NCBI RefSeq assembly: GCF_025370785.1
Contig: NZ_JAMXFA010000010.1
Coordinates: 101,921 to 165,920, forward strand
Length of the DNA: 64,000 bases
Direction of reading: 5' to 3'
Source: Laspinema olomoucense D3b
GTDB lineage: Bacteria > Cyanobacteriota > Cyanobacteriia > Cyanobacteriales > Laspinemataceae
Shown here: positions 1-64,000 of the stretch, in pieces
Layout: each line of letters starts with the position of its first letter
Numbering within the stretch: the stretch's first letter is position 1
Program-made: the position numbers and the translations under genes
The notes under the pieces: model-generated
Seen by the model: the letters and a program-made list of their open reading frames with translations, nothing else
The model's database searches: none
Told to the model about the DNA's origin: nothing

Positions 1-197
1 GGGAAGCAAAAAATTAACCACAGATTTCACGGATTTTCACGGATGTTTTTCTGTGTCATCTGTGTAATCTGTGGTTATGGATTGAGCGGTTAGGTTTAGT
101 AGGTGTCGCGTCAAATTGTTGGGAAGCAAAAAATTAACCACAGATTTCACGGATTTTCACGGATGTTTTTCTGTGTCATCTGTGTAATCTGTGGTTA
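1..197. repeat. Two direct copies of a 77-bp hairpin repeat
   Basis: Bases 1-77 and 121-197 are identical. Each copy begins and ends with the complementary arms TTAACCACAGATT and AATCTGTGGTTA, so each can fold into a hairpin of about 12 bp, and each contains the short internal repeat CACGGATTTTCACGGATG. The 43-bp spacer between copies is unrelated. The second copy ends 3 bp before the stop of the glycosyltransferase gene that follows, so it may also act as that gene's terminator. The array may continue left of the window. Confidence 0.9.
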
Positions 198-200
198 GGT

Positions 201-1148
201 TTAAGCTGATTCTTTGATTTCTGGAAGGGTTTGGGATTCGGCGGTGGGTTGGACTGAGGTTTGATTCAACTGTCCACCAAATTGGCGTAATTCATAGAGT
301 TTGACTCCGATTTGATATTCATATTGACTGAGCAGGCGTCCATAAATGTACCCGGCTTTTCCATCTAAAAAGCCTAGTTTAAGGATGTAGAACCAAATAA
401 ATCTTAGGAGGGGTTTGAAGGGGAGGCGCACCCAGACGGTTTTTAGAAAGCGTTTGCGCTGGACTGCATCGCCGAAAAAGTTGGCTCCGATGGTGCCACT
501 GTCGTCTTTGCCGCTGAGGAGGTTATAGTACACTCTGGCTTCCCAGTTGGAGTAGCGATTATGGCGTTCTAACCATTGATAAATGTCTCGAAAGTCTTCA
601 TGAATCATGTCGGCTTTCAGATAGGCGGCGGGACGTTCTAAGATGACGTGTTCGTGTACTTCGTTATCGCCGGTGTTGGGAACGTCTTCGGTATTTAAGT
701 TTTCATAGCGGCCTTTTTGATGGCGGAAGAGGCGCAAATTCCAGTCGGGATATTTGCCTCCGTAGCGAATCCATTTACCCAGGAAAAAGACTTTACGATT
801 GAGATAATAGCCATCACTGTTGGGATTTTGGATGGCTTGGGCCATTTCTTCCCAAAGTTCTAGGGGGATGCGTTCGTCACAATCGACAATTAGCACCCAT
901 TCGTTGCGGAAGGGGAGGTTTTCTAAGGACCAATTTTTCTTTTTGGGCCAGCCGCCGTTAAAGTGGAATTGAACAACTTTGGCACCCCAATTTTCAGCGA
1001 TTTCAATGGTGCGATCTCTACTTTGGGAATCCACTAAAAAAACTTCATCGGCGGGTGCGAGACTCGCTAGGCAAGCCGGGAGATTGGCTTCTTCATTTTT
1101 AGCGGGAATCAAAACAGAAATTGGAATTTTTGAAGGTATCGAGGCCAT
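201..1148 (-). CDS. Family 2 glycosyltransferase (WaaE/KdtX-like)
   Basis: Probable transferase that moves a sugar from a nucleotide donor onto a cell-surface polysaccharide or lipid-linked acceptor at the cytoplasmic face of the membrane. The N-terminal 120 residues form a GT-A fold: the start is SVLIPAKNEEANL (11-23), followed by DSQSRD (40-45) and the metal-binding DxD in DCDER (89-93). The 315-residue length and the H-E and FRD features after residue 165 fit the WaaE-like branch of GT2. A hydrophobic, basic stretch near residues 240-262 (LPFKPLLRFIWFYILKLGFL) probably anchors it to the membrane. A second GT2 gene lies upstream on the same strand, 245 bp away, so both may serve one glycan pathway. 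The acceptor cannot be told from sequence. Confidence 0.85.
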   Translation of the reverse strand: MASIPSKIPISVLIPAKNEEANLPACLASLAPADEVFLVDSQSRDRTIEIAENWGAKVVQFHFNGGWPKKKNWSLENLPFRNEWVLIVDCDERIPLELWEEMAQAIQNPNSDGYYLNRKVFFLGKWIRYGGKYPDWNLRLFRHQKGRYENLNTEDVPNTGDNEVHEHVILERPAAYLKADMIHEDFRDIYQWLERHNRYSNWEARVYYNLLSGKDDSGTIGANFFGDAVQRKRFLKTVWVRLPFKPLLRFIWFYILKLGFLDGKAGYIYGRLLSQYEYQIGVKLYELRQFGGQLNQTSVQPTAESQTLPEIKESA

Positions 1149-1393
1149 GATAATCTGGTTTAACCTAACGCAAGCTTACAGTATGGACAACAGGTTGATT
1201 TTGTACCCGCAGGGGTTAAGGGTGATTCTCAAACTTATAGAGTAGGGGGCTTTCTTCGGGGGTTAAGAGTCGGTGAAAGTTGCGATCGCCCTCGATACTC
1301 CTGAGCCTGTTCTGCCAATCTCGTTTATCCTCCTTCATCCTCGTTGAACTCCATCCTAGGCACATTCCAACCTCCGATTTGCTCTGTGTGGTT
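1149..1393. other. Intergenic spacer between the two glycosyltransferase genes
   Basis: No convincing gene. One minus-strand frame is open across this stretch and into the 3' end of the upstream gene, but its translation is low in complexity, Arg/Ser/Pro-rich and unlike a folded protein. No strong terminator hairpin was seen. Confidence 0.5.
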
Positions 1394-2380
1394 TTAACCG
1401 GGTTCGGCTCGATCGCCCGAATGCTTCTCCCTAACCGATGTGGATGCTGATCCGGCAGATGGAGAACCCAAAAACAGGGAGCGGATGGCTGCACTTAAAT
1501 ACCCAATCTGACCGTAAGCGTACACCAAGTTGTCAAAGCTTAAGGCCGGATCTCGAACATATTTTAAAGATTTATAAACCCCCCGCAGGAATTTTTCACC
1601 CCCATTACTCAACTGTCCCATGCCAGCACGTCCGGTGAGTTGTTCGCGGTAACACTCGCTAATCCCCTGCCACCACCCGCGACTTAAAAACCAACTGCGC
1701 TTTAACCGTTCTGGGGCGACATTGTGGGCGGCGATCGCCTCGGGCAAATAGGCGACTTCCCACCCTTGATTGAGGGCCAGTTCAGTCATGTGTAGTTCTT
1801 CATTGGACAGCAAAGATTTCCCCACCCGCCCGAGGTTCAAATCAAAACCGCCCACCTTTTCCAGAAACGATCGCCGAATGGAGTAATTTAACCCTCTTGG
1901 AGTCAGACCCGGTTCCCGAATCAGAGTAATTTGGTCCCCGAGGTCATAAGCGCCTAGGTTTTCTGCTAGACCCGGAGAAAGCCAAACTGGGGCTTGGACC
2001 CCTTCGGGCCAAATTAAGGTAACTTTACCCCCAGCGATCGCCAACTTTTCATTTTGCTGATAGGCATTCCAGAGAGTTCGCAACCACTGGGGAGAGGCGA
2101 TCGCATCATCATCCAGATAGGCCAAAATTTGACTGCGGGCCTGCTTAAATCCCGTATTCCGGGCGAAGGACAATCCCAGGGTGGGTTCATAAATGTATTT
2201 GACCCGGGAGTCGGACTCCCGTTGGGCGACGACCTCTTTAGTGCGATCGCTCGATCCGTTATCCACCACTATAATTTCAAAATTGGGGAAATCTTGCTGA
2301 AGCAAGCTATCAATCGCAGCACCCAAATAGAAGTCTCGATTGTGGGTACAAATAATCGCAGAAATATCGGGCTGTGGCAT
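1394..2380 (-). CDS. Family 2 glycosyltransferase
   Basis: Probable nucleotide-sugar glycosyltransferase for exopolysaccharide or surface glycan synthesis. Counting from the chosen ATG, the GT-A fold is shown by ISAIICTHNR (6-15), NGSSDRT (41-47) and the DxD-type YLDDDA (88-93). The later NYSIRR and E-E-L motifs are typical of cyanobacterial GT2 enzymes annotated near hps-type polysaccharide loci. An in-frame ATG 26 codons upstream exists (2458), but the extra residues lack conservation and the inner ATG at 2380 has GGAG about 10 bases before it and begins directly with the conserved strand, so I prefer it. The last 20 residues (Ser/Gly/Arg-rich) look poorly constrained. Product specificity is unknown. 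Confidence 0.83.
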   Translation of the reverse strand: MPQPDISAIICTHNRDFYLGAAIDSLLQQDFPNFEIIVVDNGSSDRTKEVVAQRESDSRVKYIYEPTLGLSFARNTGFKQARSQILAYLDDDAIASPQWLRTLWNAYQQNEKLAIAGGKVTLIWPEGVQAPVWLSPGLAENLGAYDLGDQITLIREPGLTPRGLNYSIRRSFLEKVGGFDLNLGRVGKSLLSNEELHMTELALNQGWEVAYLPEAIAAHNVAPERLKRSWFLSRGWWQGISECYREQLTGRAGMGQLSNGGEKFLRGVYKSLKYVRDPALSFDNLVYAYGQIGYLSAAIRSLFLGSPSAGSASTSVREKHSGDRAEPG

Positions 2381-2569
2381 AAATGGGTTACTCCGATTGA
2401 GTCTAGCTCCTGTGGTGAGTTTTAAATCGTCCCGGTGGGAATCCGGTCTGCTTCCCAAAGGTTGTGATCATTCCGATGGATTATCATGCGGCTTTTGACT
2501 AAACTGACGCCGTACCCAGGGGGTCTGGGTCTTAAAATTTTATTTGGATTTTAGGGTTTAAACCGGCGG

Positions 2570-2575
2570 TATAAT
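2570..2575 (+). promoter_or_regulatory. Candidate -10 box for the cobU leader
   Basis: A perfect TATAAT lies about 30-40 bases upstream of the structured leader described next. No good -35 hexamer stands at the ideal distance (TTGGAT lies about 20 bases upstream). Placement fits a transcript starting near 2582 that carries the riboswitch-like leader into cobU. Confidence 0.4.
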
Positions 2576-2619
2576 TTACGATGAAAATTCAGGATACCCG
2601 AGCATTTCGGACGCTTGAC

Positions 2620-2810
2620 ATTTTTTGTTTAACGGATTTCAACCTCCTGAATCCTCGGTGAAAATTTCTGGAATGGACTGACTCGCCTTGGAGCAGTATA
2701 ACTTACCGCTCTAGGAAAAGAACTGATACACAGACCCAGGGAAAGGCAACAAGGGTTAGAGGTCCGGGGGATTCCCGGGGGAAATCCTGATGCCAGATGG
2801 AGCGAACAAC
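2620..2810 (+). promoter_or_regulatory. Probable (divergent) cobalamin riboswitch
   Basis: The leader of cobU carries the cobalamin-element signatures in the right order. GAATCCTCGGTGAAAAT (2649-2665) matches the core GGAATCCGGTGAAAAT. GGACTGACTCGCC (2675-2687) matches the G-C-GACCCGCC block, followed by GCAGTATAA like CACTGTAA. AACTGATACACAGACC followed by GGGAAAGGC (2739-2747) matches the GCCACTG...GGGAAGGC block. GATGCCAGATGGAGCG (2789-2804) is a weak match to the B12 box. Known in the family: these elements repress cobalamin synthesis or transport genes when adenosylcobalamin is bound, and cobU is a classic target. The B12 box and the P3 region are degenerate, so the assignment is a motif match and not proven. 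The CCGGG/CCCGG hairpin near 2764-2778 could be part of the expression platform. Confidence 0.58.
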
Positions 2811-2830
2811 AAAAATCAGGGGGACAGCGG

Positions 2831-3403
2831 GTGGTGAAGCGGATCATTTTGGTGACGGGACCGGCGCGATCGGGCAAGAGTGAATGGGCGGAACTGTTGG
2901 CGGAGCAATCGGGCAAACCCGTGATTTATTTGGCAACTTCTCATCTGGATCCGGATGACCCGGAGTGGCAAGGGCGAATCGATCGCCACCGTAAAAGGCG
3001 ACTGGCAAGCTGGACAACCCAAGAGGTTCCCTTAGAACTCAGCGCAGCGATTCTCCAAGAGACGACCTCTGGGAATGCTTGTTGTCTGTTGGTGGATTCT
3101 TTAGGCACTTGGGTGGCGAATCTGTTGGCAGAAGACGACCCCACCTGGGGGGCAATCTTAGAGGAGTTGATAGAAAGTCTCAGGGGTGTGAAGGAAGGAA
3201 CGGTGATTTTTGTGGCGGAGGAGACGGGATGGGGGGTGGTTCCCGCTTACCCAATGGGTCGGAGCTTTCGCGATCGCCTGGGGGATTTGGTGCGCCGTTT
3301 GGGGGCGATCGCCGACCCGGTTTATCTGGTGACGGGAGGTCATGCGGTGAATTTGAGTGCGATCGGTTCGGTTCTCCCCCCCTCTAAAACCCTAGAGGAT
3401 TAG
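2831..3403 (+). CDS. cobU: Adenosylcobinamide kinase / adenosylcobinamide-phosphate guanylyltransferase
   Basis: Bifunctional enzyme of late cobalamin synthesis in the cytoplasm. It phosphorylates adenosylcobinamide and then transfers GMP from GTP to give adenosylcobinamide-GDP, the substrate of CobS. The P-loop GPARSGKS (10-17) is the CobU-type motif; RIDRHRKRR (49-57) contains His53, the likely guanylylated histidine; the later EETGWGVVP block is the usual E-x-G-x-G-x-VP signature. At 190 residues it has normal length. The start is GTG, preceded by AGGGGG; a second GTG follows immediately. The upstream cobalamin riboswitch-like leader supports the assignment and suggests repression by B12. 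Confidence 0.93.
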   Translation: MVKRIILVTGPARSGKSEWAELLAEQSGKPVIYLATSHLDPDDPEWQGRIDRHRKRRLASWTTQEVPLELSAAILQETTSGNACCLLVDSLGTWVANLLAEDDPTWGAILEELIESLRGVKEGTVIFVAEETGWGVVPAYPMGRSFRDRLGDLVRRLGAIADPVYLVTGGHAVNLSAIGSVLPPSKTLED

Positions 3404-3757
3404 AGGGAAAACCTATCAATTCAGCCTGACCATAAATATCCCCCGCAGGAGGATTTCTCTAGCTCAATTTGGGGGTTCTTCTAACCGGGCTGGGTTTAGC
3501 ACAAGCTAAGATAGATCTATGCTTAGGTTTCTTAAGAGTGGGGAGGTAATTGCCAGGGATCTCAGTCAACGTAGCGTCTCCTTATGGATGACTTGCGTGG
3601 ATGTTGCGACTAAATCCTCCAGACTGGCGATGCCTGAAGCGGTGAGAAACTCTCTAGAAACCGCCTCTTTGTCCCTTCGTTAGTTGTATTAAGAATATTG
3701 CGAATCACCCCGAGGGGCTTGATTCGTCAGTACAGCAAAAAGATTTCAGGAAAATTT
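3404..3757. other. Gene-free spacer and leader before the Cys-rich gene
   Basis: About 350 bases with no credible coding frame. It contains several short complementary blocks, for example GGGGAGG near 3540 and CCTCC near 3618, that could form a structured 5' leader or a small RNA, but I recognise no known RNA family and see no clear terminator. Confidence 0.35.
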
Positions 3758-4285
3758 ATGGCAACGGAAGAACAAGTCAAAAAATATCTCGCCTACTGGT
3801 TCCAATTAGGCAAAAAGGTGGTGGTTAATAATGGAGTGGATAAATTACTGCCGGATCCGATTTACCAGGATAATTCCTACAGTCCAGAATTTGAGAGGTG
3901 TTGGCAAATTCTGAGTGATCCCAAGAACGGCAGTTGTTATGTGGAAGGAACCCATGAAACGATCGCCGAATTGCTAACGCAAAAGTGGGACGTCATGCTC
4001 TGTGCGCGATGTACCATGCCGATTCCCGCCAAAATTCGGGGAACTCCGCCGGAAAATTGTCCTTGTGTGGATTTACCCTCCTGGCCGAATTTGGAGGTTC
4101 CCCAACCGCGATCGCCAGTAGACTCAACCCATCGCCTAGGAGGAATTCGCGATCGCCTGCGCAACCATCAGTACAAGGAAGATAACGGCAGCGCTATCTT
4201 CGTTCCGGATGAACATTTGATTCCTTTATTAGAAGAGCTTCCTCGATGCCAATGTCCGGCTATTTCCGAAACCGGAGGAGAATAA
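3758..4285 (+). CDS. Conserved cyanobacterial protein with cysteine pairs, function unknown
   Basis: The protein (175 residues from the chosen ATG) opens with MATEEQVKKYLAYWFQLGK, a pattern seen in uncharacterised cyanobacterial proteins. It contains three close cysteine motifs, CARC (about 81-84), CPC (about 100-102) and CQC near the C-terminus, which could bind zinc. No catalytic signature is visible. An in-frame ATG 20 codons upstream exists, but the inner ATG follows CAGGAAAATTT and starts the conserved part. No operon partner: RNase Z downstream is on the opposite strand. The function cannot be inferred from the sequence. Confidence 0.7.
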   Translation: MATEEQVKKYLAYWFQLGKKVVVNNGVDKLLPDPIYQDNSYSPEFERCWQILSDPKNGSCYVEGTHETIAELLTQKWDVMLCARCTMPIPAKIRGTPPENCPCVDLPSWPNLEVPQPRSPVDSTHRLGGIRDRLRNHQYKEDNGSAIFVPDEHLIPLLEELPRCQCPAISETGGE

Positions 4286-4322
4286 AAGCCCTTCCAGGGT
4301 CAAGGCGATCGCACTTCGGGAA

Positions 4323-5297
4323 TTAAGGGCGATCGCTCCTTGTCCCTACCGACTCTAACTCCGTTGAACGATGGCGTTCCACCTCGTAGGTCCAGAAATC
4401 GTAAGCCATCTCCGTATTGGGAAAAATCGCGCGGGCTTCCTGGCGCAAATCCTCCAACTGGATATCATTTCCCGGGGCATACCGGGGGCTAAAATGGGTC
4501 ATAATCAATTGTTTAGCCCCGGCAGCTAAGGCAACCTGTGCCGCCATCGTACTGGTCGAATGCAGGCGATCGATTGCCAACTGGGCATCTTGATGGGAAA
4601 ACGTCGCTTCGTGAATCAACACATCCACATCTTGCGCCAGTTGCACCGCCCCCTCGCAAAAAATCGTATCCGTACAATAGGCCATTTTCCGCCCCGGTTC
4701 CGTTGGACCGCATAACTCCTGACCGGAAATCTGCCGACCATCGCTTAAGGTTACCGTTTCCCCGCGCTTGAGTTGACCATACAGAGGACCCGAAGGAATC
4801 CCCAAAGCTGCCGCTTTTTCCACATTAAACCGTCCCGGGCGGTCTTTTTCCTCCACCCGATACCCAAAAGCCGTGACCCGATGTTCTAGGCGTCCGCATT
4901 TGACAATAAACTCATCATCCTCATAGACGACCCCAGGCCGACTTTGATGGACTTTAATCGGATAGGAGAAATGAGTTTGGGAATAGCGACTACAGGCGGC
5001 TAGATAGTCATTTAAACCGGCGGGACCATAAATATCAATCCGGCTGGCATTCCCCGCTAAACCGCAACTGGCTAACAGACCCATCAATCCAAAGATATGG
5101 TCTCCGTGGAGATGGGTGATAAAGATGCGACTAATTTGGCTAATTTTGATTTCGCTACTGAGAATTTGATGTTGGGTACCTTCCCCGCAGTCAAATAGCC
5201 ACACTTCCGATCGCTGAGGCAGACGGACCGCCAAACTGGATACGTTCCGCGATCGCGTCGGTACACCGGAACTGGTTCCTAAAAACGTAATCTGCAT
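4323..5297 (-). CDS. rnz: Ribonuclease Z (tRNA 3' processing endonuclease)
   Basis: Zinc-dependent endonuclease that removes the 3' trailer of tRNA precursors in the cytoplasm. The metallo-beta-lactamase signature HLHGDH is at 62-67, after the GTSSGVPTRSRNVSS N-terminus typical of RNase Z. Later metal ligands are in RLEHR, YCTDT, HEATF and LIMTHFSPRY, and the mid-protein PSGPLYGQLKRG block is part of the exosite region. At 324 residues it is full length. The ATG at 5297 is chosen because the product starts directly with MQITFLGTSSG; an in-frame start 10 codons upstream adds unrelated residues. Confidence 0.95.
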   Translation of the reverse strand: MQITFLGTSSGVPTRSRNVSSLAVRLPQRSEVWLFDCGEGTQHQILSSEIKISQISRIFITHLHGDHIFGLMGLLASCGLAGNASRIDIYGPAGLNDYLAACSRYSQTHFSYPIKVHQSRPGVVYEDDEFIVKCGRLEHRVTAFGYRVEEKDRPGRFNVEKAAALGIPSGPLYGQLKRGETVTLSDGRQISGQELCGPTEPGRKMAYCTDTIFCEGAVQLAQDVDVLIHEATFSHQDAQLAIDRLHSTSTMAAQVALAAGAKQLIMTHFSPRYAPGNDIQLEDLRQEARAIFPNTEMAYDFWTYEVERHRSTELESVGTRSDRP

Positions 5298-5640
5298 CTT
5301 AACGCGCTCTTTTAACCGTTCAAACAACTTATTTTAGGCAATTTCCACCCTTCGGACTTCCGGCATAGTGGGTTCAACTGGGTTAAATCGAAAATTTCAT
5401 GAGCCAAGCTCAATCAAACTCACTTAATTCTACCCATCCTTGAGCAAATGCCAGCGGATTAAAATTCAGCCTAAAGAGTGAGTACATCTGCCCTCTATTC
5501 TCCTCATATTGCTTGTATGATAGGGGGTTATGACTAGACATGGGGTAGACTTCGGTGATGAAGAATGCCCGTGAACCCGATTAACCCTGATCTTTTGCAA
5601 TTTATCCTAGAGGAGTCCCTGTTTGAGGAGCTTGCCAACC

Positions 5641-6831
5641 ATGAAACTAGCACCCACCCAAAACCGATTGTTATCTCCACTCAAACCTTTATGGGAAAGC
5701 CGACACCAGTGGTGGCTGATTGCGTTGATGTGGCTGATGATGGTGGCCCCGGCCCAAGCCAGTTTATTGTTGCGAGTCGCGATTAAACAAGATGTCAGCG
5801 AAGTGACTATTGGCAGTTCTACCCCAGCGACAGTTTTGGATAGTGCAGGTCAGTCCCTGGGACAACTGAATGGCATGGAGGCATCCTTAGCCCGGAGTAC
5901 GGGATCCGGTGTGGCCCTCGGGGGTTGGCAAGGCAACCAAATCGTGATCGAACCGAGTGGTGATGGGTATGTCTATATTGGCGATCGCTGGTATCGCGGC
6001 AATACAGTCCTGGTTCCCACCTCCGGCGGACTCACAGTGATTAACCAGGTGGACCTCGAAGAATATCTCTACAGCGTCTTAGGGGCGGAAATGAGTCCGA
6101 GTTGGCCCCAGGAAGCCCTGAAAGCTCAAGCAGTAGCTGCCCGGACTTATGCCCTCTATCAGCGCCAGAAACGCGGAAATTCCCTTTATGACGTGGGGAA
6201 TGACACCTACTGGCAAGTCTATCAAGGGGTCGAAAAAGAAGCCAATACCACCCACGCTGCGGTGCAAGCCACTGCCGGACAAGTCTTGGTTTACAATGGT
6301 GAACCCATTGAAGCCGTTTTCCACTCCTCCTCGGGGGGACATACGGAAAATGTGGAAGATGTCTGGATGGAACCCCGGCCCTATCTGCGCGGCGTCCCGG
6401 ACCATGATGCCGGTTCCCCCGTCTACCAATGGACCGAAACCTTCACCAGCAGCCAACTCAGCAGCCGCATCTCCGGCGTGGGGAATGTCCTGTCCATGAG
6501 ACCCGAACGCACCAGCCCCCACGGGCGAATTCAGTCCATGCTGATTGTGGGAGATGCGGGACAGCGGACCATCGATGGGGAAGAATTACGGCAGGCCCTC
6601 AACCTCAGAAGCGCCCGGTTTACCGTAGTGCCTCAACAGGGTCCCTCGGCGAGTAAAAATACCCTATCCAATACCCCCACAGGATTTACCTTTCAGGGTC
6701 GGGGATTTGGTCATGGCATCGGATTAAGTCAATGGGGGGCTTACAATCTGGCTTCCCAGGGTGTAAATTACCAACAAATCGTCCTCCACTATTACCAAAA
6801 TGCTACTTTGGCAAAAATTCGTGTAGAGTAA
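5641..6831 (+). CDS. SpoIID/LytB-domain protein, exported
   Basis: Secreted protein related to SpoIID, a lytic transglycosylase that cuts peptidoglycan strands, and to LytB amidase enhancers. A signal peptide (basic start, hydrophobic WWLIALMWLMMVAPAQA) ends near residue 41. The SpoIID domain follows: YLYSVLGAEMSPSWPQEALKAQ-type block with AQAVAARTYAL, then FHSSSGGHTENVEDVW, and near the end GRGFGHGIGLSQWGA, the most conserved SpoIID motif. The likely cyanobacterial role is cell-wall remodelling in the periplasm; sporulation is not involved. The start at 5641 has GAGGAG at 5625-5630; a TTG 6 codons upstream is less likely. Confidence 0.9.
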   Translation: MKLAPTQNRLLSPLKPLWESRHQWWLIALMWLMMVAPAQASLLLRVAIKQDVSEVTIGSSTPATVLDSAGQSLGQLNGMEASLARSTGSGVALGGWQGNQIVIEPSGDGYVYIGDRWYRGNTVLVPTSGGLTVINQVDLEEYLYSVLGAEMSPSWPQEALKAQAVAARTYALYQRQKRGNSLYDVGNDTYWQVYQGVEKEANTTHAAVQATAGQVLVYNGEPIEAVFHSSSGGHTENVEDVWMEPRPYLRGVPDHDAGSPVYQWTETFTSSQLSSRISGVGNVLSMRPERTSPHGRIQSMLIVGDAGQRTIDGEELRQALNLRSARFTVVPQQGPSASKNTLSNTPTGFTFQGRGFGHGIGLSQWGAYNLASQGVNYQQIVLHYYQNATLAKIRVE

Positions 6832-6886
6832 GCAGTTGGTGATCAGTTGTGGGCTGACTTTGCTCCCCCAACTGATCACCAACTGC
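6832..6886. terminator. Perfect 18-bp hairpin after the SpoIID-like gene
   Basis: GCAGTTGGTGATCAGTTG (6832-6849) is exactly complementary to 6869-6886, with a 19-base loop. It starts 1 base after the stop codon. There is no T-run, so it may be a dispersed palindrome that serves as a transcript end or stabiliser and not a classical terminator. Confidence 0.6.
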
Positions 6887-6975
6887 AAGAGATAATTCCC
6901 TCTCTACCCTGTATCTCCCACCGTAAGAAAACGGCAGAGATTTTTTGTCAACCCATCTATAACAGGAGGATCACT

Positions 6976-7197
6976 GTGCCAAAGTGGGAATACCTTTTTG
7001 TTCGATTTGACTACTTTGCCGGTGACCTCTGCGTGCATAGTGCAAACGGACAAGAACTACGAGACCAACACAAAAAGCAACCGCTTTATGAGTATTCCAA
7101 TCATAAGGGGGAAGAAGGGTGGGAAATGGTAAACTTCAACTTTACTCCGGCCTATGGTTATGGGTTTTTGACCTTCAAACGTCTCAAGCAGGATTAA
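6976..7197 (+). CDS. Small DUF4177-like protein
   Basis: 73-residue protein. The WEY near the start, the EGWEMVN motif (about 51-57) and the final FLTFKR strand resemble the DUF4177 pattern (KWEY...GWE-V), a small beta-rich family of unknown function. A GTG start at 6976 is chosen because AGGAGGA (6964-6970) stands at ideal distance and the product begins MPKWEYLFVRF; longer in-frame versions would run through the upstream hairpin. It has no signal peptide. It ends in a strong hairpin shared with the convergent neighbour. Confidence 0.72.
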   Translation: MPKWEYLFVRFDYFAGDLCVHSANGQELRDQHKKQPLYEYSNHKGEEGWEMVNFNFTPAYGYGFLTFKRLKQD

Positions 7198-7256
7198 CGG
7201 AAGAATGAAGGAGGAAGGGGAAAGAGGGAATGCCTCCGTCCTCCTTCATCCTTCCG
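7198..7256. terminator. Bidirectional hairpin between convergent genes
   Basis: CGGAAGAATGAAGGAGGA (7198-7215) pairs with 7239-7256 (17 of 18 positions), starting right after one stop codon and ending 4 bases before the other gene's stop. It is followed by ATTTC, so termination efficiency is uncertain. Confidence 0.65.
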
Positions 7257-7259
7257 ATT

Positions 7260-8573
7260 TCATCCTTCCAAACGCTTGAGCCATTCGGCATCCAGTTTGG
7301 CGGAATTTTGGCTTTCTTGCTCGATTAAATCGGTTTCAGTGGTGTAGGCAATATCCCCGCTACCGATAATGTTTCGGGCGGCAAATTGTTGGGCGTAGGC
7401 GAGTTTTTGCTGTAACTCATCGGAGGGTTGAGTTAAGGCGATCGCCTGTTGTTGTCTAGCTTCGTTTCGGGCTTCGACTTTGCGATTCCGTCCTTTTAGC
7501 CACAAGTACCGAATTAACGGAACAGACAAAAAGGCGACTCCATACCCAATCAACAGCCAGTAAATCGAGGCAGTAAACGCCACTAATCCCCCAATTTGGG
7601 CGACTATTGCCCCGTCTTGCAATAAATAACCTAGAAAAATTCCCCCAGCAATATTCACCACCCCCAATCCAGCCGCTAGGCTTAATTGAGTGGAAGAGGC
7701 TTCGCTAAATTTCCAGGTCAATTCCCGTAAATAAGCCGGGATAGCCAGGGCGTTTCGTTGTTGGACCGTCGTCTGCAATTCCGGAAAATGATAGACAATC
7801 TGCCCCTCGGGACTGACTTCAGGACGACCATTAAATCGCGTCAGGACCGGCAGCATATAATCTTCAAACTCCTTGCTATATCCGGTTCCCAAATCATCCA
7901 AATAGGGAGCAATTTGTTCGGCAACAACTGCCCCTTGATTATTCCGAATCGTCGCGGCGATCGCCTGCCAGCGCCGTTCCTCTAAATTGGCATTCGGGTT
8001 CCCATCTCCAAACAAAAATGAGAACACGGACTCCAAAAAATTCATCGATTCTTCGGACGATGAAGCCGCCGCCGCTTTTTGTCGCCTTTGTCGCTGATAC
8101 CGGCCATAATTGGGGTCAAAAAACCAGAAAATATCCGGTCCCCAAAACAGTCGCGGGAAAAATATCATCCCACCGCCTGAGGACCGACTACTCCGATTGC
8201 TGTTGCTATCTTTATTCGCCATTGTCAGGATAATAAAGATGCTGGCAAAAATAATAAAAATTGACAGGATTAAGATAATCCCAAAGGAAATTCGGATCAG
8301 GTAGAACAGAATCCGCCAGACCTTTTCCCACCACTCCTGCAACTGAATTCGGAAATACTTATTCCGCAGAATGGCACGAAATTGTTTGGGAAACTCATAG
8401 ACAATATCTCCCGTGTCCGCAACTTGTAAATGTCCTCCAGCTTCGGAAGCTAAAGCTAATAATTCTCGCTCGGCGAGACTCACTTGCAGTCCGGCGCTAG
8501 TTGCCACGTCACCGACGGTAACGCGATAATCCAGCTTTTCGACAGCCTGCATTACTGTGGGATTTAGAGCCAT
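7260..8573 (-). CDS. Conserved membrane protein of cyanobacteria and chloroplasts (At5g03900-like)
   Basis: 437-residue protein with two similar winged-helix-like segments, each with the pattern of a start such as VTVGDVATSAGL and an end in a YEFP/YHFP motif (DIVYEFP near 57-63, QIVYHFP near 260-268). These are separated by a strongly hydrophobic segment (about 87-117, LIRISFGIILILSIFIIFAS) and followed by two or three more membrane segments (about 300-360). A Gly/Ser/Arg- and Ala-rich linker lies near 125-175. The arrangement matches proteins conserved in cyanobacteria and plant chloroplasts (the At5g03900 type). Function is not established to my knowledge. It is a single gene, convergent with the small protein downstream. 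Confidence 0.68.
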   Translation of the reverse strand: MALNPTVMQAVEKLDYRVTVGDVATSAGLQVSLAERELLALASEAGGHLQVADTGDIVYEFPKQFRAILRNKYFRIQLQEWWEKVWRILFYLIRISFGIILILSIFIIFASIFIILTMANKDSNSNRSSRSSGGGMIFFPRLFWGPDIFWFFDPNYGRYQRQRRQKAAAASSSEESMNFLESVFSFLFGDGNPNANLEERRWQAIAATIRNNQGAVVAEQIAPYLDDLGTGYSKEFEDYMLPVLTRFNGRPEVSPEGQIVYHFPELQTTVQQRNALAIPAYLRELTWKFSEASSTQLSLAAGLGVVNIAGGIFLGYLLQDGAIVAQIGGLVAFTASIYWLLIGYGVAFLSVPLIRYLWLKGRNRKVEARNEARQQQAIALTQPSDELQQKLAYAQQFAARNIIGSGDIAYTTETDLIEQESQNSAKLDAEWLKRLEG

Positions 8574-8664
8574 ATCCTGCCCTCATTGAAGTTCCCGATC
8601 TTCTTCTAGTATAGGATTTTCCAGCGTGGGGCGGAGCATGAAACCAGTGCTACCCTCAAATTAT

Positions 8665-8957
8665 CGCAATCCGGTACTTATGGCTTTAACCCGCACCCTG
8701 AAGGGTCTGGCTCCACGGACCAAGCCCGCCTGCGCGGGCTCAAGAATAAACCAGGTCTTTGACAAAGGGATTTAGTATTAGTCTACTCCTCAAGGGTCGG
8801 TATCGGATTACAACCTAGGGGCCAGAAACCGGGTTCCTGAACCTAATTGGATGACTCCTTCCCCAATACTCTTCAGCCTGCGCAGGCAGGCTTCGTCTGT
8901 GTAGCCCCACCCTTCAGGGTGCGGGGTTTTATAGACTTTACATACCGGATTTGACAC
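8665..8957. repeat. MITE-like inverted pair of REP-type repeats
   Basis: Two copies of the family-1 two-hairpin repeat face each other: 8689-8740 in one orientation and 8875-8930 in the other, about 134 bp apart. Outside them, GCAATCCGG (near 8667) and CCGGATTTGAC (8945-8955) form further inverted ends, giving a unit of about 290 bp. Each copy has a hairpin AGCCCGC-CTGC-GCGGGCT and a second hairpin CCCACCCT-AGGGTG joined by TCGTCTGTGTAG-type spacer. No open reading frame lies inside. The right edge is about 30 bp before the pentapeptide gene and may carry its promoter. Confidence 0.75.
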
Positions 8958-8979
8958 TCTCTCAGGAGATAGGAACACC

Positions 8980-9960
8980 ATGAAACGGACGATCGCACCA
9001 AAACAGGTGGCGGCAAGGCTGTTATTCGCTGCTGCTGCCGCATTACTTCCCTTAGCCTTTCCCCGAACTGCCTTCGGGGTGAATCCCGATCATGTCCTCC
9101 AGTTATTACGCACCAACGAATGTATGGGATGCGACTTGATTGGGGCGGACTTGCGCGGGGCCAATCTCCCTGGGGCCAATTTACTGGGGGCGGATTTGCG
9201 CGGGGCAAATCTTACCGAGTCTAATCTCAGTGGTGCAGATTTACGCGGGTCGATTCTGCGCTGGGCCGATTTTTCCGGGGCCAATCTGAGTGAAGCGCGG
9301 TTTGTGCGCCCTCTACCCACCACGATTCGCCGCGATCGCATTACCTCGGTTAACCCCCCGTTAGTCATCTCGCAACTCACGGCAGCAGACTTGCGCGATG
9401 CCATTATGAACGGAACCAACCTTCATAAAGCCAATTTAAATGGGGCCAATCTCGTCCGCGCCGATTTGAGAAATGCCAACCTGACCCAAGCGGACTTATC
9501 TACCGCCAATGTACGCGCCGCCAACCTCTCCGGGGCGAATCTCCGGGGGGCGCGGTTACTCACCAGCAAGCTCAATGGTACAGACTTGAGTTTTGCCGAC
9601 TTGAGTTTTACAGAACTCAGCGGGGCCTATCTGATGGATGCCAATCTCCAACAAGCGAGTCTGCGGGGTGCTAATTTATCAGCGATCAAGCCAACGGGTC
9701 CCCAATGTCCCGGGGCCACTTGTAAGGTTTCGCCGACCTACCTAGACCGCGCCAATTTACTGGGGGCCGATTTACGCGGGGCCAATTTCACTGGGGCCAG
9801 TTTAGAACGGGCTACCCTCCAAAATGCCAATTTATATGGGGCAAATCTAGCCGGGGCGCGTCTGGGAGAGGCTAATTTGGAAAATGCTCAATTAATCAAT
9901 ACCAATCTCAACGAGGCGCAACTGAGTCTCACTCCTCAGCCTGGTGCAGGGCGCAGATAG
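8980..9960 (+). CDS. Exported pentapeptide-repeat protein
   Basis: 326 residues. A signal peptide (KRTIAPKQVAARLLFAAAAALLPLAF, cleavage near AFG about residue 33) precedes a short VLQLLRTNECMGCDL cap and then many A(D/N)LxG pentapeptides, such as GADLRGANL, in three blocks (about 48-112, 135-235, 255-315) broken by two non-repeat loops. The second loop holds a Cys pair (CPGATC). Pentapeptides form a right-handed four-sided beta-helix; in cyanobacteria such proteins are numerous and mostly of unknown role, and the signal peptide places this one in the periplasm or thylakoid lumen. The start ATG has AGGAG about 12 bases upstream. The gene follows the MITE-like element directly. Confidence 0.9.
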   Translation: MKRTIAPKQVAARLLFAAAAALLPLAFPRTAFGVNPDHVLQLLRTNECMGCDLIGADLRGANLPGANLLGADLRGANLTESNLSGADLRGSILRWADFSGANLSEARFVRPLPTTIRRDRITSVNPPLVISQLTAADLRDAIMNGTNLHKANLNGANLVRADLRNANLTQADLSTANVRAANLSGANLRGARLLTSKLNGTDLSFADLSFTELSGAYLMDANLQQASLRGANLSAIKPTGPQCPGATCKVSPTYLDRANLLGADLRGANFTGASLERATLQNANLYGANLAGARLGEANLENAQLINTNLNEAQLSLTPQPGAGRR

Positions 9961-9966
9961 TTCCAT

Positions 9967-9998
9967 CTGTAGGGGCAATTTATCAATTGCCCCTACAG
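9967..9998. terminator. Perfect 14-bp hairpin after the pentapeptide gene
   Basis: CTGTAGGGGCAATT and AATTGCCCCTACAG flank the loop TATC. It begins 6 bases after the stop codon. There is no T-run, and the sequence resembles a palindrome widely dispersed in cyanobacterial genomes, so it is probably a repeat reused as a transcript end. Confidence 0.7.
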
Positions 9999-10029
9999 CT
10001 ATATTTCACGTCACAGGCGAGTCCGGACT

Positions 10030-10125
10030 CATACCAAATCCGGGTATCAAAAGTTGTTTTTATCTATTAGCCCGCGCAGGCGGGCTTCGTCTGTGGAGCC
10101 AGACCCTTGAGGGTGTGGGTTTTGA
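10030..10125 (+). repeat. Family-1 two-hairpin repeat
   Basis: AGCCCGC-loop-GCGGGCT at 10069-10086, the spacer TTCGTCTGTGGAG, and a second stem ending GGGTGTGGGTTTT. The preceding 35 bases (AAATCCGGGTATCAAAAGTT) match the sequence before the copy at 56494, so the full unit is close to 95 bp. It lies between the pentapeptide gene and typA. Confidence 0.75.
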
Positions 10126-10256
10126 TGGGAAATCGGAAAAGACAAAAATTTAGATATCGCATCTGCAATCTCGATTAAGATGCGCTAGAATTGTAAAGAA
10201 ATATAAATGCTATCTGCTTCACTTATTTCTGCAATTTCGCATCCTTGACGCAATTT

Positions 10257-12050
10257 ATGAGTCTTCCCATTCGTAACCTCGCCATCATCGCCCACGTCGA
10301 TCACGGTAAAACCACCCTCGTTGACGCTCTCCTCAAACAATCTGGCATCTTCCGCGAAGGGGAAGAGATTCCTGATTGCGTCATGGACTCCAATGACTTA
10401 GAACGGGAGCGCGGCATTACCATTCTCTCCAAAAACACTGCCGTTCGCTACAAAGAAACGTTAATCAATATCGTCGATACCCCCGGTCACGCGGACTTTG
10501 GCGGTGAAGTGGAACGGGTTCTGGGAATGGTGGATGGCTGTCTGCTGATTGTGGATGCCAATGAAGGTCCCATGCCTCAAACTCGCTTTGTCTTGAAAAA
10601 AGCCTTAGAAAAAGGACTCCGCCCGATTGTGGTGATCAATAAAATTGACCGCCCCCGCGCAGACCCCCACGCGGCAGTAGATAAAGTCCTAGATTTATTC
10701 CTGGAACTCGGGGCCGATGATGACCAGTGCGAGTTCCCCTATCTGTTTGCCTCCGGTTTGTCGGGATATGCCAAAACGAAGATGGAAGAAGAAGGGGTGG
10801 ATATGCAGCCCCTATTTGACCTGATTCTCGATCGCGTTCCGCCTCCGGTGGGAGACCCCACTAAACCCCTCCAGTTGCAAGTCACGACCCTGGACTATTC
10901 CGAATATGTAGGCCGGATTGTCATTGGTCGCATTCACAATGGGGTGATTAAAGCTGGTCAACAGGCGGCTTTGGTCAAGGAAGGGGGCGAAATTGTTAAG
11001 GCTAAAATCACCAAATTAATGGGATTTGAAGGTCTCAATCGGGTGGATATGCCGGAAGCTTCAGCAGGTTATATTGTCGCCGTTGCGGGGTTCGCCGATG
11101 CCAATATTGGGGAAACCATTACTTGTCCCAATGATCCCCAAGCGTTACCCCTGATTAAGGTGGATGAACCCACTTTACAGATGACCTTCTGGGTGAATGA
11201 TTCTCCCTTTGCCGGACAAGAAGGAACCTTTGTTACCTCTCGGCAATTGCGCGATCGCCTCCTGCGAGAACTAGAAACTAACGTCGCTCTCCGTGTCGAA
11301 GAAACGGACTCCCCGGATAAATTCCTCGTTTCAGGACGGGGTGAATTGCACCTGGGTATCCTGATCGAAACCATGCGTCGGGAAGGATACGAATTCCAAG
11401 TTTCCCAACCCCAGGTTATCTACCGCGAAATCAATGGTCAACCTTGTGAACCGTTTGAATGTCTGGTTCTGGACGTTCCCGAAGAAGGGGTGGGCGGTTG
11501 TATGCAGCGCCTCGGCGAACGACGCGGGGAAATGCAAGATATGCACGTCAATGCCACCGGACGCACTCAATTGGAATTTGCCATTCCTGCACGAGGTTTA
11601 ATCGGGTTCCGAGGCGAGTTTATGCGTCTGACTCGCGGGGCGGGAATTATGAACCATAGCTTCCTAGATTATCGCCCGCTTGCCGGAGATATTGAAGCCC
11701 GTCGCAACGGTGTAATTATTGCTTTTGAAGAAGGAACGGCGACGTTCTATTCGTTGAAAAATGCTGAGGACCGAGGGGTATTCTTTATTACTCCGGGGAC
11801 GAAAGTATATAAAGGCATGATTGTTGGGGAACATAACCGTCCTCAAGACTTAGATTTGAATGTGGCGAAGACCAAGCAGTTATCCAACGTGCGGTCTTCT
11901 ACGGGAGATGAACTGGTGCAGTTACAAGCGCCGGTGGAAATGAGTTTAGAACGGGCGCTGGAATACATCGGTCCCGAAGAGTTGTTAGAAGTCACGCCGA
12001 TATCGATTCGCTTGCGGAAGATGACGATTAAGAAGTTGGCGAAACGGTAA
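10257..12050 (+). CDS. typA: Ribosome-associated GTPase TypA/BipA
   Basis: Translational GTPase related to EF-G and LepA that binds the ribosome and helps 50S assembly and growth under stress. G motifs are AHVDHGKT (12-19), DTPGH (74-78) and NKID (128-131); the switch I region has ERERGIT. Domains: G domain 1-200, beta-barrel domain 2, two alpha/beta domains including [17 protein letters not shown], and the TypA-specific C-terminal domain with [13 protein letters not shown] and KQLSNVRSS. At 597 residues it is full length. The ATG at 10257 gives the normal [19 protein letters not shown] start; an upstream in-frame TTG is not needed. Confidence 0.97.
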
Positions 12051-12080
12051 TTGATGTGAGATTAGCGGACAGTGAGAGTG

Positions 12081-12188
12081 GCGGACAGGCTAAAGCCTGC
12101 CGCTACACGAACAAAGCCCGCCTGCGCGGGCTATTGCGGACAGGTTAAAGCCTGTCGGTACACAAAAAATAGCCCGCCTAGGCGGGCT
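12081..12188. repeat. Tandem pair of about 53-bp two-hairpin units
   Basis: Units 12081-12132 and 12136-12188 are similar end to end. Each has GCGGACAGG-TAAAGCCTG (hairpin), then GGTACAC or GCTACACGAAC, then AGCCCGCC-GGCGGGCT (second hairpin). The second hairpin is the same as in the family-1 repeats while the first differs, so these are hybrid relatives. Confidence 0.7.
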
Positions 12189-12193
12189 ATTTT
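12166..12193. terminator. Bidirectional terminator between typA and the pilT-like gene
   Basis: AAAATAGCCCGCC and GGCGGGCTATTTT form a perfect 13-bp stem around TA, giving a GC stem followed by T-run on both strands. It sits between two convergent genes. Confidence 0.8.
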
Positions 12194-12243
12194 ATTGGAT
12201 GTGATAACTTCAGTGGTTCTCTGGGTTCGTAGGAACGAGAGAA

Positions 12244-13467
12244 TTAAGCAAAATCCCGAGGCGATCGCGAGGCGTCAAATCCTCCAGTGCGAATCAGGCG
12301 ATCGAGTTCTCCAGGATCTGGAGAGTGCATCTCGGCTACTTCGATCGCCACTCGACCATCCATGACTTTCCGATACAGGTCCTGGTTCATCACCTGCATT
12401 CCTTCATAAGTATCGGAATGCATTAAGGCAAAAGCCCCATCATCATCCCCCTTATACAAGTAATCCTGCATGGTGGTGGTATTGATTAACACATCATTAA
12501 TCGTCGTCCGTCCTCCATCGGTGGTGGGAAGCAACAGTTGGGCGATCACCGCATACAAAGTTTCCACAATCTGAATTCGGATTGCAGTTTGTTCTTCGGG
12601 ATTGAACATATTTAAAAGGCGGTTAATGGCGCTGATAGCCGTGCGCGTATGGAGGGTTCCGAGGACCAAGTGGCCCGTTTGGGCGGCTTGGAGGGCGATA
12701 TTGATCGTCAGGCGATCGCGCATTTCCCCAATCAGAATCACATCTGGGTCCTCCCGCAAGGCCGATCGCAAGCTGGAGTGGAAATCCTCGGTATGCAGTC
12801 CCACTTCCCGTTGCGAGATCAGGCAACTTTTTGAGGCATGGACATATTCAATCGGGTCTTCGATGGACAGGACGTGCTTATAGTTGCTTTCGTTCAAACA
12901 GCGAATCATTGCCGCCATTGTCGTCGATTTACCCGAACCCGTCGGACCCGTCACCAAAACCAACCCTTGAGAATGGGAAATCACTTTTTTAAGGACTTCG
13001 GGTAAGCGCAATTCGTCGATGGAGGGAACATGGAGGTCAATCAAGCGCAGGACCATCGCCCCACCCATCAGGGTTTCAAAGCAATTCACCCGACAGCGAA
13101 TAAAGCCGGGGTAGAAAATTGCGGTATCCAGTTCTTTGGTTTTGGCAAATTGGGACCGCTGCGCCGAGGTAAGAATTTCGTTGAGATAAGCGTTAAACTT
13201 TTCCGGGGTCAGGCGTTCTTGTTCGGGGGCTTCGTGCATTTGTCCCCGGATTCTGAATCGGGGGATTTCGCCAACGCGAATGTGAATATCCGAGGCTTTG
13301 GAACTATGGGCTTGTTCAACCAGGGCTTTGATATAATTGGTTTGAGTCTGTGCCGCTTGGGCGGCGTTTCTGCTGGTGATGCCGGAGGGAGGCGGCGGCG
13401 GCGGCGGCAGCACTCTTGGCGGTCCGCTAGATTTCTGGCGTTTTATAGAACTATTTGTGATGGACAT
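12244..13467 (-). CDS. PilT-family retraction ATPase (paralogue)
   Basis: Hexameric ATPase at the base of type IV pili that drives pilus retraction and gliding or phototactic motility. A Pro-rich N-terminal extension (20-27) precedes the PAS-like N-domain (45-140). The ATPase domain has the Walker A GPTGSGKS (174-181), the Asp box and Walker B VILIGEMRD (243-251) and the His box in QTGHLVLGTLHT (263-274). Instead of the usual PilT AIRNLIRE retraction motif, the C-terminal part reads ALMHSDTYEGMQVMNQDL, so this is probably one of the additional PilT proteins of cyanobacteria (PilT2-like) and not the canonical PilT. The second PilT motif variants support that but do not prove it. Confidence 0.88.
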   Translation of the reverse strand: MSITNSSIKRQKSSGPPRVLPPPPPPPSGITSRNAAQAAQTQTNYIKALVEQAHSSKASDIHIRVGEIPRFRIRGQMHEAPEQERLTPEKFNAYLNEILTSAQRSQFAKTKELDTAIFYPGFIRCRVNCFETLMGGAMVLRLIDLHVPSIDELRLPEVLKKVISHSQGLVLVTGPTGSGKSTTMAAMIRCLNESNYKHVLSIEDPIEYVHASKSCLISQREVGLHTEDFHSSLRSALREDPDVILIGEMRDRLTINIALQAAQTGHLVLGTLHTRTAISAINRLLNMFNPEEQTAIRIQIVETLYAVIAQLLLPTTDGGRTTINDVLINTTTMQDYLYKGDDDGAFALMHSDTYEGMQVMNQDLYRKVMDGRVAIEVAEMHSPDPGELDRLIRTGGFDASRSPRDFA

Positions 13468-13907
13468 TTTTTTTTCTCCTAAAGTTGGCGATCGCCCCTG
13501 AATTTTCCTAAAAATGAGTAAAAATACGCTTGGCCGGGATGTCGGGTAGGCCGGTCAATTTTTTGATGTATTTACCCCATATTGTAGAAAATTTTTGTAG
13601 ACTTGGTGGGTTCGGTTTAGGGGTTTCTCATTTTGATAAAGCTCTCCCCCAGTTTGGGGTAAGCCTGCATCAAGTGCGATAAATCGCATCTATCAAAAGT
13701 GGGGACTAAACTGGCCAAAATTGGTCAGAATTCGGGTCACAAAGGAGGTCCAAATCATAAAGTCAGCGCAGCCGCCAGCCTGAGCCTTCCGCCTGGGGGG
13801 TGGAGTTGAGGCATCGGTTCACCGGGAGGGAAAGTAGTCCGACGCGTTGAGTGGGGAGGGCTCACCAGGGAGGGTGAGTTTTTGCTCCCCCAATCTGCTT
13901 GAGGGAG
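13468..13907. other. 440-bp gene-free gap with plus-strand terminator
   Basis: The gap lies upstream of the pilT-like gene and after another minus-strand gene. No coding frame is convincing. CTCACC-AGGGAG-GGTGAG followed by TTTTT (13861-13883) looks like an intrinsic terminator on the plus strand, although no plus-strand gene precedes it. The preceding 250 bases are G-rich with several short complementary blocks, so a plus-strand small RNA is possible. Confidence 0.4.
13861..13883 (+). terminator. Orphan intrinsic terminator
   Basis: A 6-bp stem CTCACC/GGTGAG with a 6-base loop is followed by five T on the plus strand. On the minus strand no T-run follows the stem. No plus-strand gene lies upstream for more than 1.8 kb. 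Confidence 0.5.
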
Positions 13908-14630
13908 TTAGAAAACGGGCACATCGCGATCGTCGGCGTGAGGGGGTTTATAGATATACTCACGGTCGAACTGTAAATCTTTGGCTAATTCTCCTAATGT
14001 TTCTATCTTTTCGAGTTTGAAGACCTCAAAGATATAATCTAAGATTTTATCCTCACTTAAGTTAGCTTTAGTATAATAATAACTTCCGCTGACATCCCGG
14101 CTAATCAGCTTTTCCTGAATTAATTTATCCCGAATGGGTTTAATATACCGATAAAATATCATCACTTGAATGGCGTAGCGCCCCTGAATTTCAAAGAAGC
14201 GCTGTTGTTCTATAAAGCTCATTCTGAAGATGATTTTAATTACTTCTATGCCAATAATAAAATTTAAAAGATGGGTTAAATATTCGGTGGTTAAATTTTC
14301 TGGAATAGCTCCGGTGAGCAAATAATACCGATAATAATATTCGGCGATTCTTTTGGATTCTCCAGCTTCATCAATGCCAAAATGCTGGAGGACCGTATGA
14401 ATGCGGTCATGGAGATAATTTTGAGTTTTTTCAGCTAAACTGACTAATTCCGATTGGATTAAATCATTTAATGCCTGATGTTGCTGTTCGGGAGAAATAC
14501 AAGCAAATAAGGTTAAAGAATTTAAGAGATAGCGGCGGGTACTCGGAGCTTTGGTGCGAAATTCTTCTAGGAAAGAGTGGGGAATAACGTGACCTTTATC
14601 GAAGCGTTTATGTCTAAATTCTTGAGTCAT
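13908..14630 (-). CDS. Uncharacterised, mostly helical 240-residue protein
   Basis: I do not recognise the family. The protein is rich in predicted helix (for example ALNDLIQSELVSLAEKTQNY at about 53-72) and has aromatic clusters such as AEYYYRYYLLTGAI (about 95-108) and SGSYYYTKANLS. No signal peptide, membrane span or catalytic motif is obvious. A winged-helix or terminal alpha-beta fold near 165-225 (KLISRDVSGSYYYTKANL then GELAKDLQF) is possible but weak. Codon use is AT-richer than the neighbours, which may indicate transfer. It is a single gene with long gaps on both sides. Confidence 0.6.
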   Translation of the reverse strand: MTQEFRHKRFDKGHVIPHSFLEEFRTKAPSTRRYLLNSLTLFACISPEQQHQALNDLIQSELVSLAEKTQNYLHDRIHTVLQHFGIDEAGESKRIAEYYYRYYLLTGAIPENLTTEYLTHLLNFIIGIEVIKIIFRMSFIEQQRFFEIQGRYAIQVMIFYRYIKPIRDKLIQEKLISRDVSGSYYYTKANLSEDKILDYIFEVFKLEKIETLGELAKDLQFDREYIYKPPHADDRDVPVF

Positions 14631-15104
14631 AGAATAAATCCTTGACGGCAGCGCTCATGATTGGATAAAGCGGATGAAAGAGCTAACATCCCGGTTCCTC
14701 CTTGTGCGTCACCGGGGAACGATTTCACTCAACAGGACCAGGTGACTTCCACCCGGTGCCACACCGGGGAGGAGAAGGGGGAATGGCGCTTCGGAAACCC
14801 CAGAACCTGGACATTAAAGCCACATCACGACAGGGTTTCAATGGCGAGGGATTGCGATCGCGGGTTGAATCAGGAGGAATCGGAGAAACCGCGATCGCAA
14901 CCCTGGGGTTTCCCGGGACTAGCTGGATTCCGGATTGAGGATTTGGCGTCTGTGCCGAGGGGTGGCAGGTTATGGGGAACTCGGGTATGCCGTTAACCGA
15001 AGAATAGAACGCACCTGTGCTTATCTTACCCTATTTTGGGACGGTTTGAAGGGGCTGGAGAACGCTAGAGTAGCGGGGTTTGGAACGATGCGCTAAATCA
15101 GCAT
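14631..15104. other. 474-bp gene-free, GC-rich structured gap
   Basis: It separates two minus-strand genes. Open frames on the plus strand here have no recognisable protein character. It contains the hairpin CCCGGTG-CCA-CACCGGG near 14752-14769 and a larger imperfect palindrome around two GCGATCGC sites (14857-14905). It could be a long 5' leader of the downstream minus-strand gene; no known riboswitch class fits. Confidence 0.35.
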
Positions 15105-15632
15105 TTAGCTAAACCATAGCAATCCCCCCACCAGTAAAGCGATCGCCACCATTGCCACCCAGACAAATCCATTGTCCTGGGTATTGATTTGGGAGAGGTC
15201 CTCAAACGGCAGTTCCGAGTCGGGTGACTTACGTTTTGGCTGTTTTGCCGTTGTCGTCATGCTGACTTGAGCGACTTTTGAGGTTCCCTCATCTAACTCA
15301 CTCATATCCGGAATCTCCACTCTCCATTCAGGACGGGATCTGAGTTCTGGCGCTTCTAAAATATAGATTAAGCGCTTGGCTTGTTTGCGGGTTTCGATGC
15401 TAGGATGGCGGATGAGAGTTCGGCATAAGGCGATCGCCTCGGAAGATTGTCCTGCTCCCTGGTAGGCGGTGACCAACCACATCAGGGTTTCTCCCCCTAA
15501 TCGGGAATTGCGATCGACTAACTGACTCGCTTTTGCTAAAAATTGCACTGCTTCTCTATACTGGCCTCGCTCAAAGGCGTTTTTGCCAGTTTGGTACTCG
15601 ATCTTAAATTGCTCTAAGGGTTCTGTACTCAC
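15105..15632 (-). CDS. TPR protein with C-terminal membrane anchor
   Basis: 175 residues. Residues about 1-85 form two to three tetratricopeptide-like helix pairs (EYQTGKNAFERGQYREAVQFL, LMWLVTAYQGAGQSSEAIAL, ETRKQAKRLIYILE); residues 95-150 are polar and disordered-looking; the last 20 residues (FVWVAMVAIALLVGGLLWFS) are a single membrane anchor. This layout is conserved in several cyanobacteria, with a probable role as a membrane-tethered scaffold; no enzyme motif is present. It is divergent from the secreted protein gene to its right across a 131-bp promoter region. Confidence 0.75.
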   Translation of the reverse strand: MSTEPLEQFKIEYQTGKNAFERGQYREAVQFLAKASQLVDRNSRLGGETLMWLVTAYQGAGQSSEAIALCRTLIRHPSIETRKQAKRLIYILEAPELRSRPEWRVEIPDMSELDEGTSKVAQVSMTTTAKQPKRKSPDSELPFEDLSQINTQDNGFVWVAMVAIALLVGGLLWFS

Positions 15633-15763
15633 GATTTTTCTATAAAATGTCGCTGTTGATTGCTGATTTAGGCAATCTACTGAATCATTTTAGCGTTCCT
15701 GCGCGTCACCGAACCTGGCACTCGATTTGATTGATTTGGTTTATCCCCTTTTGAGGCAAAACA

Positions 15764-16201
15764 ATGTTGGAGAAATTTCGTTCCTTGAGAGCGTCTCATC
15801 CCGTCGCGATCGCCTTGGCACCGATGGCGATCGCTGCTGGTGTATTGCAGTTTAGCACCCCAGCGGCTCATGCCAATATATCTATCGTGATTGACCGGGG
15901 AATTTCAATTCAAGTAGGACAACCGCGCAATGTCCATTATGGTCACCCTGGGGCTTATCCGGGACAATATAATCCCTATTATCCTCCCAATTATTATCCC
16001 CAATATTATCCCCAATATTATCCTCAAGGGGGACAACCGACGATTCAGAATTCTACCTTAATTAATCCGACAATCATTGATTCCCGCATTGAGAATTCTA
16101 CCCTAATTAATCCGGTGATTATTGATTCGCAAAACCGCAACCGGCTCCTGGTTCAACCTCGGACAAATCGCGTCCGAGGAGTGCTTCCCGGTTCTTTGTA
16201 A
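15764..16201 (+). CDS. Small secreted protein with Tyr/Pro and NSTLINP repeats
   Basis: 145 residues. A signal peptide (hydrophobic VAIALAPMAIAAGVL, cleavage near AAHAN about 38) is followed by an aromatic YYP-rich stretch with PQYYPQYYPQ (about 75-88) and then two near-identical units, NSTLINPTIIDSRI and NSTLINPVIIDSQN (about 96-128), which look like beta-helix turns. A basic tail ends the protein. It is probably extracellular or outer-membrane associated; no homologous function is known to me. The ATG at 15764 has no strong Shine-Dalgarno but fits the signal peptide. Confidence 0.75.
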   Translation: MLEKFRSLRASHPVAIALAPMAIAAGVLQFSTPAAHANISIVIDRGISIQVGQPRNVHYGHPGAYPGQYNPYYPPNYYPQYYPQYYPQGGQPTIQNSTLINPTIIDSRIENSTLINPVIIDSQNRNRLLVQPRTNRVRGVLPGSL

Positions 16202-16223
16202 ATTTCTGGAGTTTTTAAGGATT

Positions 16224-16253
16224 AAATCCGACAGATAACTCTGCCGGATTTTT
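16224..16253. terminator. Terminator of the small secreted protein gene
   Basis: AAATCCG-A-CAG and CTG-C-CGGATTT form an interrupted stem followed by TTTT on the plus strand, 23 bases after the stop codon, between convergent genes. Confidence 0.75.
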
Positions 16254-16329
16254 CATGCTCCTGAAACTTCAAGGGTTACCCCTTTACAGGAGTTGACTGA
16301 AGATATAGCAATTAGGAGGGGGGAGAAAC

Positions 16330-17358
16330 TTAAGCTCGCCGCAACCCCGTATAGCGTTGCATCACCAGAGAACGCTTATCGAGCAAGGTCATAAAAATGG
16401 GCATTTCTGCCGCAGCGCGATCGTCTAAATTGAGGGTCTGAACGGCGGCATCAAAGGTTTCCCCTCGGGTCATTCGTTCGGCAATATCCCCAATTTCATT
16501 CCAAGTTAATTTGCTGTCAATATAGGCTTTTGCCATTGCAATTAACATCGATTCATGGGGATTTCCCTCCCCTTGAGTCATCATGGTGTGAGGAATATCC
16601 AAAACCCGGTCAAAAATATGATACCAACTCCGGGGCGCAAAGCGGGAAACCGACTCAAATAACGTGCGATGTTCCCGATGACCGACCGCGCGATCGCTCT
16701 CACTCGAAATAATAAACATCGGTGCAGACTCTTCTCGTTTGGCCCGATTCAGCACCTGGGACCCCATCAACAACACCGTTTTCAGGGCTTCCACTTCAAA
16801 TCCATCGTACCCATGCCGGATCTGTCCCGGTCTCGGTGCACCCCAGTCGTAATACTCCGGAGTCAGCTTTCGCACAAACAAATCCAACACCCGACTACTG
16901 CTGCTCAAATAGGGCGCAAATAACAAACAACCGGCAATATCGTTACAGCGTTCCAAGGCCAACCATGCTGCCACCGTACCCCCGCCCGATAACCCGCCGA
17001 TGTAGACCTCTTCCCCCAACTCTTGAGCGCGATCGAGCCATTCCTGGGCAAAATTTTGATACACTGCTGCGGTAGTGGGTAATGGAGCAGGATTTTGCCG
17101 ACTCCAATTCCCCCCCTGACCATGACCGGGCATTAAGGGGACTAAAACATTGTAACCCGCCTTAAAAAATGCCTCTCCCATCGGCACAAACTGCCAGGGT
17201 GCAGCAGTAAATCCGTGAAAGAACAGCAACACTTTTTTGGTCCGCCGAGGATGGAGAAAAAAGCGCGATCGACAGTGTTCATTCAGCAGAGGCAGGGCAT
17301 CTTCACGGCTTTTGGCGTTACAAACAAAGTCGGCGATCGAACCACAGTAATTTAACAT
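16330..17358 (-). CDS. Alpha/beta hydrolase (serine hydrolase)
   Basis: Cytoplasmic serine hydrolase of the alpha/beta fold. The oxyanion block is LLFFHGFTAAPWQF (about 44-57), the nucleophile elbow is GLSGGG (about 122-127; Ser in G-x-S-x-G), the acid is likely in SSESDRAVG (about 217-225), and the His is in DIPHTMM (about 253-259). It resembles carboxylesterase/lysophospholipase-type hydrolases. A C-terminal extension of about 70 residues (after 270) is all helical and not part of the core. The substrate cannot be inferred. No signal peptide. Upstream is argB on the same strand at 96 bp, but a common operon is not evident. Confidence 0.8.
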   Translation of the reverse strand: MLNYCGSIADFVCNAKSREDALPLLNEHCRSRFFLHPRRTKKVLLFFHGFTAAPWQFVPMGEAFFKAGYNVLVPLMPGHGQGGNWSRQNPAPLPTTAAVYQNFAQEWLDRAQELGEEVYIGGLSGGGTVAAWLALERCNDIAGCLLFAPYLSSSSRVLDLFVRKLTPEYYDWGAPRPGQIRHGYDGFEVEALKTVLLMGSQVLNRAKREESAPMFIISSESDRAVGHREHRTLFESVSRFAPRSWYHIFDRVLDIPHTMMTQGEGNPHESMLIAMAKAYIDSKLTWNEIGDIAERMTRGETFDAAVQTLNLDDRAAAEMPIFMTLLDKRSLVMQRYTGLRRA

Positions 17359-17454
17359 TTAAACACCCGGTACAGTCAGAAGGATCAAGGATATATAGCT
17401 ATTTCATCCTTCTGACTCACCAATCCTGATATAATGAAAAAGCGCTGCTGAAAT

Positions 17455-18351
17455 TTACCGCTGGTATCCCGAAGCCACAATCATCGAACCAATCCCCGTA
17501 TCGGTCAAAATTTCCAGCAATAAAGAGTGAGGAATCCGCCCATCAATAATGTGAGCCGCCTTTACCCCTTGGGCCAAACTCCGCACACAACAGGTCACCT
17601 TGGGAATCATCCCCCCGGAAACTACCCCGGTTTTCATCAGTTCCCGCGCTTGTTGAATATCCAGTTGCGCCAGTAGGGTAGAAGGGTCCTTGGGATCCTG
17701 TAAAATTCCTGCCGTGTCTGTCATTAAGATTAATTTTTCCGCACCCAAAGCCGCAGCCAGTTCTCCGGCGATCGTATCGGCATTAATATTATACGATTGA
17801 CCCGCTTCATCCGCCGCCACACTGGAAACCACGGGGATATAGCCAGATTTGACTAAGGCTTCTAAAATTTTGGTATTCACCGAACTCACTTCCCCGACAA
17901 ATCCAATCCCTTCATCCCCTTGAGGACGTGCGGTGATTAAATTCCCATCCTTCCCGCACAACCCGACAGCCGAACCCCCTGCTTGGTTAATCAGGGCGAC
18001 AATTTCCTTGTTAACCCGGCCTACTAACACCATTTCCACCACATCCATTGTGGGCGCATCGGTGACCCGCAGACCATTTTTAAATTGGGGTTCAATTCCC
18101 AGTTTGTCCAACCAGCTATTGATTTCCGGACCGCCACCGTGGACCAGGACAGGCCGGACCCCCACACAGGCCAAAAACACCAAATCCCTCATCACTTGGT
18201 CCTTGAGGGCGCTGTCTTTCATGGCTGCACCGCCATATTTAACCACAATTGTGCGGCCAGCGAATTGCTGGATATAGGGGAGGGCTTCACTAAGCACCTT
18301 CACCCGCATCGCTTCTGATTCTTGTTGGCTGAGTTCTTTCTCGGTCAGCAT
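17455..18351 (-). CDS. argB: Acetylglutamate kinase
   Basis: Second step of arginine synthesis: phosphorylates N-acetylglutamate with ATP. In cyanobacteria it is the target of the PII protein GlnB, which relieves arginine inhibition. Features: the lysine motif VVKYGGAAM, the glycine-rich [10 protein letters not shown] substrate loop, the mid-domain [29 protein letters not shown], and the C-terminal GGMIPKV and [12 protein letters not shown]. At 298 residues it is full length. An in-frame ATG 16 codons upstream exists but the ATG at 18351 gives the standard N-terminal arginine-sensor helix region. Confidence 0.96.
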
Positions 18352-18466
18352 AGGTATTCCCTGAAAATAGGTCACTCCTAGCTTATGGCAATTTTTCAAC
18401 CCTGAGAATCATCCAAAAAATTTGGGTTGAGGGGAATCTATCGATTTGCTTCGGGAAGGGGAGGAT

Positions 18467-19015
18467 TTAGTTCTGGTTGGCACGGTGTTTGAGGATTTTG
18501 GAAATTTCGCTTAAAACTCCCGTAGCGATTTGTTCCGGGGTATCTTCCGGACCGACAATAACGCGTACATCGGCCTGGGAGTAGAGGGATTGGCGTTGGT
18601 CAAGGAGCGATCGCAGTTTAGCCATTGGGTCAGGGTCTCTTAACAATGGCCGGGTGGTATCCCCTTCCAACCGCTGATAAAGTTGCTCAACTGGAACATC
18701 CAACCACACCACTACCCCATGTTGCAAATAACTCCAGTTTTGCCGGTTCAGGATAATCCCTCCCCCCGTGGCGACAACCAGATGGGTATAGGCGCACAAT
18801 TCGCTCAATACCTTGGTTTCCAGTTCACGAAACGCCGCCTCGCCACTTTCGGCAAAAATCTCCGGGATGGACTGACCCGCCACCTGTTCAATCAGGCGAT
18901 CGGTGTCAAAATAACGATACTCCAGTTGAGGGGCCAGAATTTGGGCAACGGTGGTTTTTCCAGACCCCATCATCCCGACGAGATAAAGATTGCATCCTTT
19001 GAGAAACTGATTCAC
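18467..19015 (-). CDS. aroK: Shikimate kinase
   Basis: Phosphorylates shikimate at the 3-hydroxyl in the pathway to aromatic amino acids. The Walker A GMMGSGKT is at 14-21, the shikimate-binding FDTDRLIEQ at about 36-44, the GGGI core (ATGGGIIL) at about 82-89 and the lid arginine region QRLEGDTTRPLL at about 113-124. The length, 182 residues, is normal. It lies upstream of argB in the same orientation with 115 bp between the genes, so co-transcription is possible. Confidence 0.95.
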   Translation of the reverse strand: MNQFLKGCNLYLVGMMGSGKTTVAQILAPQLEYRYFDTDRLIEQVAGQSIPEIFAESGEAAFRELETKVLSELCAYTHLVVATGGGIILNRQNWSYLQHGVVVWLDVPVEQLYQRLEGDTTRPLLRDPDPMAKLRSLLDQRQSLYSQADVRVIVGPEDTPEQIATGVLSEISKILKHRANQN

Positions 19016-19263
19016 GATGATTGCTTAAGGCAGGGCGAGGTTATTTTTACCATTGTTAGGGGTCGTAAATCAAGGGTAGGGAGAGTTTTCCTCGTTCTCG
19101 GGTTCTACATTCCTCCTCTGTCATCTTTTATCCTGAGATTGATGGCAACCCTGACCTTTGTCTACAAATGATTGTATTCCTCGGGGGCAAAAATACGATC
19201 GCTTGCTGGAGTAGGTTGGGAATTGCTGGGAGGGGATGAGTGCCTTTGTGCTTCAGTCACAGG

Positions 19264-19656
19264 TTAAAGAGAGGGGTTGGCATTGATGAATGGAGAGTGA
19301 ATATCAATCTGCCAATTTTCATCGATAAATTCCAGATTTTCATCATAAATTAGCATCAGTTCACCGATACGCGGGTTACCGCAGATTGTTGCTGGAGAGA
19401 TTTCCGCTGAATTGAGAACAAATTTCAGTTGGATCCGGCGTTTGTCCCCCTGCAAGGCGATCGCTCGGGTGACTAATTCAGGGGAAAGAGGACGAGGCAA
19501 GGTGATGGTTTCATAAAATTGGTCCGACTCATCCCAATACCCGGCGATTTTATAATTGGATAATTCCAGATGCTCAAGAACCAGAGAATGAGCATCAAGA
19601 TGGGTAAAAATTTCAGATAAATCCTGCCAAACTTGATGATTTTTTAACGTAACCAT
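19264..19656 (-). CDS. Possible immunity protein, partner of the toxin-like gene upstream
   Basis: 130 residues, acidic, no recognised domain. It is rich in predicted beta strand toward the C-terminus (RRIQLKFVLNSAEI, LMLIYDENLEFI). It starts 12 bp after the stop of the preceding toxin-like gene, an arrangement typical of toxin-immunity or toxin-antitoxin pairs, where the downstream small acidic gene neutralises the upstream toxin. No sequence match to a known immunity family is apparent to me; the role is inferred from layout only. Confidence 0.5.
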   Translation of the reverse strand: MVTLKNHQVWQDLSEIFTHLDAHSLVLEHLELSNYKIAGYWDESDQFYETITLPRPLSPELVTRAIALQGDKRRIQLKFVLNSAEISPATICGNPRIGELMLIYDENLEFIDENWQIDIHSPFINANPSL

Positions 19657-19668
19657 AGTTTTTATTCC

Positions 19669-20295
19669 TTAATGTTCTGTAGCATAACCGGGAAAGTGTA
19701 AAACGCCATCGATAAATTTTCCATGAAACCGGCGATCGCCTCCTTTTCCTAAAACTTTGGACTTCAAATCGTAACCTTCCTCTTCAGAGGGAACTAAACC
19801 CATATTACCCCGTGGGGCCACCCTTCCTTTTTCAATCGCTTTTAAATGTTTGTTAGTCGCATCATATCGGATTCCTTCTTGAATTTGCTTTTGACCAAAA
19901 GAAACCAGCATCTCATTTAGGGTCTTATAGACAAAGACCGGCTGTATTTTCGACCAACTAGCGGGTAAACTTTCAGATGCCTCCCTGTAGTTGACATCAT
20001 CGATCAGTGTAGCATCCACTCTCAAATCACCTATGGTTGGCAAGAATTTACCCCCACCGCCAGAGCGTTGCCGGTTGAGATATTCCCCTACTGTTTGCGC
20101 CACATTTCGCAGAAGAACCGCTTGATTCTCTTTCCCTACCTGCTGCAACTTTTGCGCCTCCTGTTCGCATAATCGAACAAATTCCTCATCCACTAACTCG
20201 AACTGTTGCTTAAGGATTTGCGGTCCCTCGCCACTGGGACAGGTTAGGAGTTGTTGAATCAGGTTGCGAGAGGCTTCGATGCGTTCTTCGTTCAT
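19669..20295 (-). CDS. Putative two-domain toxin with C-terminal nuclease-like module
   Basis: 208 residues from the chosen ATG. The N-terminal 85 residues (IEASRNLIQQLL ... LVDEEFVRLCEQEAQ ... AVLLRNVAQTVGEYL) look like the small helical adaptor domain found at the start of many cyanobacterial effector proteins. A Gly-rich linker (RSGGGGKFLP) follows. The C-terminal 70 residues carry many conserved-looking polar residues (KHLKAIEKGRVAPRGNMGL, KSKVLGKGGDRRFHGK, GYATEH) in the style of small RNase-type polymorphic toxins. There is no signal peptide. The next gene, 12 bp downstream, would be its antidote. A longer start at 20337 adds 14 Pro/Asn-rich residues. Confidence 0.5.
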   Translation of the reverse strand: MNEERIEASRNLIQQLLTCPSGEGPQILKQQFELVDEEFVRLCEQEAQKLQQVGKENQAVLLRNVAQTVGEYLNRQRSGGGGKFLPTIGDLRVDATLIDDVNYREASESLPASWSKIQPVFVYKTLNEMLVSFGQKQIQEGIRYDATNKHLKAIEKGRVAPRGNMGLVPSEEEGYDLKSKVLGKGGDRRFHGKFIDGVLHFPGYATEH

Positions 20296-20395
20296 GGCAG
20301 GGGATAAAGTCGGGGGATGGTTGTTATTATAACCCAACCTAACTGACGGGATTTTGAGATAAACTTCAGGGGTACTTGTTGAAGCTTTTCACCAG

Positions 20396-20731
20396 ATGCT
20401 CATTCCCTACTGTGAGAACGCAGTGGTTGATATTCGTAAACTCCGGGACTACTGCCTTAACCTAGAACACAACGAGGGCAAGCACAAGGCACGGCTGTTT
20501 TTGTCTATTCTGGGGATGAGTGCCGATGATGCAGAAGCCTTACGGCAAATTTTGCTAGAGGTTGTTAAAAGTCAAGAAGCACAACTCGGCAGACTCGATG
20601 ACTTTGGTCAACGTTACACCCTTGATTTTACAATGGAATGGCAGGACAAAAAGGCAACCCTTCGCAGTGGTTGGATTATCGAGGCTGGTTCCAATATCCC
20701 TAAGTTAACGACTTGTTACCCATTATCCTAG
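20396..20731 (+). CDS. DUF6883 domain protein
   Basis: 111 residues. The start MLIPYCENAVVDIRKLRDYCL and the HNEGKHKARLFLSILGM motif (about 24-42) match DUF6883. The family is short, widespread in cyanobacteria and often placed beside DUF4926, as here (15 bp gap), in a manner that suggests a toxin-antitoxin-like pair, though the activity is not established. Its promoter region is shared, divergently, with the toxin-like gene. Confidence 0.75.
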   Translation: MLIPYCENAVVDIRKLRDYCLNLEHNEGKHKARLFLSILGMSADDAEALRQILLEVVKSQEAQLGRLDDFGQRYTLDFTMEWQDKKATLRSGWIIEAGSNIPKLTTCYPLS

Positions 20732-20746
20732 TTAGAGGTAAAATTA

Positions 20747-20998
20747 ATGAAACTTAACAAGATTAAATTATTAGATATAGTCGCTCTTACTGTTGATATT
20801 CCTCAATACAATTTATGGCAGGGACAAGTGGGAACGATCGTAGAAATTTTGGCAGAGGGTGCGGCGTTTGAAGTGGAATTTACCGACTCTCGCACGGGTG
20901 AAACTTATGAATCTGTTGGGTTACGTCTAGAGCAAATCATGGTATTACATTTTGAGCCAGTATCTCCAGATGCTCATGCAGCAATGCTCCCGCTCTAA
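20747..20998 (+). CDS. DUF4926 domain protein
   Basis: 83 residues. The signature is complete: KLLDIVALTVDIP, then LWQGQVGTIVEIL, FEVEFTDSRTGETY and the LEQIMVLH end strand. The fold is probably an SH3-like beta barrel. The ATG has AGAGG upstream. It follows the DUF6883 gene by 15 bp and is presumably co-transcribed; together they may form a toxin-antitoxin-like module. Confidence 0.82.
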   Translation: MKLNKIKLLDIVALTVDIPQYNLWQGQVGTIVEILAEGAAFEVEFTDSRTGETYESVGLRLEQIMVLHFEPVSPDAHAAMLPL

Positions 20999-21186
20999 CC
21001 GTCATAATAGCTCTTTATCAAAGAAAAATTGGGTTATTTTGAGAAAGATTATAGCCGATGATTATATTGACTGAATAGCAAGACCCGATCGCCTTGACCA
21101 ATGGGCAGAATAGAGGGTAGTGCAGTCTTCCTGCGGGTTGGCGATCGCGCTGTTAGCGATTAGGTTTATTTTAGGTTTTATAGGGG

Positions 21187-21214
21187 GAGAACGACTGAAG
21201 TCGTTACTACGAAC
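21187..21214 (-). repeat. Family-3 palindrome (AACGACTTCAGTCGTT)
   Basis: Inverted copy of the element also found twice at 24694-24752. Core AACGACT-GA-AGTCGTT, flanked by TACTAC. Situated between DUF4926 and the Uma2 gene. Confidence 0.8.
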
Positions 21215-21225
21215 TAAGAGAATGA

Positions 21226-21786
21226 CTAGGTTAGGATTTGATTGACGTTGATGGTGATGTCAGGAAAGGTTTGTAAGGATAGGGTATCTCCGGGATAGAA
21301 TTTACTGACAATTTGATACCCGGTGGGGGTGGGTTGGCGGTAGACTTCTAGGCAGTTTTCGGGGAGGTTGACTAACCAAACTTCGGTGATGTCATGTTCG
21401 GCATAGAGGGGGATTTTGATGCTGCGATCGCCCTCTAAGGTGGTATCGGCAACTTCGACTAACAGGAAGATATCCGCCGGTTGCGGATGTTGGGTGGCAT
21501 AAAAATCATCCCGGGGTTGCAGCAAGGTTACATCCGGTTGGGGTTGAGAGTTGTTGCCGAGTTGTATGGGATTTTGCGGCCATGCGATCGCTCGATTTCC
21601 CAGGCAATTCATGAAGAGGTTGATCAGGCGAGCAACACAAGCGGCATGACGAGTTCCAATGGGTGACATTTCTATGATTTCTCCTCGAATTAATTCAACG
21701 CGATCGCCCTCCTTCAAAACCCCCATTTCTGCCATTTTCCTATACTCATCAACGGTAAATTTATGCTTAATCAATTGAACACTCAT
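21226..21786 (-). CDS. Uma2-family PD-(D/E)XK nuclease-like protein
   Basis: 186 residues of the DUF820/Uma2 family, which is greatly expanded in cyanobacteria and has a restriction-endonuclease-like fold of unknown biological role. Motifs: FTVDEYRKMAEMG near the start, VELIRGEI, then QPQPDVTLLQPRDD (catalytic Asp) and DIFLLVEVADTTLEGD with the E-x-(A/S) near the D/E-x-K position, then YAEHDITEVWLVNL. A second member is at 38404-38961. The start has GGAGG about 10 bases upstream. Confidence 0.88.
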   Translation of the reverse strand: MSVQLIKHKFTVDEYRKMAEMGVLKEGDRVELIRGEIIEMSPIGTRHAACVARLINLFMNCLGNRAIAWPQNPIQLGNNSQPQPDVTLLQPRDDFYATQHPQPADIFLLVEVADTTLEGDRSIKIPLYAEHDITEVWLVNLPENCLEVYRQPTPTGYQIVSKFYPGDTLSLQTFPDITINVNQILT

Positions 21787-21828
21787 TTAAACCATCCCTC
21801 CTTAATCATTTTCTAAAATTACCCTTTC

Positions 21829-21882
21829 CAGTCGGTTTTAACCGAATGCAAGCTATTAGGCGGGGGTTTAAACCCCCGCCGG
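21829..21882. repeat. Family-2 two-hairpin repeat
   Basis: CAGTCGGTTTTAACCGAATG followed by a perfect palindrome GGCGGGGGTTTAAACCCCCGCC. It matches the repeat pair at 52728-52870. It ends 22 bases before the clpB stop and may serve as its terminator. Confidence 0.78.
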
Positions 21883-21903
21883 AGTCCGCCGGTTACGCGG
21901 AAC

Positions 21904-24528
21904 CTACGAATCAGATTGAACTAACACCTCAGACGCTAACCGTTTAAATGCTAACCGCTCATTTTCCACATCCACAAAAATCGTATCCCCCGTGGTAAAA
22001 TCACCACGTAAGATAGATTTAGCAATTTGCGTTTCTAACTCACGCTGGATGGAACGTTTCAGAGGACGTGCACCATAAACGGGGTCATATCCCACTTCCG
22101 CTAAGAAACTCACTGCACTATCGGACAATTTCAACGACATCTTGCGATCGCGCAGGCGTTCCATGACTCGTTCGACTTGCAATTGTACAATCTGCCGCAG
22201 TTGCTCTTTCTTCAACGAATGGAAGATAATCATTTCATCAATTCGGTTCAAGAATTCCGGACGGAAATTACTCCGCATGGCATCCATGACCCGACCCCGC
22301 ATTTCTTCGTACTGTTCGTCTTCCCCGGAGACATCTAAGATGAATTGTGACCCCACGTTACTGGTCATAATAATCACAGAATTCTTAAAGTCTACCGTGT
22401 GTCCTTGTGCATCCGTCACTCGACCATCATCGAGTATTTGGAGCATAATATTAAACACATCCGGGTGCGCTTTCTCGATTTCATCAAATAGAATCACGGA
22501 GTAAGGACGACGGCGAACTGCTTCGGAAAGTTGTCCCCCTTCTTCATATCCCACATATCCCGGAGGCGCACCGACTAACCGGGAAACGGCGTGTTTTTCC
22601 ATGTATTCTGACATATCAATTCGCACCATTGATTCTTCGGTGTCGAACAGATAGGCGGCGAGTGCTTTGGCGAGTTCAGTTTTACCAACCCCGGTGGGTC
22701 CGAGGAAGATAAAGCTGGCAACGGGACGATTTGGGTCAGATAATCCGGCGCGCGATCGCTGAATGGCATCGGCAACGGCGGTGACTGCTTCCTCTTGTCC
22801 GATGACGCGCTTGTGCAGTTCGTCTTCGAGTTGCAGCAGTTTTTGCATCTCGGATTCCACTAATTTACTAATCGGAATTCCGGTCCATTTGGAGATGATT
22901 TCAGCAATATCCGCTTCGGTTACTTCTTCCCGGAGTAAGGTTTGACCGCTGGTTTGGTTTGCTGCTAAAGTGGATTCCGCCTGTTCCAGTTGCTTTTGCA
23001 ATTGGGTGAGGTTGCCATATTTTAATTCAGCGGCGCGGTTGAGGTCGTAGTTGCGTTCCGCTTGTTGAATTTCAATGTTGACGCGATCAATTTCTTCCTT
23101 AATACTCTGAATTTGAGCAATCACGTCTTTTTCAGATTGCCATTGAGCATTTAGAGTATGTTGTTGTTCTTTGAGGTTGCTGAGTTCTTTCTCTAACCGT
23201 TCCAGACGGTCCTGAGAGGCAATATCACTTTCGTTTCTCAAAGACAACCGTTCCATTTCTAACTGGAGAATTTTGCGGTCAATTTCGTCTAGTTCTTCGG
23301 GTTTGGAGGTAATCTCCATTTTCAGTTTTGCTGCTGCTTCATCTACCAGGTCGATCGCCTTATCTGGAAGGAAGCGATCGCTGATATAACGGTTAGATAA
23401 AGTCGCCGCAGCAACTAAGGCACTATCGGAGATTTTGACCCCATGATGCACTTCATACCGTTCTTTGAGTCCGCGCAAAATCGAGATACTATCGGCAACG
23501 CTGGGTTGATCGATATACACTTGCTGGAAGCGCCGTTCTAAAGCGGCATCTTTTTCGATATATTTACGATACTCATCCAGGGTTGTGGCCCCGATACAGC
23601 GCAGCTCTCCCCGTGCTAACATGGGTTTGAGTAAGTTTCCGGCATCCATTGCGCCTTGGGTGGCACCGGCCCCGACGACGGTATGAATTTCATCGATAAA
23701 CAGGATGATATTCCCACCGGATTCGGTGACTTCTTTGAGAACTGCTTTGAGGCGTTCTTCAAATTCTCCGCGATATTTGGCACCGGCAATTAATGAACCC
23801 ATATCCAGGGTAATCAATTGGCGGTCTTTCAAGGATTGGGGGACATCTCCGGCGATAATGCGTTGGGCGAGTCCTTCAGCGATCGCAGTTTTACCCACCC
23901 CGGGTTCCCCAATTAACACGGGGTTATTCTTTGTGCGGCGTGAGAGGATCTGGATGGTCCGGCGAATTTCGTCATCTCGACCGATTACGGGGTCAAGTTT
24001 ACCTTCTCGCGCCGCTTGGGTGAGATCGCGTCCATATTTTTCTAGGGATTGATATTTGCCTTCGGGATTTTGATCGGTCACTTTTTGACTGCCTCTAACT
24101 TGGGAGATGGTTTCTTTGAGTTTTTGTTCGGTTAATTTTAATTCTTGGAAGAGTCCTTTACCAAAGCGGTCATCTTTGGCGAAACCGAGTAATAAATGTT
24201 CGACGGAAATATATTCATCGGCATACTCTTTCCGATAGGCATCGGCGCGATCGAGGAGGGTATCCACGGTTCGTCCGAGATAGACGGAACTGGTGCCACT
24301 CACTTTGGGTTGGCGATTGATAAATTGTTCGGTGCGATCGCGCATTTGTTGGACGCTGACTCCCGCTTTACTGAGAATGCTGCTGGAAAGTCCTTCTTGT
24401 TCCAGTAACGCTTTCATCAGGTGTTCGCTTTCAATTTGCTGATGTTGCGCTTGTTTGGCAAGGTCCGGGGTCTGGGCGATCGCCGCCCATGCTTTTTCTG
24501 TAAACTGATTGGGATTATTGGGTTGCAT
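21904..24528 (-). CDS. clpB: Protein disaggregase ClpB (ClpB1 type)
   Basis: Hsp100 chaperone that, with DnaK, pulls apart aggregated proteins after heat stress in the cytoplasm. Domains: N-terminal double Clp-N repeat (1-145), first AAA+ with GEPGVGKT (207-214) and LFIDEIHT, the coiled-coil M-domain (about 405-525; [15 protein letters not shown]), second AAA+ with GPTGVGKT (about 605) and [13 protein letters not shown], and the C-terminal D2-small domain. The [18 protein letters not shown] start matches the heat-inducible ClpB1 of cyanobacteria. The ATG at 24528 is preferred to one 8 codons upstream. Confidence 0.96.
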
Positions 24529-24624
24529 ACTATTTTTCCCTATTATTGTCACATTTTTATTCTAATTAAGCCCTGGCCAGAGTAGAGATCGGGATTCCCG
24601 AATCAATTGGGTCGATATTACGGG

Positions 24625-24664
24625 AAATGGGTCATTTGTCATTGGTCATTGGTCATTTGTCCTT
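24625..24664 (+). repeat. Simple repeat of GGTCATTTGTCATT units
   Basis: Four imperfect copies of GGTCAT(T/TG) between 24625 and 24664. Such runs commonly occur in cyanobacterial intergenic DNA; no coding content. Confidence 0.7.
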
Positions 24665-24693
24665 GGGAGATCGGGGAGATGGGGAGGATGGGG

Positions 24694-24752
24694 GTTTGTA
24701 GTAACGACTTCAGTCGTTCTCCCCTGTTTGTAGTAACGACTTCAGTCGTTTC
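24694..24752. repeat. Two tandem copies of the family-3 palindrome
   Basis: Each 27-base copy (24694-24720 and 24726-24752) carries GTAGTAACGACTTCAGTCGTT. The spacing is 32 bp. Located just after the 3' end of the CYTH-like gene. Confidence 0.8.
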
Positions 24753-24759
24753 TTCCGCT

Positions 24760-25392
24760 TCAACCTTCACCTTTTCCCTGGAGAACCTGTTGCAACCAAT
24801 GCGGATAGGCAAAGGATGCCGCAGGGGTTAGGGGAAATTCCCGGGGATAGGAGGCGCTGAGGACCGTTGCGGTTGCTTTGAGGGTGTGAATCAGGGTATC
24901 TGGGGGGCCATACGCTTCTAAGGCGAGACTCCACCAGGGTTGATGCGCGATCGCCAGTTGAGTTAGTTCTAAACTGCACCCTTGGGAACCCTGGCGATCG
25001 CCCCCCATAGGTTCAATGGTGGTATCTTGGACCTGATAGAACCGTTGCGATCGCCGTTTGCGGACCCTCACCCAGGTTCCCTTAGTTTCCGCATCCTCTG
25101 GCATTGCAGCAGTCAACTCCTCACAAGCACACTTTTGCCAAGTTTCCAGATTCCCCGATAAGCAATCTCCAAACTGGACCTCCCCCCCCTCTGCTTGCCG
25201 CCATTTGATTTCTAGGCGGTCTTGTCGCCATTTAATATTAAGATAATCACAGTCTGGAGTGAACAGATATAAATCATCTCGGGTTTCTGGTTGCACTGGC
25301 CCTTGTTGAGGACATTCAGTTTCAAACCAATGGGCGATCGCCTCCGGTAGAACACAGGGATAAAACCAACGCAATTCACTTGTTAACCCCAT
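24760..25392 (-). CDS. CYTH-like domain protein, function unknown
   Basis: 210 residues from the chosen ATG. The start (ELRWFYPCVLPEAIAHWF) and the alternating charged strand pairs (DDLYLFTP, LNIKWRQDRLEIKWRQ, WVRVRKRRSQRFYQV) resemble the phosphate-binding tunnel of the CYTH superfamily (adenylate cyclase CyaB/thiamine triphosphatase), but the catalytic ExExK pattern is not exact, so the activity is uncertain. The ATG at 25392 has GGGGAGG about 5 bases upstream; a TTG-type longer start would add 19 unrelated residues. Downstream is clpB on the same strand. Confidence 0.6.
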   Translation of the reverse strand: MGLTSELRWFYPCVLPEAIAHWFETECPQQGPVQPETRDDLYLFTPDCDYLNIKWRQDRLEIKWRQAEGGEVQFGDCLSGNLETWQKCACEELTAAMPEDAETKGTWVRVRKRRSQRFYQVQDTTIEPMGGDRQGSQGCSLELTQLAIAHQPWWSLALEAYGPPDTLIHTLKATATVLSASYPREFPLTPAASFAYPHWLQQVLQGKGEG

Positions 25393-25567
25393 ACAACCTC
25401 CCCTGTATGATGTGGCTATTATAAACAATTTTTGGTCTATATTGAGCAATTTTAATAAGCCTTTACCCCAAGGGCAGGAAAATGAAACCTTAACCCTTTA
25501 TAATCATAGATACCCCTGAACTTCTTCTGTGGAACTTCGGCGGACTCCAAAACGGGCTGATTTTTGT

Positions 25568-26470
25568 ATGTTTTTTTCTCCCACCCTTTCTAGTGCGATC
25601 GCCGCTGCCTGTTCCGATACAACGGTTAGACTCTGGCAACTCAATGGCAGTGTAGATACGATTCTCAACGGCCATAGTGACAGCGTTCTGAGTGTGGCAT
25701 TTAGTCCCGATGGTAAACTCATTGCCACCGCCAGTGCAGATAAAACGGTCAAGCTGTGGCGGCGAGATGGAACATTTTTAACCACCCTCAAAGGACATAA
25801 TGCGGAAGTGTTTGGAGTTGATTTTAACGCGAAAGGGAATCGGATTGCCACTGCTAGTGCAGATAAAACTTTAAAGTTTTGGAAACGAGATGGCACATTG
25901 ATTTCCTCCATTAAACGACAATCTTCTGGGCTATTTGATATCAATTTTATGCCCCAAGGTAATTTAGTGGCATCGGGTTTGGCTGATGGCACAGTCAAGT
26001 TATGGCAGTTTAATGGGATTTGTCTAAGAACTTTAGAAGGTCATGAAAATAGTGTTTATAGGGTTAATTTTAGTGCTGATGGGAATCAATTAGTCTCGGG
26101 AAGTGGCGATGGGACGGTAAAATTGTGGGTGAGAGATATTTCCTGGGGTCGTCATGGCAAAGTTCGCACCTTAACGGGTCATCAAAATGCGGTATTAGAT
26201 GTCTGTTTTAGTCCTGATGGCGAGTTAATTGCCTCAGCAAGTGCGGATAAAACGGTAAGAATTTGGCGCAGTGTGGATGGCGCTTTATTGGTGACCTTAC
26301 GGGAACATGATAATATTGTTTATAGTGTCAGTTTTAGTCCCAATGGGAAGATTTTAGCCTCGGCGAGTGAAGATAATACCGTGCGTTTTTGGAATTTGCG
26401 GAGTCAGGTGAGTAAAATATTTAAGGAGTATCCGGGGTCGGTTTATCGGATTAAGTTTAGTCCGCGATAA
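25568..26470 (+). CDS. WD40 repeat protein (beta-propeller)
   Basis: About 300 residues made almost only of WD40 repeats, each with GH...D...S.DG...AS.D.TVKLW. I count six complete blades with the closing strand WRR/WKR/WQF/WVR/WRS/WNL and partial blades at both ends (SAIAAACSDTTVRLW at the start, SVYRIKFSPR at the end). The partial ends could join to close a seven-bladed propeller, or the gene could be a remnant of a longer WD40-linked effector. No domain other than WD40 is present. The start is uncertain: ATG 25568, or GTG 25529. The family provides protein-binding surfaces. Confidence 0.78.
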   Translation: MFFSPTLSSAIAAACSDTTVRLWQLNGSVDTILNGHSDSVLSVAFSPDGKLIATASADKTVKLWRRDGTFLTTLKGHNAEVFGVDFNAKGNRIATASADKTLKFWKRDGTLISSIKRQSSGLFDINFMPQGNLVASGLADGTVKLWQFNGICLRTLEGHENSVYRVNFSADGNQLVSGSGDGTVKLWVRDISWGRHGKVRTLTGHQNAVLDVCFSPDGELIASASADKTVRIWRSVDGALLVTLREHDNIVYSVSFSPNGKILASASEDNTVRFWNLRSQVSKIFKEYPGSVYRIKFSPR

Positions 26471-26583
26471 GAAGGAATTGGAGGGGTTGGCTATTTTATC
26501 TGGATTAGGATAACTTTTGGACTTTTATCCCGTTAAGTTTGGGGCGATCGCCATCATCCCCAGCCTCGCTCATTGTATCAGAA

Positions 26584-26609
26584 AAGGCGGAGGATTTCTC
26601 CCCCGCCTT
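26584..26609. terminator. Hairpin between convergent WD40 and clpC genes
   Basis: AAGGCGG and CCGCCTT enclose AGGATTTCTCCC. The stem is GC-rich but the following T-run is weak. It lies between two gene ends. Confidence 0.55.
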
Positions 26610-26653
26610 GTGATGATTTAGAGGGAATTTATCCCCCTATCAATCTCACTCGT

Positions 26654-29140
26654 TTACCGAGTGCTAGGCGAGACTAACGATCGCCCTTCTACACGATGTA
26701 CCACCACTTCCCCGGCTTCATCGAGGTCAATCAGTGCCGAATCCCCTTCATCTAGCCTTCCGGATAACATCGCTTCGGCTAAATGATCTTCCAACAAGCG
26801 CATAATGGCGCGGCGTAATGGTCGTGCACCGTAGCTGGGATTATACCCTTCTTCCACGACCCGCTGTTTGAAGCGATCGCTGATTTCTAGGGTAATCTGT
26901 TTCTCAACCAGGCGTTTTAACAAGTCCCGCAGCAGGATTTCTGCAATTTCTGTGACTTCATCCTTGGTCAACTGATGGAAGACAATAATCTCATCCAAAC
27001 GGTTGAGAAACTCAGGACGGAAGTAATTCTTCAGTTCTTCATTCACCAAGCTGCGAATTCGGTCATAGTGAGCTTCGGCGCGGTTATCGGCAAACTCAAA
27101 TCCGAGTCCACCGCCACCTTTTTCAATGACGCGAGACCCGATATTTGAGGTCATAATCAGCAGGGTATTCTTGAAGTCTACCACCCGACCTTTAGAATCG
27201 GTCAGCCGTCCATCTTCCAAGACTTGCAGCAACAGGTTAAACACATCCGGGTGTGCTTTCTCGATTTCGTCCAGGAGAATCACCGTATAAGGACGACGGC
27301 GCACTGCTTCTGTGAGTTGTCCCCCTTCGTCATACCCGACGAATCCCGGAGGGGAACCGATCAGTTTGGAGACGGTATGACGTTCCATGTATTCGGACAT
27401 ATCCAGGCGAATCATGGCGTCTTCTGATCCGAAGAAGTAAGCAGCTAAGGCTTTCGTGAGTTCCGTTTTACCCACGCCTGTCGGACCCGAGAAGATAAAG
27501 CTGGCGATCGGACGGTTGGGATTTTTTAAGCCAACTCGCGCACGACGAATGGCACGGGAAACGGCTTTAACCGCTTCTTCTTGACCGATTAACCGTTGAT
27601 GCAGGGTTTCTTCCATTAGCATCAGTTTCTCGGACTCGGATTCCGTGAGTTTGCTCACGGGGACGCTAGTCCAGAATGCCACAATTTGGGCGATATCTTC
27701 CCCGGTAACGACGAGATTTTTAGTATTTTGGACGTCCGCGTGCTCGTTTTTGATGCGTTGATCCAGTTCTTCCTCTAAGGTTAATTCGCGATCGCGCAAT
27801 TTGGAGGCTTTCTCAAACTCCTGAGCACGGACTGCTGCTTCTTTCTCTAACGTCACTTCCGTGAGTTGTTGTTTCAGTTCTCGCAGTACCGAGGGAGTTT
27901 TGCCATTCCGCAGACGCACTCGGGAACCCGCTTCATCAATCAAATCGATCGCCTTATCCGGTAAAAAGCGATCGGTAATATATCGTTCCGATAATTCCGC
28001 AGCAGCAACCAGCGCTTCATCAGAAATTGTCAATTTGTGATGTTCTTCATAACGAACTCGGACCCCCTGCAAAATCTCAATTGTCTCTTGGATTGTCGGT
28101 TCGCCAATGGTGACAGGTTGGAAGCGCCGTTCTAACGCTGCATCCCGTTCGATATGTTTGCGATACTCATCTAAGGTTGTCGCACCAATGCACTGAAACT
28201 CTCCCCGCGCCAATGCCGGTTTGAGCAGATTCGCTGCATCCATCCCACCTTCCACAGAACCTGCACCGACAAGAGTATGGATTTCATCAATCACCAGGAT
28301 GATATTCCCTGCTTGACGCACTTCCTCCATAATCATTTTGATGCGTTCCTCAAAATCTCCTCGGAAGCGGGTTCCAGCCAAGATTGACCCCATATCCAGG
28401 GTAAACACTCGTTTATCTTTGAGGGTTTCCGGAACATCCTGATTAGCGATGCGTTGTGCCAATCCTTCCGCCAGCGCAGTTTTACCCACACCCGGTTCCC
28501 CGACTAAGACGGGATTATTTTTGGTGCGACGTCCCAAAATTTGGATAATCCGCTCGATTTCTTTTGTCCGTCCCACCACGGGATCCAGAGTCCCTTCCAT
28601 CGCTTTTTCGGTCAGGTTGACCCCAAATTCGCTGAGTTGCAGGGCTTTTTGGGACCCAGGACCGCGACCCCGTTCGCCACCAAAAACGGCACCGGCGGGT
28701 GCAGGATTTTCCCCGACTCGTTTAATGACTTCTGCACGAACTCGTTCCAGGCTGACGCCGAGGTTTTCTAAAATTTTAAAAGCAACTCCTTCCCGGCTTT
28801 GGGTTAAGGCAAGCAGGAGGTGCTCTGTGGCGATGTATTGTTGTCCCAGTTGGCTGGCTTCGCGCAGGGACATTTCTAAAATGCTTTTACCGCGAGGGGT
28901 GAAGGGGATTTCCACCGGGACGAAGCCGCTGCCTCTGCCGATGATTTTTTCCACTTCTACCCGCGCTTTATTCAGGGTGACGCCTTCTGCTTTGAGGACC
29001 TGTGCGGCAATGCCAGTTCCTTCGGCAATTAATCCTAAGAGTAACTGCTCGGTGCCAACGAAGTTATGACCGAGGCGGCGAGCTTCCTGCTGCGCCAGCA
29101 TAATTGCTTTTATGGACTTTTCTGTGAAATACTCAAACAT
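26654..29140 (-). CDS. clpC: ATP-dependent Clp protease unfoldase subunit ClpC
   Basis: Hsp100 unfoldase that feeds substrates into the ClpP protease and is essential in cyanobacteria; its plastid homologues work in protein import and turnover at the inner envelope. Domains: Clp-N repeats (1-140), first AAA+ with GEPGVGKT (214-221) and LVIDEIHT, a UVR-type middle segment ([19 protein letters not shown], about 440-460), second AAA+ with GPTGVGKT (about 553), and a C-terminal [14 protein letters not shown] region. The start [22 protein letters not shown] and 828 residues match full-length cyanobacterial ClpC. Confidence 0.97.
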
Positions 29141-29655
29141 GAGGATTTTTCCTGACTGTAAAGTTTTATGTAGTTCTGTCTTCTAAGGTATCTCAATTGG
29201 GGTACTGCGGGAGTGCAGACATCCGTAATCGGTCAGGAGTAGTAGCCGTCTGAGTGCCGATCGGCTCACCGGGGAGGGAGCATCGGTGGAGGGTTGATGG
29301 GGATGACGGTTCCTGAAAGAGGCCGCAGAGGCTCCTAGAGCTTAGGTTTACTCGATTCCCGAATCCGTGGTCAAGCAAGCTTCAAGGGTGAATACTACTG
29401 AGTTAGAACTATTCGGTTCAATGGGTTCAGTTCAAGTTTAAATGCTCCAGGGTATCTGTGCTAGGAAGTAAGCTAAGGTTTCTTGATATTGAACGATCTA
29501 TTTAGATTTTAACAAACAAGGGAGTCCCGGTGAAGGGGGGAAACTGCGGCGATCGCGATCGCACCACCCCATCCACCTACATCACTGGCGAACTGTTTTG
29601 TAGGATACATACTTAAAGTCATGGCTTCACCGAGGTTGACTAGGAGCGTAAACCG
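29141..29655. other. 515-bp gap upstream of clpC
   Basis: Divergent spacer between clpC and the small gene at 29656. No credible coding frame. It probably carries both promoters and a leader; short complementary blocks occur near 29195-29300, but no known regulatory RNA, CIRCE element or terminator was recognised. Confidence 0.35.
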
Positions 29656-29868
29656 ATGATTTCTGACATTATTAAGCAAGTATTACAAACAGGTTATTTA
29701 AGTGTTACAACCGAACACAAACTCCGTCTGATGTTTGAAAACTGTTCGACTTTAGAAGAATTGGATGCCTTAAGCGAGTTACAAGCGGCTATTTTATCAG
29801 GTCAGGTGACCCGAGATTTGTGTGTAACCGCTTATAAGGGTGGGTCTGTCTGCGTAGAGTCATTGTAA
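29656..29868 (+). CDS. Small conserved cyanobacterial protein
   Basis: 70 residues. The start MISDIIKQVLQTGYLSVTTE and the LEELDALSELQAAILSGQV motif are found in small uncharacterised cyanobacterial proteins; the pattern is of two helices with a leucine-rich surface. The ATG has AGGAG 9 bases upstream. The last 12 codons (AYKGGSVCVESL) lie in an inverted-repeat arm (GGGTCTGTCTG near 29840, complement near 29975), so the C-terminus may have been replaced by repeat sequence. No function is known. Confidence 0.72.
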   Translation: MISDIIKQVLQTGYLSVTTEHKLRLMFENCSTLEELDALSELQAAILSGQVTRDLCVTAYKGGSVCVESL

Positions 29869-30054
29869 CCTGCCCACACCGATACAGAGTGGGGGGTTAC
29901 CTGCACAAAACTATCCCAATCCGAGCTAAATTTTCCTCAATCTTTCTCTTCGTTCCCAGACAGACCCTAGGGATGCGCTATAGGAGGTTCTGCCTCCTCC
30001 TCCCTTACAAGGGTAGGTTGTTTACGGGGTAATTTTTCTCAAGTTTTGGGGCTT

Positions 30055-30102
30055 ATTCCCCTCCTTTGGAGGGGTGCCCCGGAGGGGCGGGGTGGTAAAT
30101 TC
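30055..30102 (-). repeat. Inverted copy of the family-4 unit
   Basis: Inverted, variant copy of the 42-bp unit of the array at 30171-30316 (ATTCCCCTCC ... GGCGGGGTGG). Surrounded by gene-free DNA. Confidence 0.75.
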
Positions 30103-30170
30103 TAGCTAGTGAGCAGGTATTGATCTATGCTTCTTTACTCAAAAGTATCTGTCTGTTTCAAATCAAGAAA

Positions 30171-30316
30171 CCACCCCGTCCCTTCGGGACACCCCTCCAC
30201 AGGAGGGGAATTCCACCCCGTCCCTTCGGGACACCCCTCCACAGGAGGGGAATTCCACCCCGTCCCTTCAAGAAACCACCCCGTCCCTTCGGGACACCCC
30301 TCCCTTGGAGGGGAAT
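30171..30316 (+). repeat. Tandem array of a 42-bp palindromic unit
   Basis: Two full units start at 30171 and 30213 (period 42); a partial unit starts at 30255 and a variant at 30276. Each unit contains the hairpins CCCGTCCCTTCGGGAC and CCCCTCC-ACA-GGAGGGG. Open frames that cross this array in several frames on both strands are repeat artefacts. About 440 bp of gene-free DNA follows to the next gene. Confidence 0.9.
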
Positions 30317-30590
30317 ATGCCTGTATCCTCCGCCAGATAAAGCGATTGAACAAGGCAAAAAATAATTGGGTTCGGAGAATGACACAGCCCTACCAAGACA
30401 CAGGGGAGGGGACCGGAAGTCCTCTTACTTTTAGGGAAATTACGATGAACGTAAAAAATATACCCTTATAAGCCTCCTCCTCCCCCCTCCACCACTGGAT
30501 CATAGGCTCACCTCCCCAAAAATCGCCAAAAATTTTTCCAACCCAGCTTGAAGACTGTGCATAATTTTTCCACACCTCTCCTAGTAACTG
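30317..30590. other. Gene-free spacer
   Basis: Between the repeat array and the structured leader of the PPC-domain gene. Mixed composition; no conserved open frame, terminator or clear promoter seen. Confidence 0.4.
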
Positions 30591-30604
30591 ATTAGAGAGC
30601 GATC

Positions 30605-30742
30605 GGACATCGGCGGTAGTCCCTGTCTACCCATGAGACAGCCTGCTGCACCGACGCACCGGAGAACCCTGAATTGGGGTTTTTAAGGGGCGATCGCACC
30701 TCAAGAGGAGCCAGAGGTCCAAACCCGCATCTGTCTTATCCC
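30605..30742 (+). promoter_or_regulatory. Structured leader, possible ydaO/c-di-AMP-type riboswitch (weak)
   Basis: Some blocks fit the ydaO class in order: CACCGGAGAACCCTGAATTGGGGT (30657-30680) compared with the core GGGGAACC...GGGGT, then GGTCCAAACCCGCATCTG (30717-30734) compared with ...GAACCCGTCAGC. A GGTAG/CTACC hairpin lies at 30615-30631. The highly conserved CAGCTAAC end is not present and one G of the first motif is missing, so this could be a derived copy or a chance match. In cyanobacteria this class often precedes genes of cell-wall or exported proteins, as here. Confidence 0.28.
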
Positions 30743-30756
30743 CAGGGAAAGCACCG

Positions 30757-32412
30757 ATGCCGACCTCACCTCCTCAGAACCCTCTAATTGTTCAACACTT
30801 TGACCAGAGGTCAATTATGGCAGTCAACTTAGCCGATTTAAACTTTTATCGCGCAGTCAACCCCGATTTAGGCGGTTTAAACGACCCTCAAGCCTTCCAA
30901 CATTTGCTCAACAATGGACTCAACGAAGGACGAGTTTTTTCCCCCTACATCGACCTCAATTTGTATCGCGCCGTCAATACAGACTTAGCCGCAGCCGGAT
31001 TAACCAGCAACCGGCAATTGTACGACCATTTACAAAATGCCGGAGTAGCAGAAGGACGGAGTTTTTCCCCCGTTTTTAATGCCAATTTCTACCGCGCCGC
31101 CAATCCAGATTTAGCCGCTGCCGGACTGAATAACGAGCAACTTTTGGACCATTTTCGAGCCTCCGGCATCAACGAAGGACGAGCCTCCGCACCGAATTTT
31201 TCCGTGAGTTTTTATCTTGCCGCCAACCCCGATTTACGAGCAGCCGGTTTCAACTTCCAACAGGCACTCCAACACTATGTATTTGCCGGAATGCGCGAAG
31301 GACGAACTGCTGCACCAGGCGGTCCCGTTGCGCCGCCACCCCCGCCACCACCACCCGCAGCAGTAGCACCAGGCACTACTCCCGAAACAGCAGGAAATCT
31401 AGGCATTCTGACTGGAACACGGACTTTCAATGACTTTGTAGGCAATTCTGATCTCAATGATTACTACCGCTTCACCCTTGACCAAGTTAAGGATTTCGAT
31501 CTAGTTGTAGGAGGAATGACTCAAAATGCAAACATTGCGCTATATATTGGAGAGCAAAAAGTAGATGGTTCGGTTGGTTTGGGTAAATTGATAGGTGGTT
31601 CTACACGTTCTGGTACAGAGGAAGAATCGATTAGCCGTAGCTTAGGTGCAGGGACTTATTTTGTTCGAGTCTTTCCTTATCAAAGCTTTTACAGTAATAA
31701 CAATGACACGAGATACACTTTAAGATTGACCGCTACCCCCAGTGGCATCGGAGATATAGCGGGTAATACTCCGCGTGATGCCTTTAACATGGGGGTGTTG
31801 AATGGAACCCAAATTTTCACTGACTTTGTAGGGAATGTCGATCTAGATGATTACTACCGCTTCACCCTTGATCAAGTCCAGGATTTTAATCTAGTCCTAG
31901 GAGGGAGGACTCAAGATGCACCTGTTCAGTTATATTTTGGAGAGCAAAAAGTAGATGGTTCGTTTGGTTTGGGTCAATTGATAGATGGTTCTGCAAGATT
32001 TGGTGAGCCAGACTCGATTAGCCGTACCTTAGGTGCCGGGACTTATTTTGTTCGAGTCTATCCTCGTGGGGGCTTTTCCGGTGGTCATACTTCTGACACA
32101 AAATACACTTTAAGACTAAGTACGGGTGGTGGCAATACACCGCAAAATTCCAGAACAATGGAATTGAGTGAAACCGCAATTTCCCCAGTTGACAACGACC
32201 CACTTATCAATAACAGCACTTTCACCAATGCCAATGAGTCAGCCATTCAAACTTTCACAGCAAATGGGAGTGATTTGACTGGTGGATTGGGGAATGCCAC
32301 GGCTAATTTACTCGTCAATGAATCCTTTACCGGAGGGAAAGACTTCACCAGCCTGTTAGCAACTAACCCGGTGGAAACTCCTGATTTTAGTCAAGGGTTG
32401 GCTTTAATTTAG
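30757..32412 (+). CDS. Large protein with four NPDL repeats and two PPC domains
   Basis: 551 residues. The N-terminal 186 residues hold four repeats of about 41 residues of the form FYRA(V/A)NPDL...HL...G..EGR, known from cyanobacterial extracellular proteins. A Pro-rich linker (190-206, VAPPPPPPPPA) leads to two bacterial pre-peptidase C-terminal domains (about 208-327 and 335-450), each with DDYYRFTLDQV and TYFVRV and YTLRL motifs, and a polar tail. No signal peptide is evident, so type I secretion is possible. An in-frame ATG at 30817 (AGAGG upstream) is an alternative start. A binding or adhesion role is inferred. Confidence 0.75.
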   Translation: MPTSPPQNPLIVQHFDQRSIMAVNLADLNFYRAVNPDLGGLNDPQAFQHLLNNGLNEGRVFSPYIDLNLYRAVNTDLAAAGLTSNRQLYDHLQNAGVAEGRSFSPVFNANFYRAANPDLAAAGLNNEQLLDHFRASGINEGRASAPNFSVSFYLAANPDLRAAGFNFQQALQHYVFAGMREGRTAAPGGPVAPPPPPPPPAAVAPGTTPETAGNLGILTGTRTFNDFVGNSDLNDYYRFTLDQVKDFDLVVGGMTQNANIALYIGEQKVDGSVGLGKLIGGSTRSGTEEESISRSLGAGTYFVRVFPYQSFYSNNNDTRYTLRLTATPSGIGDIAGNTPRDAFNMGVLNGTQIFTDFVGNVDLDDYYRFTLDQVQDFNLVLGGRTQDAPVQLYFGEQKVDGSFGLGQLIDGSARFGEPDSISRTLGAGTYFVRVYPRGGFSGGHTSDTKYTLRLSTGGGNTPQNSRTMELSETAISPVDNDPLINNSTFTNANESAIQTFTANGSDLTGGLGNATANLLVNESFTGGKDFTSLLATNPVETPDFSQGLALI

Positions 32413-32530
32413 GGTTGTCATTAATCTAACTGAACTGGAGGGAGAATTGAAAAATTGACCCTCCATCAGGATTGAGAGTCGGCGAGATTGGGGTAAAATA
32501 ATATGAGCTAATCCTCACCCCCTGACGCCG

Positions 32531-33751
32531 ATGTTACCGAGTGACTTGCTGAGTCATCGCATGAATGGAGAGACGATTGTTCCCAAGCGATTGGAGATTA
32601 ACCCCAAAAACTTGGCGATCGCCTCTCAATTGATTACCTGTTTCCAAGAAGCAGTTGGCTGTCCCCAAAGTGAACTCGATCGCCAACTTCATGAGATGGA
32701 AGGAGATGGCACTGACTACCGCATCAAACGGGGACTCGCTCATATTTTAAAAGGGAGTTTAAGCACCTTTGAGGTCATTTCTCCCCTGGAACCCATTGAA
32801 TTGCGTCAGCGCGTTTTTACAGCAGCAGCAGAAACAGTTCCCAGTAAAGAAGGAACTCAACTCACCCTAGAAAAACTCGCAACTCAATTAAGTCAAGAAT
32901 TAGAACGGGAGGTTCTCCCCCTGCACATTCAATCCGGATTATATGCGGATTTAAACGAGAATAAAATCCTCACTGAATTTGATGCACCCAACCCAGAATT
33001 ATTACTCCATCGTTACAACGTCTCCCAAGTGCAAGGGGTATTTTATCGCGCCACTCATTTATTAATCAACGCCCATCGCAATGACCCTGGGGAATATAAA
33101 CTGTTATTCAAGTATTTGAAATTATTTCAATTAATGGCTTATATAGAAGGAGATGCCGACTGCGGATTTACCATTACCATTGATGGTCCAACCAGCTTAT
33201 TTAAACCCAGTACCCGCTATGGATTAGCCATTGCCAAACTCTTACCTGCATTACTGCACGTCACCAAATGGAGTTTGGACGCCACCCTGCAAAGTCGCGA
33301 CCCCTACACCGGCGACTGGAAAACTGGACGATTTACCCTAGATTCAGACTGTGGATTAGTTAGTCATTATCCTCCCGGTAAGCCTTATGATAGTATGTTA
33401 GAAGCCTCATTTGTCAGTCGTTGGGATTCCACTAAAACGGAATGGAAGTTAGAGCGCGAGGTAGATTTAATTCCCATTCCCGGCAGCGTGATGATTCCCG
33501 ATTTTCGCCTGGTTCATCCCGATGGCAGAACGTTTTTATTAGAAATAGTCGGTTATTGGCGTCCGGAGTATTTGCAAAAGAAATTTGCTCAGGTGAGGAA
33601 GTCTCAACGGAATGATTTGATTTTAGCGATTTCCGAACGGTTGAATTTAGAAAAAGCCGGGATTAATTTAAAGGAAGTGACAGTTCCGATGGTGTGGTTT
33701 AAGGATAAATTGCAGCCGAAACAGGTGTTAGAGGTGTTGGAATCAGAGTGA
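32531..33751 (+). CDS. DUF790 (Bax1-type) nuclease-like protein
   Basis: 406 residues. The C-terminal block VMIPDFRLVHPDGRTFLLEI, followed by GYWRPEYLQKKFAQV and ILAISERLNLEKAG, is the conserved part of DUF790. In archaea, DUF790 proteins (Bax1) pair with XPB helicase and act as a nuclease; the D and E-I segment fits a PD-(D/E)XK-like site. The N-terminal half (LLHRYNVSQVQGVFYRA, KLLFKYLKLFQLMAYIE) also matches the family. No XPB-like helicase is adjacent here, so the partner, if any, is elsewhere. The gene is followed by a repeat-rich gap. Confidence 0.8.
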   Translation: MLPSDLLSHRMNGETIVPKRLEINPKNLAIASQLITCFQEAVGCPQSELDRQLHEMEGDGTDYRIKRGLAHILKGSLSTFEVISPLEPIELRQRVFTAAAETVPSKEGTQLTLEKLATQLSQELEREVLPLHIQSGLYADLNENKILTEFDAPNPELLLHRYNVSQVQGVFYRATHLLINAHRNDPGEYKLLFKYLKLFQLMAYIEGDADCGFTITIDGPTSLFKPSTRYGLAIAKLLPALLHVTKWSLDATLQSRDPYTGDWKTGRFTLDSDCGLVSHYPPGKPYDSMLEASFVSRWDSTKTEWKLEREVDLIPIPGSVMIPDFRLVHPDGRTFLLEIVGYWRPEYLQKKFAQVRKSQRNDLILAISERLNLEKAGINLKEVTVPMVWFKDKLQPKQVLEVLESE

Positions 33752-33768
33752 TGAAAATGTTGAAAAAA

Positions 33769-33990
33769 CCCCGCACCCTAAAGGGTGGGGCTATACGGAC
33801 AAAGCCCGCACTTCGACCCTTCGACTAGCTCAGGGCAGGCTGGACTCAGCACAGGCCTGCGCGGGCTGATTTATTGTTAGAATAAGTGATAAAATTCTAC
33901 TGAATCCGGATTTTAAAGCCTGTTTTCTGTTTAGCCTGCGGAGGCAGGCTTTGTCCGTGTAGCCCCACCCTTTAGGGTGTGGGTTTTTGT
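33769..33990. repeat. Inverted pair of family-1 repeats with nested insertion
   Basis: Copy A: 33769-33809 (CCCCGCACCCTAAAGGGTGGGG, TATACGGAC, AAAGCCCGC) is interrupted by 45 bp (33810-33854; CTTCGACCCTTCGACTAGCT...GGACTCAGCACAGG) before CCTGCGCGGGCT (33855-33866) resumes. Copy B runs in the opposite direction at 33933-33988. The outer hairpins face each other in the same way as the pair at 8665-8957, so this is a second MITE-like locus. Copy B ends about 20 bases before the next start codon. Confidence 0.8.
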
Positions 33991-34007
33991 TTCTAACCCC
34001 AAAAACT

Positions 34008-34646
34008 ATGCTAGAGATTGTCCAACTAACTAATATCAATCATCCCGACTTTCAAGGTGCTTTACAAATCTACCTTGATTCTTTTCCTGCTTGTGAAAGG
34101 CAACCTCTTGAAATCCTGGAAACCCGATTATCAAATCAGCTTTATCAATGGTTTGTTGCTAAAGCGGATAACCAAGTCGTAGGAATTGCTTTACTTTACC
34201 CCCTGAAACCGACGAATTTTATCCTGCTGGACTATCTGGGGACCGATAAAAAATATCGCAGTCGAGGGATTGGTCGAATGTTGATGTCCCATCTCATTAA
34301 TCTGGTAAAAAGTCAGGAACATAACTTATTGATTGAGGTGGAAAATCCCCAGTTTTGCGAAGATTCAGAACAAGCAGAACGCCGGATTAAATTTTACCAA
34401 AATAATGGAGCAAAAGTTCTGCGATCGGTTCGATATCTTCTGCCGCCTTTATCAGGAGATGTGCCGACGGAGATGTTATTAATGATGGTTCCCGCAGAAT
34501 TGGGGGGTCAATTGCCAGGAAGTCTGGTTCAACAACTGATTGAACAAGTTTATCAGGAGATGTATGATCGCCCTTCGGAAGATGCACTTTTGCAGTCCTT
34601 TATTGAAGAAGTTCCGGATGTTGTCCAATTCGTGCATCTCTCCTAG
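34008..34646 (+). CDS. GNAT-family N-acetyltransferase
   Basis: Acetyl-CoA dependent N-acetyltransferase of about 212 residues. The fold signature is LVLLYPLKPTNFILLDYLGTDKKYRSRGIGRMLM-like: the acetyl-CoA binding RSRGIGRMLM segment is at about 85-94, preceded by the LDYLGTD strand and followed by LLIEVENP with the Q/ENP motif (about 110-117) and a FYQNNGAKVL strand. The substrate is unknown. The ATG at 34008 is chosen since an in-frame TTG upstream lies within the family-1 repeat. Next gene uvrC is 124 bp downstream. Confidence 0.83.
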   Translation: MLEIVQLTNINHPDFQGALQIYLDSFPACERQPLEILETRLSNQLYQWFVAKADNQVVGIALLYPLKPTNFILLDYLGTDKKYRSRGIGRMLMSHLINLVKSQEHNLLIEVENPQFCEDSEQAERRIKFYQNNGAKVLRSVRYLLPPLSGDVPTEMLLMMVPAELGGQLPGSLVQQLIEQVYQEMYDRPSEDALLQSFIEEVPDVVQFVHLS

Positions 34647-34770
34647 GGATTAAAAGTTAGGAGGGGAAATCCCTACCCCCTTCTATTCGGTGAGTTTCCC
34701 CATCCCGGGATACCTTTGCTAAAATAGAAAATCCAGGATGAATTCATCCCTATTTTATGCCTAAACTCTT

Positions 34771-36651
34771 ATGGAAACCACCCAACCTTTAACCCTGATT
34801 CAGGATTCAGAACGACTGGAAAATCGACTCAAGGAAATTCCCCCAGTTCCCGGGGTCTATTTGATGCGCGATCGCGATGATCGTATTCTCTATATTGGCA
34901 AGTCCAAAAAGCTGCGATCGCGAGTGCGGTCTTATTTTCGCGACTCCCAAAGTTTGAGTCAGCGGATTGAACGAATGGTGCAGCAAGTGGCGGATATTGA
35001 ATTCATCGTCACGGATACAGAAGCAGAAGCATTAGCATTAGAAGCAAATCTGGTTAAGCAGCATCAACCCTATTTTAATGTTCTCCTGAAAGATGATAAA
35101 AAATACCCCTATCTTTGCATTACTTGGTCGGAAACTTATCCGCGTATTTTTATTACCCGCAAGCGCAAGGCCGGAAGTGCTAAAGACCGCTATTATGGTC
35201 CTTATGTGGATGCGGGACTATTGCGGAGTACATTGCATCTAGTCAAGCAGATTTTCCCCTTGCGTCAGCGTCCGCAACCCCTATTTAAAGACCGACCTTG
35301 TTTGAATTATGATATCGGTCGATGTCCAGGGGTTTGTCAAGGATTAATTGATGCGGAAGACTATCGCAAAACCGTGCAAAAGGTGGCGATGATATTTCAA
35401 GGTCGGACCGAAGAATTACTGGATATTTTAAAGCAGCAAATGGAGGCGGCAGCGGAGGAGTTGAACTTTGAACAAGCGGGAAGACTTCGCGATCGCATTC
35501 AGGGGTTGCAGTCGCTTCATGCCGGTCAAAAAGTCTCCCTGCCAGATGATCGCCTGTCCCAAGATGCGATCGCACTTTCCAGCAATGGCGATCGCGCTTG
35601 TATCCAACTCTTCCAAGTTCGCGCCGGACAATTAGTCGGACGTTTGGGATTTGTGGCAGAAGCGCAAACTGCCGAACCTGGTGCGATTTTACAACGGGTG
35701 TTAGAGGAACATTACCGCAATGTAGACTCAGTGGAAATTCCCGCCGAAATTTTAGTGCAGCATGAATTACCCGAGGCGGAAATCTTGGGGGATTGGTTAA
35801 GCGATCGCAAAGGTCGCAAAGTCTCCATTCTCACACCTCAACGGCAAACCAAGGCGGAATTAATCGAGATGGTTGCCAAAAATGCCGACTATGAAATGGC
35901 GCGGATGCAAAAATTCAGCGATCGCAATGCTGAAGCAATGCAGGATTTAGCGGAACTTTTAGATTTGCCAGAGTTGCCACGGCGCATCGAAGGATATGAT
36001 ATTTCTCACGTCCAAGGGTCCGATGCCGTTGCCTCCCGCGTCGTCTTTATTGACGGACTCCCAGCAAATCAGCATTATCGCCGCTACAAAATCCGCAATC
36101 CCGAGGTTCAGTCGGGTCACTCCGATGACTTTGCCAGTCTTGCAGAAGTCCTGGGACGCCGATTCCGCGATGCGGGTAACCAAAAACGAGAAACGGGTAA
36201 AATTGAGAATAACCCGGATTGGCCGGATTTGGTGATGATTGATGGTGGTAAAGGTCAATTGTCGGCAGTGGTGGAAGTGTTGCGGGAGATGGATTTACTG
36301 GAAGATGTGCGAGTTGTGAGTTTAGCGAAACAGCGTGAGGAAATTTTTCAACCGGGAGAGTCCTTACCTGTACCCTCGGACCCGGAACAACCGGGGGTGC
36401 AATTGTTACGCCGATTGCGAGATGAAGCACACCGATTTGCGGTAACGTTTCACCGTCAACAACGCACGGAACGAATGCGGCGATCACGTTTAGATGAAAT
36501 TCCGGGGTTGGGATTTGAACGGCAAAAACAACTGTTAGCGCATTTCCATTCTCTGGATTATATTAGTATTGCCACGCCGGAACAATTGGCAGAAGTAGCG
36601 GGAATTGGTCCAAGGTTGGCACAGCAAATTTATGAGTATTTTCATCCATGA
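34771..36651 (+). CDS. uvrC: UvrABC system protein C (excinuclease)
   Basis: Nuclease of nucleotide excision repair that cuts on both sides of a lesion after recruitment by UvrB. Domains: GIY-YIG ([20 protein letters not shown], about 26-46) for the 3' cut, the UVR UvrB-binding helix ([20 protein letters not shown], about 215-240), the RNase H-like endonuclease ([14 protein letters not shown]-type block: [12 protein letters not shown] near 410) for the 5' cut, and C-terminal helix-hairpin-helix motifs ([27 protein letters not shown]). At 626 residues it is full length. Its stop overlaps the next gene's start by 4 bases. Confidence 0.97.
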
Positions 36652-37361
36652 ACCTGAACCCCAAATTGCTTAAACGTGCCATCCCTTATTGGATTGGGGG
36701 ATTAATCTGCTTTGAAGTGGCGATCGTCATCATTTACCTTGGCGGCGTCTTCATCAAACGAGAAGTTTTTCCCCCCTTTGATATGGATGGATTCATGACG
36801 GTTCCCACCCTATTACAAGCCTCGATTCTCTTCCAAATGTCCTTAGTTTATTTGGGGATGTTTTTCTTTTCTCGAAAGTTATCGGAACGTCCTTCCCCGG
36901 CATTTTGGTTCGTGCAATCGGTGTTATTATTTTATGTGGCCTTAGATGAACTGGTCAAACTTCATCTGGGAATGGGTTCATCCAGTTGGATGCCGATTTC
37001 TGGGACAAAATACTGGATTGGAATTTATAGCTTTTTAATTGTGGCGATCGCGGTCTTCTTTTTCCGAGATTTTAAAGCACTCTGGTATGGGTCTCGCAAC
37101 CTAGTCATCCTAGGGTTATCGGGATTGGTTCTGGCACTTATTGGTGCATTTGGGGTGGAGATTTTTAAACATATTGTTTTAAATCGTCTCCTCGCTAAAT
37201 TCTTTTCAGAACGAGAAGTATTAAGCTGGGTAATCGAACAAGTCAGAGTCGCATTCGAGGAATTTTTTGAGATGTTTGGAGAAACCTTGATTTTATATGC
37301 TGTTTTGCTATTTGTGGCGAAGAAAATCGAGCAGAATTCTCAGGGTTTTTTAGTAAAATGA
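36648..37361 (+). CDS. Integral membrane protein, unknown function
   Basis: 237 residues with six likely membrane segments (about 14-33, 56-74, 88-104, 125-141, 153-171 and 217-232). The ATG overlaps the uvrC stop as ATGA, so it is translationally coupled. I see no transporter signature or enzyme motif. The mid-protein LDELVKLH and [20 protein letters not shown] segments hold several acidic residues inside or near the membrane, which is unusual and may be functional. Homologues exist in cyanobacteria as uncharacterised proteins. Its pairing with uvrC could be positional only. Confidence 0.65.
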
Positions 37362-37439
37362 GGAAAGTTTAATTTTTTTTTAGTAAAAGGCTAAAGTTGA
37401 GGGTAAGCGGGTTTATACTCTCATTAATACTGCTCAAAA

Positions 37440-37874
37440 TTATGAGTAAAGGTTATGGTTTGGATCGAGCCAAACAATATAAAAAATATTTTCAATAAAG
37501 AACCCATGAACTCTGCCATATTCGTTAGTAGAAAGCTGAAATAACTGGTAAGGTGTATCTACTAACTGTTCCTCATTAGGAATGCAAAAGCACTTTTCTG
37601 TCACTCTACGGTCACTCCAGTCTAGGGGATGGCATCGTAGATTGGCAGCATTCTTCACTGTAATTTCTGTGAAAGTCATCCTAGAAATATTTTTCAATCT
37701 TTCCAGCAAAACACAAAAATACTTAGCATCCTGATGGTGACATAAAAATTTGGGATGGTTAGTCTGTAAATAGGTAAAGGAAAAGCTGATTCCTTGGGGA
37801 GGATTTAGCTTGGTGGGTGAGATTTTAGATGAAGGATTCGGCGAAATTTTCGTCTTCTTCGGTTTCTTCGGCAT
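37440..37874 (-). CDS. Toxin partner of the Panacea-type antitoxin (candidate)
   Basis: 144 residues. The first 30 residues are Lys/Pro/Ser-rich; the core starts at ISFSFTYLQTN and ends with GRVHGFFIENIFYIVWLDP and NLYS, a pattern found in small cyanobacterial proteins next to DUF4065 genes. Its start lies 50 bases inside the antitoxin gene (37825-37874), so the two reading frames overlap and translation is likely coupled. In known Panacea systems the neighbour is a toxin of varied mechanism. This one has no recognisable catalytic motif, and the mechanism is not known. Confidence 0.6.
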   Translation of the reverse strand: MPKKPKKTKISPNPSSKISPTKLNPPQGISFSFTYLQTNHPKFLCHHQDAKYFCVLLERLKNISRMTFTEITVKNAANLRCHPLDWSDRRVTEKCFCIPNEEQLVDTPYQLFQLSTNEYGRVHGFFIENIFYIVWLDPNHNLYS

Positions 37875-38310
37875 GAGATGCGTAATAGTCTTTCATCCAC
37901 TCTTTCTTAATGATATCCGTTGACGGAGCATCAAGTGGTAAATTGCCACGAGCAAGTTTCCAAGGATCTTCTTGATGAGTCATGAGTTCTAACTCGTAAG
38001 CATCGCACCAAAAGTAAACATCTGCTATTTCTTTAAGAAACTTTTCAAGGGATGGGTCGAGAGTGGGTTTCGCAACATTCTCGATAATCGGTTTCCAGCT
38101 AAAAGACTCGTATTTTTGATACAAAGTTGGCAAAACTGGACCGTGAATCCATGCTTCAAAGTCTTCCTCAAATAAAGGAGAGTCTTCAAGTGCCAAATGC
38201 CATGCCTGAGCATAGTAAACTAGCTTTTGTAGCTTCAGGTTGCTGAGAAAAGAGCCAGTTTCATTGGCTAACCAAATAAAGTAATTGGCTACTGCAAAGG
38301 GACTTACCAT
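37825..38310 (-). CDS. Panacea/DUF4065 domain antitoxin (SocA/GepA-like)
   Basis: 161 residues. The family signature is seen in VANYFIWLANETGSFLSNLKLQKLVYYAQAWHLAL (about 7-41, given here only by region), with NLKLQKLVYYAQAWHL as the diagnostic stretch, followed by FEAWIHGPVLPTLYQKYE (about 50-67). The Panacea domain acts as an antitoxin that neutralises unrelated toxins through direct binding. The C-terminus is acidic (EETEEDENFAE). The toxin candidate starts inside it. The ATG at 38310 is in good context. Confidence 0.88.
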   Translation of the reverse strand: MVSPFAVANYFIWLANETGSFLSNLKLQKLVYYAQAWHLALEDSPLFEEDFEAWIHGPVLPTLYQKYESFSWKPIIENVAKPTLDPSLEKFLKEIADVYFWCDAYELELMTHQEDPWKLARGNLPLDAPSTDIIKKEWMKDYYASHAEETEEDENFAESFI

Positions 38311-38403
38311 ATTTAAGTATCAGGTTTCTTTTGAACTCCTTTTTCTATTTTACCATAAACTTTCGCTTTAGGCATAAAAATTTTTATTGAAACGGAGGCA
38401 AAT

Positions 38404-38961
38404 CTACGGATCCATGCCGAGATAGAGTTCACCGATCGCCAACTCTAGGTTAAGACTTTTCAGAACAATGAGATCGCCTTCTCCATAGACTTCAGTTTCC
38501 CAGGTATCTGGACCCGTAAGGCGGCGGCATTCTACTCGCTGGGTTTCCTGGGAAATTAGAATGTATTCTTCTAAAGTATCAATCTTTTGATAATCGGTGA
38601 ATTTCTCCCCTAAGTCAAAGGTTTGGGTACTGGAGGAGAGGACTTCGGCGATGAGTTTAGGATAGCGTTTGGCATAGCGATCGCTGCGATCTCGCGGGTC
38701 GCAAGTCCCAAAGGCATCAGGATAGTAATAAAACTCATTTTGATAATTGACTTTAACGTTCCCGGAATAAAACCGACAGTCGGGGGAGTTTCGCAAATGC
38801 GAGTTAATCAGGTAGAGAAGATTTTGAGCAATGCGATCGTGATTATCGGTTCCGCCTGCCATTGCATAGACTAAACCGCGTCGATATTCATGACGAATGG
38901 GGTTTTGGCGTTCGATTTCGAGATATTCTTCAGGATTGATGTAGTTGGGGACAGCAATCAT
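38404..38961 (-). CDS. Uma2-family PD-(D/E)XK nuclease-like protein
   Basis: 186 residues from the ATG at 38961, which has GGAGG 8 bases upstream (an in-frame TTG 5 codons earlier would include that site). Features: NPIRHEYRRGLVYAMAGGTDNH at the start, VNYQNEFYYYPDAFGTCD (catalytic Asp), YPKLIAEVLSSSTQTFD (Glu of the E-x-K-like site), and EYILISQETQRVEC. The DUF820/Uma2 family has a restriction-endonuclease fold; its role is not known. It sits between the Panacea pair and the giant helicase gene, all in one orientation. Confidence 0.87.
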   Translation of the reverse strand: MIAVPNYINPEEYLEIERQNPIRHEYRRGLVYAMAGGTDNHDRIAQNLLYLINSHLRNSPDCRFYSGNVKVNYQNEFYYYPDAFGTCDPRDRSDRYAKRYPKLIAEVLSSSTQTFDLGEKFTDYQKIDTLEEYILISQETQRVECRRLTGPDTWETEVYGEGDLIVLKSLNLELAIGELYLGMDP

Positions 38962-39087
38962 CAATGTTGCCTCCAAAAGGTGATTGACTTTAATTCAATT
39001 ATAGCACTTAGCTGAACGTTAGTAACACATTTTAAGGGTTGTAGGGTGCGATTTACACGCGCTGCCAAAATTAAAATTAATATTAAA

Positions 39088-42000
39088 TTATTCTCCCTCC
39101 CGTGATAAAATTAAATTCAATACATTTAACTCATGAGAATTTAACAAATACTTATCAGAAAACATTTTAGCTCGCATTTGCTCTAAGCTGTAACTTCTAA
39201 ACAGTAAAAAAGGAAATTCTCGGTATTTGCGACCGATGGGTAAGGTGTTGTAAGCGGGATAGAGGGAGTGGAGGTAGCGCGAGAGTAAGGTTCTAAATTC
39301 TTGGTCTTCTTCTTCCTGGGGTTCTTCTTTGAAATACTCGGCGATCGCCTCTTTGGCAATGAAGTTAAACAATGGCATTAGATAATATTGGTCGGGGTTA
39401 TTGCTATATTGTTCAAACCATTGAGTCCGAGTTGCTTCCCTGCGGAGTAATTCCACTAACTCAACTGCACCCCCACGGATGGCCGATCGCAGATTCTCGG
39501 GATATTCCAAACTCTTACTAACGGCAAACATCTTGTTAATTAAGTCGTCGGTGGCATAGCGGCGAATCTGCTTTTCTAAGCGAATTTCATAACTTTCTTC
39601 TAACCTTTGATGAATCGGAACAATCAGTAAACTTCCCACCAAATGACCGGGTTCAATATTGCCAAGGTCTAAAAGTTGGTCGAGGCGGTTACAGTATTGG
39701 GGAAATTGGGTATTGAATTCTTCCCGTAAGGAAAGATAGGACTTCTGCATAGTTTCCTCGGTCCCAGTTTCATCCATTAAGATAAATTCGGCATGACTCA
39801 GAAGACCTTCCAAACTGGTAAAAATATCCCGCAAAATTCGATGACTCGGTTTCTGGCGATATTCAGTTTTGAGTTCTCGAATCAGGTGGGTGATTTGACC
39901 ACTCAAGGTCATTCCAGCAGTAGAAACCGATTTACCGCCAATGGGAATAATTAGACAATCTTTTCTCCCCAAGGGTCCGGACCCGAAAATCCGCGTCATC
40001 ATGGAAAGTTTCAGAATCAGCAAGATATTTAAGAGATTCAAGATGCTTTCTTGCATCGAGAGTTGCCGTTCGGTTTCGTCATCCAGGGTGGGAAATTCCG
40101 GGTCAGTGGAGGGATAGTAAACCGCGCGATCGCCTAAGTAAAAAATTAAAGATTTCTCTTCCGTATCCAGGGTTTGCCGGACTCCATTTTCCTCATATTC
40201 TCCCCTAGCGCGATAAATCACCTGAATCACTTCCATGAGATTTTGCTCAATCTGAAACCGGGGAATTTCAACTAAAATATGTTGCGCTTTGGGAAAGGAT
40301 AATCCCCGACTGGCGGAGGAAGTCATAAACACGACTTTGACATCTTGTTTATAGGTCTGAATTCTGATTTTTTCAGCATCAGACAGACTGGCATGAATTT
40401 CCAGGTAATCCCTGTAGGGTTCAAATTCACCTCGACGTTTGCGAAGGGTTTCTATGAGTTCTTGCAACCGTTTTTTATCCTGAATGTAGACAAGAATTTG
40501 ACGGGAATCCGGTTGGGTTAATAACTGATAAATATCTTCAGCAAGTCGAGTTTGCATCTTTTCGACTAAGGTGCGCTTTTCTGATTGAAACAGATTAGAG
40601 GTAAATTTTACGGATTCGATAAAAATTTTATAAGTAATGTTCAATTCCCTGGCGGGGTAGGAGTTGGTATTAATCGCACAAGCGCGTAAGTGCTGAAACT
40701 GGAAGGTCTCGATGGTGAGAGGGTTTGGAGACTGTTTAGCAAGGCGAAAATAGATTTTATCCGGTTCGGGAGAAGGTTGAGATAAGTGTTGGGTAATCAC
40801 GTCTTTATCTACAATTGACGCATCTGCTACAATCACTTTGGTATTAAATCCATGTTCGGGGTTTGTGAGTTCATAGTCGTGCAAAAATTTACTAATGCCT
40901 TGCAAGAAGTGAACGCCGCTATCATCCCCGGTGATTTCATCAATCATAATAAATAGATGTTTGATGCGGTTCGAGATTTGGCGCATTTTGGCCGGGATGA
41001 CTTCTTTATCTCGTTCGTTATAGGCACTTTTAAAGATGTGATTCAAATGTTTCAGGGTGGTGTTTCCGGGGGTGGTGACGCGCAAGGATTGGATTGAGAC
41101 AGTGGCGAGGATTTGGTTGGAGAGTTGATCGGCGACTGCGGTATGAATTCCAGCACAAATACTGGAAAGCACTCCGGCAGTTTTGGTCCCGCGATCGCGA
41201 ATGTGATCGGCGGCAATTTGATGTAACCGGGAGGACTGATGCTGACTCCTTGGCGATCGCAGTTCCTGATCGGCAGAAATAAAATCTACCGCTTTGGCAG
41301 TAAATGTATCTCGCCGGGAGTTGGTGTGATATCGAACTGTGGGAAATCCGCCATTTTCCTGGATCATCACGGCGTTACTGGTGAGACACCAGAGGCGATC
41401 GTCACACAGGTTGCCAGAGGATGCCGATTTAAACTTATCAATAATATCTAAATTGACTTGTTTCCGGGGACTGACATAAAGGAATAAGAATCCTTCCTCA
41501 AAGTGCGACTGTAGAAAATTGGCGATCGCTGTGGTTTTACCAATTCCCGGATTTCCGGTTAAAAACAGATAAATTTCCTGTGAAGTTAGCGCTTTTTGAA
41601 TTAGTTCGGCGTGTCCATTTCGCAGGGTCAATCCCTCCGGTAAACCCAAGGGAGTTGCCAACTCGCGAGGAATAATCCCCACAGAGTTAAAAAATCCTTG
41701 AATTCGTTCTTGATGAATCACTTCGGTGATACCCGGTCCGCTTAGTTGGGGACTAGACAATTTGTCCACCAATTGTTGACCCTCAATAAAACTTTTTGCA
41801 GCACTTCGCTGAATTTGTTTGAGGACATTTTTTCGCGCTGTTTTAATTTCTTGCTGTTTCGGTTCCTTCTTATAGATTTCGGCACAAGTTGCCAACAACT
41901 GGAGATTGTCTGGACGCAGGGAGATGGTTCCGATATGGCGATCGCTATATCCCACGACATTGAAAACCAAGGAAGCGGATTCTGGCAACAGGCCATATTC

Positions 42001-42807
42001 CTGCAAAAATCCATAGAAACTATGCGCATAGGAACCGGCCTGAATTAACTTGGTACTTTCTTTATCCCGGCGTTTAAATGCCGTTAAATATTGCCGTAAA
42101 TCTTTCGATAAATCCAAGTCTAACCCGGGACTGCTGCCTGTATCCAGGCGCAACTTAGAAAAAACACTTTTAGACCGCAAGTACCCCAACTCTCCCCTCA
42201 GCATTTGCCGCAAGACTTCCACATCATCCAAGGGAACAATATCCTCAGCAGATTGCACCGAAAATACGGATAAATCTACACATAAAATCCGGAACTCCTG
42301 ACCATAGCGCAAGAACATTAAAGTATCGGACTGCAAAAACTCTCCCCCTTTCCCCTGTCCGGAATATTGGTAAATAATCCGCTGAATTTGCCGCGAATCA
42401 AGGGTTTCAAACTGGGATAAGACCTGGGTGAAATGTTCTTTAGAATCTTTGGTGGAAGTGCCAATGCTGTTATCCCCAACAAAACTGCATTGATAGTAGA
42501 GGATTTCCAGTTGCCGTTTGAGGCCATCTTCCTGGGAGTTCAGATATTCCCCAAAGAAATTCAACCCCGACAGAAACCCCTTCTGGATAAAAAAGCGACT
42601 CCATTTTTCCAAGATTTCTCGGTTCTGCGGTGCGATCGCCTCATGTTTTTCCGCGATTCGCTTGACCATTTTCGGTAATTTGAGTCCCTGCAAATCCTGG
42701 CGATACAAGTCTTTGAAATGGTGTTTAATTTTATGGTGTTTCAAATAGGCCAAAATGCCAATATTAAACCCCACTTCAAACAATCGACCTAATTCTTCTG
42801 CTATCAT
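39088..42807 (-). CDS. Giant SF2-like helicase/ATPase of unknown family
   Basis: 1239 residues. Residues 1-370 are unassigned; SDTLMFLRYGQEFRILCVD at 160-178 could be a decayed PD-(D/E)XK site, since the expected Lys is absent. Walker A: TGNPGIGKTT (417-426). Walker B: MIDEIT (621-626), with an unusually long spacing of about 200 residues. Helicase C core: ILVYIQDKKRL (771-781), EIHASLSDAEK (803-813), VVFMTSSASRGLSFP (825-839), and arginine-finger motif VI QVIYRARG (862-869). Residues 900-1239 are mostly helical and unassigned. It looks like an ATP-driven nucleic-acid motor in a mobile defence context. The start at 42807 has no strong ribosome site in view. Confidence 0.75.
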   Translation of the reverse strand: MIAEELGRLFEVGFNIGILAYLKHHKIKHHFKDLYRQDLQGLKLPKMVKRIAEKHEAIAPQNREILEKWSRFFIQKGFLSGLNFFGEYLNSQEDGLKRQLEILYYQCSFVGDNSIGTSTKDSKEHFTQVLSQFETLDSRQIQRIIYQYSGQGKGGEFLQSDTLMFLRYGQEFRILCVDLSVFSVQSAEDIVPLDDVEVLRQMLRGELGYLRSKSVFSKLRLDTGSSPGLDLDLSKDLRQYLTAFKRRDKESTKLIQAGSYAHSFYGFLQEYGLLPESASLVFNVVGYSDRHIGTISLRPDNLQLLATCAEIYKKEPKQQEIKTARKNVLKQIQRSAAKSFIEGQQLVDKLSSPQLSGPGITEVIHQERIQGFFNSVGIIPRELATPLGLPEGLTLRNGHAELIQKALTSQEIYLFLTGNPGIGKTTAIANFLQSHFEEGFLFLYVSPRKQVNLDIIDKFKSASSGNLCDDRLWCLTSNAVMIQENGGFPTVRYHTNSRRDTFTAKAVDFISADQELRSPRSQHQSSRLHQIAADHIRDRGTKTAGVLSSICAGIHTAVADQLSNQILATVSIQSLRVTTPGNTTLKHLNHIFKSAYNERDKEVIPAKMRQISNRIKHLFIMIDEITGDDSGVHFLQGISKFLHDYELTNPEHGFNTKVIVADASIVDKDVITQHLSQPSPEPDKIYFRLAKQSPNPLTIETFQFQHLRACAINTNSYPARELNITYKIFIESVKFTSNLFQSEKRTLVEKMQTRLAEDIYQLLTQPDSRQILVYIQDKKRLQELIETLRKRRGEFEPYRDYLEIHASLSDAEKIRIQTYKQDVKVVFMTSSASRGLSFPKAQHILVEIPRFQIEQNLMEVIQVIYRARGEYEENGVRQTLDTEEKSLIFYLGDRAVYYPSTDPEFPTLDDETERQLSMQESILNLLNILLILKLSMMTRIFGSGPLGRKDCLIIPIGGKSVSTAGMTLSGQITHLIRELKTEYRQKPSHRILRDIFTSLEGLLSHAEFILMDETGTEETMQKSYLSLREEFNTQFPQYCNRLDQLLDLGNIEPGHLVGSLLIVPIHQRLEESYEIRLEKQIRRYATDDLINKMFAVSKSLEYPENLRSAIRGGAVELVELLRREATRTQWFEQYSNNPDQYYLMPLFNFIAKEAIAEYFKEEPQEEEDQEFRTLLSRYLHSLYPAYNTLPIGRKYREFPFLLFRSYSLEQMRAKMFSDKYLLNSHELNVLNLILSREGE

Positions 42808-42885
42808 CTACTTGATATGACTCCTGATAGTAATCGTTATCTCATGTTTGTCTCGATCATCCACGGTGACCTAACCCCCCAACCC

Positions 42886-42910
42886 CCTTCCCTTGTAGGG
42901 AAGGGGGAGA
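42886..42910. terminator. Palindrome between the helicase and the gene upstream
   Basis: CCCCCTTCCC and GGGAAGGGGG enclose TTGTA, a 10-bp perfect stem. No T-run follows on the minus strand, so it may be a dispersed repeat. It lies in the 154-bp gap between the 197-residue gene and the helicase gene. Confidence 0.55.
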
Positions 42911-42961
42911 AGAGGAAGAAAGAAAGAAAGGGTTTTTGAGGTTAATTCACCCAACTCATCC

Positions 42962-43555
42962 TCAATATCCCATTTCCACTTTTTTTGCTTCACCGTGTAA
43001 CTTGCTGTACTCTAACCCGGTTAACACCTGATGTTCATCTTTTGGGTCAATTTCCAAGGCAAAAAATCGACTTTTAATTTCCCACTCAACCCAAGCGACT
43101 GGATGCTGATACAGTCCTTCAATGAAAAAATCATTTAGAGGTTCAATGAAAAAATCATTTAGAGGTTCATCGACGGAAAACACCTCCTCAATTTCTTGGG
43201 GGGTCTGATTTGGATCCGGGACAAACTGCTGAGAACCCGGCGGATCTTCATAGTATCTATTCATCTGGAGTATCGAGGTTTGGACTTCTTTAAAAATGCA
43301 AGTACATCTTTTAGGCCAAAAAATAATACTGGATTCATTACTGGGTGGATTAAGGGGATGACCTTGCAGAATCCCTAAGTTTTTAACTTGGATTAATAGG
43401 TTGGAAAATTTATAATAATAAAAAGCATGAAAATTAAAACTGTGTTCTTTTTTATGAAAATTAAACCCGAGTTTTTTTTTCGGTTCCCATTTGAAACCGA
43501 GGATATCGCATTCCGTAAAATGCAGATAATCAAAGTAATTATTTATTTTAGTCAT
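42962..43555 (-). CDS. Small protein coupled to the methyltransferase-like toxin (possible antidote)
   Basis: 197 residues, no recognised family. Aromatic-rich N-terminal half (FDYLHFTECDILGFKWEPKK, FNFHAFYYYKFSNLLIQVK). Middle and end are acidic. A perfect 24-bp tandem duplication (near 43122-43167) repeats EPLNDFFI twice. The start codon overlaps the stop of the upstream gene as TAATG, a mark of translational coupling, so the two probably act together; in toxin-immunity pairs this is the immunity position. It starts with MTKINNYFDYL; no signal peptide. AT-rich codon use suggests transfer. Confidence 0.55.
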   Translation of the reverse strand: MTKINNYFDYLHFTECDILGFKWEPKKKLGFNFHKKEHSFNFHAFYYYKFSNLLIQVKNLGILQGHPLNPPSNESSIIFWPKRCTCIFKEVQTSILQMNRYYEDPPGSQQFVPDPNQTPQEIEEVFSVDEPLNDFFIEPLNDFFIEGLYQHPVAWVEWEIKSRFFALEIDPKDEHQVLTGLEYSKLHGEAKKVEMGY

Positions 43556-44028
43556 TACACTTTCTCCAAAATTGTTGTTGTTACTGACCGGGTACGGATT
43601 ACCTCTCCAGTAGTTCGCCGAAAGGTTTGATGAGTAAATCTTGCCTCAAGTTGTCCTTTTAATTGCACAACTTGCAATCCTAATTGAACCAATGCTGTAT
43701 CGCCTAAATTTTTTCTGGTGGTCGGATCCGGTACTTTTCCAAAGGGGTTTCCTTTAGTGGCATTGATATAAATCCGGCCTCCTGGTTTTAATATCATTGC
43801 GGCCTGTTCTAAAAATGGAGATTGAGGACCACTAACAACAATCTCGCTAACACTACCTGGTGGGAAAATTTGACCCAAGTCCTCAACAGATGCTTTGATA
43901 CCCGATTCGGCGACACAATCTACATTGATGGCATCGAGTATTTGGGACGTTGTACCCCCAAATAAATCCACGAGAAGAGGTTCTCCTAATGCGATTTTTT
44001 GACGGACTAGCCCCACACCCTGACTCAC
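43555..44028 (-). CDS. Methyltransferase-fold toxin-like module
   Basis: 157 residues. It resembles the compact SAM-methyltransferase-like C-terminal toxin domains of bacterial polymorphic toxins: PLLVDLFGGTTSQILDAINVD (near 18-38), a GSVSEIVVSGPQSPFLEQA block (58-76), LKPGGRIYINATKG (82-95), and TFRRTTGEVIRTRSVTTTIL near the end. Here the module stands alone, with no delivery domain, N-terminal repeats or signal peptide, so it may be a detached cassette or a small effector. The downstream gene overlaps by TAATG. The leading GVGLVRQKIALGE is short for a full methyltransferase; it could also have another role. Confidence 0.6.
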   Translation of the reverse strand: MSQGVGLVRQKIALGEPLLVDLFGGTTSQILDAINVDCVAESGIKASVEDLGQIFPPGSVSEIVVSGPQSPFLEQAAMILKPGGRIYINATKGNPFGKVPDPTTRKNLGDTALVQLGLQVVQLKGQLEARFTHQTFRRTTGEVIRTRSVTTTILEKV

Positions 44029-44095
44029 CGTTAAAGACTGATTTTCTGGTTGTATCTTTCTCCCTCCTCTCTATTGACTCTGACTCATTATATCA

Positions 44096-44215
44096 TCATC
44101 TCAAGTCCAATTAATTCCTCATCAACGCCAGACTTTTAGTCCAGATGGATTCGGTCCCTGCCTTGGGAATGACAGCGGAGTGTGCTTGATGAGCAAATAA
44201 TCGGACTTGATATGA
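44096..44215. repeat. 120-bp MITE-like element
   Basis: Ends are imperfect inverted repeats of about 30 bp: TCATCTCAAGTCCAATTAAT (left) and, as reverse complement of the right end, TCATATCAAGTCCGATTATT, with about 26 of 30 identities. The inner 60 bp holds no gene. It lies between the toxin-like gene and the 1008-residue gene, in the likely promoter region of the former. Confidence 0.65.
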
Positions 44216-44323
44216 GTCAATAACTTGAATTGTTTCAGCAAAATGTGGGACAGGGGATTGGGTTACCCCTGATGACTATTATAGTAGACCCAGAAACTTG
44301 CCGTCCCTTCAATCTATAGAAAA

Positions 44324-47300
44324 TCACCCGCTTTGCCGCAAATCTAAGACTTTCTTAACCTCGGTCAAAAATGCTAAGGCATTAAACTCAACCCGTGGCG
44401 TCATTTGTTCAAAGATAGATAAGGCACCAATGGACTGTTCTCCAATAATTGTTTCATAAGGGTCTAACTTTAAAGTTTGCTGGGTTTTGCGGTCAAAGCG
44501 GGAGAAGTGAAAAAGGGTTAAATATTGCAAAATATCCCGTTTCAAGGGAGTGTCATAGATTAAATCTTGGCGAATGGATTGGTCATCCATGACTTGGGGA
44601 TAAAAGTCTCCTAATAAGGTGGAATAGGAAATTACCCCATTATAAAAACGTTCATCCTCTCGACCCACACTGATGCCATTAAATAGGTTGAGAAAGACAA
44701 CGGCCTGCTGTCGGGGGTCTTGCGCTAAACTGGTGAGTTGTTGAGTGTCTTGGACCACAAATGCCTCGACTTTAGAATCGACTAATTTGCGGACGTAATA
44801 TTTATCAAAAAAGATGGGATAAATTTTCAAGTCTGGACGGTTTTGCATCAAGGCGGTGATCAGGGGAGGAGACATAAAATAGAGGTCTTCATCGCGATCG
44901 CCACGAGTGATATGCAGGGTACTGGTATAGGGTGCTTGTGCGACATAAAGGATATGCCGATATCCTTGTTGATACAGTTGGTTGACGGTATCAATTAAAA
45001 TAGGCGGTTCCCGATAGAGGCGACGCAGGGAGTAGTTATCGGAAAAGGTCTGGAGTCGTTCAATTTGGATGGTATCCGGTTGCGATCGCTGGATACCGAT
45101 GATTTCTCCGGTGACATTAGCAATCCGATTCTTCCGGTATTGAGGGTTCGTTGCAGCATCACTCTCGCGACTCGATACAATGGCGATCGCCAGTTTATCT
45201 AACTGCGGATGTGAGGTAGTTTCCAGCAACCGAAAGGTTTTCGGTAACACGGAGTAAAGAGACCTCAACCCATTTTCTAACCGATGTCGGTTGAAGTTTT
45301 GCAACCGAATCCCTTGGGAATTGGACCGATATTTGCTACTGAGTAAATAGGACAACCCCTTACAGAGATTTGCTAAAAATTTCTCTGTGGGTAAGGGTCG
45401 TTCATGGGTTCCCTCATGGAGGCGCAGAAACGGAATAAACAAATTTTTCGGTGCTTTTTCTAGGAGTAAATCAAAGCAAATATAAGCAAGAATCGTCCAA
45501 GTAAACCGATAAATAAAGGTCTGACTCGGAGTCAATCCTCCGGGATTTAGGCGTCTGTTATCATAATCCAACAAAATTAATTGTTGGTTTTGGAACGTTT
45601 CTCGATACTGTTGCCAACAAATCCCTTGATTCGGAGTACAAACCACCGCCAGCATCCGAAGTCCCGCAATCTGATAATTCCAGATAAATTGTTCTCGTTC
45701 AGTTTCCGGGAAATACCGGATATCTTCAATTTTGATACTCGCTTCGAGACGACAGAGTGCTTTGTTGTCCAGACCCGGTTTCTCAATGGTCACATATTTT
45801 AACTGTGCCTTGGGATTTCTTTCTATCTCGGGTTCTAAAAAATACCCCAGTAGCGCACTATTGACATCTTTCTGTAAAATCCCTTTTCTGAGGTTAATTT
45901 GTCGCGAGTAAGTCCGGGTGGGTAAAATTCGTTGTCGCTTGATAACATTTTGAAGCATCGATCGCAGTTTGTCAATTTTACTCCGGACATTACGTTGCTT
46001 CATCCCTCGGACAAACCCCGCGAAAATCCGCTGTTTTGCTACTTCATCCGACCCGGATAAAACTGGCATCACCCGTTCATCAAACCGTTGCCAAGGGTCA
46101 AAGTTGCCTTCGTGATCCGGGTTATAATCAGGTTTTCCTGGATCGCAATCTGAGGCAAACACAAAATAATAAAGAAACAGTCGCACTAATACTTTCCTGA
46201 CATAGGATTCCCGGCGAATTTCATCCGCGATTGCTTCTTTATGTTCATCCTCTTCCGGGTCCAGCAGCATCAGATTATAATCGAAGACTTCTTGTCCCGC
46301 ATGGGTTTGAACCGGACCACCAAATTTAAGTTTCAGTCCAAAAATAAACTGCCTTTCCCCTCCTTCTCGGTCCGTATGTTCGCCTAAATTACCCTCAACT
46401 ATGGGAATAATTGGCAAACAATCGAAGACCTCCGCGCGGGATAAGGCATCTCGGTAATTAACCGTAACTCCCCCATAATTGACCTCAAAATCCCCATCTG
46501 CTTTTTGCGCATCATTGATGTAATCTTCAATTAATCGTAAGCGGCGAATTAAATCGTTTAGATAAATCATCCCCAGGGTATCGCTGGTTTCGATATGCTC
46601 AGACAAATGCTCTAAATAGATAATTTTTGCTTCTTTTTTGAGCTTTCCGAGACTTTCTGTATCCACCAATTGCTGCAAATCGTCAAAGTAGGAAAACTCA
46701 TCCTGAACTAATCCGTCCAGAATTTGTAATAATTCTTGCTTAATTTCTTCGTCATGAGGAGCAAGTTTAGTGGTAATATAGTTGGCAATTCCCTGGTGGA
46801 GGTCCGAGGAAAATCGGTCTACATTTTGCACCGAAAGGGTAATTTTATGGAATTTAAGTCGAGATTCACTGCCAGGACGGTTGGTTTCTAGTCTGAGTTT
46901 TTCTTTGTGAAGGGGTGGAGAAGATTGATTAAAATTGAAGGTAAATCCGAGTTGTCCGGTTGTGCCTTGAACCTGGGTTAACTCCGGACTCATCTGGTCA
47001 ACCGTCTGCGCGATCGCCTCCACCGAACCCATTGTTTCCTGGAGGTGGCGTCGTAACTGGTCTTGAATTTGCTGAATTTGACCGCTAAACTGTTCCTTAA
47101 TCCGTTCCGTAAATTTCACCGAGGCCGATCGCACCCCATTAGCGGAAGTTAGGGGATTCTGAATCTGAGTATTTGTCGCCACTTCAGCGGCAATTTCATC
47201 GATTTTAATTCGCAACCGATTCCTATCCCCAGACAGTTGAAATAGATTATCACCCTGGATAGCGCGCGAAATTTGCTGTAAAAGGTAGCTGTAGTCTACA

Positions 47301-47350
47301 GGTTGTAACCCATCGTTACCCCCGGAAAGTTGGTTAACCACGATGCTCAC
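44324..47350 (-). CDS. Unassigned 1008-residue protein of the defence-like island
   Basis: I do not recognise the family. Layout by residue: 75-120 amphipathic helix; 130-190 beta-rich; 200-280 long helices (ILDGLVQDEFSYFDDLQQLV); 300-470 mixed, with an acidic GEHTDREGGERQFIFGLKL block; 590-600 LILLDYDNRR; 640-655 FLRLHEGTHERPLP; and 715-900 an alternating beta/alpha region (LDKLAIAIVSSRES, GYRHILYVAQAPYT, LKIYPIFFDKYYVRKL, AVVFLNLFNGISVGRE). That end vaguely recalls the MID-PIWI layout, but I see no DEDX tetrad. No transmembrane or signal segments. It may be the first gene of a module with the helicase. The gene is preceded by a short spacer to the TolC-like gene, on the same strand. Confidence 0.6.
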   Translation of the reverse strand: MSIVVNQLSGGNDGLQPVDYSYLLQQISRAIQGDNLFQLSGDRNRLRIKIDEIAAEVATNTQIQNPLTSANGVRSASVKFTERIKEQFSGQIQQIQDQLRRHLQETMGSVEAIAQTVDQMSPELTQVQGTTGQLGFTFNFNQSSPPLHKEKLRLETNRPGSESRLKFHKITLSVQNVDRFSSDLHQGIANYITTKLAPHDEEIKQELLQILDGLVQDEFSYFDDLQQLVDTESLGKLKKEAKIIYLEHLSEHIETSDTLGMIYLNDLIRRLRLIEDYINDAQKADGDFEVNYGGVTVNYRDALSRAEVFDCLPIIPIVEGNLGEHTDREGGERQFIFGLKLKFGGPVQTHAGQEVFDYNLMLLDPEEDEHKEAIADEIRRESYVRKVLVRLFLYYFVFASDCDPGKPDYNPDHEGNFDPWQRFDERVMPVLSGSDEVAKQRIFAGFVRGMKQRNVRSKIDKLRSMLQNVIKRQRILPTRTYSRQINLRKGILQKDVNSALLGYFLEPEIERNPKAQLKYVTIEKPGLDNKALCRLEASIKIEDIRYFPETEREQFIWNYQIAGLRMLAVVCTPNQGICWQQYRETFQNQQLILLDYDNRRLNPGGLTPSQTFIYRFTWTILAYICFDLLLEKAPKNLFIPFLRLHEGTHERPLPTEKFLANLCKGLSYLLSSKYRSNSQGIRLQNFNRHRLENGLRSLYSVLPKTFRLLETTSHPQLDKLAIAIVSSRESDAATNPQYRKNRIANVTGEIIGIQRSQPDTIQIERLQTFSDNYSLRRLYREPPILIDTVNQLYQQGYRHILYVAQAPYTSTLHITRGDRDEDLYFMSPPLITALMQNRPDLKIYPIFFDKYYVRKLVDSKVEAFVVQDTQQLTSLAQDPRQQAVVFLNLFNGISVGREDERFYNGVISYSTLLGDFYPQVMDDQSIRQDLIYDTPLKRDILQYLTLFHFSRFDRKTQQTLKLDPYETIIGEQSIGALSIFEQMTPRVEFNALAFLTEVKKVLDLRQSG

Positions 47351-47424
47351 TCCTCCCTGATTGTCCTGATTTTTAGTAGTCTATCACGACTGGGTAAATT
47401 AACTCGCCTTTCCTCAATCCGTTC

Positions 47425-49452
47425 TTACTCTTCCGGCGTTTCTACCGTCACCTGCCAGGTTTCCAAGGTAATTCCCACGGTTTTTTCCAAAAGAGTCAAA
47501 GCATTCAAATAGTTAATTTGTGCCGTTAATTCGCTATTATTCGCACTAACTACTTCTTGTTGAGCACCGATTACGTTGCGAATTTCACCGCGACCTAAGC
47601 GGAGTAATTCTCGTTCATTTTCTAAGTTTTGTTCCGCAAATTCTCTCTCTTGCAGCGCTAAATTTACTTGTTGTAGAAGTAAATTGGCATTCCGCACCTG
47701 ATCACCCACTTGAATTAACAGATTATCTCGTTGCTCATCTCGGTCATTTTGAGCTTGCAACAGATTCACTCGTTGTTGCTCTAACCGACTCTCAACCCTG
47801 CGATCGCCAAAATTACGACTCAACCCAATTCCCAATCTAACATCATTTGTATCATCAGTTCTCGATTGTAAGTTACTCCCATAACTCGCAGTCAAACTCA
47901 TATCCCAGCGCATTTCATCTTCCGCTAAAATTAAATTCAACTCGCCAATCTCGACCGCCAGTTCCGCATTGAGATAAATCGCACTATTTTGCAAAGCCAA
48001 TTGTTTCAATTTTTCTTCATTTAACTCCGTAGACTCCACCACAATTTCTTCCCCAGGGATAAGCGGAAAATCATCAATATCCAAAATGTTAAGCAAGTTT
48101 AATCGCACCTGTTCAAAGGTATTTTGGGCGCTTAATAGCTGGATTCTTAGGTTGGCAATGTTTCTTTCATTTTGCACTAACTCATTTCTAGGTTGTCTCC
48201 CTGCTTCCACCAAGGCTCGGTTAATCTCAAAGATATCCTGAGCAATTTTTAGAGAATTTTCAGCAATCTTCACCGCTTCCTCTGCTTGTAGCAGGTCCCG
48301 ATATCCGACCACTGCATTAGTAATGATATCGATTAAAGTCGAGTTCAAACTCAATTTGTTAATGCTTTCCATCAATTGAGCAATTTTAATGGGAGCGGTA
48401 TTGATATCCCGTCCAAAACCCCGTAATAAAGGTTGGCTAAAACTTAAAGAAAGCCCTTGATTCACATTATTTTTATCCAGAATTTCCCCTTGATTACTAC
48501 TTCGAGTAATGCCTCCCGTATTCCAGGCTGCATTAATTTCTCCCCCGGTGGGAATTCGCATAGTGACCCTTGAACCTGCGCTAATGTCAGCCGAGTTGCT
48601 GCTTGCACTTCCGACATCATTGCGGTTGAGGTTTACAGAGATTTCTGGGGTAAAAATGGGTTGAAATTTATCTAATTCAACGGCTAAACTAGCTCGGTCG
48701 GCGATACGCTGGAGATAGGCATTTTTAATCTCGCGGTTATTTTGGATCGCTAAACCCACCACCTCCACCAGGGTTACGGGAATTCCCTCAAAGCTGCGAT
48801 CGCCAGGAGTCTCTTGAACCCCAGGACGAGTCTCAGGAACTGTCACCGGCACTTGCTGCAATTCCGCAGGTCGATTCTCAAATAAAGGTACTGTAGCTGG
48901 GTTTAAATCGCGATCGCCACTGGGAGGATTCGCCTCGACGGGTAACTGAGGAAGACTCTGAGATATCACTTCATTTTGCTCCCGGCGATCGCCTTGAGGC
49001 ACTTCCGGTTCTCTCCCCGGCATTACTATCTGGTCAAGGGGTTCTGCCGGTGGCGGCACATCTATCGGAGGTCCATCTTTTCTCACATTACCCAATGATC
49101 CTGCCGGTTTCACTGCCGAGACTGGAGAAGGAGTGGGAAAATCCGGCGTCAATCGAGACAACAAATCCCCAACGACAGAGGGAACATTCCCTTGGGGTGG
49201 GGACGGAAGTTCTGAAGAAGTAACCGGGGTAACTGGCAACTCTGACACCGTGATTTGTTCCAAAATGGCCTTGGGAGTCACTTCCTCGGCAATCCCTCCT
49301 TCGTGAAACTTGCTCCCTGCCAACAGGGTCAAAGATGTGCCAAAAATAGCCGCCATAAAACTGACCGTCACTGTCATCCAAACAGGTCGCTGCTTCTTCA
49401 TCTGAGTGGCGATCGCCATCTCCCCATGCTTTGTATCTGGATTGTTCTGCAT
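47425..49452 (-). CDS. TolC-family outer-membrane efflux protein
   Basis: 675 residues. The N-terminal 30-45 residues hold a single membrane segment (VWMTVTVSFMAAIFGTSLTLL), then a long Pro/Glu-rich linker to about 215, followed by two outer-membrane efflux domains with long coiled coils (about 220-430 and 440-655), including VALAIQNNREIKNAYL, EAGRQPRNELVQNERNIANLRIQLL-type pairs and LRLGRGEIRNVIGAQQEVVSANNSELT. This forms the trimeric channel-tunnel through the outer membrane. The neighbouring MacA-like and MacB-like genes make a tripartite exporter; the long linker is an unusual extra. The order on the minus strand is adaptor, permease, channel. Confidence 0.87.
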   Translation of the reverse strand: MQNNPDTKHGEMAIATQMKKQRPVWMTVTVSFMAAIFGTSLTLLAGSKFHEGGIAEEVTPKAILEQITVSELPVTPVTSSELPSPPQGNVPSVVGDLLSRLTPDFPTPSPVSAVKPAGSLGNVRKDGPPIDVPPPAEPLDQIVMPGREPEVPQGDRREQNEVISQSLPQLPVEANPPSGDRDLNPATVPLFENRPAELQQVPVTVPETRPGVQETPGDRSFEGIPVTLVEVVGLAIQNNREIKNAYLQRIADRASLAVELDKFQPIFTPEISVNLNRNDVGSASSNSADISAGSRVTMRIPTGGEINAAWNTGGITRSSNQGEILDKNNVNQGLSLSFSQPLLRGFGRDINTAPIKIAQLMESINKLSLNSTLIDIITNAVVGYRDLLQAEEAVKIAENSLKIAQDIFEINRALVEAGRQPRNELVQNERNIANLRIQLLSAQNTFEQVRLNLLNILDIDDFPLIPGEEIVVESTELNEEKLKQLALQNSAIYLNAELAVEIGELNLILAEDEMRWDMSLTASYGSNLQSRTDDTNDVRLGIGLSRNFGDRRVESRLEQQRVNLLQAQNDRDEQRDNLLIQVGDQVRNANLLLQQVNLALQEREFAEQNLENERELLRLGRGEIRNVIGAQQEVVSANNSELTAQINYLNALTLLEKTVGITLETWQVTVETPEE

Positions 49453-49483
49453 ACACCTTCATCCTTCCTACTTTGTATCAAAT

Positions 49484-50662
49484 CTAGCGCGATCGCAATG
49501 CTTGTACTGGGTCTAACTTGCTGGCTTGCATCGCTGGCAAAAACCCAGCACCCACCCCCACCAACAGCGCCGAACCCAGCGCGAATCCTGCAGTTTTGCG
49601 CTCAAACTCATAAGGCAACTCAAAGCGATCAGCCACCACCACCGTTAACCCATGTACCGTAGCGATCGCCAATACACCCCCCAGCAGACTCAAAATCGCC
49701 GCTTCTAAAATAAACTGGAACATAATATCCCCCGCCGTCGCACCGATCGCACGCCGCAGGCCAATTTCCGGCGTCCGTTCTATCACCGCTGCGATCGTAA
49801 TATTGGCAATTCCCACTCCCCCCACCAACAAGGCCACTGCTCCCACCGCCAACAACGCGCGGGAAACCATATCCAGGGTTTTTTTCTGCTCAATAATATC
49901 ATCAACATTATTCCAAGTATAAACTTCTCCCTCGGGGTAGCGCTGGGTTAACAGTTGTTTGGCTTGCTCTTCCAAACGATTCATCTCTTCCATTTCCTGG
50001 GGTCGGATCAAAATCCTCCCGATATTGCGACGGCCTGTGAGTGCGGCATACAGCGACATCGGCACCAGCATTTCCCCACTCGGTTCCTCATCCTTATACT
50101 GGAGCTTTGTCTCCACCAGACCGATTACCACATACAATCGACCATTATAATAAATTCGTTTGCCAACGGGATTAATTTTTTCAAAAATTTGCTCCCGTAA
50201 GACCGCATCAATTACCGCAACCGAGCGATAGCTGGTAAAATCCGCCTCACTAAAAAATCGGCCTTGCAAAATGGACCGACCGGCAATCTCTAAATAGCCT
50301 TCAGAAACCGCATTGACGCTCGCCGTCCCTTCTTTTTGCTCAAAGATAATACTGGCCTCGTAATCTATTCCAGCGCTTGTGCCGATCGCTTGTACCCCAC
50401 TCAAGCGACTTTTTAAATATCGCATATCCTCTACCCGCAGTTTACTGCCACCCCGAGACCACTGCATCGCCTGAACTTGCGGTGCTTCCCGCTTTTGGAT
50501 TTCCTCAGCAATCACCGCTGTGCTAATACTTCTCACTTGCAGAGTGGCGCTCACTGCCGTCACCCCCATAAACACCCCCAACGTCGTCAAGGCCGATCGC
50601 AAGCGATTTCCCTGGAGGGAATCACAACTGATCCGGATTAAATCGAATATACTTAAACTCAT
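49484..50662 (-). CDS. MacB-like ABC transporter permease (no ATPase domain)
   Basis: About 393 residues from the chosen ATG. One N-terminal transmembrane segment (LTTLGVFMGVTAVSATLQV) is followed by a periplasmic MacB core domain (about 50-240) and an FtsX-like C-terminus with three membrane segments (about 270-290, 325-345 and 360-385), including ERTPEIGLRRAIGATAGDI, the FtsX signature. The ATPase that would drive it is missing from this gene and from the operon. An in-frame ATG 25 codons upstream (50737) would overlap the adaptor gene more and adds polar residues. Confidence 0.87.
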   Translation of the reverse strand: MSLSIFDLIRISCDSLQGNRLRSALTTLGVFMGVTAVSATLQVRSISTAVIAEEIQKREAPQVQAMQWSRGGSKLRVEDMRYLKSRLSGVQAIGTSAGIDYEASIIFEQKEGTASVNAVSEGYLEIAGRSILQGRFFSEADFTSYRSVAVIDAVLREQIFEKINPVGKRIYYNGRLYVVIGLVETKLQYKDEEPSGEMLVPMSLYAALTGRRNIGRILIRPQEMEEMNRLEEQAKQLLTQRYPEGEVYTWNNVDDIIEQKKTLDMVSRALLAVGAVALLVGGVGIANITIAAVIERTPEIGLRRAIGATAGDIMFQFILEAAILSLLGGVLAIATVHGLTVVVADRFELPYEFERKTAGFALGSALLVGVGAGFLPAMQASKLDPVQALRSR

Positions 50663-50711
50663 ACTGCTGCTCCCTTCCCTAACACTCACTTGCTCACTCA
50701 CCAATTCGCCG

Positions 50712-52682
50712 TCATCTCTTGGAACCCTCTTTCCCATCCCCTGATGGTTCCTCCTTCGGCTCGGCGATCGTCACCACCATCCCCGGTTCTAAAGGCTGAT
50801 CCGATGGCGGCAACACCACCTTCTCCCCCACTTTTAGTCCGGATTTAATTTCCACCTCCGTCACCCCTTCCAACCCCAACTCAATGCTTTGTTTCTGCAC
50901 CTTACTCTGAGCATCCACCGTCCAAATATAAGGTTTGGGAGCATCCCGTTGAATCACTTCAATGGGTAACATTATCACATCTTGAAGCTGCTGCACAATA
51001 ATTTCCACACTCACTTGTGCACCGGGAATCAAACTCCCCGTCGGAGTCTTGAGCTTGATGGTAGCAGGCACCGATGCTTGTCCGGAACTCGGAGTCGAAG
51101 CACTGTCCTCCGTAATTGCTAGGGGAGAAAGCTGATGCACCACCCCCTCATAAATCTCCGCATTGGGTCCAATCACCGTCACCCGCGCTTCTTGCTCAAG
51201 TTTGACCTGGGAAGCATCCAACGTGGAAAGCTGAAGATTCACAAACTCTTGAGAGGGATCTCCCAAAGTGAGTAAATTATCCCCCCGGCTAATCCCATCT
51301 CCATTTTTGACCATCACCTGTAAAATCGTCGCCTCAATGGGAGTCGCGACGATATTTTGTGCCAACTGCTCCTGGGTATTTTGGATCGCAATTTGTTCTC
51401 GCTCTAGTTTTAACCTCTCTTGGTTAAATTGCGATCGCACTTCCCGCAGTTGACCTTCTGCCGTTCGCACCGCCTTCCGTGCCTCCTCCACCTCCGCATT
51501 CGGTTCCCGACGGAGTTTATCTAACTCGATTTCAAGGCGCTCTAACTCAAACATCGCACTGCGGATTTCTGCCTCTACAGTTCTGACAGTTTCCTGTGCT
51601 GTTTCCACCTCTTTTTGTGCAGTCTCTAGCTCATCCATCACTTCCTCCTCAATGTTTCCCCGTTGGAGTTGGAGTTTCTCTAAATCCAGAAGGGTTTGAG
51701 TCACCGCCACCTCAGCGGAGTGGAGTGAAAATTCAGCGCTACGCACTGAATTTTCTTGGGTTTTAACATCTTGTTCCGCAATAAATCCTCGTTGCGCTAA
51801 GTCTTGGTCCTCTAGTAATTTTTGTTTTTCTGTAGCCAGTGTTTCCTGTGCATCAATCACACTGAGGCGGTTGCTTCGCAGAGTAAGATTTTGTTTCTCA
51901 ATATCTAGGTTTAACTCAGCTAGTTTGGTTTGGAGTTTTTGAGAACCCGCCGCACTTAAACCCGTGAATTCTTGTTGAGCTTCCCTTAATTTTTGTTGAG
52001 CTTCCCCCAATTTTGGGCGCTGAGTTTCCAGCTTGAGTAATTGTTCTCGGCGAATTGCTTCCTGGGTTGCCAGTTGACTTTCTCGGGAAACATTTTCTTG
52101 GAGAAGTTGCTGCAGTTTGGTTTGAGCAATTTTCAAATCGTCCTGTGCCTCCAAAACTTTCCGTTCTGTGTTAGCCAGAGCAATCTGGTATTCCCGAATT
52201 TCTAAGGGTTTAATGGCAACATTGGTTTGTTCCTCTGGGTTTTGTCGGAGGGTAATTAATTCCCCACCAGATGGGACGAGATCGCCAACCCGCACCAAAA
52301 CTCGATCCACCGTGCCATCGGTGGGAGATTTCAGAGTTTGTTGACCCCCAAATTCAACAACGCCACTATTGTTAACCGAGATTTCAATCGTTCCCCGTTC
52401 CACTGCAATTGTGCTCACCTCCACTGCACTGGCTGATGGATTCAGGACCCGACTATAAAAAAACCATCCCCCAACGGTTGCAACGGCCAAAACACCAGCA
52501 GCGATCGGCCACGAAGAGGGCCGTTTATCTTTATATTTTACTGTTTCCCCCACGATGAATACTTGCTGGCTCCACAGATTTTTACTGAACAATCTCCCCC
52601 TGAATTTAAGTCGTCCCCGACTCATCATCCATTTCCATAAACCATCACCTTCCCGGTTGCTATTGTCAAGGTTTAAAGGCAT
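50712..52682 (-). CDS. HlyD/MacA-family membrane fusion protein
   Basis: 656 residues. A membrane segment (about 59-77, WPIAAGVLAVATVGGWFFYS) anchors it in the inner membrane. The biotinyl-lipoyl half (GQQTLKSPTDGTVDRVLVRVGD, about 112-133) precedes a very long coiled coil (about 165-445), then the second lipoyl half (IVATPIEATILQVMVKNGDGI) and beta-barrel domains (about 485-640). In a tripartite pump it links the inner membrane permease to TolC. It overlaps the permease gene's upstream region by tens of bases. The first 50 residues may not be real; a later start is possible. Confidence 0.86.
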   Translation of the reverse strand: MPLNLDNSNREGDGLWKWMMSRGRLKFRGRLFSKNLWSQQVFIVGETVKYKDKRPSSWPIAAGVLAVATVGGWFFYSRVLNPSASAVEVSTIAVERGTIEISVNNSGVVEFGGQQTLKSPTDGTVDRVLVRVGDLVPSGGELITLRQNPEEQTNVAIKPLEIREYQIALANTERKVLEAQDDLKIAQTKLQQLLQENVSRESQLATQEAIRREQLLKLETQRPKLGEAQQKLREAQQEFTGLSAAGSQKLQTKLAELNLDIEKQNLTLRSNRLSVIDAQETLATEKQKLLEDQDLAQRGFIAEQDVKTQENSVRSAEFSLHSAEVAVTQTLLDLEKLQLQRGNIEEEVMDELETAQKEVETAQETVRTVEAEIRSAMFELERLEIELDKLRREPNAEVEEARKAVRTAEGQLREVRSQFNQERLKLEREQIAIQNTQEQLAQNIVATPIEATILQVMVKNGDGISRGDNLLTLGDPSQEFVNLQLSTLDASQVKLEQEARVTVIGPNAEIYEGVVHQLSPLAITEDSASTPSSGQASVPATIKLKTPTGSLIPGAQVSVEIIVQQLQDVIMLPIEVIQRDAPKPYIWTVDAQSKVQKQSIELGLEGVTEVEIKSGLKVGEKVVLPPSDQPLEPGMVVTIAEPKEEPSGDGKEGSKR

Positions 52683-52727
52683 TTTTGCAAGAAAATTCTG
52701 TTAAAATTTATTGCAATTTTAAGTGGT

Positions 52728-52870
52728 AACAACCGGCGGGGGATTTATCCCCCGCCTCATAGCTAAAGTCGTCTAAAGACGACTGCAAGTCTGATACAGT
52801 GGTGTTTTTAGTCGGTTTTTAACCGACTTGAGCTGTTAGGCAGGAGTTTTAACCCCCGCCGGTTGTTGCA
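52728..52870. repeat. Inverted pair of family-2 two-hairpin repeats (MITE-like)
   Basis: Left copy starts AACAACCGGCGGGGG (52729-52743) with the stems GGCGGGGGATTTATCCCCCGCC and AAGTCGTCTAAAGACGACT. The right copy is reversed: AGTCGGTTTTTAACCGACT, AACCCCCGCCGGTTGTTG at its end. The outer 15 bp are perfect inverted repeats. No gene is inside. A single copy of the same family is at 21829-21882. Confidence 0.8.
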
Positions 52871-52969
52871 ACAGGTGCAAAATCTCAGGTGAATCAATCT
52901 CCAGGCATTTTCCCTAAATTGCTCAAGACCGGGGACAAGGAACGCTATGATTGAGAGTGACGTTAAGTT

Positions 52970-53596
52970 ATGTTAAGCGCATTGACTGCAACTTCCAGAC
53001 CCACAAACAGCGTGACCCCGCCAACCACCTGGCACTGCCTCGACCCCTTATGGGAAGGGGGAGAAGAGTCGGTACAGCAGGGATTACCCCATCACCAACT
53101 CGCACCAGCATGGCAAATTTTGCTCCTCGGAGACGGTTCGCCGACGCGCCACTTGAAACTACTCACCGGCGAACCCACCGAAGTAGACGTAATTGATATG
53201 TCCGCGATCGCAATGGACCCCGACAACGCACCAGACCCCATCCAATGGGTCCCCGGACCCCGCCTGCGGCGACAAGTCTGGTTACGCACCGCCTCGGGAC
53301 AACGACTCGCTTATGCCGCCTCCTGGTGGGAAGCCAGTCACGTCGATGAATACCTGCAAAACCGCTCAATCCCAATCTGGGAGAGCCTCTCGCGCCTGCA
53401 TACGGAACTCTATCGCGATGTCCAAGGCATCCACTACGGACATTCCCCCGCCTTAGAAACCGCCTTCGGACAAAAAGGCCCATTTTGGGGAAGACATTAT
53501 CTATTTTGGCATCATAAGAAACCTTTAACGTTAATTTATGAGGTCTTTTCTCCCTATTTAAGCAAATATTTAGGACCTATAAAATTGCAAGACTAA
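52970..53596 (+). CDS. Chorismate lyase (Ycf21-type)
   Basis: Converts chorismate to 4-hydroxybenzoate and pyruvate, the first committed step of plastoquinone synthesis in cyanobacteria. The family (DUF98, Ycf21/sll1797 type) is shown by AWQILLLGDGSPTRHLKLLTG (about 46-66), VPGPRLRRQVWLRTASGQRLAYAASWW (about 94-120) with the Arg and Tyr active-site block, and IPIWESLSRLHTELYRDV with GPFWGRHYLFWHHKKPLTLIYEVFSP at the end. The length, 208 residues, is normal. The start at 52970 is uncertain because the first 20 residues are poorly constrained. Confidence 0.88.
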   Translation: MLSALTATSRPTNSVTPPTTWHCLDPLWEGGEESVQQGLPHHQLAPAWQILLLGDGSPTRHLKLLTGEPTEVDVIDMSAIAMDPDNAPDPIQWVPGPRLRRQVWLRTASGQRLAYAASWWEASHVDEYLQNRSIPIWESLSRLHTELYRDVQGIHYGHSPALETAFGQKGPFWGRHYLFWHHKKPLTLIYEVFSPYLSKYLGPIKLQD

Positions 53597-53742
53597 CCGG
53601 GATAAAACGCCAGCATCAAAAAACCGGGTTTCTGCCTAAATTTGCTGTAAACAGGCCGAGATTTTGAAAGTAATCCGGTTTCTTATTCACTTGGAGGAAC
53701 AGAAACCGAATTGCTGACTAAATTTGCCGGTTCAAGATAGAA

Positions 53743-54513
53743 TTACACCACGCTCATTTCTACCAACTCATTGGCCATATCAAAATTGGCGGTGACATTT
53801 TGCACATCATCCAAATCATCCAACGCATCCATCATTTTCAGAAGCGATCGCGCTTGGTCGGGGTCCGTTACTTCTACGTTATTGTTAGCAATCCAGCGCA
53901 ATTCTGCATTGACAATCTTATATTTCCGCTCTTTTAAGGTTTGGTTGAGGGTTTCTAAATTAGTGGCTTCCGTAAACACCTCATAGCCCGATGTATCTTC
54001 ATCCAGTTCTGTAGCTTCATAAAACTCGGCACCCCCTTCTACCGATGCCTCCAAGAGTTCATCTTCGTCTATCTCACCTTGCAGGGTGACGACCCCTTTG
54101 AGTTCAAACATCCAACTCACGCATCCTGTCTCACCTAAGTTGCCGCCATTTTTACTAAAAGCGGCCCTCAAATCCGCTGCCGTGCGATTCCGGTTATCCG
54201 TCAGCGCTTCCACAATTACTGCCACTCCACCGGGACCATATCCCTCATAGCGAATCGCTTCATAGTTGCTGCTGGCATCATCCCAGGTTCCGGCACCTTT
54301 GGCGATCGCCCGTTGGATGTTCTCATTGGGAATCCCTGCCGCTTTTGCCTTATCCACTGCGGTGCGTAACTGAAAGTTGCCATCCGGATCTGGAACGCCA
54401 CTGCGCGCCGCAACGATAATCTCCCGCGAGATTTTCGTGAAGGTTTTCCCCTTCACCGCATCCACTCTAGCCTTCTGCCGTTTAATATTCGCCCATTTAC
54501 TATGTCCAGCCAT
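53743..54513 (-). CDS. yebC: YebC/PmpR-family transcription or translation factor
   Basis: 256 residues. The start MAGHSKWANIKRQKARVDA is the standard signature, and SGVPDPDGNFQLRTAVDKA and EGYGPGGVAVIVEALTDNRNRT are the second domain; the third contains LDEDTSGYEVFTE and LVEM at the end. YebC-family proteins bind DNA in some bacteria and assist translation at proline stretches in others. The length is a little above average. It lies alone, convergent with chorismate lyase. Confidence 0.95.
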   Translation of the reverse strand: MAGHSKWANIKRQKARVDAVKGKTFTKISREIIVAARSGVPDPDGNFQLRTAVDKAKAAGIPNENIQRAIAKGAGTWDDASSNYEAIRYEGYGPGGVAVIVEALTDNRNRTAADLRAAFSKNGGNLGETGCVSWMFELKGVVTLQGEIDEDELLEASVEGGAEFYEATELDEDTSGYEVFTEATNLETLNQTLKERKYKIVNAELRWIANNNVEVTDPDQARSLLKMMDALDDLDDVQNVTANFDMANELVEMSVV

Positions 54514-54687
54514 ACCGTTAATTTCTGCTCGATGTACTCTACAGCTTTAGCATAAAATTATAGAGACATGGCGGGCAGAATGGGTCTATGGGAAGGGTCC
54601 GGAGGGGCGATCGCCTGCCGGTAGTTTGGCGTGAGAGGGGGCCTTGCTGGTTACGGAAAAGGCGATCGCTTCCCCTGTTTCCAAAAC

Positions 54688-54912
54688 TCATAATCCCAAT
54701 TCTTCTCGCAATTCTTCAGGAGAATAGGCAAAGATGGGAACTTGATATTTTCCTAAAATTTCCATAAAACTTCGTTTGGAATATCCCGCTAATTGTGCCG
54801 CTTGTCCCAGGGAAACTTTGCTCACTTCATAAAGTTTGATGGCTAACAAAAGTTTAGCTTCGTCCTCAGACAAGCCAGGGGGTGAATTAACTTTGAGTTC
54901 GCTTACATTCAT
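54688..54912 (-). CDS. UPF0175 family protein (VapB-like antitoxin)
   Basis: 74 residues. The signature is the helix-turn-helix-like GLSEDEAKLLLAIKLYEVSKVSLGQAAQLAGYSKRSF segment (given by position, about 13-48), followed by ILGKYQVPIFAYS and a final EELREEL. UPF0175 proteins are usually antitoxins paired with a PIN or DUF3368-type toxin; no toxin gene is adjacent here, so it may be an orphan or have lost its partner. The ATG at 54912 is near a weak Shine-Dalgarno site. Confidence 0.85.
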   Translation of the reverse strand: MNVSELKVNSPPGLSEDEAKLLLAIKLYEVSKVSLGQAAQLAGYSKRSFMEILGKYQVPIFAYSPEELREELGL

Positions 54913-55069
54913 CAGGTTTGACCCTATCTCTACTCTTTATAGAATTTCTAACTCTATTATAAGTCTATGCGATCGCCCTTTGTGGGGTATCCTACATTGT
55001 CGGCAGGGTTACTGGTGGATCGGTTTGGGCGATCGCGTCTTGTTTTGGGCCTATTATCCCGTGGAAATC

Positions 55070-56552
<1,483 letters not shown>

Positions 56553-56558
56553 TAGCCA

Positions 56559-56948
56559 TTACCGGGTAAACAAATTAGGAAACAAATATCTAAAACCTAA
56601 CACAAACAAGAAAGCACCATAGAGTTTTTTCATAAATTCACTACTGATAAAGGGTTGATTGGCAAATAAGGCTCCAAAATAATTGCCAATGAGTAAACCC
56701 AAAGCAATTACGGCTGCATATTTAAAGTTTAAATTGCCGTTTTTATAATAGACCATTGCGCCTAATAAGCCAATGGGTAAAATTTGAGCAGCAATAGAGG
56801 TCCCCGTTGCCAATTTTTGGTCTAATGTTAGTACAAGAACCATTGCGGGGACCATAATTGCACCCCCGCCAATGCCAAACATTCCACCGGCGATACCGGC
56901 AACTAATCCAATCACAAGCAGTTGAATTAACAGGGTAGACATGGCCAT
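56559..56948 (-). CDS. Half-size TSUP (TauE/SafE) family permease
   Basis: 129 residues, about half the family's usual size. Membrane segments near 5-35, 40-55 (weak), 68-90 and 100-122. The motif VGIAGGMFGIGGGAIMVPAMV (about 15-35) is the TSUP signature. Such half-size members probably pair to form the full permease; the family moves sulfite, sulfonates or other anions out of or into the cell. It lies just downstream of, and in the same orientation as, the full-length TSUP gene 75 bp away, which is likely its partner. Confidence 0.85.
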   Translation of the reverse strand: MAMSTLLIQLLVIGLVAGIAGGMFGIGGGAIMVPAMVLVLTLDQKLATGTSIAAQILPIGLLGAMVYYKNGNLNFKYAAVIALGLLIGNYFGALFANQPFISSEFMKKLYGAFLFVLGFRYLFPNLFTR

Positions 56949-57022
56949 TTATTTTATCAGGTTGGGGTTAGATTATCTCGCTTGGGGGACAATCGTCAAG
57001 AGCAAACAAATACTTTGGGTAT

Positions 57023-57823
57023 TTATACGATCGCGCTGACCAACCCTTGGCGCATCATGTACAAAGATAAGACAAATAGGATGAGGCGGAACAGGGTATT
57101 AATTAAGGTGGCGCTGAGGTGAGGGAGGAGGCGGGTTCCCAGTTGCACCCCGAGGATGCCACCGCAACCGATACATACACCGGGAATCCATAAAACATTG
57201 CCATTCCAGGCATATTGCGCTAAACCGGAAGCGGCGATCGCAGTGACAGCAGCGAGGGTTGTTGGGACGGCAGAGGCGATGGATTCTCCCAGGAGTAAGA
57301 CTTGTAAGGGAACCATGACAATGCCACCGCCAATCCCAAATAATCCGGCGATCGCACCCCCGAGACTCCCTATTTTGGCAAAATCCCACCGGGAACGGGT
57401 TTGATTTTTAACCAAGATGTCCGGAGAGTCTGAGTCAAGTAAACTGGCAAAAATTTCCGTATCAATTAGGGTTTTTCTTAATCCCATTAAATAAATAGCA
57501 CCTAATAATAATAGAGAAAAAGAAATAGCCAATGCACTATCAGGAATATGACGAGCCAGCCAAGCTCCAATTTGGACCGCCGGAACCCCGAATAGAGCAA
57601 TTTGCAACGCATTTCGCCAGTTTAGCTGCTTAGTCCAACTATATCGAATCGTGCCAGAAAGGGCGGTTAAAAATACCCCTATCAAACTGGTTGCGGCAGC
57701 AGTCACTACCGGAAACCCCCAGAAGTTTAAGAGGGGGACAATTAAAATACCACCGCCTAATCCAAACAATCCCGCCAGCAATCCAGTACAAATTCCCAAA
57801 GCGAACAGTATGGCTAAATTCAT
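57023..57823 (-). CDS. TSUP (TauE/SafE) family permease
   Basis: 266 residues with two repeated halves, each with the signature: GLLAGLFGLGGGILIVPLLNF (about 13-33) and AIAGLFGIGGGIVMVPLQVL (about 158-177). About eight membrane segments are seen. The family exports or imports small organic or sulfur anions across the inner membrane; the substrate is unknown. The half-size relative is next to it downstream. Confidence 0.9.
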   Translation of the reverse strand: MNLAILFALGICTGLLAGLFGLGGGILIVPLLNFWGFPVVTAAATSLIGVFLTALSGTIRYSWTKQLNWRNALQIALFGVPAVQIGAWLARHIPDSALAISFSLLLLGAIYLMGLRKTLIDTEIFASLLDSDSPDILVKNQTRSRWDFAKIGSLGGAIAGLFGIGGGIVMVPLQVLLLGESIASAVPTTLAAVTAIAASGLAQYAWNGNVLWIPGVCIGCGGILGVQLGTRLLPHLSATLINTLFRLILFVLSLYMMRQGLVSAIV

Positions 57824-57916
57824 TCAGGAAACTCCTTAAACCGGCGTTTTACTCTGCCATTATAGAAGTCTACAATGATGTATTCACTCCGTGGGTAAGC
57901 GGCGATACGTTTAAAT

Positions 57917-57962
57917 AAAAATGCCTGTCATCCCTGCATAAGCATCGAATCCAGGCATTTTT
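57917..57962. terminator. Hairpin terminator of the Rpn-type gene
   Basis: AAAAATGCCTG (57917-57927) pairs with CAGGCATTTTT (57952-57962). A run of T follows on both strands, so it can end transcripts of the minus-strand Rpn-type gene. Confidence 0.75.
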
Positions 57963-57996
57963 TACCCAACTTTTCAACTGAACCCGATCCAGCGAA

Positions 57997-58794
57997 TTAC
58001 TCGGAATCGCGGTTAGTCAATTGCTCAACTCGTTCTCGGGTTAACCCCGTGACATTCATGATTTGTTCCACAGACATTCCACTAAGCAGTAGATTCCTGG
58101 CAATTTCGGCGATCGCTTCCTGGCGACCTTCCTGGCGACCTTCCTGGCGACCTTCCTGGCGACCTTCGGCTAAAATATCCTGATAAATGGGTGACTCACG
58201 CATAATGTCCCTCCGGAGAATCCTGTTAATTAACTCTCGATCTAATACTAACCCAGCTAGAACCGAAGAAGCAGCAACTAAATTTGCCTGTTGTTGTCGG
58301 TTGTCGATGCGTTCAATCAATTGAGCAACTTCGGTTAACACCTCCTCGGGATTTTCTGTGCGGGTTAAAGCAGCAAAGGGAAGTAATCCCGGTGCATTTA
58401 AAAACAGTTCGGTGGGTTGTTCCCATAGACGGATGACCTCAAACCGATGGGTCATTTGCGGGAGAATAAATTCGGTTTGATGGACCAATGGTGAGTTTGT
58501 TTTTCTGAGGTAAATCACCACCTGGCGCATATCTTTTTCCCGAAAGCGGCGATACCCGCGCAAGCGATAGTCAGCCATGCGAAAGGGAATCTCTTGATCC
58601 GGGTCGGTTTGGAATTCTATATGCAATACCGAGTCTTCAGACTGGAGGAGAATCAGAGAATCGGCGCGAATGGGTTCTACGGAGAGTTCTTTGGGACTCA
58701 AAATCGTTAAATCGATGGGTTTTCCCATCAACAAGGTGGCAAAGTCGCGGCTAAATTCATCAATCAGAAATCGACATAAGATATCGTAGGACAT
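57997..58794 (-). CDS. Rpn/transposase-like PD-(D/E)XK nuclease family protein
   Basis: 265 residues. The N-terminus has SYDILCRFLIDEFSRDFA and PIRADSLILLQSEDSVLHIEFQTDPD with the D and E-F-Q of the nuclease-like core (about 45-65), followed by RMADYRLRGYRRF and QVVIYLRK. It belongs to the Rpn (recombination-promoting nuclease) or DUF4351-associated group, related to transposases. The Ala/Ile-rich C-terminal part has a tandem (EGRQ) repeated four times (12-bp repeats at about 58108-58168), which is likely disordered and prone to slippage. A PIN-like role cannot be excluded. Confidence 0.83.
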   Translation of the reverse strand: MSYDILCRFLIDEFSRDFATLLMGKPIDLTILSPKELSVEPIRADSLILLQSEDSVLHIEFQTDPDQEIPFRMADYRLRGYRRFREKDMRQVVIYLRKTNSPLVHQTEFILPQMTHRFEVIRLWEQPTELFLNAPGLLPFAALTRTENPEEVLTEVAQLIERIDNRQQQANLVAASSVLAGLVLDRELINRILRRDIMRESPIYQDILAEGRQEGRQEGRQEGRQEAIAEIARNLLLSGMSVEQIMNVTGLTRERVEQLTNRDSE

Positions 58795-58856
58795 GATTTA
58801 AACCAATAGAAGTTGATGGAATTGGGTGCATCAGTAACCCAATTTTAGGCTCTGCC

Positions 58857-58915
58857 GCACCCCAGGGTTACATTCGGTCAATGAGTTGCATTCCTAATAA
58901 AAATAACTCCAGTTT
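58857..58915 (-). pseudogene. Duplicated fragment of the argS 3' end
   Basis: These 59 bases match the last codons and stop of argS (59088-59146) at about 90% identity. In the same frame they would read LLGMQLIDRM-stop compared with [10 protein letters not shown]-stop in argS. There is no gene upstream to continue it, so it is a relic of a duplication that accompanies the insertion described next. Confidence 0.8.
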
Positions 58916-58917
58916 AC

Positions 58918-59080
58918 TCGTGACGTGGCTCTGCCGCGTCATGCACTCTTTGCGGCTCTGCCGCCTGTACTTTTTGTGAGGATTTGAAGCCGTTACAGGT
59001 AAAATAGGCAACTTAAGACCCTGCTCCTGGACTGGAGGCAGAGCCTCCGAATTTCGTGACGCGGCAGAGCCACGTCACGA
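58918..59080. mobile_element. 163-bp non-autonomous element with 24-bp inverted ends
   Basis: Left end TCGTGACGTGGCTCTGCCGC... (58918-58941) and right end (59057-59080) are perfect inverted repeats of about 24 bp. Inside are further GGCTCTGCCGC copies (58951-58965) and the palindrome GGAGGCAGAGCCTCC (59035-59049). It has no gene. It lies between the duplicated argS fragment and the real argS end, so it probably was inserted with, or created, the duplication. Confidence 0.72.
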
Positions 59081-59098
59081 GGAAATTGCACCCCAGGG

Positions 59099-60856
59099 TT
59101 ACATCCGGTCAATGAGTTGGATGCCTAATAAAGACAACCCCAGTTTTAAGGTTTTTGCTGCTAAATCACAGAGCAATAACCGGGAGGTACGCTGCGGTTC
59201 TTCGGCTTGCAATACTGGACAGTTTTCATAAAACTGATTGAACTTCTTGCTGATTTGATAAAGGTACTCACAGAGACGATTAGGTAACAGCTCTTTTTCA
59301 ACTTCTTTGAGAACTTCACTCAAACTCAGGATATGTTTGGCTAAGGCTAATTCCGTTTCTTCTCCCAATTGAATCTGAATATCAGAACTGAGATTGTCGA
59401 AATCGATATTGCCTTGGCGACTGATTCCCTGAATCCGCACGAAGGCATAGAGCATATAGGGTGCGGTATTGCCTTGCAGGGAGAGCATTTTATCGTAGCT
59501 GAAGATATAACTACTGCTCCGATTTTGACTGAGATCGGCATATTTGACGGCACCAATTCCAACAACTCGGGAGACATTTTCGATGAATTCTACGCTTTCG
59601 GAACGGCCTTCTTCTTGGATAATACTTTCGAGTTGAGCGCGCGCACGGAGGACGGCTTCATCTAATAAATCCCGCAAGCGCACGGTGTCTCCTTCGCGGG
59701 TTTTAAGTTTTTTTCCGCCTTCTCCTAAAACTAATCCAAAAGGGACATGAACGACTTCAATATTGTCTGGAATCCAACCGGCGCGTCTAGCAACTTGGAA
59801 GAATTGAGCGAAGTGGGTGGATTGACCGCTATCGGTGACATAAATGATGCGATCGCATTTATCTTGTTGAATCCGATACCGCAATGCCGCTAAGTCAGTT
59901 GTGGCATAATTATATCCCCCATTAGTCTTCTGGACAATTAACGGTTGTGGTTCCCCTTCTTTGTTAGTAAATCCCTCTAAAAAGACGCATTTTGCACCCT
60001 GGTCTTCTACTAATAAGCCTTGGGTTTCTAAATCTTCAACCACCTTGGATAGGAACGGATTATAGAAGGATTCTCCTCGTTCAGTTAGCTGAATATCCAG
60101 CAAATTATAAATTTGTTGGAACTCCTGGCGGGATTGTTCGCACAGCAGTTCCCAGGCGCGGATTGCCTCGCGATCGCCTGCTTGCAATTTAACCACTTGT
60201 TGCCGAGAAATCTCCCGGAATTCCTCATCCTCATCAAAGCGCTGTTTCGCCTTCTTATAAAAAGCTACTAAATCCCCTAAATCCAACGCATTCGCCGTGG
60301 TTAAAGCATCCGGAGATACTTCCCGCAAATAAGTAATCAACATCCCAAATTGTGTCCCCCAATCTCCCACATGATTGAGGCGCAACACATCATGTCCCCA
60401 AAACTCTAAAATTCGCGCAATGCTATCTCCAATAATAGTAGAACGCAAATGTCCCACGTGCATTTCTTTAGCAATATTGGGACTAGAGAAATCCACAACC
60501 ACTCGTTGGGGATGACTCACGGGTTCAATTCCTAATCGTTCGTCCCCTTCAATGGCGGCGAGTTGCTGTTCTAAATAGCTAGTTTTTAGGGTAAAATTAA
60601 TAAATCCCGGTCCGGCAATTTCTGGCGGTTCACAAAATTCGGAGACATCGATATTGTCTATAATTTTTTGGGCAATATCGCGGGGTTTTTGTTTTAAAGG
60701 CTTTGCCAAAGACATCGCTAAATTTGCTTGATAATCGCCAAATTTGGGATTAGCGGTTGGCACTAAAACCGGGTCAGTTCCGGCCATTTCTTCCCCAAAT
60801 GCAGCAATTAGGGCTTTTTCTACTTGGTTTCTTAGCAGTTCGTTGGTTGATTTCAT
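59099..60856 (-). CDS. argS: Arginyl-tRNA synthetase
   Basis: Class I aminoacyl-tRNA synthetase that joins arginine to tRNA-Arg. Parts: N-terminal arginyl-specific domain (1-110, with the start [20 protein letters not shown]), the catalytic Rossmann fold with the HIGH-type motif [12 protein letters not shown] (about 130-141), [32 protein letters not shown], and the alpha-helical anticodon-binding domain with MLYAFVRIQ near 460. At 585 residues it is full length. The ATG at 60856 is chosen; a longer frame upstream (to 60931) overlaps the promoter region. Its final codons are duplicated in the following gap. Confidence 0.97.
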
Positions 60857-61060
60857 AAGACGCGATAAGATAGCAACTCCACAGGATTGACGCAATTTTT
60901 TGAGCAATCTAGTTCTGTCCCATCCTATCATTTCCTGCCAACAATGATGGATAAAGCTGGAGGAAAATGAGGTAGAGTAAAATGAAGGCGGTCAAGTCTT
61001 GATGTGCGATGTCACATTTCTGACGTGATTACCTCGAATCCTGCAACCACGACCAGAATC

Positions 61061-62212
61061 ATGAAAGACCTTGTTTTAATCGGTGGGGGTCATAGTCATG
61101 CGATCGCCTTGCGAGAGTTTGCCAAGTCTCCCCTCCTCGGAATTCGCATTACCTTAATTAGCGATGTGCTTCAGACTCCCTATTCGGGAATGTTACCCGG
61201 TTATTTGGCTGGGTTTTATACCTTTGATGAAGCACATATCGATTTGAGACCCCTGGCAAATTTAGCTCAAGCAGAATTCTATTGCGATCGCGCTATTGCT
61301 CTGGATTTACAACAAAACCAAGTCCTCTGTGCCAACCGTCCCCCCATCCCCTTTGATGTTCTCTCCATTGATATTGGTAGCACTCCGGCTACGCTCAATG
61401 TCCCCGGTGCCGCCACTTATGCCATTCCCGCTAAACCCGTTCCTAAATTATTAGAATCCTGGCAGCAATTCCGAGAAGAAGTTTTGCAATCCCCTGAGCA
61501 AATCCGCAGTTTAGCAACTGTAGGGGGGGGTGCGGGTGGGGTCGAATTAACCTTATCTATTCAAGCTCATCTTAACAAAATCTTAGCGCCACAATACCGG
61601 CAGAATATAGAATATCATCTCTTTCATAGCAGCAGTCACATTCTTTCCAGCCACAGTCAGTATGCCGCTAGAACATTAACCAAAATTATGCAGAATCGCG
61701 GAATTCACCTGCACCTCAACCAAACCGTTACCCAATTAAAAAAACAGACTTCAGAACGCCTAGAACTAAACTGTCAATCAGGATTAACCCTGGAGTGCGA
61801 TCGGATATTTTGGGTCACTCAAGCCGCTGCACCAGATTGGCTCTCGGCCTCTGGATTATCCACAGATAATCAGGGCTTTATCCAAGTCAATCACCACTTA
61901 CAATCCGTATCTCATCCTAACATTTTTGCCTCGGGAGATATTGCCACCCTGCTCAACAATCCCCGACCCAAAGCAGGAGTCTTTGCCGTGCGTCAGGGAA
62001 AACCTTTATTTGAAAACCTCTGCCGCCGTTTGCAGGATAAACCCTTAATTTCTTACCACCCCCAACAGCAATTTTTAACCTTAATTGGAACCGGAACTGG
62101 AAAGGCAGTTGCCTCCCGAGGGAGATTTGGGATAGGTCCGTTTCGGTTACTTTGGACTTGTAAAGATTGGATTGATCGGCGGTTTATGGAGGCGATCGCA
62201 CCCAAGGGTTAA
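61061..62212 (+). CDS. FAD-dependent NDH-2-like oxidoreductase (SelD-partner type without SelD)
   Basis: 384 residues. Two Rossmann folds: LIGGGHSHAIAL (about 4-15) for FAD and VGGGAGGVELTLSI (about 155-168) for NAD(P)H; the middle has QTPYSGMLPGYLAGF (about 40-54) and DLRPLANLAQAEFYCDRA, and the end has the ASGDIA and AGVFAVRQG motifs (FAD binding). In many cyanobacteria this oxidoreductase is fused to selenide-water dikinase SelD; here the gene stops after RRFMEAIAPKG with no SelD domain. A role in membrane NADH or quinone reduction is inferred from family. The ATG at 61061 is preferred to the upstream in-frame ATG at 61004. Confidence 0.85.
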   Translation: MKDLVLIGGGHSHAIALREFAKSPLLGIRITLISDVLQTPYSGMLPGYLAGFYTFDEAHIDLRPLANLAQAEFYCDRAIALDLQQNQVLCANRPPIPFDVLSIDIGSTPATLNVPGAATYAIPAKPVPKLLESWQQFREEVLQSPEQIRSLATVGGGAGGVELTLSIQAHLNKILAPQYRQNIEYHLFHSSSHILSSHSQYAARTLTKIMQNRGIHLHLNQTVTQLKKQTSERLELNCQSGLTLECDRIFWVTQAAAPDWLSASGLSTDNQGFIQVNHHLQSVSHPNIFASGDIATLLNNPRPKAGVFAVRQGKPLFENLCRRLQDKPLISYHPQQQFLTLIGTGTGKAVASRGRFGIGPFRLLWTCKDWIDRRFMEAIAPKG

Positions 62213-62349
62213 CAGTATCCGTCCGGATAACCCAGGACCGACTTTAATCTATCTCTCGGTAGATGTAAGAGCCTCCAACAGTATCCTAGGATGCTCACTA
62301 TAACCAAATTCTCGTTTTACAAGTTCCCTAATCAAGAGGTCATTAAGAT

Positions 62350-62706
62350 ATGCAACGCATTTTATCCGCTTTAAAACAAGTCCGTTTGGGACTGATTGCG
62401 ATCGCCTGTGCCTTTACCTTCATCAGCGTTTCCGGTGCTTTTGCCTTCGCTCATCCCAGCCAAGCAGCAACCGGCTTAGATTCCAGATTAGTCAAAGAAG
62501 AATATAAAATCGATAACAACAAACGGGACAATCAATTAGAGAGCCGAGAAGAATCCTACGAAAAAATGCTAAAAGAAGCTAAAGATATCCACACTGAAGA
62601 AAAAGCATACGAAGAAAATCTCTCCGAATATCGCGAAGAAAATCCCACGCCCGGTTTAGCTGAAAAAGCCCAAGACTTGATAGAAAAGTTAACTGACACT
62701 GAATAA
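62350..62706 (+). CDS. Small exported charged-helix protein
   Basis: 118 residues. A signal peptide (positively charged start, LGLIAIACAFTFISVSGAFAFA, cleavage near SQAA about 39) leads to an extended, highly charged helical domain (about 45-115; EEYKIDNNKRDNQLESREES, AKDIHTEEKAYEENLSE). It probably acts in the periplasm or thylakoid lumen; no enzymatic motif. I cannot name the family; several cyanobacteria have similar small proteins with unknown function. The ATG at 62350 lies 138 bp downstream of the previous gene, with no strong terminator before it. Confidence 0.75.
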   Translation: MQRILSALKQVRLGLIAIACAFTFISVSGAFAFAHPSQAATGLDSRLVKEEYKIDNNKRDNQLESREESYEKMLKEAKDIHTEEKAYEENLSEYREENPTPGLAEKAQDLIEKLTDTE

Positions 62707-62859
62707 TTTTATTAAAGAAACAGTTGGCTTTGTTCTACCCCCTTTCCTTGAGTTTCATCTTTAAATCAAGGAAAAGCTATCGGAATATAAAGTTTGGATT
62801 GAACTGAACCGTTTTTCTTTCCCTTCCTACGGAAACGCCACCCTAACCCACTCATAAGT

Positions 62860-62921
62860 CTAGGGTCGAAAAAAGCTGTAAACCTAATGCTGCAAAGGTT
62901 TCAGCTTTTTTTCGACCCTAG
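62860..62921. terminator. Long bidirectional hairpin between convergent genes
   Basis: CTAGGGTCGAAAAAAGCTG (62860-62878) pairs with 62902-62921, with only one extra T, and the loop holds a further AACCT/AGGTT stem. It has a T-run on both strands and sits between convergent genes, so it should stop transcripts from both sides. The length suggests it could also be an independent RNA. Confidence 0.75.
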
Positions 62922-63056
62922 ATAGAGTTTTTGCCGAACTCCCAGTACCGAATTCCGGATCAGAAGCGATACACCCGAACCAAAAAAGGGGCGCATTCTC
63001 GCACCCCCCTCCTATCCCTCCCCTCGGAGGAATAGCTGAAATTGACTTACAATGGA

Positions 63057-64000
63057 CTAATCTTCCGCAAACACATAGCGATATAACTCCGAGGGGTCCG
63101 GTTCCGGACTATTCTCCGCAAACTTCACCGACTCATCCACAACCGCTTGCACTTTAGTCTCAATCTCCTTGAGTTCCTCCGCTGTCGCCAAATTCTTCTC
63201 GGTGAGATAGGCACTCAATCGTTTAATCGGGTCCCGAGACAGCCAAAATTCCTTTTCTTCCTTGCTGCGAAGCTCATCAGGATCCGCCAGGGAGTGACCC
63301 CGGAACCGATAGGTCATCGCTTCAATCAGGGTAGGACCTTCTCCGGCGCGGGCGCGTTCCACCGCCTCTAGGGCCGCAGTCCGAACTGCCAAAACATCCA
63401 TCCCATCCACTTCGACCCCGACCATTCCAAACGCCGCCGCCTTCTTATAAATTTCCGGCTCAGAAGTAGCCCGTTCGTGGGCCATCCCGATCGCCCATTT
63501 ATTATTTTCTACCACATAAATAATCGGCAACTTCCAGAGTGCCGCCATATTCAAACACTCAAAAAACTGCCCATTATTGCAGGCCCCATCGCCAAAGAAA
63601 CAAGCCGTCACGCTATCGGACCCGGCATCTCCCATCGCTTCGCGACGATACTTGCTTTGAAACGCGGCCCCAGTTGCCACCGGAATGCCTTCCGCCACAA
63701 ACGCAAAACCGCCCAACAAATTATGCTCTCCCGAGAACAAGTGCATAGAACCGCCACGGCCCTTGCTGCATCCCGTTGCCTTGCCGAATAACTCCGCCAT
63801 CACCTCTCTAGCAGGCACTCCCGCACTCAAAGCATGAACGTGATCCCGATAGGTACTGCAAACGTAGTCCCAATCCCGTTTCATTGCCCGGATCACCCCG
63901 GTTGAGACCGCCTCCTGTCCATTGTAGAGGTGGACAAAACCAAACATTCGGCCTCGGTAGTACATTTCGGCGCATTTGTCCTCAAAGAAGCGCCCTAAAA
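63057..64000 (-). CDS. pdhA: Pyruvate dehydrogenase E1 component, alpha subunit (5' part outside the window)
   Basis: Thiamine-diphosphate enzyme of the pyruvate dehydrogenase complex that decarboxylates pyruvate to feed acetyl-CoA. Visible features: the [21 protein letters not shown] start region continuing to the window edge, [40 protein letters not shown] and the thiamine-diphosphate motif [17 protein letters not shown] with [11 protein letters not shown]. The reading frame stays open to base 64000, and about 25-30 N-terminal residues are missing. The first ATG inside the window (63965) is not the true start. The 3' end is complete. Confidence 0.96.

Follow-up and report, generated by a model that had tools for sequence, protein, structure and literature searches.

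Does the second 3' end of argS at this locus belong to the palindromic element that separates it from the gene, or did the two come together independently? The window (the whole 64,000-nt stretch of DNA analysed) holds the last bases of argS on both sides of an inverted-repeat element. The sequence-only reading had offered two accounts, either a non-autonomous element that targets the 3' end of argS and carries a copy restoring the gene, or replication slippage. We compared the locus with family copies and argS loci of congeners.

The two argS ends and the element between them

The locus contains the following features.

57997-58794, minus strand: rpn-type gene, Rpn family recombination-promoting nuclease/putative transposase (TIGR01784, 116.8 bits against a cut-off of 52.1)
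58818-58863, no strand: putative terminator-like inverted repeat GGGTGC...GCACCC (alignment with L033)
58857-58915, minus strand: distal copy of the argS 3' end, severed from the gene (repeat comparison, congener alignment)
58917-59081, plus strand: 165-bp element, long form of its family, with four hairpins (window-genome search, family alignment)
58917-58943, plus strand: left outer hairpin (sequence; conserved in the family alignment)
58952-58964, plus strand: left inner hairpin, GCGG type (palindrome-word count, family alignment)
59034-59048, plus strand: right inner hairpin, GGAGG type (palindrome-word count, family alignment)
59055-59081, plus strand: right outer hairpin, inverted relative to the left outer one (inverted-repeat search, family alignment)
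59088-59146, minus strand: proximal copy, the working argS 3' end, with 15 codons, stop and 11 bp beyond (repeat comparison, ORF list)
59099-60931, minus strand: intact argS (ORF list; relatives in 39 of 39 genomes, the window genome included)

Along the plus strand, the order is the rpn-type gene (minus strand), the terminator-like hairpin, the distal argS end, the element, the working argS end and the rest of argS (minus strand). The argS end does occur twice around the element, as had been claimed: 58857-58915 and 59088-59146 form a direct repeat of 59 nt, with 53/59 positions identical and a start-to-start spacing of 231. The proximal 59-mer has no further ungapped match with at least 38 identities on either strand of the whole window. 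Either copy is composed of 15 codons (45 coding nt), the stop codon and 11 nt past the stop. The argS stop codon lies at 59099-59101 on the minus strand; therefore 59088-59146 is the working gene end and 58857-58915 the spare. The distal copy carries two amino-acid-changing differences (G to E and S to F) that are absent from the seven congeners. The proximal copy differs from its counterpart in G003 at third codon positions alone, and the 11 bp past the stop are identical in the proximal and distal copies. The GGGTGC...GCACCC inverted repeat stands behind argS in element-free congeners and behind the distal copy in the window. The rpn-type gene has zero Pfam matches; at 58120-58175 it contains an in-frame 12-bp tandem repeat (RQEG repeats in the protein), the length of which varies among congeners.

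The inverted-repeat element is real, and the figures first given for it, 163 bp with 24-bp inverted ends, were close, but it is better described as 165 bp with 32-nt arms. These arms, 58910-58941 and 59057-59088, are 94% complementary. The word GGCTCTGCC occurs five times in the window, always inside 58848-59071, whereas 100 shuffles contain it 0.28 times on average. Moreover, the single-strand fold of 58840-59160 is far stronger than the folds of shuffles, both as DNA (z -7.02) and as RNA of the minus strand (z -6.46). Rfam 15 covariance models gave 0 matches up to E 1 within 58500-59500.

The repeat family and its flanks

A search for further copies of the ends, which the sequence-only reading had proposed, returned 53 element matches at E≤0.001 in the window genome, several of them covering ends only and some falling two per copy. 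The element was rightly taken for a dispersed, geneless one with inverted ends and numerous relatives: all eight genomes of the genus, the window genome included, match it at E≤1e-20, and no ORF of at least 100 aa spans any of the 36 long copies examined. Of 243 genomes sampled from the order, 15 give a match at E≤1e-8, eight from the genus, six from a second genus and one from a third. The exact end pattern was found in two contigs of named genomes, Laspinema palackyanum D2a and Oscillatoria sp. HE19RPO. Identical copies are present in G003 and G002, so that these are probably the two organisms, and the genus is probably Laspinema. In another genus, G089 has an 87% identical long copy (L111), and five further matching genomes of that genus match over one end alone, a contrast that suggests a recent transfer.

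The family exists as the 165-bp form with four hairpins (two outer, two inner), as a form of ~110 bp, of which 25 copies of 97-124 bp were tested, and as solo hairpins of ~30 bp, with 41 pattern matches over eight genomes against 1 for a backward control. Many short copies (flanks of L009, L017, L018, L027 and L029) lie inside long GGGGAGGAT-type simple repeats. The L074 copy is inserted into another abundant palindromic repeat of the genus, of the GCCTGCCTCCGCAGGC type, which was the source of most extra matches of one search.

Flanks and gene context were analysed for 36 long copies from 40 placed loci; left out were L073, which occupies the site of L062, the partial copies L078 and L081, and L067, close to the end of a contig. 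The family alignment omitted L073, L078, L081, L110, L076 and L012 and added L111, L115 and L116; the tree and the arm-similarity test used 35 rows after L115 and L116 were dropped as duplicates. Twenty-nine of the 36 copies lie between genes of the same direction, four between convergent and two between divergent genes, and one was not judgeable. The proposal that the element targets gene 3' ends holds in part. Long copies favour sites just past stop codons: with each site counted once, the upstream stop is closer than the following start at 17 of 19 same-direction sites, the median distances being 46 bp to the stop and 156 bp to the start. A carried gene-end copy, in contrast, is unsupported. 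This placement would be expected from a preference at insertion as well as from selection against damage to promoters.

In the flank test, the 150 bp left of each long copy were compared with the 150 bp right of it (n = 36), and comparisons between copies served as the null. The argS copy (L001) has the sole long direct repeat that hugs the element, with a score of 41 against a null 99th percentile of 13; its p value is 0.001 and not lower because the between-copy null also contains L061, whose argS sequences are related. Of the remaining long copies (n = 35), L108 reaches 23 through a different kind of repeat, 21 and 52 bp off the element, L077 scores 13, L083 scores 11 and the remainder at most 9. 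Flanking repeats at L074, L076, L106 and L110 are inverted rather than direct, as are weaker ones at L077 and L108. None of the 25 short copies has a hugging gene-end repeat, and one forms a tandem array (L120). The search for other gene-3'-end duplications beside family copies, likewise proposed earlier, thus found none among 35 other long and 25 short copies. The argS-end duplication is not a family trait, and the idea that the element carries a gene 3' end and restores the gene finds no support, with a hugging direct repeat at 1 of 36 long copies and a gene-end repeat at 0 of 25 short ones. The repeat family can be told apart from a rearrangement that resembled its signature.

As a separate observation, a weak and diverged 36-nt direct repeat surrounds the short copy at L114:1440-1710 (G021), 6 and 42 bp away from it, in a divergent intergenic region and with no gene end.

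Order of events and source of the second argS end

The argS loci of relatives had been named as a further comparison, and one of them is informative. G004 has the element on the same side of argS and in the same orientation, but without the second argS end, which argues against the gene-end copy being part of the element. The six other congeners have no family element behind argS, and G001 and G005 have other insertions there. In the tree, the elements next to argS in the window and in G004 pair as sisters, with support of 100/96 among 35 copies (bootstrap values that the program itself calls rough), and are 90.5% identical, the next best copy reaching 86.7%. Since the two are sisters in the same orientation, the duplication is separate from the insertion. 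In G004, AATT stands at both element junctions, inside an argS terminator arm that is intact in G003 (read from the letters), and AAATT adjoins the window element at its argS-side junction. The simplest reading is that the element inserted first and that the second argS end arrived later in the window lineage. The patchy occurrence of the argS element may reflect either loss in several lineages or passage between the lineages of the window genome (G000) and G004.

Beyond the element, the ancestry of the sequence appears to change, which adds one feature.

57997-58915, no strand: tract (rpn, terminator, distal argS end) of displaced ancestry, ending at the element edge (distance and tree tests; far boundary ~57.8-58.0 kb)

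Excess was defined as the distance of the window genome to G002-G005 minus the distance within G002-G005. It is +2.12% (1.29 to 2.98) for argS, -0.52% (-1.35 to 0.36) for the tract and +1.50% (0.82 to 2.19) for 55080-57900. Against G002-G004 only, it is +3.83% for the neighbouring gene at 61000-62200, +0.97% farther upstream at 62201-68500 and -0.90% (-1.80 to 0.08) for the tract, and a sliding scan with these three genomes drops below zero at ~58.0 kb and rises above it again over the duplication. By distance excess, the window genome lies inside the four-congener group in the tract and outside it on either side. In the trees, G000 and G003 are the best pair in the tract (85/92), whereas AU tests reject this pairing to either side of the tract (p 0.018 and 0.0036); tract and pairing were picked after the identities were known. 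The closest sequences to the distal copy, the terminator and rpn are those of G003 and G002. A clade of G002-G005 without the window genome is rejected nowhere (p 0.142, 0.094 and 0.445; 0.094 in the tract). Site counts for rival parents in the tract give no signal for G004 (27/48) or G005 (24/45). For G007 there is a signal (78/100), with a best interval at 58116-59216 reached by 0/100 shuffles, where the G007 branch is long. Four states of the proximal copy are unlike those of G003 and the distal copy, and three of them are present in other congeners; these three are uninformative because 72 of 108 argS differences from G003 are also shared with other congeners. The tract support of 85/92 is not strong.

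The second argS end probably, though far from certainly, stems from a later, partly illegitimate recombination with DNA of a relative after the element had inserted. A REPIN/MITE-like element would first have inserted behind argS. An element-free fragment of ~1 kb from a relative near G002-G005, with rpn, the terminator of argS and the final 59 bp of the argS end on it, would then have entered the window lineage and replaced the sequence beyond the element. One end of the fragment would have recombined homologously at ~57.8-58.0 kb, while the other would have been attached almost or wholly without homology to the element's outer edge, at 58915/58916, where by eye the microhomology is at most 2-3 nt. 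The argS gene would have retained its own 3' end, and the donor end, stranded beyond the element, would have started to decay. This course resembles homology-facilitated illegitimate recombination, in which incoming DNA has one homologous and one non-homologous end (PMC3240628). It differs from that process in that the argS case is inferred from a fixed natural locus instead of an observed event and has little microhomology. Natural transformation is plausible in such cyanobacteria: it is reported in Phormidium lacuna, and the table of predicted competence factors in that study includes O. acuminata PCC 6304 (PMC7292380). The argS locus offers a natural case in which an illegitimate joint at a palindrome can be ordered against congeners.

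Recombination of an element-bearing with an element-free version of the locus is likelier than duplication in place, though not proven to be the cause. Replication slippage, the second of the original suggestions, is possible but doubtful and fits less well. A fork would stall at the hairpin and the new strand slip back into argS, recopying the end and the terminator and skipping the hairpin, after which the ends would diverge and the spare decay. The family hairpins do undergo slippage-like change, as seen in solos compared with full elements, in the likeness of arms within copies and in the tandem array L120. The amino-acid changes of the distal copy, the purely third-position differences between the proximal copy and G003, and the identical 11 bp past both stops also agree with a spare that arose in place. 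Duplication in place, however, requires that the element be skipped when the region is copied again and that the terminator next to the first copy be lost independently, and it does not predict a displaced ancestry of rpn and terminator that ends at the joint.

That the insertion itself doubled 59 bp of argS as a long target-site duplication is quite unlikely. Removing the element and one copy does restore the G003 arrangement, but such a repeat is absent in 35 of 35 other long copies, the insertion of the sister element in G004 can be read as flanked by a 4-bp AATT repeat in the terminator arm, and G004 would later have had to lose one copy. An assembly artefact uniting two alleles or a contaminant is very improbable: the genome is a draft of 104 contigs and strong hairpins are difficult to sequence, but the locus lies well inside a 179,850-bp contig with the genes on either side in congener order.

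Kinship, mobility and change of the family

By its anatomy, the family is REPIN- or MITE-like, and the adjoining rearrangement is ordinary though instructive. The small dispersed repeats of Nostoc, reportedly treated by Elhai and others in 2008, are likewise short, mobile-looking intergenic repeats of cyanobacteria; the likeness is one of general description. No description of the family was found in the portion of the open-access literature covered, where papers matching its sequence words were unrelated by title.

In the alignment of long copies, a pair of inverted palindromes encloses a spacer, a unit that recurs in intergenic DNA. The family shares this build, together with many copies, tandem clusters and remnant-like singlets, with REPINs (PMC3116915), but its outer hairpins measure ~27-30 bp, its spacer holds two more hairpins, and the window genome and G007 are without a Y1 gene. 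The copies are also short, non-coding and dispersed, with terminal inverted repeats and no transposase of their own, like MITEs, cyanobacterial ones included (PMC10969869); in contrast to these, no parent transposon was found among the ends searched and no consistent target duplication was seen. Short flanking repeats at long copies are inconsistent, with AATT at argS in G004, and congeners are too divergent for clean empty sites. GTAG- and CGTC-tagged REPs are short extragenic palindromes often located behind genes, and CGTC elements too are without a dedicated transposase (PMC3733652). In contrast to them, the family has a stem exceeding the 8-9 bp of CGTC families, and no unpaired GTAG or CGTC tag was recognised at the hairpin foot when family copies were read by eye. 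The five phyla reported to have CGTC repeats do not include Cyanobacteria (PMC3733652).

The Y1 (RAYT-type) transposase domain PF01797 gave 0 matches in the window genome and in G007, both of which hold long copies, and such a transposase was rejected as the mover in the window genome. PF01797 matches occur in six of the eight genomes of the genus, and no convincing family ends were found at four inspected loci of the 18 matches listed. The family bears on the RAYT-free persistence of REPIN-like elements, two of eight genomes having long copies and no Y1 match. Among the ends listed for the window genome and the exact end matches in G004, none could be recognised as framing an autonomous transposon. 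The sole IS-sized pair of exact ends in G004, at L117, was rejected as an autonomous parent: there (L117:839-2358, G004:C1:1902838-1904357), the right outer hairpin of a short copy is interrupted by an IS4-like transposon, with 80.2 bits in NCBIfam (below the cut-off of 115) and Pfam DDE_Tnp_1 likewise below its cut-off. GGCAGAGCC stands on either side of this insert, perhaps as its target duplication. At L085, a pair of ends ~797 bp apart frames two small ORFs. A wider conjecture, speculative and on the whole unlikely, is that the family would spread without a RAYT, its palindromes stalling or breaking replicating DNA, its edges joining foreign ends and its elements remaking themselves (arm homogenisation, solos, arrays); the second argS end would be a captured product.

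Where G004 has the long copy L068, a solo hairpin stands in G002, and the long copy L007 of the window genome corresponds to a solo hairpin in G003, G006 and G007. Solos look like deletions between 7-nt direct repeats present in both outer hairpins. At L082, L084, L104 and L107, the compared congener stretches have no family element, and their intergenic DNA is too diverged for a clean empty site. In addition, left and right ends are more alike within a copy than between copies: over 35 copies the mean score is 19.63, compared with 16.67 after partners are shuffled, and 0 of 20,000 shuffles reach the observed value. The result is the same for 23 sites represented by a single copy each. Arm homogenisation of this kind is known to result from template switching at imperfect palindromes (PMC7202029, PMC8604942). 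At L120:506-989 (G004:C1:3138300-3139800), four nearly identical short forms with their flanks stand head to tail at a spacing of 125 bp. Finally, L006/L072/L075/L105, L005/L103 and L003/L064 each occupy the same intergenic region across congeners and are long copies that are not mutual closest in the tree, as if these regions had been re-occupied or overwritten.
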